From IMG/VR virus record IMGVR_UViG_3300030419_004818, positions 1 through 28,660 of that record: 28,660 bases of DNA, one strand, 5' to 3'. Position numbers and translations under genes: made by a program. Origin of the DNA: a virus. Positions within the stretch are counted from its first letter, which is position 1, and every line of letters begins with the position of its first letter. Below are positions 1-28,660 of the stretch, in pieces. Under the pieces are notes generated by a model that was not told where the DNA came from, searched no databases, and worked only from the letters and a program-made list of their open reading frames with translations.

Positions 1-346
1 ACTGAATGATCGGAAGATTGTTTAAGTATTCAAACAATCTCGTTTGCTGCCAAATCTTATTAGCAATTTCCTCGCTCTCAGACAAATTTTTAATTTCACG
101 ATTCAGACGAATGGGTTTTCGCCCCTCTTTATAGTTTTTGTTTACAATCTTACGTTTCTTTGAGCCACCAGCCCCGTCCCAGACAACAACCACTCCATCT
201 GGTTTAGTTTCTCTGCATAGCTTTTGTAAAATCTTCAAAAACCCCTTAAGGCCACCAATGGGCTGTCCATTGGTAGACAAACTAGGGTCTACGATATATG
301 CTCTAAAATACATGTTCAGAGCATCGATAACGAGTAAACGTTTCAT
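1..346 (-). CDS. 5'-3' exonuclease, N-terminal part (runs off the left edge)
   Basis: The frame is open from an ATG at 346-344 to the window edge and gives 115 residues. It starts MKRLLVIDALNMYFRAY, continues with GGLKGFLKIL, and then has VVVVWDGAGGSKKRK followed by NYKEGRK. These are the hallmarks of the PIN-like 5'-3' exonuclease/flap endonuclease family (5' nuclease domain of DNA polymerase I, T5 and T4 RNase H relatives): an early metal-binding Asp (residue 8), the conserved aromatic-Arg-Ala segment, and the V-x-D-G strand followed by basic helical-arch residues. The expected role is removal of RNA primers and flaps during phage replication. GGAG lies about ten bases before the ATG and within the last codons of the recombinase gene, whose stop ends one base before this start, so the two are translationally coupled. 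The active-site acidic cluster further downstream is outside the window. Confidence 0.85.
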   Translation of the reverse strand, partial: MKRLLVIDALNMYFRAYIVDPSLSTNGQPIGGLKGFLKILQKLCRETKPDGVVVVWDGAGGSKKRKIVNKNYKEGRKPIRLNREIKNLSESEEIANKIWQQTRLFEYLNNLPIIQ

Positions 347-347
347 A

Positions 348-1463
348 CTATTCTTCTCCGTCAACGTTATAATGCCCTGAAGCATCGCCTTCTCTACTTT
401 CAAAATTCATGATAATTTTTTCATCCATGATCTCCAGTACCCTGGTCCTAAACTTCTCTTCCTGAAGGAACTCAAGCCATTTTGAAGATTGAAATTTAGT
501 TTCCGTACCATCAGCATGAATTAAAGCCATCCAAGGTCCACTTTGTTTTACATGTTCAGAGCCCTTAATGGCTTCCAGCCAACTTTCTTCATCTTGAATG
601 CCCACTTCTCCGCCCCACATAATTTTAAATGTACACTCGCGACCTTGAGAACCAAACCTAGATTTCTTAAGCTTCGCCTTTACTTCTGAACCAATACGAT
701 ACCCGTGCTCATCAGTAATAAAAGAAGCCTTCGCTTTGCGCCCTGTGAGCCATATACGGAGCGAATAGGCATAATGCATGGCCTTACCCCCGGGAGTCAT
801 ATAAGGCTCTACCATGGCCTCTGAGGGGCTCCTAGTGATGTTTGTTTTAAGCTGGTTCAGAACCACAAAAGTAGACTGACTATTCGCAATGGGCACCACC
901 AATTTTGCCATACCTTTGGCCAGGATTCGTGCCTTAACTGCCATAGAAGACAAAGGATTAAAGTCGCCCTCAACGTCAGATACACTAGGCGTCATCGCTA
1001 GCGAATCCCAAATAAAGAGCATTGGACTCTCGTTGCTACCCAACAAGTCCTCCATGGTTTCCAATACGAACTCAACGTTTTGAGCCTGGATGTATAACAT
1101 CCTACTGACGTCGCATCCGGCCTTTTCCCAGAAAGATGGGTCAATTGCTGACTCTGAGTCAAAGTACACCACATCGATGCCCTTCTTTTGGGCGTTTGCT
1201 GCAATTTGTGCAGCCATATAAGATTTTCCTGCCGACTCCAAGCCAGCAATTTCTGTAATTTTACCGACAGGGATACCTGCCAGCTTACCACGACAAATGA
1301 TTGAATCTAGCCATCTAGACCCTGTGGAAATCCAGCTTTTTACTTCTGTTGGGTTTTCTTGTTCCAAATTGTGTGCGACAGATTGGCCAGCTTTTTTGTT
1401 GACCAAATTACGCATTTCTTCCATGGTAAGTTTTCCAACTTTACCTTTTTTAAGTCTAGACAT
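348..1463 (-). CDS. uvsX: UvsX/RecA-like recombinase
   Basis: 371 residues, close to the usual length for UvsX or RecA. Walker A is GLESAGKS at residues 74-81. The catalytic glutamate motif is FDSESAIDP (E104, matching RecA VDAEHALDP). Walker B is MLFIWDSLA with D153, and the L2-region switch is VLNQLKTNI with Q204. The expected role is ATP-dependent strand exchange on SSB-coated single-stranded DNA, in recombination-dependent replication and repair. GGAG precedes the ATG (MSRLKKGK) by seven bases. The gene follows the DUF262 gene after about 60 bases that contain one copy of the 33-bp repeat, and it couples directly to the exonuclease gene downstream. The family is certain. Whether it is closer to UvsX or to bacterial RecA needs a tree; the phage context and lack of a long RecA C-terminal domain favour UvsX. 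Confidence 0.93.
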   Translation of the reverse strand: MSRLKKGKVGKLTMEEMRNLVNKKAGQSVAHNLEQENPTEVKSWISTGSRWLDSIICRGKLAGIPVGKITEIAGLESAGKSYMAAQIAANAQKKGIDVVYFDSESAIDPSFWEKAGCDVSRMLYIQAQNVEFVLETMEDLLGSNESPMLFIWDSLAMTPSVSDVEGDFNPLSSMAVKARILAKGMAKLVVPIANSQSTFVVLNQLKTNITRSPSEAMVEPYMTPGGKAMHYAYSLRIWLTGRKAKASFITDEHGYRIGSEVKAKLKKSRFGSQGRECTFKIMWGGEVGIQDEESWLEAIKGSEHVKQSGPWMALIHADGTETKFQSSKWLEFLQEEKFRTRVLEIMDEKIIMNFESREGDASGHYNVDGEE

Positions 1464-1484
1464 ATTTTACTCCAATGTGTGAAT

Positions 1485-1517
1485 GAGACATCTGTGACCC
1501 CATGCCTCCCTGCGGGA
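1485..1517 (-). repeat. 33-bp direct repeat, copy 1 (leader of the recombinase gene)
   Basis: A perfect 33-base match to 2853-2885, in the same orientation, lying in the gap between the DUF262 stop and the recombinase start. Read on the coding strand it begins TCCCGCAGGGAGGCAT and ends CAGATGTCTC. Bases 10-16 and 27-33 can form a 7-bp stem (one G-U pair) with a 10-base loop starting GGGG. The 5' UCCC can instead pair with GGGA (triloop GCA) or with the loop GGGG, which would be an H-type pseudoknot. In this copy the element is not followed by a T-run, so it is not a terminator here. Confidence 0.9.
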
Positions 1518-1523
1518 ATTTAC

Positions 1524-2774
1524 TTAAGCAGACATAGCCTCACGCTCAGATACCATATTAACAGATTTTTTCCGTAATGTCAACTTAGATAAATTACTTG
1601 TCTTGCTCACTTCCAAGATCAAAGCATCTTTTCTCTTGTTACGAGAAGACGGTTGATGTGGAAGATTTTGCCACCTGAAGTAATAATGTTCTTTGTTAAC
1701 ATCATCAGGGTCCAACCCGTTCCTCAGTTTTGTCTCACGATCCTTAGCATATAAACTTTCTGAATCGGTGACAAGACGATCTTCAATCACTTTAAGCTCT
1801 TTAAAGAACTTGGCGTTGCCCTGGATTTCAAAATCGTTATCATGCGCCCATTCGCATGCCAACAGAGTTGCCCACCATAGCCTTTTTGGAATTTGCTTTG
1901 ACTGAGAGTAGGTTTTTTGATGAGTTACAATGACAGCCATGCTTTTGATAATCTCATCTACTCTTGTAATCTCCTCCGCTATATAACAACACGTAGGATC
2001 GCTCAAAGTATTAAATCCAGCACCCATCTCATACCAATCATCGATGAGAGATGCCTTCAAGCCCCATTCCCTAGTCTTGACAATTTTATGATTGTAAGTC
2101 TTCATAAGTACCATCGCGATTTTTGCCACAGTTTCATCATCTATCATACGCTGACGCTGCTTATCCGGCACCATGTATTCCAACATGGCACTGTATTTGC
2201 TAGAAGTCTTTCTCACCCAATCTGCAATCGGACTTTTAATTGCTTGTCTCATTTCCTGATCGTTAAGCGGCTTTCCATCATTAAGTGATTGAAAGATTGA
2301 AGACAAATCGTCCTTTGTCGCTTTTTCCACTACTTGAACAGTGACTTTGCAACCAGTTTTAAAATGATCCTGCAATCGCTTTGGCAAATCCTTAAAAAAG
2401 GAATTCTGCACATGCTGTATTTCCCCATCTGCATCCAAAAACTTTCCACTAATAGCCACTTCATTATTGAAGAAGCCTAGTGTCTTTTTAGTTCTGTTTT
2501 GCCCATCAAGGGAAATATATTTTTTACCGTCTGGGAGGAGAGTACTAAAATACTCTGCTGACGTAAGCTCCCCCATTTGGTTGCAATGTTCCTTACACGC
2601 ATCAATATCAGCTACAACAATAGACTGTAAAGCCCAGTCTTTTGAAAGAGATTCAAAATACTTGTTTGTATTTTGGGATTCCCACACAACCCGACGTTGA
2701 AACGACTTGTCGTAAACAACTTTGCTATCAGAAAAGTTCTTGATAAATGAACTCAAACTATAATCCTTACTCAT
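1524..2774 (-). CDS. DUF262 (GmrSD N-terminal-like / ParB-fold) protein
   Basis: 416 residues. Residues 25-45 contain the FQRRVVW segment typical of the DUF262 N-terminus. Residues 88-94 read SLDGQNR, the DGQxR signature that contributes the nucleotide-hydrolysing residues in ParB/GmrS-type domains. Residues 161-178 contain FQSLNDGKPLNDQEMRQA, the second family hallmark. The C-terminal half is helical, with no recognisable GmrD/HNH nuclease motif. DUF262 proteins are best known as subunits of modified-DNA restriction enzymes, but phage-borne stand-alone versions exist and their role is unknown. The strong AGGAGG ribosome site precedes the ATG by eight bases. The 78-base gap before it is very AT-rich (TATATAGT, CATATAC) but I see no convincing promoter pair. 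Its place between ssb and the recombinase gene suggests a role in DNA metabolism or against host defence; this is inference. Confidence 0.8.
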   Translation of the reverse strand: MSKDYSLSSFIKNFSDSKVVYDKSFQRRVVWESQNTNKYFESLSKDWALQSIVVADIDACKEHCNQMGELTSAEYFSTLLPDGKKYISLDGQNRTKKTLGFFNNEVAISGKFLDADGEIQHVQNSFFKDLPKRLQDHFKTGCKVTVQVVEKATKDDLSSIFQSLNDGKPLNDQEMRQAIKSPIADWVRKTSSKYSAMLEYMVPDKQRQRMIDDETVAKIAMVLMKTYNHKIVKTREWGLKASLIDDWYEMGAGFNTLSDPTCCYIAEEITRVDEIIKSMAVIVTHQKTYSQSKQIPKRLWWATLLACEWAHDNDFEIQGNAKFFKELKVIEDRLVTDSESLYAKDRETKLRNGLDPDDVNKEHYYFRWQNLPHQPSSRNKRKDALILEVSKTSNLSKLTLRKKSVNMVSEREAMSA

Positions 2775-2852
2775 TTTAAATACCTCCTCATTTTTTGTAT
2801 ATGATCAAACAACTTTACTATATAATTTCAAGTCATTTAATCTGAGTAAAAA

Positions 2853-2885
2853 GAGACATCTGTGACCCCATGCCTCCCTGCGGGA
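2853..2885 (-). repeat. 33-bp direct repeat, copy 2 (after ssb); terminator-like
   Basis: A perfect copy of the repeat at 1485-1517, located ten bases after the ssb stop codon and about 80 bases before the DUF262 start. In this copy the 7-bp stem GAGGCAT/ATGTCTC is followed at once by TTTTT on the coding strand, so it could act as a weak intrinsic terminator or attenuator after ssb. The other copy lacks the T-run, so the conserved part is the fold or a protein-binding site, not termination as such. Confidence 0.9.
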
Positions 2886-2894
2886 TTTAAATTT

Positions 2895-3641
2895 TTAACT
2901 TCCTAGAAGCTCATCAAATGCCTTTTCCACAGAAGAGGTCTCGCTAGTGCCCGAGTCTGCATACTTAGATGTTTCTGACGAATTTTCTTCTGCTCCGAGA
3001 AGAAACTCATCAAGCATCTTTTGAACGTCTGCATGAGACTTCTTTTCAAAAAGGCTGTCCATTGCAGGAATGGTTTCCAGCATTTCTGCGCACCTTTCCG
3101 CACCTTCCTGACACAATTCAGAAGGACGCCGACGTGGAGTAATTTTGGTTTGTGGGAACTGAGCCCCGGCAGGTTTACCATAATTAATAACCAAGTCAGT
3201 GCCAGCATCTGGGTCAGTAATGTCCCCATATTCTGGATTGAGGACAAGATTGAGAAGTTGCTCATATACCATCTTGCCATAGCCCCAGACACGGATTCCC
3301 TTGTCTTCCTCACCACGAACAAGTACAGGCGAAAAGAACCTCTGCCGAGCCATAAGATTCTTAGCCATTTTAATGCTGTCCGGTGTTCCTTCGTTAAAGA
3401 GATTACGAACAAAATCATCCAACGGACAATCTTCTCCGAAGTTCTTTTTAGGACTCAGGAAACCAGCATTGTTACCCAGGTTATAGTGGAACCAATAATC
3501 TTTGAACGGATCTCCATCGGGGGGAGACACGATACGAATCACAGATTCTCCATCTTGTGGACGCCAAAAGCTAGATCCACCATTACCACGATTTTCCAAA
3601 GCATTCTTACGTGCTCTAATTTTTTTCATATCCAATGCCAT
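2895..3641 (-). CDS. 32: gp32-like single-stranded DNA-binding protein
   Basis: 248 residues, a little shorter than T4 gp32 (301). After a basic N-terminal segment (MKKIRARKNALENR, the region used by gp32 for cooperative self-contact) comes FWRPQDGESVIRIV, the classic start of the myoviral SSB OB-fold. Then follow MAKNLMARQRFFSPVLVRG, VWGYGKMVYEQLL and NPEYGDITDPDAGTDLVI, all strongly conserved in T4-like SSBs. H52 and C72 sit where the gp32 zinc subdomain would be, but the full Cys/His set is not present, so the zinc may be lost. The C-terminus is Ser/Glu-rich and ends KAFDELLGS, the acidic tail that recruits partner replication proteins. AAGGAG lies nine bases before the ATG. A sigma70-like promoter lies directly upstream, and the 33-bp repeat lies directly downstream. 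Confidence 0.93.
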   Translation of the reverse strand: MALDMKKIRARKNALENRGNGGSSFWRPQDGESVIRIVSPPDGDPFKDYWFHYNLGNNAGFLSPKKNFGEDCPLDDFVRNLFNEGTPDSIKMAKNLMARQRFFSPVLVRGEEDKGIRVWGYGKMVYEQLLNLVLNPEYGDITDPDAGTDLVINYGKPAGAQFPQTKITPRRRPSELCQEGAERCAEMLETIPAMDSLFEKKSHADVQKMLDEFLLGAEENSSETSKYADSGTSETSSVEKAFDELLGS

Positions 3642-3661
3642 TATTTAATACTCCTTATTGT

Positions 3662-3690
3662 ATTGTAGGGCTGCTTAACCAATCTCTCAA
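3662..3690 (-). promoter_or_regulatory. sigma70-like promoter for ssb
   Basis: On the coding strand TTGAGA (3690-3685) and TACAAT (3667-3662) are separated by exactly 17 bases, each one base from the TTGACA/TATAAT consensus. The predicted transcript would start around 3655, just before the AAGGAG ribosome site of ssb. A host-type promoter here suits early expression of the replication and recombination genes. Confidence 0.65.
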
Positions 3691-3708
3691 GCAACTGAAG
3701 ACAGTATA

Positions 3709-3966
3709 CTACACTGACTCCCAGTTGTCAAGAGAATTATCTTCAAAAGTTTCTGGTTCTGAAATGGTTGTTTTCCAATTGAAAACACGAAATGCTTTAC
3801 TTTCAAGGTCCCAGACCACTTCCATGCCGGGTGGCATGGTTTTTTCCTTGTTGCCGCCTTTGACCTTCTCTTCTAAAAACAGCTTTGGCAGGTCACAAAG
3901 TTTTGCAAACTTCATTTGCCTGACTTCACCGTTTTTCTTCTCAAATGCTCCGATATATGCCTTCAT
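3709..3966 (-). CDS. Small WYL_2-like (Sm/SH3 beta-barrel) protein
   Basis: 85 residues, starting MKAYIGAFEKKNGEVRQMKFAK with a strong AGGAGG site six bases upstream. The pattern of a charged 'KKNGEVRQMKF' strand, then 'DLPKLFLEEK', then 'MEVVWDLESKAFRVFNWKTTI' resembles the phage WYL_2 (DUF2693) family, whose conserved core is a V/Y-D-x-x-x-x-x-R-x-F strand near the C-terminus. This family is common in T4-like replication blocks and of unknown function; a regulatory or nucleic-acid-binding role is only inferred from the Sm-like fold. It starts eight bases after the FtsZ-like gene and is probably cotranscribed with it. Family assignment is by eye and moderate. Confidence 0.6.
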   Translation of the reverse strand: MKAYIGAFEKKNGEVRQMKFAKLCDLPKLFLEEKVKGGNKEKTMPPGMEVVWDLESKAFRVFNWKTTISEPETFEDNSLDNWESV

Positions 3967-3974
3967 TTATCCTC

Positions 3975-4802
3975 CTATTGTTGAATTACAGAACTATACG
4001 CGCAAACATAAGCATAATTGTACTCATACGTCGTAGGCCATATGGTATAAAAAGCTTTTTCACACGATTGGTTTTTAACGAAATCTCTTATCCTATTCAA
4101 AGCCTGTTTATCACTCCTAAGATCGTTTTCGTTAATTAAATAATAATACATTTTTTCCTCGATGTCAACTAAAGGATAAAATAATTGTTCCTCGCCTTTT
4201 TGCTGATCAACCATTCCTATTGTGCATATTCTAGAAATATCGGATAAACCGGAAAAAGTCGTCATTGCTGGCTTTATATGATCATAGGCGTTCATCATAT
4301 GAATCGTATTGCACAGAAGCTCGTTTAAACGACTATTATATTCCATAACAGAAACCCCATCCAATATTCTTTCTAGTTCCGGATTAGAAATCATGATCAT
4401 TTTACGAAACACACCTGAACGTGCATACTCTTGGAGAACGTTGAATGTAACGGCATCGCGCAAACGAGCGTTTTCCCCCAAAAGAGACATATCAGGCCGA
4501 ATATAAAGAAGTGTTATATCACGATCTCTAAGTTGCTCTAAAATCCTCAGTGTTGCTCCGCTTACCACGCCAGAGCCTGCAACAACAAACAATAATTCAT
4601 TTTTAAGCTCAGAAAATAGAAATCTTAAATTTAACGAACTCTCATCGTATTTCTCATGATTATTATAAGTTGGCAAACAATAAGTGTTTAAACCATCTTT
4701 TAAGTTTTTATCAAACTTGTATACTTGATACTGAGTGTAAGCTTTGCTGAAATAATCAGCTATATTGCACCCTGCTTGTCCCAATCCTACTATTGCGTCC
4801 AT
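3975..4802 (-). CDS. FtsZ/tubulin-like GTPase-fold protein, divergent
   Basis: 275 residues. The N-terminus AIVGLGQAGCNIADYF (residues 3-18) matches the first nucleotide-binding loop of FtsZ/tubulin (GxGxxGxN). LLFVVAGSGVVSGATLRILEQL (71-92, shown split as LLFVVAGSG and VVSGATLRILEQL) aligns with the FtsZ T4 signature region GGGTGTG followed by a helix. LLYIRPDMSLLGENARLRDAV (98-118 region) matches FtsZ 'VTKPFxFEGxxRxxxA'. ISNPELERIL (138-147) matches FtsZ 'IPNDKLLxxL', and ISRIC after FSGLSD (183-193) sits where the T7 catalytic segment NxDFADV should be. The glycine-rich T4 signature is degenerate and the T7 Asn/Asp pair is only partly kept, so GTP hydrolysis may be weak or lost. It is shorter than FtsZ or PhuZ. 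The start is set by AGGAG overlapping the end of the polymerase gene (13-base overlap). Expected roles by analogy are filament formation or DNA/virion positioning; this is inference. Confidence 0.7.
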   Translation of the reverse strand: MDAIVGLGQAGCNIADYFSKAYTQYQVYKFDKNLKDGLNTYCLPTYNNHEKYDESSLNLRFLFSELKNELLFVVAGSGVVSGATLRILEQLRDRDITLLYIRPDMSLLGENARLRDAVTFNVLQEYARSGVFRKMIMISNPELERILDGVSVMEYNSRLNELLCNTIHMMNAYDHIKPAMTTFSGLSDISRICTIGMVDQQKGEEQLFYPLVDIEEKMYYYLINENDLRSDKQALNRIRDFVKNQSCEKAFYTIWPTTYEYNYAYVCAYSSVIQQ

Positions 4803-5998
4803 GATTCTCCTAATTTAACCATATTACCAAAGTTTTTACCTGCTTTTAAATTAACCTTAAATTTACCTAGGTCAGTTGAAGCAAAAACATTAATCAATTC
4901 TTTTAATATATCTTTATCCTCCGCAGAAAAATCCAACACTAAAGAATCATGCACACCAAAAGCAATATTTGTTTTACGATTTTCTAGTAACTCACCGATT
5001 TGCACCATTCTACGAAGAAACAAGTCACTTGCGGTGCTTTGAATGATATAATTAAGGGCATGGTGTTCGTCAGCTTCAATTTTCCTGTCAAAAAATGTTT
5101 TAACGTGACTACCATCCCAATATTTCTCCAAAACACTCTCACGCTCATATACACCTTCCGAAAGATGATCCTCCGAACCTGGATTATACAACCAAGCGAA
5201 GATCCTTTCTTTGGCTTGTTCTCTAGTCAAGTGGCCTTGATACACATGTTTTACATTCCACTCGTGTATATCTTCCCTTGGCTGTTGTTTGCCAGAAAGA
5301 GCCAGCAATGTTCGAAGTTCTGCGGCATTAAAATCCATCTCCACGTACCAATCATTATTAGGCTCCAAGATGGCACGATGCTCTTTATTTAAAGTCAATA
5401 TTGGGAAACTGTTTTTAGCAGTGGTCAGTCTGCCCGTTTTCGTGCCAAACAAATTATAAGAAACGCCGCTATAAGTGTTTCTGTACAATTTGCGAGCCCT
5501 CAACGTTGTTAAGTTGTTTTTAAGCGGCTGTAGATTAATTTTCAATTTTTGTCGTTTTATTTGCTCTAACAGTTTGTGCAAAGAAAGCAAAAAATCATAA
5601 TTCTCAGGTCTAGGATAGTTTTCAAATACATGATCAGTTATTTGACTCTTCACCTCCCCATAACGAATTAAAAATTTCTCTGGTATTAAACTATAAATAT
5701 TGTGCGATCTCAGATCAACTTTGGCTTTCTCAAAAGACCGAATGTAGGATTTCATCCTCTCCGAAATCAACTCCCAGCTACCCTTCAAATGATCAGGGCA
5801 CACTTCACTGAGATTTTTACCATTTGCATATATAAAAGCGTATTCAACACCAGCATTGTCTATTGCAGGATGATAATTCCATGTTCTTTTAAAATTGCTC
5901 TTAAAATCACGGCAAAGTTCTAAATCACTATAAAATTTTATATTATTCCTCTTTGGGGAAGATTGCTGTGGCTGGAATATTTGAAATGTCGTTCTCAT
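4790..5998 (-). CDS. Family A DNA polymerase, polymerase domain only
   Basis: 402 residues. Visible in order: TKTGRLTT (187-193, thumb-palm junction motif); motif A YVEMDFNAAELRTLLA with catalytic D222; motif B R259-K263-F267-Y271 in TREQAKERIFAWLYN, with exact R-x3-K-x3-F-x3-Y spacing; ALNYIIQSTASDL (314-326, the QGTAAD motif of Pol I); and motif C FGVHDSLVL with D351. In motif C the usual Glu after the Asp is Ser (HDS in place of HDE). There is no 3'-5' exonuclease domain, so proofreading must be encoded elsewhere, as in RM378-type phages where the domains are split. The ATG at 5998 (AAAGG nine bases upstream) overlaps the preceding gene by 56 bases. An internal non-ATG start near 5940 after AGAGG is possible, as the first 20 residues have low complexity. 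Confidence 0.92.
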   Translation of the reverse strand: MRTTFQIFQPQQSSPKRNNIKFYSDLELCRDFKSNFKRTWNYHPAIDNAGVEYAFIYANGKNLSEVCPDHLKGSWELISERMKSYIRSFEKAKVDLRSHNIYSLIPEKFLIRYGEVKSQITDHVFENYPRPENYDFLLSLHKLLEQIKRQKLKINLQPLKNNLTTLRARKLYRNTYSGVSYNLFGTKTGRLTTAKNSFPILTLNKEHRAILEPNNDWYVEMDFNAAELRTLLALSGKQQPREDIHEWNVKHVYQGHLTREQAKERIFAWLYNPGSEDHLSEGVYERESVLEKYWDGSHVKTFFDRKIEADEHHALNYIIQSTASDLFLRRMVQIGELLENRKTNIAFGVHDSLVLDFSAEDKDILKELINVFASTDLGKFKVNLKAGKNFGNMVKLGESWTQ

Positions 5999-7313
5999 CG
6001 GTTATAACCTTTAGTTTCGTATTCAGGTACCACGGCACTGTAGGCACCTTTTTTATTGCCGGGTCTATTGCAGGATCAGTAACAGACACGCCAGTGTAAC
6101 TCACTCGGCTCATTATATCATCATTTTGAGAACTAATCAACATATCATTAATAAGTTTTACAGCGGCCTCTTCTCCCAGACCAGACAAATACGTCACAAC
6201 CTTTTCATATGCTTTATTAAATTTCGCTTTACTCCAATTAGCACCAGTTTCTACTACTCTTAAAGTCATGTACAAATTAAGCCAATAATTGTCGTCAATG
6301 CCCCACGCAGGATTAAGCTCAGAATAGTCTTGCATAGGCACCCTAACAACCGTCTTGGTTTTTGTATACCCCTTACATTTCTCTTTAATAGAATTTGTAA
6401 TGTGAGTTGTTATCGGGTAAGACTGTATAAAGGAATTATAAAAAGCCAACATATATTGTTTTAACGTAGCAATATCACTTTCATATGATTTATAATAATA
6501 TTTTGTAAACAAGCCACTAAAACTAATACCATAATTTTGCATGTATTGTTGCATCTTCTGTGATTGCAGGTTTGCAACCAATCTCCATGGAGCGTTCTTG
6601 TCAACAAAAAATCCAAAATTTTTAGCTGAGTTTCGATAGAACTCAAAATTCTTGTCCTTGATGAAATCCAATTTTCGCATATCAGAACCATGATCCCCAT
6701 TGAAAATTTCAACTATCAAGCCAGACATGCTGGGTGGACTATGTCGAGAAATTATAAACGCCGTTCTAGTCAATGGCATGGTCTTGGTATAGTCCAATGC
6801 AGTTTGCTTAAACACGTTCATAAAATCTTTAAAATTTGTAATTTGTCGCGTTCTTGCAGAATTCTCAACATTTTCCGCAAAAGTTGAATATACCTTAGCC
6901 ATGTATGTATGATATAGCTTGCCAATACTGTTCCATCCACGAGTTGCGTTAATTTGAGCCATCTCTGTATTCTCATCGTTAAACTCAATAGCCTTTTGCA
7001 TGTTAGCAATTTTAAAATGATTTTTCAAATCTTTATAAGCATCGGCAACAAAATCTAAAGCAAAAAAAGTCCCTTCATCTGTATGTAACTGTTTCAAGTT
7101 AGTTTCCGAAAGGAATATCGCATTTCCATCTAAATCTATTTTACCATATAACGGCACATCATACCAGAAATCAATTGGTGTCGGAGAAGCTGTTTCTGGG
7201 TATACCACATCTTTATAATATTTTCTAAACCGGTACGACGCCTGGGAGGTTAAATTGTTTGCTCCCTGGGGGGTCTTAATTGGTATTTGAAATCCAAAAG
7301 GTGATTTTGCCAT
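5943..7313 (-). CDS. Unknown protein, probably virion-associated
   Basis: 456 residues with no family I recognise. It starts MAKSPFGFQIPIKTPQGANN with an AAAAGGAT ribosome site and follows the 1023-residue baseplate gene by 15 bases. It is rich in Tyr, Phe, Asn and Lys, has no signal peptide, no transmembrane segment and no obvious nucleotide-binding motif. Residues 90-170 and 270-310 look helical. The middle contains TRTAFIISRHSPPSMSGLIV and a short Gly/Asp stretch (GDHGSD). The position, the last gene of the tail/baseplate series before the polymerase, suggests a baseplate or tail-associated protein. It could equally belong to the replication block, since the polymerase start overlaps its end. 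Confidence 0.75.
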   Translation of the reverse strand: MAKSPFGFQIPIKTPQGANNLTSQASYRFRKYYKDVVYPETASPTPIDFWYDVPLYGKIDLDGNAIFLSETNLKQLHTDEGTFFALDFVADAYKDLKNHFKIANMQKAIEFNDENTEMAQINATRGWNSIGKLYHTYMAKVYSTFAENVENSARTRQITNFKDFMNVFKQTALDYTKTMPLTRTAFIISRHSPPSMSGLIVEIFNGDHGSDMRKLDFIKDKNFEFYRNSAKNFGFFVDKNAPWRLVANLQSQKMQQYMQNYGISFSGLFTKYYYKSYESDIATLKQYMLAFYNSFIQSYPITTHITNSIKEKCKGYTKTKTVVRVPMQDYSELNPAWGIDDNYWLNLYMTLRVVETGANWSKAKFNKAYEKVVTYLSGLGEEAAVKLINDMLISSQNDDIMSRVSYTGVSVTDPAIDPAIKKVPTVPWYLNTKLKVITDENDISNIPATAIFPKEE

Positions 7314-7328
7314 AAATTAAATATCCTT

Positions 7329-10300
7329 TTAAAAGATTTTGCCTCGTCCGTGTCCCCCGGGGCCATAGCCTCCAACTGAACGCGCTCCGGTCCCTTCCCG
7401 GGCTTCCTGTTCTCGGTACCATGACGGAGCCATGGCGGGGACCTGTTCAGGGGGATTGGCTGCGGCTTGCTGTTCTGCCAAAGTGGCTCTAACTTCCCCA
7501 AGAGACATTTCATAAACTTCGTGGCTTCGCTCCGCTTTCTTGCCTCTCCTGGCGTACTGCTGCCAGAATCCTTCTACTGTAGTCTCAAAAGTGCCCTGTC
7601 TTATCTCGCCCCTGACCTTTGTTACATAATAGTAACCTGTCATCCCTAATAATTTTCCATACCCCTCCCGGCCAAGAAATGGAGAAGGGGAGATATAAAT
7701 ATACTGCCCTGGCTTTATAAGGGGGTTTCCAAACAAAGTGATAGTTGCATCATAGGGCTCTCTAAGTTGCCCCTCGCGACATGAATCAGATAATATACGA
7801 CCCTCTCTATGATATTGTATGTCGTTTCTCTTAAACTTAATACCCTTCACCAGACCACGATCTGTGCCAACATAATAATGATTAATAAAGTTTTTACGAT
7901 CTTGATTTATATCACCGTTAAACGAGCCTAATCTATCATAAGCAAACCAATAAATATACAATACCTGTTCAATATCTTTTGTTTTTTTATATTGTATCGG
8001 CGCTGGTTTCATTCGTCGTCTCTTTTTAAAATATTTAGTATAATATAAATCTTTTAAATTAAAGCCTGCTTTAGTATAATCCATAGCCCTACCGGTAACT
8101 GTAGGGTCAATATTTTCTGTTTTAAATTTTTTATACGGCCTGGGAATACACCCATTGGGGCTTTTTTTGCCCTTTTTACACTTGGGCAAAGTCAACGTCG
8201 TCATCGTTACTTTTGGAGAAGCATTTACACCAGAGGATTCCTGTTCAGGAATTGTGCACTCTTCCCCTAAAATGGTTGGAAAAAACTCAGCTAACACATC
8301 CTTTATAAATTGTCTCAAGTTCCACGACCCTTTCAACTCTCCAACAACCGTCTTGTTAAACCACGCTACAAATGCATTAACAGCCACGGGAAGATCAGCA
8401 ATGTTTGCTACTTTCATCTTACCTTTGGGGTCGGTCCATCGAATCTCACCAAGCACAATATTTAAATCAAATTCTTCGCGAATTCTCTCCCTTTCTGCGA
8501 CCATATCTTGCATAATCTGTGTCTTTTTAGCGGCATCGTCAGAGTCTAAAATATAATCTCCCAATTGCGCGTCCCAGCCCTGAACGATATCCAAAGCTGC
8601 TTGAAGTAAATCCCCAAAATAGAAAAACTTAATTGAATAGTTTTCGGCATGGGCTGCAGCGAGTTCTAGCGCTTGAACATCTGCCAACTTTTGCAAATGA
8701 TGTTCAGCTGCCAATTTAGCAGCATTAGTCATGTTAATTGGCTTACCCGCAGATGCTACTTTTTCAGCATTTACTAAAACGTCATCCATGGCGTGTTCTG
8801 TTTCTTCAGGAGCACTAGGCACGGTAGCGTCGGCACCACTCCAGGGGTCGTCTGGAGAGACTGTCCCTGGAGTGGTTCGTCTCGCTGCTCGTTTCAAATC
8901 CAACTCTGAGGGGGCCGAGTTATAACCTGGCGCGTGTACTACAAACTCTTGGTTTTCTTTTTCTAAATCTGACACCAATTGCTCTTCTCCAGTTAGGTAC
9001 GTTGCAGCAATGCCTTCGGCGTATTGAGCCACAGAAACGCCACTGCTCCAGGAGTCAGTTTCCTGATTATATTTAACAATATCGCTAGGAGCAACCCAGA
9101 AACGCATAATCATATTACGCTCGTACATGTAGCTCATTAGTCTCTTGTACACGTGGCGACGATTTTTTAATTGCACCACACTTAGCCTGTTTTTAGCAGA
9201 AATTTTTGCCTCTCGCTGACTAGTAAGTTGTTGATTGATTTCATTAATCTTCTGCTTATCACTAGGGTCATTAATCACCTGCTCAGTGAGAATTTGTTCG
9301 GATTCCTCTATCTTATCTAATTGCGATTGCATTTTCTGTACCAAAGTTTTCATAGGAGAGGGTTGCCAAAAGATATCATAATTGTCTGCTCTTAAAGTGG
9401 CTTCTTTGCGACCTATGTATTCAACTGATAGTGTCATTGTGCCATCATCATGATAGTCAAAAGTATGCCTCATGAGGTTTAATATTAGAGTTGATTGGCT
9501 ATCTTTAACAGCATTTTTAATATGTCTCATGTCACGATGATCCTGAAACTGGGCGCGAGGGATGCTATCTAGATTACCGGGTGTCTCCCATCCAAATACT
9601 AATTTAATAGAGAAATGATCGTCATCGTAAAATTCCGATAACGGTATTTCTTTATTACCACATTTAACACTAGCCGCTTTAGATGAATGTGCAGGTCGGT
9701 ATGTGATCAAATCAATAAAACTCAACCCGTTTCTACCACGTTCAAATAAAAGTCTTATATCTGAAAAGAAAAAATCTAATTTTACATGAGCGATCCCAGC
9801 TTTAGGAATTTCAGGGTTACCGCCGTCATATTCATACGTAAAGCTCTTTAGCCCTACGACTCCTCCATGACCAAGACCAGACATCCCTGGTAACTTGCTA
9901 CCCAATTGCATCTGGACTATGCGTTCAGGGCTGGTGTCTGTATAATCCTTGAAAGTGTATTCTCCGAACATCCTATCTTCGAATTCTTGCTCGTCTGCAA
10001 CACTGTAGCCGCCAACTTCCCTTCCAATCGGCTTCATTCCCTGATCGGTGATTTCCCACCCCACAAATTCACTGTACCCTGCCACTTCTCTTCCAGTAGG
10101 TGCTTTTGCAACTCGTCCAACTTTGAAAATCTTTACCATCGGCACCAATACTGATAATTGTTCTGGCGTTAACTGCAGCAGCCTATCATTGTCAACTAAA
10201 CCACCAAATGCACCGATCACCCTAAAAGGATCGCCATTCATAGGAGTGAAATCCTGGTATCTACTATACCGTTCTTTTTTCATCTCCTTATTGTTTTGTA

Positions 10301-10400
10301 GCATATGCATGTTTTTAATTAAAAAACACTGCTCTCTAAAGCGAAGAAACTCACTTGCTCCTTCTGCATCTAAAATTTTCTGTCTGGGATCTGCTGACAC
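7329..10400 (-). CDS. Large baseplate/tail hub-like structural protein
   Basis: 1023 residues, starting at GTG (10400-10398) with GGAG seven bases upstream. The N-terminal 330 residues are mixed alpha/beta, with repeated GREV(A/G)GYS segments at about residues 103-110 and 127-134. Residues around 350-415 form a charged coiled coil. A flexible Pro/Thr/Ser stretch follows near 500-540. The C-terminal third contains PGQYIYISPSPFLGR and GYYYVTKVRGEIRQGTFETT, which resembles the end of tail hub proteins (gpD/gp27-type OB and beta domains). The tail ends in a Gly-rich GGYGPGGHGRGKIF. It lies directly after the gp53-like wedge gene. A role in the baseplate hub or wedge is likely; the exact T4 counterpart is not clear. 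No lysozyme or peptidase motif was seen. Confidence 0.8.
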   Translation of the reverse strand: MSADPRQKILDAEGASEFLRFREQCFLIKNMHMLQNNKEMKKERYSRYQDFTPMNGDPFRVIGAFGGLVDNDRLLQLTPEQLSVLVPMVKIFKVGRVAKAPTGREVAGYSEFVGWEITDQGMKPIGREVGGYSVADEQEFEDRMFGEYTFKDYTDTSPERIVQMQLGSKLPGMSGLGHGGVVGLKSFTYEYDGGNPEIPKAGIAHVKLDFFFSDIRLLFERGRNGLSFIDLITYRPAHSSKAASVKCGNKEIPLSEFYDDDHFSIKLVFGWETPGNLDSIPRAQFQDHRDMRHIKNAVKDSQSTLILNLMRHTFDYHDDGTMTLSVEYIGRKEATLRADNYDIFWQPSPMKTLVQKMQSQLDKIEESEQILTEQVINDPSDKQKINEINQQLTSQREAKISAKNRLSVVQLKNRRHVYKRLMSYMYERNMIMRFWVAPSDIVKYNQETDSWSSGVSVAQYAEGIAATYLTGEEQLVSDLEKENQEFVVHAPGYNSAPSELDLKRAARRTTPGTVSPDDPWSGADATVPSAPEETEHAMDDVLVNAEKVASAGKPINMTNAAKLAAEHHLQKLADVQALELAAAHAENYSIKFFYFGDLLQAALDIVQGWDAQLGDYILDSDDAAKKTQIMQDMVAERERIREEFDLNIVLGEIRWTDPKGKMKVANIADLPVAVNAFVAWFNKTVVGELKGSWNLRQFIKDVLAEFFPTILGEECTIPEQESSGVNASPKVTMTTLTLPKCKKGKKSPNGCIPRPYKKFKTENIDPTVTGRAMDYTKAGFNLKDLYYTKYFKKRRRMKPAPIQYKKTKDIEQVLYIYWFAYDRLGSFNGDINQDRKNFINHYYVGTDRGLVKGIKFKRNDIQYHREGRILSDSCREGQLREPYDATITLFGNPLIKPGQYIYISPSPFLGREGYGKLLGMTGYYYVTKVRGEIRQGTFETTVEGFWQQYARRGKKAERSHEVYEMSLGEVRATLAEQQAAANPPEQVPAMAPSWYREQEAREGTGARSVGGYGPGGHGRGKIF

Positions 10401-10411
10401 TTTGGGCTCCT

Positions 10412-10750
10412 CTAGTAGCTATAATAATTCAATATTGTGTATAATGGCAACGGAATATGGATTACATCTCCTAAGCGAAGATGAGACTCAGTAGGTGCAT
10501 GGTTAAACCACGCAATTACCCACCACAACGTAGGATCATCGTAATAATCAGATGCTAGTTTATAATATCTATCGCCAACTTTCCAAACGTGAGTAACAAG
10601 ATCTAAAGATATAATCTCTTCGTCTGTTAATGGTCTGAAAACAGGTGTATTATAATGATTGATCTTTTTTAGTTTTCTCGCCAATAACAGATCTTTGTAC
10701 AAAGGATTTGCATGCGTAAAAACTAGTCTATTTTCATATCTTTCTGGCAT
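10412..10750 (-). CDS. 53: Baseplate wedge protein, gp53-like with LysM-type fold
   Basis: 112 residues. The diagnostic segment is DYYDDPTLWWVIAWFN followed by PTESHLRLGDVIHIPLP near the C-terminus. This is the pattern of the T4 gp53/LysM-like baseplate wedge family (Asp-Pro-x-Leu-Trp-Trp, then a Gly-Asp-x-x-x-Ile-Pro strand). gp53 joins wedges into the baseplate ring around the hub. It is shorter than T4 gp53 (196), so it contains little more than the LysM domain and an N-terminal arm. The gene lies 11 bases after the 867-residue baseplate gene and 11 bases before the hub-like gene, consistent with one baseplate operon. Confidence 0.8.
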   Translation of the reverse strand: MPERYENRLVFTHANPLYKDLLLARKLKKINHYNTPVFRPLTDEEIISLDLVTHVWKVGDRYYKLASDYYDDPTLWWVIAWFNHAPTESHLRLGDVIHIPLPLYTILNYYSY

Positions 10751-10761
10751 CTAAAGTCTCC

Positions 10762-13365
10762 TTATGCTAGGGCGCTATCGGCTCTTGTTTTATCGATGTT
10801 CACTATTGCAGCCTTGGTATTCTTACGTCCTGTTTGGCCCTCGGCTGGCTTGCCCCCGGTTTCAGTACTATTGGCGGCATCTGTTGTGTCTTTCTCGGGC
10901 TCTATTGGTTTTTCAAAAGGCAAAGACTGTACTCGCGATGGTTTCACGCCATATGGATAGTTATTAAAACTCTTAGTAAGTCTCAAATATTTACCTCGTC
11001 GTCTCCACCCAACAGTATGATTATGTAAAACTGTAAAAGTAGAAGAAAGGTTGATTACTTTTGGATAATAATTCCCCAAGTCATCTCCAAAGAATCCCAT
11101 TTCTAAATCAGGCTCCATATTAAACCCAGATGAAACAACTGTCAAGCCATTAGGGCCGCTGGTGGAATTTATCATGTTTCTAAACTCTAATTGTAGCAGA
11201 GGCGCAGAAACAATACCAGAAACATTTTTAGTTCCTGCCACATTTCTGTATTCTGGGTACAACATCTTCATAAGAAGAGAAACTCGCTCTAAATTACATA
11301 TAGCCTCGCAGACACCAAATGAAGGAACTGCCCAACCAAGTTGTATGGTCCTCTCGGTGTTCTGATAGGTCATCACGGGGTCCACTCGGCCAAAGACGTC
11401 TTGTTTATTCCACTTGGAATCAAATCTGTCTCCATATTCGCTTACAAAGGCTTTAAAAGACACAGCAAAATTACTAGCTAGGTGACTAATACGTATAATT
11501 GCTCCAGCTTTGTTTGCCAAAGCATCTGACCCCCAGTCAGAATTAGTTGTGCCCTTGCTGTTCGCGTTGTCGGAAGAATTAAATGGCGTTTTACTTAATT
11601 GATCACGCATCTTTTTTAGATCCGATTGATTAAAAGTGGGGTCCATGCTGCAGCCGGCCAATTGGCGACACTTAAACACAACATTGCCCACTTCTTTTGC
11701 CTCACGCGCTGCTGCACGTGCAATATCTGCTGGCGATGGGGCTTTCTTTTTAGCAGCTTTTGAGGCTTTTTCCGCTTCGTTGGCTTTTTTAGCTCCGTCT
11801 TTAGCTGTCTTTTTGCCGTCTTTTGCTTTCTTAGCTTCTTGGGTAGCTGCAGCCTCTTTAGCTACTTGTTCTGCAACTTTTGTGGATTCTTCGCCGGTTC
11901 TCTTTTTAATCAAAGTCTGGGCGGCGGATGCTCCTAACTCACCTTCAGCGACCTTTTTCTCAATGTTAGCAACTTGCTTTGCTGATTCTATTGCTGTCTG
12001 TTGTTGTTCTTCGGTTAAACCTGATTTTTTTAATATTTTTGCCTTTTCTTTTTCTAGTTTTTTAACCGCTCGCCTTTCTTTCTTGCCTTCAAGATCATTC
12101 TTGGCGGCTTCAATTTCATCGTTTATGGCGACTAATTGACCAGTGGTTGTGGTTATCTTTTCTTGTCTAATTTCTTTTTGGCGAGCCTCCCAAGTTGCAC
12201 GTTTTTCAGCTTTTTGTTGAGCTTCAAGTGCTGACTTTTGGGTCTCCGCAGACTTCTTCGCGAGTTCTGCAGATTCTGCTTTGAGTGTTTCTACTGTGGG
12301 GTCATCCCCTGAAAATTCGTACTTCTTTGGCGGCTCTTCTTCCGGTGGAATTTGATTAATTGGTATTTGTTCTTCTGGCCCTGGCTTATACGTTTTCTCA
12401 AATTCTTCCTCCAAAGCTTTTTCTGCTGCGTAGGATTCCGCAATTGCTTGCTGAACAGGGTCAGGGTCTAACTTATCAGCTTTCGCTTTTTCTACCTGTG
12501 GTTTAAGGTCAGGCTTTGCAGGGGCTGGAGGGGGGCTTGGATCCTCTGGTGTAGCTTGTTTTAGGGTCTTTTCTGGGTTTTGTGGTTTCGGAGGCTCCAA
12601 CGGTGGAGACGTAGTTTGTGCTTTGGCCACTGAGCCATCTGGATTAATTGTTATTGTTTTCGTCTTACCCGCTTTATGTGGATTTGGACCGGTTTCAGCT
12701 ACTTCTTTTACTACCTTGTTAACGTTGCCCTGTATTTCTTTAGTATCTACTGGTTTAAAATCAACAGGGGGGGTCGCTATTACAGCAGCTGCAGCTGTCT
12801 TAGCCTCATGGGCTGTACGCGCTTCGTGGTGGGCGTGTGCTATACGTTCATTCACCCCTTGTTGTATGGAGTAATAGTCACGTGTCCCACCTTCGCCCAA
12901 TGTAGGTGTTAATTCTAAAATACGCTCTTGAAGCTTCAGTGTCGGGTCGTCGGTGACCAAAGCTTTATCTGGGAGGCCCGAGTGATGGCCAAAACCCAAA
13001 GGGTGGGTCTTTTTCTCTTCCCACCTGGGGATCCCCTCAATATATTTTTCACTACTCCATTTAGAATAAAAGTCCTCTAATTGTACAGGCGTCTCAGTTT
13101 TTTGTAACTCACTAGTAAATTTTTCGTGCTGTGCTGTCGCAATCGCCAGTTTTTCGCTTTTCTGTTTCTCAAAAGACTTTTCATACATTTGATATTCAGA
13201 AGACCCTTTTCCGCCGCCAATTTGTTGTTGTAGCTCTTTCTCTGTTAATTTTTGAAGTTTTGTAAGTTTAGAGCCAGCACTTTTTTGTGCCTCTGCATAA
13301 GCTGAGCTTGCACTAGCTTGCATATCTTTCTTAATTTGTGCTAAAGTGTCCTTATAGCTAGTCAC
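10762..13365 (-). CDS. Baseplate/tail-tube-cap protein with a long low-complexity N-terminus
   Basis: 867 residues made of two unlike parts. Residues 1-560 are Ala/Lys/Glu/Gln-rich, with Pro-rich linkers near 250-290 and 325-350 and long charged coiled-coil helices at about 355-550. Residues 560-830 form a globular domain with FVSEYGDRFDSKWNKQDVFG, RVDPVMTYQNTERTIQLGW, APLLQLEFRNMI, EMGFFGDD and YPKVINLSSTFTVLHNH. That domain matches a virion protein family widespread in T4-like phages, which I place near the baseplate tube-initiator/cap proteins (gp48/gp54 region). The fused N-terminus is the oddity: it looks like a disordered or coiled-coil arm that could line the baseplate or package with the tape measure. 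Neighbours are the tape measure gene upstream (25 bases) and gp53-like downstream. Confidence 0.8.
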   Translation of the reverse strand: MTSYKDTLAQIKKDMQASASSAYAEAQKSAGSKLTKLQKLTEKELQQQIGGGKGSSEYQMYEKSFEKQKSEKLAIATAQHEKFTSELQKTETPVQLEDFYSKWSSEKYIEGIPRWEEKKTHPLGFGHHSGLPDKALVTDDPTLKLQERILELTPTLGEGGTRDYYSIQQGVNERIAHAHHEARTAHEAKTAAAAVIATPPVDFKPVDTKEIQGNVNKVVKEVAETGPNPHKAGKTKTITINPDGSVAKAQTTSPPLEPPKPQNPEKTLKQATPEDPSPPPAPAKPDLKPQVEKAKADKLDPDPVQQAIAESYAAEKALEEEFEKTYKPGPEEQIPINQIPPEEEPPKKYEFSGDDPTVETLKAESAELAKKSAETQKSALEAQQKAEKRATWEARQKEIRQEKITTTTGQLVAINDEIEAAKNDLEGKKERRAVKKLEKEKAKILKKSGLTEEQQQTAIESAKQVANIEKKVAEGELGASAAQTLIKKRTGEESTKVAEQVAKEAAATQEAKKAKDGKKTAKDGAKKANEAEKASKAAKKKAPSPADIARAAAREAKEVGNVVFKCRQLAGCSMDPTFNQSDLKKMRDQLSKTPFNSSDNANSKGTTNSDWGSDALANKAGAIIRISHLASNFAVSFKAFVSEYGDRFDSKWNKQDVFGRVDPVMTYQNTERTIQLGWAVPSFGVCEAICNLERVSLLMKMLYPEYRNVAGTKNVSGIVSAPLLQLEFRNMINSTSGPNGLTVVSSGFNMEPDLEMGFFGDDLGNYYPKVINLSSTFTVLHNHTVGWRRRGKYLRLTKSFNNYPYGVKPSRVQSLPFEKPIEPEKDTTDAANSTETGGKPAEGQTGRKNTKAAIVNIDKTRADSALA

Positions 13366-13390
13366 TTGTTAATTTCTCCTTGTATTGATC

Positions 13391-16072
13391 TTACCCACCA
13401 TTCAGAGCAACTTCAGTCCTATCTTTCATATGTTCAAAAGCCACCTTACCAAACACATCCTTATCAAACTTAAAAGTAAATTCAAAAGGACCGTCAATTC
13501 TTCTTCTACCTCCGGGGGAGCCACCGCCGGCTGTGGTAACAGTGATTTTTTCAGTAACCTTGACCAATTCTTTTAGCATTGTAGCTGTAGCATTAACACC
13601 AGCAACCTTGGTTGCATCAACGCTGGTCACCGATTGCATTATTTCTTTAACGTCTTGATTGTGGGGTCCTGCTGCGGCTGCAGAGTCAAGTACACCACGA
13701 ACTTCGCCAAATACACCACTCATTGCAGTGATCTTCGCATCAGATAGCTCCCCTAGTGACTCAAAAGCGCCTGAGAAGGCTTCTATCTCTGATATACGGG
13801 CTCCAAAGCCAGAAAACGCATTCATCATCGCAGCAATGGACGCAACTAGTGCAGCGTTGGCACCAATCACCAGAGCCATCGATGTAGCAATAGGTAACAA
13901 CGCCAACCCTAGGAGCCCAAGAGGTGCTGCAGCTGCTGTACCGGCTGCGGCAAGGATGCCCAACGCAACGGCAAAACTAACAAGCACAGCTGCACCAATC
14001 AACATGATGTCAACAAATGCGTTCAATTGTTCGCTGTTTAAATTCTGTATTGCTGTGGCCATGTGAGCAACACCCGCAGACGCCATATAGATTGCTGCTC
14101 CAACTGATACAATAATCATTGCTAACATAGCGCCAGTGCCTAGGCTTGCATACATAGCACCCTTCATAGCGGCCATACCTTGTGCTGCATTAAGGCCAGA
14201 AGCTGCAAAGGTGTTAAGGGCGACGGAGGTAGAGCCAACAGCAGGTATAATCTTGCCGGCTAGCAGCATCCCAAGTCCACCAAGAAGCCCCGTTATGAGA
14301 GATAAACCAGCCGGTATAATCAACAGACCCAACGCATGAGACCACCATGATTCACCCTCTTCTGGTAAAACATGATCTATCAAGTTTATAAGTGTATGAG
14401 CAAACATAGCCAGTTTTTCAACAACCGGCTCTAGTTTTGGTGACAACTGCATGAAAGCCCCCATTAATTTTTGTACAAAAGTTTTACCAAGCTCAACACT
14501 CTTGTTCCACTCCTCTTGTGACTTTTTATTGGCTTCGGCTGCTTGTCGCATCTCCTGGGCCTTGATGGTGTTACTAAACAACATCGTAGCCTCGTTCATG
14601 TCGGTTATGCCCATTTTGTTTGCAATTGCCATCTTCTGGAACTTATTCATACTGTCCCATTGCAAGCCAGACATCCTAATGGAGTCTTGCATGGTTTTAA
14701 TTCTTTCGGACTCGCTTTTGCCCAGCATGTCAACTGTGTTTAAGTATGGGCCACCGAGTAATGCGTTCAACGAGCCAACTGCCTCTGCTGCACCTTCAAT
14801 TGTATCAAACTGCCCTGCAGCCGACATCATGGTTTCCAGAGACACGCCTGTTTTAGCAGATATGTATTGCAACTCTTTAAATACTCTTGTTGCATCTTTC
14901 CCATATCTGGCTAACTGAGGCATGAGGGAATTAAACTCACTAATAACCTGATTAACATTTTTATTCATGGTATCGGCAAGATGAGCAAACTCTAATGTAA
15001 TATTCTTGACTTCTTTTTCGCCTCCGCCAAAAGCTTTAAAAACTGTAGATGAAAGTTTCGCTGCATCTGCCCCTGCAATACCAACAGCAGACATCTGTGC
15101 AGTAAATGCTGCCAGCCTCCCTTGTGTCGCTTGGCTAACGGTCATCAATCCCGAGAAATTAGCTCTAAGGTCCTTAAACGCTTCGGCGTTTTCTTCTAGG
15201 GAAACATGAAGTTTGGCGTTTTCTCGCCAATTTCGCTCAATAGATTCTCGATACCGATCCCCAGTTCCTGTTGCAGCAGCAAAGCTAGCTGTAACGCCAT
15301 CAAATACTGTAACAGCGGCTACGGCTTGTTGAACAAGTTTCTGCATACCTGAAATGAAGCCTCGTAGAAGACCCATTTTAAAACCACCGGTAATATTAAT
15401 AATAGACTGACCTAGAGTTTTAAGAACATTGCCTTGTTTAGCAACTTCCATAAAAGAGCCAAGAAAAGTGTCTTCAAAATTGCCACTAATACCAGTAACA
15501 ATCTCAAGCATTCTACTAAAATGGCCTTCTAGGATTTTGGCAGGTTGTCGTGCCTTTGTTGTAGCTTTTTCGAACTTTCTCATCCCCATTGAAAGATCTT
15601 CAACGCTTTCGGATGTATTCTCTACATCTTCTTTGATAGATTCAAACCACACAGCAGCTTCATCAGCGGAGTCCACTATGTCTTCTAGATTTTTTAATTG
15701 ATTTTGTAAAACTCTTTCTTGCTTTTTAGAAATGTCAAATAATTCATCTTCTAGTAGTTGTCTAGCTTGTGTCTGAGTAAGGGTGCCATGAAGACCTTCA
15801 TTTATCTCATTTTGCAACCCAACTAATTCTTTAGCCTTTTTTCCTAATCGCTCTTGGGCCTTTTCCACTAAATCTTCCGATTCTAGGATATCTTTTAAGG
15901 CCCCCTTCCACTCTCTATGTTCTTTATTGACCGATTCTAAATATTCCTGAATTTTTTTGTAACTGTCAGCTGTTTCTTTTATATCTGCTGGTGACATACG
16001 ACCAGACGCAGCTATCCTTTCTAAAAGATCTCTAAGGCCAGAATCTCCACCACCGCCTGTATTGTCTGCCAT
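13391..16072 (-). CDS. Tail tape measure protein
   Basis: 893 residues. The N-terminus (MADNTGGGGDSGLRDLLERI) leads into about 150 residues of charged coiled coil, then long helical segments rich in Ala, Gly, Ser and Met. Strongly hydrophobic stretches fall at about 585-620 (LLIIPAGLSLITGLLGGLG), 650-685 (AMLAMIIVSVGAAIYMASAG) and 700-770. These are the segments expected to insert into the host membrane during DNA entry. The length sets the tail length through a helical ruler inside the tube. It sits after the gp26-like/frameshift gene and the 108-residue gene, the usual place for a tape measure downstream of its chaperones. The small C-terminal domain has a Gly-rich loop (TTAGGGSPGGRRRI). 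Family assignment by composition and context is secure. Confidence 0.92.
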   Translation of the reverse strand: MADNTGGGGDSGLRDLLERIAASGRMSPADIKETADSYKKIQEYLESVNKEHREWKGALKDILESEDLVEKAQERLGKKAKELVGLQNEINEGLHGTLTQTQARQLLEDELFDISKKQERVLQNQLKNLEDIVDSADEAAVWFESIKEDVENTSESVEDLSMGMRKFEKATTKARQPAKILEGHFSRMLEIVTGISGNFEDTFLGSFMEVAKQGNVLKTLGQSIINITGGFKMGLLRGFISGMQKLVQQAVAAVTVFDGVTASFAAATGTGDRYRESIERNWRENAKLHVSLEENAEAFKDLRANFSGLMTVSQATQGRLAAFTAQMSAVGIAGADAAKLSSTVFKAFGGGEKEVKNITLEFAHLADTMNKNVNQVISEFNSLMPQLARYGKDATRVFKELQYISAKTGVSLETMMSAAGQFDTIEGAAEAVGSLNALLGGPYLNTVDMLGKSESERIKTMQDSIRMSGLQWDSMNKFQKMAIANKMGITDMNEATMLFSNTIKAQEMRQAAEANKKSQEEWNKSVELGKTFVQKLMGAFMQLSPKLEPVVEKLAMFAHTLINLIDHVLPEEGESWWSHALGLLIIPAGLSLITGLLGGLGMLLAGKIIPAVGSTSVALNTFAASGLNAAQGMAAMKGAMYASLGTGAMLAMIIVSVGAAIYMASAGVAHMATAIQNLNSEQLNAFVDIMLIGAAVLVSFAVALGILAAAGTAAAAPLGLLGLALLPIATSMALVIGANAALVASIAAMMNAFSGFGARISEIEAFSGAFESLGELSDAKITAMSGVFGEVRGVLDSAAAAGPHNQDVKEIMQSVTSVDATKVAGVNATATMLKELVKVTEKITVTTAGGGSPGGRRRIDGPFEFTFKFDKDVFGKVAFEHMKDRTEVALNGG

Positions 16073-16085
16073 TTACAAAACTCTC

Positions 16086-16412
16086 CTATTTAAAAGGCCA
16101 CTTAAGTCCAGTTTCTTTCTCAAAATTTGCGACAGCATCTTTTAGTCGGTGTTTAGTTTGATGAGTCTTGGGGTCGTTTAGGCCATGCTTTGAAAATGCA
16201 TCAATAAAGCGCCTTTCTCTTTCTAGTGTTTTCGCGAAAGCCCGAATCTCAGAAGGGGTGCCCTTTACTGTGACAGGAATCTCAACACCTGAGAACATAT
16301 GACTTAAAATACCTTTAATTGCAGAACCAAAAGAAACTAACCAGCTTTCAGTAAGCAGATTTTGGCGATCAGCACTTAAATCAATTACAATAGCATTCTC
16401 GTTGTTGTCCAT
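16086..16412 (-). CDS. Conserved unknown protein before the tape measure
   Basis: 108 residues: MDNNENAIVIDLSADRQNLL, then TESWLVSFGSAIKGILSHMF, GTPSEIRAFAKTLERERRFI and a basic/helical C-terminus ending ETGLKWPFK. I do not recognise a named domain, but the pattern 'SADRQNLLTESWL...FAKTLERE+R++DA...GLNDPKT' is familiar from proteins next to T4-like tape measure genes. It starts after a GGAGG ribosome site nine bases upstream and a CTATTTATA element, so it opens the transcription unit that includes the tape measure and baseplate genes. A role in tail assembly is inferred from position only. Confidence 0.8.
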   Translation of the reverse strand: MDNNENAIVIDLSADRQNLLTESWLVSFGSAIKGILSHMFSGVEIPVTVKGTPSEIRAFAKTLERERRFIDAFSKHGLNDPKTHQTKHRLKDAVANFEKETGLKWPFK

Positions 16413-16428
16413 GGTTTAGACCTCCAAG

Positions 16429-16440
16429 TATAAATAGTTT
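16429..16440 (-). promoter_or_regulatory. CTATTTAT element before the 108-aa/tape measure unit
   Basis: Coding strand AAACTATTTATA, 16 bases before the ATG and directly before the GGAGG ribosome site. One of seven matching elements before structural genes; a candidate late promoter. A leader starting here would have almost no room before the ribosome site. Confidence 0.5.
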
Positions 16441-16488
16441 TTTATTAAATAATTATTAATCTTACAGACAGAACGCCTGTTTTTAGAG

Positions 16489-16695
16489 TTATTTTGATGA
16501 TTTACTTTTACGCATGGCTTTTTCTTGTTCTTCATTTTCTTTTTTGAACTGCTTATCAAGTCTATGTATAAACCACCTACGTAGGGAGATTGGTAAATTA
16601 TAAGCCTCGAAAAAGCTCCAATTGCCATGATACTTTAAAGTAAACAATTCTTCGTAAACAGCGGCGATGTAATCATCGCCGTGGCCAAAAAAAGT
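16489..16695 (-). CDS. Frameshift extension of the gp26-like gene (tail chaperone-like)
   Basis: In the frame one base downstream of the gp26-like frame, sequence is open from 16695 to the TAA at 16491-16489. It encodes GHGDDYIAAVYEELFTLKYH, then GNWSFFEAYNLPISLRRWFI, then HRLDKQFKKE and a basic tail (65 codons after the T-run). The aromatic 'FFEAYNLPISLRRWFIHRL' helix and charged tail look like real protein and resemble small T4-like tail assembly proteins. There is no ATG, GTG or TTG that could start it before the conserved part: the only codons between the in-frame TAG (16698-16696) and GHGDD are ACT TTT TTT. It overlaps the end of the gp26-like gene at a run of seven T. I infer it is made as a fusion by +1 (or -2) frameshifting, giving about 358 residues. 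A homopolymer sequencing error is the alternative. Confidence 0.65.
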   Translation of the reverse strand, partial: TFFGHGDDYIAAVYEELFTLKYHGNWSFFEAYNLPISLRRWFIHRLDKQFKKENEEQEKAMRKSKSSK

Positions 16696-17566
16696 CTACT
16701 GTGAAAGGAATGTCAATTACTTGCTCGTAACCGCAACCTTCACAATCATAGGGGTGCTTAAGTTCAATGTTTGGCATGATCTTAGCATATACAGTCCTCA
16801 GATGACGAGCATCCAGGGCCGGCATTATATCTATGAAGCTATTAATATCTTGTCTATCAGTATTACCATCAACTGAAACAATAAATGATTTAAACTGATC
16901 AGTCAAAGGAGAATCTGGAAGTTTGTGTGCTTGTTTTTTCTGAGACATCTTTAAAAGTCTCTTTTCGTCAGCACCCGTTAACAAACGAACTTCCACAGGC
17001 ATTCCAGTTTTTGGCAAAGTTAAAGAAAATACGCCACCGCCAACGGGGGTCACGCCTTGCACATTGTCGCCTCGGTTCATAACAACTGCGTCGTCTAAAT
17101 CAAAATTATGATCGTCAGTTGATCCACAAGATGGGCAAGTAATTTTTGTATTATACTCTTCGCCATACCCCGTCACCCGGGCTGCGACGATCAAAGCATT
17201 CTTATCACCTACAAGCAAAGAATCTAATTTAATACGCTTATCAACAATGACTCCTTGCAGCAGTCGGTCAACAGCCGTTCCTTTTTTAAGAAACGTTCGC
17301 GAATTAAGTATATCTTCGTCTTTAGCTGTCATGTGTCTAATTTCAATTTCATCTACCCCGCGTAAAGGGTGTCCCTCTGGGTAGTGTTCTCCCAACGAAG
17401 GAATGGTAACTATTTCAGTTGGCACAGCATAAGAAAGCGGACCAGTTGTAGCATCAACCGGGTCACTTTGAAAATTTGTATTTGAATTATCTACCATTGG
17501 AGGGACAACGGGTGGATCCGCGTTTGGGGTGAATGACCCAATGCGGTCAGCGTTGTTTCTTGACAT
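16673..17566 (-). CDS. 26: gp26-like T4_baseplate family protein (tail assembly)
   Basis: 297 residues. After a disordered Pro-rich start comes PSLGEHYPEGHPLRGVDEIE and IRHMTAKDEDILNSRTFLKK, then GTAVDRLLQGVIVDKRI and NALIVAARVTGYGEEY: the pattern of the T4_baseplate family (gp26 and relatives). A four-Cys zinc ribbon is visible, CPSCG near residue 140 and CEGCG near 282. T4 gp26 was classed as a baseplate hub component; its place just before the tape measure and the frameshifted extension suggest it is the T4-type counterpart of siphophage tail assembly chaperones. The zero-frame product ends DFFWPRR at a TGA six codons after the T-run begins. It lies 25 bases after the tail tube gene, with AGAGGA before its ATG. 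Confidence 0.85.
   Translation of the reverse strand: MSRNNADRIGSFTPNADPPVVPPMVDNSNTNFQSDPVDATTGPLSYAVPTEIVTIPSLGEHYPEGHPLRGVDEIEIRHMTAKDEDILNSRTFLKKGTAVDRLLQGVIVDKRIKLDSLLVGDKNALIVAARVTGYGEEYNTKITCPSCGSTDDHNFDLDDAVVMNRGDNVQGVTPVGGGVFSLTLPKTGMPVEVRLLTGADEKRLLKMSQKKQAHKLPDSPLTDQFKSFIVSVDGNTDRQDINSFIDIMPALDARHLRTVYAKIMPNIELKHPYDCEGCGYEQVIDIPFTVDFFWPRR
16685..16694 (-). promoter_or_regulatory. Candidate slippery site: seven-T run in the gp26-like gene
   Basis: Coding strand GAC TTT TTT TGG CCA: a run of seven T (16693-16687) just before the gp26-like stop. tRNA-Phe in TTT could slip +1 (TTT to TTT) and continue GGC CAC GGC GAT GAT in the extension frame; slipping -2 reaches the same frame. Six T instead of seven would fuse the two frames outright. 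Confidence 0.55.
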
Positions 17567-17591
17567 ATTTTATCCTCTATGTTGTTGATGA

Positions 17592-18107
17592 TTAAGCGAG
17601 TTCTGCCCAATCATATCGCAAGGTCATATCGATGTTAACAAGGTCATCAGACTCATAGTCCAGACCACCAAAGTCAATTGATTTAATCCAAGCATTTCGT
17701 AAAAACCATTTATCTTTCTCAGCGCCATCTTGACCAAACTGAGTAAGGGTCACCTGACCGAGGACCGTGCTTGCCGCTGCCTTACTAATAGTTTGCATCA
17801 CAGCGGATTCACTTTGGTCATACGGCATAGCGTATCCCATCAGATTCAATACAGCCATCAGGCCAGCGCTAGCATCAGGAGTTACTGGGTCTACCAAGGT
17901 TACCGAAATCTCTTCCCACTCAACCCTGCCGGGGAAATAAAAAGTATGATTTAAATACTTATGTGAAGACTCCGAAATTGAAAATTTAGGTTTATTAGCT
18001 GTTTTTACAATCCAGGTCGGCACCTGATTGTCAATCGTTGGAAACTGTAATGTCCAGCGAAACTGTCTTTTAGGTTCTACCTGCGCATCTGCCCATTTCA
18101 AGCCCAT
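17592..18107 (-). CDS. 19: Tail tube protein, gp19-like
   Basis: 171 residues, near the 163 of T4 gp19. Characteristic features are FRWTLQFP at the start, TWIVKTANKPKFSISESSHK, the strand FPGRVEWEEISVTLVDPVTP, and a C-terminus WIKSIDFGGLDYESDDLVNI ending in DMTLRYDW. These match the T4 gp19 tail tube family. Hexameric rings of this protein stack into the inner tube contracted through by the sheath. AAGGAG lies ten bases before the ATG. The gene is 64 bases downstream of the sheath gene; the gap carries a CTATTTAT element, so the tube probably has its own start signal besides read-through, which suits its high copy number. Confidence 0.95.
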   Translation of the reverse strand: MGLKWADAQVEPKRQFRWTLQFPTIDNQVPTWIVKTANKPKFSISESSHKYLNHTFYFPGRVEWEEISVTLVDPVTPDASAGLMAVLNLMGYAMPYDQSESAVMQTISKAAASTVLGQVTLTQFGQDGAEKDKWFLRNAWIKSIDFGGLDYESDDLVNIDMTLRYDWAELA

Positions 18108-18140
18108 TGTTATTTTTCTCCTTTGAATACTAACTTATAT

Positions 18141-18152
18141 AATAAATAGTTT
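18141..18152 (-). promoter_or_regulatory. CTATTTAT element before the tail tube gene
   Basis: Coding strand AAACTATTTATT, 33 bases before the tail tube ATG in the 64-base gap after the sheath gene. Same orientation and same A-rich 5' flank as the other copies. Confidence 0.55.
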
Positions 18153-18171
18153 TTTATTTAAATTTTTAATT

Positions 18172-21171
18172 TTAATCCTCGAAAGACGCGCCTTCGTTGG
18201 TGATCACAAAATCAATTGCAATAAACTCAATCGCCTTAGCAGGCTTCAAGAAGATTTTTGCATACATGATGTTTCTGTCAACCAAATCGGGAGTCGTCGT
18301 AGTTTCATCAAGGATCACGCGATAATCACTAAGACCAAATCGCGATTGGACCGTTGACAAGAACGGATTAACTCTACTCAAGAATCGGTTCCAAGTAGCT
18401 CCAACATTCTGGTCAAACAAGATCGTTGCAGCCATTCTAGAAACGCGCTTCTTAATAAAGTTCATCAAACGTCGGACATTAATTCTATCCAAGGCAGATG
18501 GCGTCACTTGCAGTGTCTTCTGTCCGAAAGCAACAATTCCTTCAGCTGGGAACGATGCAATTGGGTTAATATTTGCAAGATAAAGCTTATCTCTATCTCG
18601 CGTTGCCAAACGCTCTCTGACGGCTGTTACTGGAATTCCAGCGGCACCTGCAGTCAGGCCACCACGTGTAAACCCTGCAGGGGCAAACCACAACTCGTGG
18701 AAAGTCTCCGTAGACCCCATAACACCTAACATTGGAACCGATGGCGGTGCCCACAATGTATTACCATTGATAGTGTCACGTATCTGCACCCATGGGTAGT
18801 ACATGCATGCATAACTACTATCATAAGCGCGTGTAGTCATGGTGGACACAATGTCGGTCACACCAGTTGTGGAAACTTGGCCTCCAGCATATTCTGCAGG
18901 CGGCTTGTACCCGTCAGGTGGGTCTAGGATGGCCAACATATCGGCCCGGTCCTCACAAACTTTAATCATGTGTTGTTGTAAGTTCTGGTTTTTCAACCCG
19001 GGAATGGCCAAGAGATTGCCCTCAACGGCCTCTGGGTCTGCGACCGAATCAATTGCTCTTTTGTATGAATTAAACACATAGCTATCAGTCTCAGTAGACG
19101 TGCTGCCAAGCAACGTATCGTTATGTGCAAATGGATCCATTTTGGTCACATCCGCACCATCAAACCCACCGATCAGAGGAAGAGTAAACTTGTCAAACCC
19201 TTTGTCTAAAACATCTTCCCAAGAGCCGGAAACGGAAATATTGGGAGTAGTAGTAGATGTTGTACTAGCTTGTCCAACGCGGCTTCCGGCAATCCATTTG
19301 GCGTTGCGTTGCAATGCGTTAGTAGAAGTACCAGCTGCACCAGTTAAACACAAGTCATTCAATGAAAACACAAAAGAGTGCTCTAAATAACTTTGCCCGG
19401 TTCCACCAGCATCATACGAATCAAAGGTAGAAGCCTTCGGACGAACTAAATCTAAATATTGAGCCGATGAACGAGTTGAATTTTTAATATTAGTTTGAAT
19501 ACCAAAATATGCTTTTCTGGGGTCGGACATGTTGCCTTCAGTGCTAGTAGATCTAAGTCTCATCTCCGGAAAGAGAATATTCATATAAAAATCACTAATA
19601 TCGTCGTTTTGACTAGGGGCGATATCAATAAATGGGTTGCGTCCACCGAACATAGCCGTACCACCACTCATGATAGAGTCGGAAGTGGCCAATTCAACGT
19701 TACCAACGCCATTTTGATCAACGTCCGTAAATTTCCATTGGACAGTTTTAAATCGTGGTGGGCCATAAAACCCAAACGGAAGATATCGCTCATCCGTCTC
19801 ACCAACGTCAACCTGTGTGTTCATTTCCATACGAACATAACGTGACATATTCGGGTAATTGCCCTTCATACGATAACGTCGTTCCGTTGTATCCCAATCA
19901 AGTCTCATATCACCGACTTTTTTGGCTACATAGTCAGGCGAACCAGGATTCATTGTACAGTTACTAAACCGCTCAACAAACTGTACAGCATTATCAAGAT
20001 CTGCCCTCTTCCTAAGCACAATTGTGAAACTGCCATATGGGTTGTTTGGGTTTGTAGACTTTCTAATATCTTGAATAGAAATTTTTAAATTTTGTGATTC
20101 CCACTCGCCGCTATTCAAGGCCACAAACCTAAATAATTTTTGAACTCCTACTGGAGAATCGCCAGAGCCATCACTCCCAGTTGGATTGTAACTAGCAGCA
20201 TTTGTTGTGATATCCTGAGAGAAAACCCATGGACTCTTTGCAGGTTGCGCAGCCATCTTAAAATCATTCGCACGAACGGCGCTTCCGGAATAAAGAGGCA
20301 AAACACAGGCATAATAATCAACGTCAGTATCGCTGTATTCTTTCTTAGTCACAAAGAATTCATCGAGCCAATCTTCATAACTTTCACCAAGCCAATACTC
20401 TTGTGGGGCAGTCCGTGTGCCATTAATAGAATCTGTTAACGTAGGATTGGTATTAAAAACCTTCCTAATGAATTTGTTACTAGTGTCATCAAAATTGAAA
20501 TTTGTTGTCAATGCGATTGCACCGTCTTTATCTCGTACAACGGCCTTAAATTCATATGAAGTGTCACTTTGTGCTTTGACCAGTACGTTTGAGCCAGATG
20601 TGTCGGTTGTTCCTGCAGAATCAGCAGGATTGTCAACATCATAAATGGTACCACTTAATTCAATACTACCAGAATTAACATACCAAACAGCGGCTAATGT
20701 TCCACTAGCATATGTGGCGGCTGTTAAGTTAGCAGAAGAAGAGGGAACAATGAACATACCAAAAGCGCCACCATTAGAGCTTGCAGCTGCATTGGGTGCC
20801 GTATTCGTAGTTGTCCAGCCCGGTGTTCCATTACCGGCTTCACCATCTAAGTGTTTTTCGCCTAAAAGTCGGACAACAGTCACTGGACCGTTGTTTCTTA
20901 AATATGCATGTGCTGCATAGGCAGCATAAGTGGGAGAAGTATAATTGCCGTTTCGCCAGACGTCACCTCCGCGACCTCCTGGAATTGGATTCCCAAAGAT
21001 ATTAATAAACTCCGACATTGAATTCACTCGAGTAGGTCGCATACCAGGACCTCGCTCTGTACGACCAATAATTACTGGCCCTATCCTAGCTGACGTTGCC
21101 GGAACCTGTGAATTGTCAATTTCGTCAATAAAAATTCCCGGGGAAACAAATTTGAATTTTCTTTCTGACAT
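18172..21171 (-). CDS. 18: Tail sheath protein, gp18-like, oversized
   Basis: 999 residues against 659 in T4. The N-terminus KFVSPGIFIDEIDNSQVP followed by GPVIIGRTERGPGMRPTRVN is the typical sheath start (beta strand that links to a neighbouring subunit). The C-terminal 150 residues, from GIVAFGQKTLQVTPSALDRI through INVRRLMNFIKKRVSRMAAT to NEGASFED, form the conserved inner sheath domain, including the AKAIEFIAIDFVI strand. The central part, about residues 110-780, is a large Ser/Thr/Asn/Gly-rich insertion region likely to form extra surface domains. AAGGAG lies ten bases before the ATG. The sheath contracts to drive the tube through the host envelope. Confidence 0.95.
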   Translation of the reverse strand: MSERKFKFVSPGIFIDEIDNSQVPATSARIGPVIIGRTERGPGMRPTRVNSMSEFINIFGNPIPGGRGGDVWRNGNYTSPTYAAYAAHAYLRNNGPVTVVRLLGEKHLDGEAGNGTPGWTTTNTAPNAAASSNGGAFGMFIVPSSSANLTAATYASGTLAAVWYVNSGSIELSGTIYDVDNPADSAGTTDTSGSNVLVKAQSDTSYEFKAVVRDKDGAIALTTNFNFDDTSNKFIRKVFNTNPTLTDSINGTRTAPQEYWLGESYEDWLDEFFVTKKEYSDTDVDYYACVLPLYSGSAVRANDFKMAAQPAKSPWVFSQDITTNAASYNPTGSDGSGDSPVGVQKLFRFVALNSGEWESQNLKISIQDIRKSTNPNNPYGSFTIVLRKRADLDNAVQFVERFSNCTMNPGSPDYVAKKVGDMRLDWDTTERRYRMKGNYPNMSRYVRMEMNTQVDVGETDERYLPFGFYGPPRFKTVQWKFTDVDQNGVGNVELATSDSIMSGGTAMFGGRNPFIDIAPSQNDDISDFYMNILFPEMRLRSTSTEGNMSDPRKAYFGIQTNIKNSTRSSAQYLDLVRPKASTFDSYDAGGTGQSYLEHSFVFSLNDLCLTGAAGTSTNALQRNAKWIAGSRVGQASTTSTTTPNISVSGSWEDVLDKGFDKFTLPLIGGFDGADVTKMDPFAHNDTLLGSTSTETDSYVFNSYKRAIDSVADPEAVEGNLLAIPGLKNQNLQQHMIKVCEDRADMLAILDPPDGYKPPAEYAGGQVSTTGVTDIVSTMTTRAYDSSYACMYYPWVQIRDTINGNTLWAPPSVPMLGVMGSTETFHELWFAPAGFTRGGLTAGAAGIPVTAVRERLATRDRDKLYLANINPIASFPAEGIVAFGQKTLQVTPSALDRINVRRLMNFIKKRVSRMAATILFDQNVGATWNRFLSRVNPFLSTVQSRFGLSDYRVILDETTTTPDLVDRNIMYAKIFLKPAKAIEFIAIDFVITNEGASFED

Positions 21172-21216
21172 TTTAAAACTTCTCCTTTTAAGCGATTAAT
21201 AATGAAATATTTCTTA

Positions 21217-21228
21217 AATAAATAGTAG
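21217..21228 (-). promoter_or_regulatory. CTATTTAT element before the tail sheath gene
   Basis: Coding strand CTACTATTTATT, 45 bases before the sheath ATG. It keeps the ACTATTTAT core but has CTA, not AAA, at the 5' end. Confidence 0.5.
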
Positions 21229-21258
21229 CTCAGAGTACCAAAACCCAAATTGATTTTT

Positions 21259-22227
21259 TCAAGAAGTAGTTTTAGCTCCGGTGCTTCCACCTCGTTCTAC
21301 ATATTCTCTTTTTTCGTCTTTTTTGTTCGTAGGGATCTTAGCATCCCATACTATATTCTCCCTGCCAATCTTGACTTCAACAGCGTTTTCTCGAACTTCC
21401 ACTTGAGGGTATTCTTGGTTGTCATCTCCGTTGACGTAGCCTAGCACCTTAATGTCAAATTTGGTCTGGTAGATTCTCTCCTCTGTGCCCATGTCTGTTA
21501 CGTTGTTATCCTGAGAGAAGTCTTCTTGAATGAAGGCTTCGTATCTGTGGCCGTTATTTTCTATCATAAAATAATTAATCCCACCAGTTCTTGTAAAAAA
21601 CGGAGAAACTATTTCATTCATTTGAGTCTGATACTGTGACTTAACATTGATAGTATATGTAATGTCCAAATGAACAGGAAATGGGATACTATAAATCTTA
21701 TAAACTGTCTTATTGGCTTTCTTTCTCTTTGGTACCACAAAGTCAATCAATCCCTTTTCTCTTTCATGGGGTTGTGGAAAATTTTCATAAGTTGAACTTC
21801 TTTTCATGTCCATGTTAACAAAATTTTGCGTTTTGTCGTGATTGATTACTCTTGCAATTTCAAGGCGTCTGCCCCAAGCTGGTGGGAATGGATTGCCATG
21901 AAAAATGCCCTTAGCTTGCGCGGACATACCCTTGACAACTGCTGTTCTCTCCAGAGTAATAATTGGCAAGATTAAAGCCCCCGAAGAATCGCGCAATTCC
22001 TTGTTATTTTTAACCTGATAAGCTCTCTCTGCTGAAGTCCAGACCACTGGCACCTTATATCGGTCTTTGTTGGTCGTATCACAAAAAATATTCTGTTCCT
22101 TTAGCCATTGAGTCATGGCAAAGTCAATATTTTCAATATTAGAGACCTCAAATGGTATTCTACGGGCATTTGTTGGAGATTCTCTAAAATTATTAATATC
22201 CAGAGGTTCTGGTGGTCTATAAGCCAT
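21259..22227 (-). CDS. Tail completion / sheath stabiliser-like protein
   Basis: 322 residues. It contains YKVPVVWTSAERAYQVKNNK followed by SGALILPIITLERTAVVKG, then a helical/beta middle and TEERIYQTKFDIKVLGYVNG near the C-terminus, ending in a charged tail. The 'R-Y-K-V-P-V-x-W-x-x-x-E-x-A' and 'L-P-I-I-T-L-E-R' strands are typical of a T4-like neck/tail protein family that I place with gp15/gp3-type completion proteins, from fold pattern and position. It would cap the tail and join it to the neck. Its start overlaps the end of the upstream gp14-like gene by 11 bases, showing translational coupling. The specific T4 counterpart is uncertain. Confidence 0.7.
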   Translation of the reverse strand: MAYRPPEPLDINNFRESPTNARRIPFEVSNIENIDFAMTQWLKEQNIFCDTTNKDRYKVPVVWTSAERAYQVKNNKELRDSSGALILPIITLERTAVVKGMSAQAKGIFHGNPFPPAWGRRLEIARVINHDKTQNFVNMDMKRSSTYENFPQPHEREKGLIDFVVPKRKKANKTVYKIYSIPFPVHLDITYTINVKSQYQTQMNEIVSPFFTRTGGINYFMIENNGHRYEAFIQEDFSQDNNVTDMGTEERIYQTKFDIKVLGYVNGDDNQEYPQVEVRENAVEVKIGRENIVWDAKIPTNKKDEKREYVERGGSTGAKTTS

Positions 22228-22705
22228 TGAATAAACTCTCCCTTGCCTTTATACATTCGGCTGAAATTTCAATTTTATGGTCAGCTTGGCCAAATATTTC
22301 TTTAGGCTCGTTTAAGGTTGTAATTTCAAAGTAGTCATTGCCATATAAAATAAAATCACCCTCGCGAACAAACAAATCCTGATCCTCTGTTAATCGTCGT
22401 TTGTGAAAATGGACAGTTACAGAGGATCTCCTATCAATTCCATAGTTCGTAGCGGTTGTTTCATGCCCTTTCCAATCAACAATTGCATAAACGCGCACAG
22501 GAGGTAGAAAAGTCTTCTTAATGGCTTCTCCATATAAAGAGTGAAATTGTGTATGTTCTAAGCTGATAGCATAATACAAGACTTGTTGGCCAATTACTCT
22601 CTCAATGAGTTCATCATTGACTTGTTTAATGAGGTCTCGCTCTTTTTTACCAACAAAAAGAGGGGGAGGAGGCTGGCTAGGTTGTGACCACTTGTTATCT
22701 GCCAT
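22217..22705 (-). CDS. Head closure/neck protein, gp14-like
   Basis: 162 residues. After a Pro-rich start (QPSQPPPPLF) come ERVIGQQVLYYAISLEHTQF, HSLYGEAIKKTFLPPVRVYA, RRSSVTVHFHKRRL, LFVREGDFILYGNDYFEITT and EPKEIFGQADHKIEI. The 'YGEA-x-K-x-F-x-P-P-V-R-V-Y' and 'VREGDF-x-x-Y-G' motifs mark a neck family found next to gp13-like proteins in T4-like phages, here read as gp14 or the head-closure ring. The gene starts five bases after the gp13-like stop and overlaps the next gene, so the three neck/tail-completion genes are coupled. It is shorter than T4 gp14 (256). Confidence 0.7.
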   Translation of the reverse strand: MADNKWSQPSQPPPPLFVGKKERDLIKQVNDELIERVIGQQVLYYAISLEHTQFHSLYGEAIKKTFLPPVRVYAIVDWKGHETTATNYGIDRRSSVTVHFHKRRLTEDQDLFVREGDFILYGNDYFEITTLNEPKEIFGQADHKIEISAECIKARESLFNGL

Positions 22706-22710
22706 TTACT

Positions 22711-24006
22711 TTACCCCACATAAATCCCAGTCGGTACATTTTGTACAACTTTATTGGTATTTTCCACTATTGCAGAATTTGTTTCTGCAAGTTTAGCATA
22801 TGTTATCTCTTCTAATGTTGTTTTCAACTCTTCTCGAAGCTTTTCTTGCTCTTCTTTGCCTTGCGTCACTAGAGCATCGCCGTTTAATTGTAGCGATTCG
22901 TTTGGTATAGGTATACTACTAAACTTACTTCTGACTAAACCTAACATTTCTTTTGCCAAGGCCAAAGCAAATCTCCTGATCCACTGTTTACCTATACTGT
23001 TAATCTTTAAATACGGAATATTTTCAAAAGGCAGAGTATTGGCGTTGTTAATGCCCTGTGTGCCTACTTGTTTATTTGCATCATCATCCCAAGCATTTTC
23101 TTGGACTGTGAATTTAACCCACATTTTATCTGGAGACCATGAACCTCTAGGTATTGGGAATATTCTCAAATTATTATTTTTAAGCTCATAGGACCAATGC
23201 GAAATTCTAGTATAAATTGAATCTTCATAGGCCATGGCCTGAGACTTATTCTGCCATGCAGGAACTAGTTGGAAAGTAGAATCGTCGGCAAATTGACCGT
23301 AAGTGGACAAGTTACCAACCACATTTAAACCACCATAATACCCATAAAACCGCCACATTGCATGAGGTGTTTTATAATAAACTTGTTTAATGTATACTTT
23401 TTTATCTCCAACTTTATTATAATAATCCAAATCGCTATCATTGTCAGAGCCATTTTTAATAATTGATTGTAAATCGTAGTCCTGCACACTGGAAGTTATA
23501 GCGAATGAAGCTGAGTACTCAGTACTTAAACCTCCAACACCGGCTTCTTTTGACATTCCCTCTGACACTCTCCTAGCATACTCAAATTGAAATTTAGGGT
23601 ACCTCAACGCCACGTTGGAGCCCGATAAAGCATGCCCTGAGACTAACATACCATCCTCATCAAAAGATCCCGTTGCATTCCCCAATACATCGCCTAAAAC
23701 ATTTTTTGCTTGATGTAGGTTAAGGATATAAGAGTATTCTAAACAAGATTCTTCATAAGCGGCATACACTTGGTATTGAGTGAGTTCAATATCTAATACA
23801 TCTCCACCTAATTTTTTATATGTGTAAGCAACCTGATCTACGGCACCAGAAACAAAAGCCTTAAAAGCCGCCGTTGTTGGTGCTGTCTCGGTGTATATGC
23901 CAAAAGGTAAGGGGTTACTGGAAGAATCAACACTGCTGTGTGTTCCAGTAACTGGTAAGACAATAGCACTGGTGGTGCTTGAAGGTGTAAGAGTGGGTTT
24001 TGCCAT
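22711..24006 (-). CDS. 13: Neck protein, gp13-like head-tail adaptor
   Basis: 431 residues against 309 in T4 gp13. The N-terminal 45 residues are Ser/Thr/Pro-rich and look flexible. The middle has KKVYIKQVYYKTPHAMWRFY and ISHWSYELKNNNLRIFPIPR. The C-terminus has the gp13 pattern: KQWIRRFALALAKEMLGLVR, SKFSSIPIPNESLQLNGDAL, then a long amphipathic helix (EEQEKLREELKTTLEEITYA). gp13 binds the portal vertex to finish DNA-filled heads and receive the tail. It begins 18 bases after a CTATTTATA element, with GAGGAG before the ATG. It heads the unit with the gp14-like and completion genes. Confidence 0.8.
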   Translation of the reverse strand: MAKPTLTPSSTTSAIVLPVTGTHSSVDSSSNPLPFGIYTETAPTTAAFKAFVSGAVDQVAYTYKKLGGDVLDIELTQYQVYAAYEESCLEYSYILNLHQAKNVLGDVLGNATGSFDEDGMLVSGHALSGSNVALRYPKFQFEYARRVSEGMSKEAGVGGLSTEYSASFAITSSVQDYDLQSIIKNGSDNDSDLDYYNKVGDKKVYIKQVYYKTPHAMWRFYGYYGGLNVVGNLSTYGQFADDSTFQLVPAWQNKSQAMAYEDSIYTRISHWSYELKNNNLRIFPIPRGSWSPDKMWVKFTVQENAWDDDANKQVGTQGINNANTLPFENIPYLKINSIGKQWIRRFALALAKEMLGLVRSKFSSIPIPNESLQLNGDALVTQGKEEQEKLREELKTTLEEITYAKLAETNSAIVENTNKVVQNVPTGIYVG

Positions 24007-24024
24007 TCATTTAAGTCTCCTCGA

Positions 24025-24036
24025 TATAAATAGTTT
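24025..24036 (-). promoter_or_regulatory. CTATTTAT element before the neck gene unit
   Basis: Coding strand AAACTATTTATA, 18 bases before the gp13-like ATG. Flanking CCTCCGA and TCGAGG can pair (one bulged C) around it, and the right arm overlaps the GAGGAG ribosome site. Confidence 0.5.
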
Positions 24037-24051
24037 CTCGGAGGCTTAAAA

Positions 24052-24246
24052 TTACTCGGCTGATTCGTTTACATCTTCATTTGTCATATTTGTATTATCT
24101 GTTTGATCAGCAGTCTGTTGCGTGTTAGCTGTAAAGACCCCTACAGCCTCTGCGACGATGGCAGCCTCTTGAAGTGAAAATGCCCCTTTGCCTTGTGCAA
24201 CTTGCGCTGCAGAAACCAGGGTTTGAAGTGCTTGAGTGGTATCCAT
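24052..24246 (-). CDS. Small unknown protein in the head region
   Basis: 64 residues: MDTTQALQTLVSAAQVAQGK, then GAFSLQEAAIVAEAVGVFTA and an acidic, Asn/Thr-rich end (TADQTDNTNMTNEDVNESAE). It is preceded by a perfect AGGAGG six bases before the ATG and by a CTATTTAT element, so it is very likely translated. The first 40 residues look like two amphipathic helices and the tail is disordered. No family recognised; a minor head or neck accessory protein is possible from position. Confidence 0.7.
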   Translation of the reverse strand: MDTTQALQTLVSAAQVAQGKGAFSLQEAAIVAEAVGVFTANTQQTADQTDNTNMTNEDVNESAE

Positions 24247-24275
24247 ATTTCCTCCTAATGGTTGTTGAAACTCTA

Positions 24276-24297
24276 CATAAATAGTAACATATTTATG
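24276..24297 (-). promoter_or_regulatory. CTATTTAT element inside a perfect inverted repeat
   Basis: Coding strand TTACTATTTATG, 29 bases before the 64-residue gene. The plus-strand arms CATAAATA (24276-24283) and TATTTATG (24290-24297) are a perfect 8-bp inverted repeat around GTAACA, so the late motif is present here in both orientations. Confidence 0.55.
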
Positions 24298-24316
24298 AAA
24301 AGAATGTCAAGAACAA

Positions 24317-24607
24317 TTATTGTTTTTTTGTGGTTTTCTTTGTAGTCTTCTTTTTAGCAGTTGTCTTTCTAGGCTTCCTGGTGGCTTTCTTTTTAGCAGG
24401 TTTTTTAACCTCTGCCACAACAGGTTCTGCTACTGGGACCTCTGCACTAACAGGTGCTGAATTCTCCATAGCAACTTCAACAGGTTCTTGTTCGGCTGGT
24501 GTGATAATCTCTTCAAAAAATCCACGAGCCTTGGCAATTGCTGCTCGCACTGTTGCATATTTTTTAGCATATTTCGGACTGCTAAGTCGTCGTTTTCTTT
24601 TTCCCAT
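24317..24607 (-). CDS. Lysine-rich, histone-H1-tail-like small protein
   Basis: 96 residues. The N-terminal third (MGKRKRRLSSPKYAKKYATV) is basic and helical and recalls small head-associated proteins of marine T4-like phages. An acidic/hydrophobic Val-Ala-Pro-Glu linker follows (PVSAEVPVAEPVVAEVKK), then a Lys/Thr/Ala/Arg tail (KKATRKPRKTTAKKKTTKK) like histone H1 or AlgP tails. Such a tail binds DNA non-specifically, so a role in DNA condensation, in the capsid or on the host nucleoid, is plausible but inferred. AGAGG lies eight bases before the ATG. A degenerate CTATTTAC-like element (CCATTTACA, near 24631-24623) lies just upstream, after a terminator. Confidence 0.75.
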   Translation of the reverse strand: MGKRKRRLSSPKYAKKYATVRAAIAKARGFFEEIITPAEQEPVEVAMENSAPVSAEVPVAEPVVAEVKKPAKKKATRKPRKTTAKKKTTKKTTKKQ

Positions 24608-24654
24608 GATAAACCTCTTTTGTGTAAATGGTTAGTATAATTAGTGTTAATAAA

Positions 24655-24687
24655 TAAAAAACCCCACGCTGTGAAAACGTGAGGTTT
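24655..24687 (-). terminator. Rho-independent terminator after the capsid surface protein gene
   Basis: Coding strand AAACCTCACG, nine-base loop, CGTGGGGTTT, then further T residues: a 10-bp stem with one T-G pair and a T-run. It sits about 30 bases after the stop of the 139-residue gene and separates it from the lysine-rich protein gene. Confidence 0.85.
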
Positions 24688-24719
24688 AATATTTAGATGA
24701 GATTAGAGTTGGTTATTTA

Positions 24720-25139
24720 TCAACCGGAAGCAGTAATACCGTCGTTTGCCTGTGACAAGGAATTAGCATACCAATTGCTTCCATCGGTCCAAATATACAC
24801 GTTATCGCCGGCAACTGCGGTGCCGCTAGTGAATATAATTTTATCGCTAGGTGTGCCAGATTGCGCCCCAACTGCAGCAGCGCTGTCGTTCGCACAAAGA
24901 TAAATATTGTCATTATCTGCGGAAACAATGTCTACAGCATTACTAGCAGCCGTGATAAGTGTAAAACGAGCCCACCACCCTGCGCCAGCGTCAGCAACGG
25001 CCGGAAGCGTGTGATCAACAGCGGCCCCCTGAGTAAATGTGAACTCTGTACCACAATCAGCCACTTGAATTGTTGTGGCAGTTGCTCCGAGTGCTTGGAC
25101 CTTTCGTCTCTGCGCTGAATATCTTCCTAACTTGCTCAT
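24720..25139 (-). CDS. Probable capsid decoration/surface protein
   Basis: 139 residues: MSKLGRYSAQRRKVQALGAT, then a beta-rich body with FTQGAAVDHTLPAVADAGAG, WWARFTLITAASNAVDIVSA, GDNVYIWTDGSNWYANSL. The alternation of Ala/Gly/Thr strands, the LPA-x-x-AGAGW motif and the W-Y-x-N-S end resemble small beta-sandwich head or fibre surface proteins found beside phage capsid genes. It has its own CTATTTAC element, a 5' leader hairpin (AAGGC-GAAGA-GCCTT) and its own terminator, so it is expressed as a single-gene unit, as expected for a protein made in hundreds of copies. AAGGAG precedes the ATG by about ten bases. Function is inferred from composition and position. Confidence 0.7.
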   Translation of the reverse strand: MSKLGRYSAQRRKVQALGATATTIQVADCGTEFTFTQGAAVDHTLPAVADAGAGWWARFTLITAASNAVDIVSADNDNIYLCANDSAAAVGAQSGTPSDKIIFTSGTAVAGDNVYIWTDGSNWYANSLSQANDGITASG

Positions 25140-25201
25140 TTTTTAAAAATCTCCTTTATGTAATATAATAAAGGCTCTTCGCCTTATCAAATGTGTTTCA
25201 T

Positions 25202-25213
25202 TGTAAATAGTTT
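25202..25213 (-). promoter_or_regulatory. CTATTTAC element before the capsid surface protein gene
   Basis: Coding strand AAACTATTTACA, 62 bases before the ATG, right after the capsid-gene terminator. The leader between has a 5-bp hairpin AAGGC/GCCTT at 25171-25185. Confidence 0.55.
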
Positions 25214-25240
25214 ACCGAACCCCTTAATTCCTTTAAAAAA

Positions 25241-25273
25241 CAAAAAAAGCCCCGTCACAAAGGACGGGGCTTT
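25241..25273 (-). terminator. Strong rho-independent terminator after the major capsid gene
   Basis: Coding strand AAAGCCCCGTC, six-base loop, GACGGGGCTTT, running into TTTTTTT in total: a perfect 11-bp GC-rich stem plus T-run. It lies 34 bases after the capsid stop codon. Confidence 0.95.
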
Positions 25274-25306
25274 CATTAGTTAGCTTCTATTAACTTACGT
25301 TAATGA

Positions 25307-27142
25307 TTAGGAAGCTCCAGACTCACCAAGAAGTCCTCGCACGACCACAAGACCGTACATATCAGGACGCACCATCTTCTTAGCGTAACGGGTCATAACT
25401 CCCTTACGCGGCACGAAGTCTTCCGTACCAAAGATAGTGGGCGTAACCTGCAGTGGGACATAAGGTGCATATACGTAGCCACTTTCAAGGAAGCTACCAC
25501 CATTACGACCAACGAGCACAACGTTACGCGGGAAGTACGGATCAACGTACACGTCCCACTTCTTGCTCATGTTACCGACCTTAACGGTACCAACCTGACC
25601 CTTGTCAGCATCAGCAGTCACGCTTGCGCGGAAACCACTAGTGAACTCAAGGATATTGGCGATTTCAGGGCTACAAACCAGGAAGTTAGCACCGCCTCGG
25701 AGCGTCTTACGATGAACCTGAGCAGACACATCATTAATAGTCTCAGCGAGAGTCTCATACCACTCGGAAACCGTTCCGGTGAAATCCGGAGCAGCTGCAG
25801 TAGCACCAAGCTCTGCACCAGTTGTACGATTCACAAAGAGACCAGGGGAGCGCGACCAGTAATACGTACCAGCAGTTGCGCCTTGAACGAGGTCATTGAG
25901 GATTTCACGATCAATCTCAAGAGCAATTTGCTCAGAGAGAATGGACGTAAGTTCAACTTCTGCATCAAGGTTATGGTATGCGTTCAGGTCCTGACCAAGC
26001 TCAGGAGACCATTTGGCCTTCAGCTTCTTGGTCACAGCCGTCACAGCAACCGAATCGACCTTGATGTCGATCTCGGGGATGAGATCCTTAACGCCACCAT
26101 CTTCATCACCATCGGCAGCATTGGTCGCGAGTTCCATGGGCCACTGGTGAGCACCCTTAACCCCGCCAACTGCGTCAGCAGCATCGAAGTTATCGGCATA
26201 TGGGAAGAGAAGTGTAACATCGGCAGCCAACTCACCGTCAGTGCTCGACCCGCCAGTGATATAGAAAGTAATATGTCGGTCCTTGCCGGTAATCGTTCCA
26301 ACTGTATCACTATGGTAACCCAAGTGAGTAAGTCGACGGAGAACTGTGAGATCTCCCCCACCGTCCGCCAACGATGTAAGATCATCGTCAACAAGCTGGC
26401 ACATTGGCAGCGCATCTTTGTTAAGAGCGGCCATATTAGCAGCACTAAGATATACCACTGCAGTAAACACCTTATTAGTACTTGTCGAAGCTAAAAGATC
26501 TGCGTCGAATCTAAGCTGTCTCTTTTGAGCCTCTGTGAGTGCGCTAATCGCAACCGGAGTACCGGTAAGCGCTGAAGCCCACGTTGCAGAAACGTCAAAA
26601 CACTCATTGTCATCACCTGCGTCACCGACTGTAGAGCCGGCAGCATCTGCCAGGGCCTGAGAGCCAGTTGGCGAAGCATAGGCGTTAGCAAGGTTATAGA
26701 AACCTCCGCCAGTTTCCATGATGTCGGTGACACCACCAGTCAACTGGTTAGCAACCACGCCACCACCATACAGCGACTCACCAGCAGTGAAGCCGTGACG
26801 TGCATTGGTATACGTAAAGTCCATGAAGAAGATCAAGCCCGAGGGCAAGCTCATCGGCTGAACCGAAACGAGATCATTAGCAATCAATCCTCCGAAAACT
26901 CGTCGGACAATAGGAAATGCCACTGCGGCAAATCCTTCGACATCACCAGATGCCATCGTAGAAGCCTCACGAAGCAGTTCCTTCGCTTGGTTCTCAAGCA
27001 GCATAGCCATGCCATTTTTTTGGCGATCATCACCCATACCTTCCAAAAGTCCAGTCTTCTCCCATTTTGCCAACAGGGCAGCACCTTCACTCTGGAGGTT
27101 ACGGTTAACAATGCCTTCAGTTAATTTTTGTAAAACAGACAT
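25307..27142 (-). CDS. 23: Major capsid protein, gp23-like
   Basis: 611 residues against 521 in T4 gp23. After a helical N-terminal segment come LLENQAKELLREASTMASGD and EGFAAVAFPIVRRVFGGLIA, then NDLVSVQPMSLPSGLIFFMD: the gp23 entry into the HK97 fold. LEQ-type and P-domain segments follow (SEQIALEIDREILNDLVQGA; NFLVCSPEIANILEFTSGF). The C-terminus is GVMTRYAKKMVRPDMYGLVV. The N-terminus holds LTEG, LLEG and LLEN, matching the (L/I)-x-E rule of the T4 prohead protease, so a propeptide of up to about 50 residues may be removed. Residues around 140-340 carry a Gly/Ala/Asp-rich insertion. AGGAGG precedes the ATG. It follows the scaffold gene by 23 bases and ends at a strong terminator. Confidence 0.96.
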   Translation of the reverse strand: MSVLQKLTEGIVNRNLQSEGAALLAKWEKTGLLEGMGDDRQKNGMAMLLENQAKELLREASTMASGDVEGFAAVAFPIVRRVFGGLIANDLVSVQPMSLPSGLIFFMDFTYTNARHGFTAGESLYGGGVVANQLTGGVTDIMETGGGFYNLANAYASPTGSQALADAAGSTVGDAGDDNECFDVSATWASALTGTPVAISALTEAQKRQLRFDADLLASTSTNKVFTAVVYLSAANMAALNKDALPMCQLVDDDLTSLADGGGDLTVLRRLTHLGYHSDTVGTITGKDRHITFYITGGSSTDGELAADVTLLFPYADNFDAADAVGGVKGAHQWPMELATNAADGDEDGGVKDLIPEIDIKVDSVAVTAVTKKLKAKWSPELGQDLNAYHNLDAEVELTSILSEQIALEIDREILNDLVQGATAGTYYWSRSPGLFVNRTTGAELGATAAAPDFTGTVSEWYETLAETINDVSAQVHRKTLRGGANFLVCSPEIANILEFTSGFRASVTADADKGQVGTVKVGNMSKKWDVYVDPYFPRNVVLVGRNGGSFLESGYVYAPYVPLQVTPTIFGTEDFVPRKGVMTRYAKKMVRPDMYGLVVVRGLLGESGAS

Positions 27143-27165
27143 AATAAATTTCCTCCTATAAAAAT

Positions 27166-28161
27166 TTAATTATTAATTCCCGCCAAGATTTTCATCCTAT
27201 CAGAAAATGTATGGGATTTCTTTTCTTGACGTCTAGGCAAAATTGAAGACTTTCTCTCTACGGCTTCACTCAGTGATTTCGGAGCTTTTTTATTTGATTT
27301 ACTGCCCACTGCGCTTTGAAGTGTTTCAAAAATTGTCTTCGCTTCTTCTACAGTATCCGCATTTGAAATAGACTCAACAATTTTAGACTTTTGTCGCTCA
27401 TTCAGGGAGACGCTAGTCAAAGTACGGTTTGTGTAGAACAGTCGTGCGTTTGAAAGATTTACTTCGTTTAATTTATCTTTCGCCTGCAATAACATTTGTT
27501 TAAATTTCTCATTTTGCTCTGCAAGTTTCTTATTTTCTTCTCTCAACTTGGTTTCATCCAAGGAAAGTTCTTCCAGAGCTTTCTCTTTTTCTTCTAATTC
27601 TTCTTCCAATTCACGGGCCTTAGCAATGTCCATATCGGCAGCATGCTCAATCTCTGCAGTTGGAGGATTAAGCCAGCCCGTGGGCTTAGATTGCATATCA
27701 ACAGTTAGTTCTTCTTTAATTTCTTCTGTCATTTCTTCTAAAATACCAAGAAGGTGATCTTCATCTATGTCCAACTCTTCCGGGAGCATCATGTCTTCCT
27801 CTTCTGGGGATGGCATATCTGGCACACCTTCTTCAGCAGCTTCCATCTCAGCGGCCAACTGATTGAAATCAATCTCAATCTCTTCCTCTTCTTCAGGACA
27901 CGGACATAATTCTTCACCTTCAGCGTGAGCAGGAGCAATTTGTCGTGCTAAATCGTCTTCTGATGCGGGAAGGCCACCCATATCACCCATATCGGCCATA
28001 GGTTCTTCTTCCAGTTCATCGAGAGGCTGCTCAAGTAGAGCCTGCACCGCTTCTTTTACTTCCAACTGGTATTTCTCAACAACTGCTTGCTCTGCATTTT
28101 TCAAAGCAGCTTCCTTGAGAGCCTCGGCATCGATAATAGCTTGTTCCAACATTGAAGACAT
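27166..28161 (-). CDS. Prohead core scaffolding protein, gp22-like
   Basis: 331 residues from the ATG at 28161. The protein is strongly acidic and helical: MSSMLEQAIIDAEALKEAAL, then a very acidic middle of Glu, Met, Pro and Asp (30-150), a coiled coil of about 60 residues (LEEELEEKEKALEELSLDET onward), and a basic C-terminus (RRQEKKSHTFSDRMKILAGI). This is the profile of the T4-like prohead core, cleaved to peptides by the protease during head maturation; many (L/I)-x-E sites are present. The start is set by AAGGAG eight bases before ATG TCT TCA. An in-frame GTG three codons earlier overlaps that ribosome site and is not used. It lies just before the capsid gene and its leader carries a CTATTTAT element. 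Confidence 0.87.
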   Translation of the reverse strand: MSSMLEQAIIDAEALKEAALKNAEQAVVEKYQLEVKEAVQALLEQPLDELEEEPMADMGDMGGLPASEDDLARQIAPAHAEGEELCPCPEEEEEIEIDFNQLAAEMEAAEEGVPDMPSPEEEDMMLPEELDIDEDHLLGILEEMTEEIKEELTVDMQSKPTGWLNPPTAEIEHAADMDIAKARELEEELEEKEKALEELSLDETKLREENKKLAEQNEKFKQMLLQAKDKLNEVNLSNARLFYTNRTLTSVSLNERQKSKIVESISNADTVEEAKTIFETLQSAVGSKSNKKAPKSLSEAVERKSSILPRRQEKKSHTFSDRMKILAGINN

Positions 28162-28193
28162 TATATACACTCCTTGTAAAATATTTTGTCAAA

Positions 28194-28205
28194 AATAAAT
28201 AGTTT
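28194..28205 (-). promoter_or_regulatory. CTATTTAT element before the scaffold/capsid unit
   Basis: Coding strand AAACTATTTATT, 32 bases before the scaffold ATG at 28161. It opens the scaffold-capsid unit that ends at the strong terminator at 25241-25273. Confidence 0.55.
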
Positions 28206-28228
28206 TTAATTGGTTTAAATGACTAAAT

Positions 28229-28471
28229 TTATTGTGCTTGGCTGTTGTGGTCGTTAACGATTGTCTCAATTGCTGAATAAATATCATTATATTCTTCTTC
28301 TGTGCTCGGATCACCGTCGTCATCGTATTCAGAAAAAGTAAACTCCAGACTCCAACTGCCATAGTTTAATGCTGCCGTATTTGATGCAAGTCGCTCTAGT
28401 GTGGCAGTTTTATCAGGTCTTTTAGCTAGAGAATCTCTGACTGCTTTTTTAATTGCTGCTTTTTTGTTCAT
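28229..28471 (-). CDS. Small unknown protein
   Basis: 80 residues: a basic start MNKKAAIKKAVRDSLAKRPD, then TLERLASNTAALNYGSWSLE, and an acidic end (YDDDGDPSTEEEYNDIYSAI). Composition is that of a folded helical/beta protein with acidic loops; no family recognised. The ribosome site GAGGTAGGA directly precedes the ATG. It starts 12 bases after the upstream gene's stop, so it is probably cotranscribed with the head genes to the right. A role in head assembly would be inference from position only. Confidence 0.65.
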   Translation of the reverse strand: MNKKAAIKKAVRDSLAKRPDKTATLERLASNTAALNYGSWSLEFTFSEYDDDGDPSTEEEYNDIYSAIETIVNDHNSQAQ

Positions 28472-28483
28472 TATCCTACCTCA

Positions 28484-28660
28484 TTATGCTACTGTAAACT
28501 CAAGCGAAACTTGGAAATAACTTGTGGCCGCTGTTGTTCCACCAATCGGCTGGAAACCGATGATCACACAATCTCCTGCCGAGATTGAATTACCACTAGA
28601 AATTGCAGTATTTATGGTTTGAAGTGCATAGTCTGTCAATTGTGTCGAACCATCATTGGT
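28484..28660 (-). CDS. C-terminus of an unknown, probably structural gene (runs off the right edge)
   Basis: The frame is open from the window edge to the TAA at 28486-28484 and gives the last 58 residues of a protein. They include TNDGSTQLTDYALQTINTAI, GNSISAGDCVIIGFQPIGG and end SYFQVSLEFTVA. Small Ser/Thr/Gly/Ala-rich beta strands of this kind are common at the ends of phage head or fibre surface proteins. The start and the bulk of the gene lie outside the window, so no function is given. Confidence 0.6.
   Translation of the reverse strand, partial: TNDGSTQLTDYALQTINTAISSGNSISAGDCVIIGFQPIGGTTAATSYFQVSLEFTVA

Follow-up and report, generated by a model that had tools for sequence, protein, structure and literature searches.

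How the gene for a gp26-like tail protein ends, and how a reading frame that overlaps its end in another phase is expressed, is the question raised by this locus of an uncultured phage. The window analyzed here is the whole 28,660-base IMG/VR record IMGVR_UViG_3300030419_004818. It stems from a far T4-type phage, whose major head protein is a member of phrog_138 and has its nearest relatives in an uncultured phage record, Microcystis phage Mel-JY01 and Flavobacterium phage immuto. The tail genes lie on the minus strand in the order sheath (18172-21171), tail tube (17592-18107; phrog_4542 tail tube, E 4.6e-21), gp26-like ORF (16673-17566, 297 aa), extension (16489-16692), an ORF of 108 aa (16086-16412) and a putative tape measure protein of 893 aa (13391-16072). 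The last assignment is based on position, as in immuto, whose annotated tape measure gene follows the extension; sequence-based identification of the 893-aa protein gave no match. The family search with the 108-aa ORF also gave no match, and Mel-JY01 has an annotated small ORF at its place. An earlier note on this DNA had placed the gp26-like gene directly before the tape measure block; the order is correct, but the 108-aa ORF intervenes. Two overlapping ORFs in different frames are accordingly found between the tube and the putative tape measure genes, as looked for in a TAC-N/TAC-NC pair of tail assembly chaperones. Two AT-rich intergenic stretches upstream of the 108-aa ORF (16430-16464) and of the tube gene (18142-18174) are alike (86% over 33 nt, AAAAAACTATTTAT...) and are followed by a Shine-Dalgarno (SD) sequence and an ATG; they are possibly promoters.

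The gp26-like ORF ends on the minus strand with ...GTA GAC TTT TTT TGG CCA CGG CGA TGA. Its run of seven T (T7, 16693-16687, 0-frame TTT TTT TGG) represents the candidate slippery site, which is conserved in 239 relatives in the forms given below, and the TGA (16675-16673) is the end of the short product. This stop had been described as lying just after the T7 run; run and stop are present, but the TGA follows four codons downstream. An open +1 frame runs from TTT TTT GGC CAC GGC GAT GAT TAC to the TAA at 16491-16489 and encodes an extension of 67 residues including FF at the junction (FFGHGDDYIAAVYEELFTLKYHGNWSFFEAYNLPISLRRWFIHRLDKQFKKENEEQEKAMRKSKSSK), which gives a fused +1 product of 358 aa. 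The in-frame TAG noticed before ahead of the conserved part of the extension was found at 16698-16696, two codons before the slippery TTT, hence independent initiation upstream is ruled out in the window phage.

The relatives comprised 239 IMG/VR loci with both parts (184 distinct junctions) and, as a second collection, 11 complete, more distant loci from prokaryote assemblies; identity is 41-56% over the gp26-like part for the former and 34-46% for the latter. The same frame relation was found in 80 of 80 loci in a first scan. In the full sets, a homologue of the extension stands in the +1 frame at the same codon in all 239 IMG/VR relatives and in all 11 distant loci, which is far beyond chance, and the isolate genomes of Mel-JY01 and immuto agree with the window. 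The earlier note had suggested comparing the T-run and the frames in related genomes, and had regarded a relative with a single continuous frame as evidence against a frameshift; the +1 relation and the slippery site are kept in 250 of 250 relatives, and not one of the 239 and 11 loci has a fused continuous frame. Judged from these sequences, the frame relation very probably reflects a real genetic signal rather than an error of sequencing. A close relative of the window tail gene is also borne by CP070664, the 2.8-Mb 'chromosome' of a WOR-3 MAG, indicating that viral DNA, whether integrated or joined by misassembly, is part of this MAG.

The strongest synonymous constraint of the whole gene was observed at the junction, which takes the top four places when columns of conserved amino acids are ranked by codon bias. 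CCT was used in 71 of 72 cases (0.24 expected), GAG in 64 of 64 (0.39), GAC in 56 of 56 (0.34) and CCG in 55 of 72 (0.14), and the two junction Phe codons are TTT with a single exception (71/72 and 70/70, 0.76 expected). The nucleotide profile of 27 diverse sequences is near-invariant from the first T of the run to GGCC(T). Among the 239 loci, TGG is preceded by TTT TTT in 217, by TTC TTT in 11 and by TTT CTT in 10, while one variant junction reads TTT TTT TTT. The combination TTT TTC was never found before TGG in the 239 loci, although TTC makes up 24% of the Phe codons, and this absence would follow if slippage demanded a YUU codon in the P site with U as the next base; in fact, a P-site codon able to re-pair one base downstream (YUU_U) is present in 239 of 239. 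Mapped onto the tree of 184 proteins, the variant junctions must have arisen several times, with well-supported branches forcing at least four changes to CTT and at least seven to TTC. A canonical -1 heptamer X_XXY_YYZ with an extension in the -1 frame was not found in the window or its close relatives, all of which have the extension in the +1 frame. Hence, the codon use at the junction indicates that the shift is very probably +1, by P-site slippage on YUU_U.

Possible stimulators were found on both sides of the slippery site. An SD-like 5-mer occurs upstream of T7 in 169 of the 184 distinct sequences (anti-SD energy z about -7), with a spacing of 17 nt in 122, of 24-26 nt in 44 and of other lengths in three; it is absent from the remaining 15, among them the window. 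The spacing of 17 nt or more is unusually long and resembles that favoring backward shifts, which counts against +1. In the window, an 8-bp stem-loop (CGGCGATG-ATTA-CATCGCCG, 16662-16681, minus strand) is predicted by RNA folding 5 nt after T7, with a fold z of -3.7, and with z -5.3 at -15.6 kcal/mol in a 45-nt test. It is a possible downstream stimulator peculiar to the window phage: the 184 sequences gave no sign of general 3' RNA structure after T7 (mean z -0.12), and the 8-bp hairpin was found in no other SD-less sequence. The Rfam search of the window gave no match. That the hairpin replaces the SD-like element in the window phage is a guess from one case.

The frame relation could in principle arise in other ways. 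The T-run is a homopolymer and loss of one T would fuse the frames, so that a sequencing or assembly indel in the window contig, left open by the earlier note, would create the same picture. However, the identical relation in 250 separately assembled relatives as well as in the isolates Mel-JY01 and immuto excludes this explanation for the family and makes it exceedingly improbable for the window itself. Alternatively, the extension might be an independent small gene that starts within or after the gp26-like gene, as suggested by the small ORFs annotated here in Mel-JY01 and in cyanophages (gp51), by an ATG at extension codon 7 in many relatives and by an in-frame TTG at 16647 in the window, which could begin an ORF of 52 residues. 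The previous statement that the extension has no start codon therefore holds upstream, while downstream this TTG does exist, though it is not conserved, and a start there would lose the conserved N-terminal part of the extension. The same applies more generally, because none of the starts found is conserved, and initiation at them would cut off the invariant FFG...Y...VYE part. Ahead of the slip, no start in the extension frame exists in 11 of 72 sequences including the window, where the TAG blocks it, and the downstream starts vary, with none common to all 72. The search for a start codon in relatives, regarded before as potential counter-evidence, thus revealed no conserved one. Since the nucleotide-level constraint on the slippery codons also argues against an independent gene, we regard it as very improbable.

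A Mu-like -2 shift of the ribosome, also mentioned in the earlier note, deserves somewhat more weight, because -2 and +1 lead into the same frame, T7 allows -2 re-pairing from UUU to UUU, and the distant upstream position of the SD-like element recalls dnaX-like backward shifts. A -2 shift would permit TTC as second and forbid it as first codon, but the opposite was observed: at the 11 loci with TTC TTT TGG, the tRNA that reads UUU would have to move onto UCU, whereas TTT TTC TGG, tolerable to -2, was never seen, and all observed junctions allow +1. The permitted codons point to +1, and a -2 shift appears unlikely. Slippage of RNA polymerase on T7 would produce mRNAs with one base lost or two gained and would need no ribosomal shift at all; the conservation of the 7-T homopolymer in most relatives is in line with it. 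However, the run is broken to T3 or T4 (TTTCTTT, TTCTTTT) in 21 loci and independently in immuto with the frame relation kept, and transcriptional slippage is as improbable as an independent gene.

Collectively, the data favor, with a probability of roughly 0.87, a conserved programmed +1 frameshift yielding TAC-N and TAC-NC from one gene. The frame relation in the relatives thereby supports the suggestion of the earlier note that the gp26-like protein and the extension are fused by a programmed frameshift. What the sequences themselves show is the conserved frame relation and the constraints on the codons; from these we infer slippage and its direction, and the efficiency and the chaperone function are likewise deduced. 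Most ribosomes would terminate at the TGA, and the short gp26-like protein that they make would be TAC-N. A minority would stall with Phe-tRNA on the P-site UUU and UGG in the A site, slip one base forward on U_UUU from the UUU at 16690-16688 to that at 16689-16687, and continue in the +1 frame. The resulting TAC-NC would consist of the gp26-like protein with a helical C-terminal domain of 65 residues. By analogy with lambda gpG/gpGT, TAC-N and TAC-NC would both cover the tape measure protein, and the C-terminal domain would bring in the tail-tube subunits.

The assignment of the two products is related to their protein families and predicted folds. The gp26-like ORF belongs to T4_baseplate PF12322 (E 9e-17, 61.9 bits compared to the Pfam cut-off of 24.5) and matches the baseplate hub family phrog_150 (E 4.8e-19). 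The gp26-like part and the extension were folded separately with AF2. In the model of the former (pLDDT 88), residues 36-143 show a modest resemblance to tail assembly chaperone folds, the best PDB matches being 3fgx, 3klu (YqbN) and 2ob9 (HK97 tail assembly chaperone) with Z of 6.6, 5.9 and 5.6, which is above unrelated structures and below 8; for the HK97 chaperone, the structural similarity is weak (Foldseek E 0.2, prob 0.87). The extension is modelled as helix, short helix and long helix (pLDDT 90), without a match among the PDB folds. Pfam DUF6760 is weakly matched by 41 of 44 extensions in the alignment (best 5.9e-5), with the window extension below the cut-off, and DUF6760 may represent the same C-terminal chaperone domain. 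In T4, gp51 is covered by PF12322 over residues 1-201 and by phrog_150 to its C-terminal end, and gp26 matches the first part only; on these sequence matches, gp51 and gp26 are the long and the short form encoded by separate genes. The C-terminus of T4 gp51 gave no detectable match to the extension profile, hence the two correspond by position only, and the link between them runs through cyanophage gp51 and is weak in sequence. The gp26-like protein most likely represents the tail assembly chaperone TAC-N, and its fusion TAC-NC, given the site between the tube and putative tape measure genes, the PF12322 plus C-terminal part of gp51, and the PDB matches including the HK97 chaperone.

In a cyanophage-type sister group, all 76 distinct junctions of the homologous gene have U_UUU_UUC, with the extension following in the -1 frame. 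As in the window clade, Synechococcus phage Bellamy (extension at 3678-3881 of the examined locus) and its IMG/VR kin have an extension at the same place (phrog_634/150), which lies in a different frame with an FF codon pair at the junction and matches the extension profile weakly. The differences are the -1 frame and its annotation as a separate gp51, 'baseplate hub assembly catalyst'. At 18 of the 76 cyanophage-type junctions no start codon for this gp51 was found in the stretch examined, and from its sequence context it looks like a -1 frameshift extension of gp26 and not like a separate gene. The U_UUU_UUC heptamer was also seen by eye in the jumbo phages RaK2, CBB, PA5oct and Atu_ph07, while Alishewanella phage Slickus01 has no clear extension. 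A +1-frame extension after the gp26-like gene exists as well in SP-15, LIS04, SagM-GXN1 and BRock, phages of Gram-positive hosts; their candidate slip sites differ (YCC_CGA or UUU_C) and their matches to the extension profile are weak. Tentatively, and at somewhat less than even odds, the window clade might use a distinct class of bacterial +1 signal, YUU_UGG with a conserved SD-like element at an unusually long spacing of 17 or 24-26 nt and a hairpin instead in the window phage; homologous chaperone genes would then have switched direction (+1 versus -1 at U_UUU_UUC) while the Phe-Phe junction was kept.

A large uncultured T4-type clade appears to retain a frameshift in the gp26 homologue, in the less common direction for tail chaperones, and the +1 and -1 versions of one gene offer a natural series to study how shift direction evolves. 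The extension, like cyanophage gp51, is often missed or misannotated as hypothetical protein, intergenic gap or separate truncated gene. In prfB, encoding release factor 2, the SD sequence stands 3 nt from the slip codon and UGA occupies the A site. The window clade shares CUU_U among its permitted slip codons (10 loci) but differs in the distance of the SD-like element (17-26 nt from T7, and none in the window) and in UGG instead of a stop in the A site, so that a prfB-type signal is absent. Several T4-like groups reportedly keep frameshifting while T4 has separate genes 26 and 51, as the abstract of the study by Vladimirov and co-workers is said to state. Tail chaperone frameshifting is classical, and T4 was long listed as an exception among long-tailed phages for G/GT (PMC5009743). 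The comparison with lambda G/GT drawn in the earlier note is apt, although lambda gpG/gpGT is produced by a -1 shift (Xu, Hendrix, Duda 2004) and the window clade would shift +1. For the haloarchaeal myovirus HSTV-2, a 'very likely +1 frameshifting' has been described for the tail chaperone (PMC5009743), which agrees with the direction proposed for the window clade; this is an archaeal virus, and the likeness considered here is that of shift direction. The chaperone genes of T4-like phages were identified by Vladimirov, Gautam and Davidson (2022, Virology 566:9-15), a work to which PMC10885494 and PMC12846349 refer for two points, namely that some T4-like phages encode the short and the long form separately and that others carry poly-T -1 signals; poly-T is given as a known -1 signal in their TAC-N genes (PMC12846349). 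According to these accounts, the T4-like chaperones share with the window clade the homologous family (PF12322; T4 gp26/gp51), the pair TAC-N and TAC-NC and the poly-T slippery site, whereas the window phages form another clade that very probably shifts +1 at YUU_U. Measured against what PMC10885494 and PMC12846349 relate, frameshifting in T4-like tail assembly chaperones has already been published, and the new part is the conserved +1 form in the window clade.
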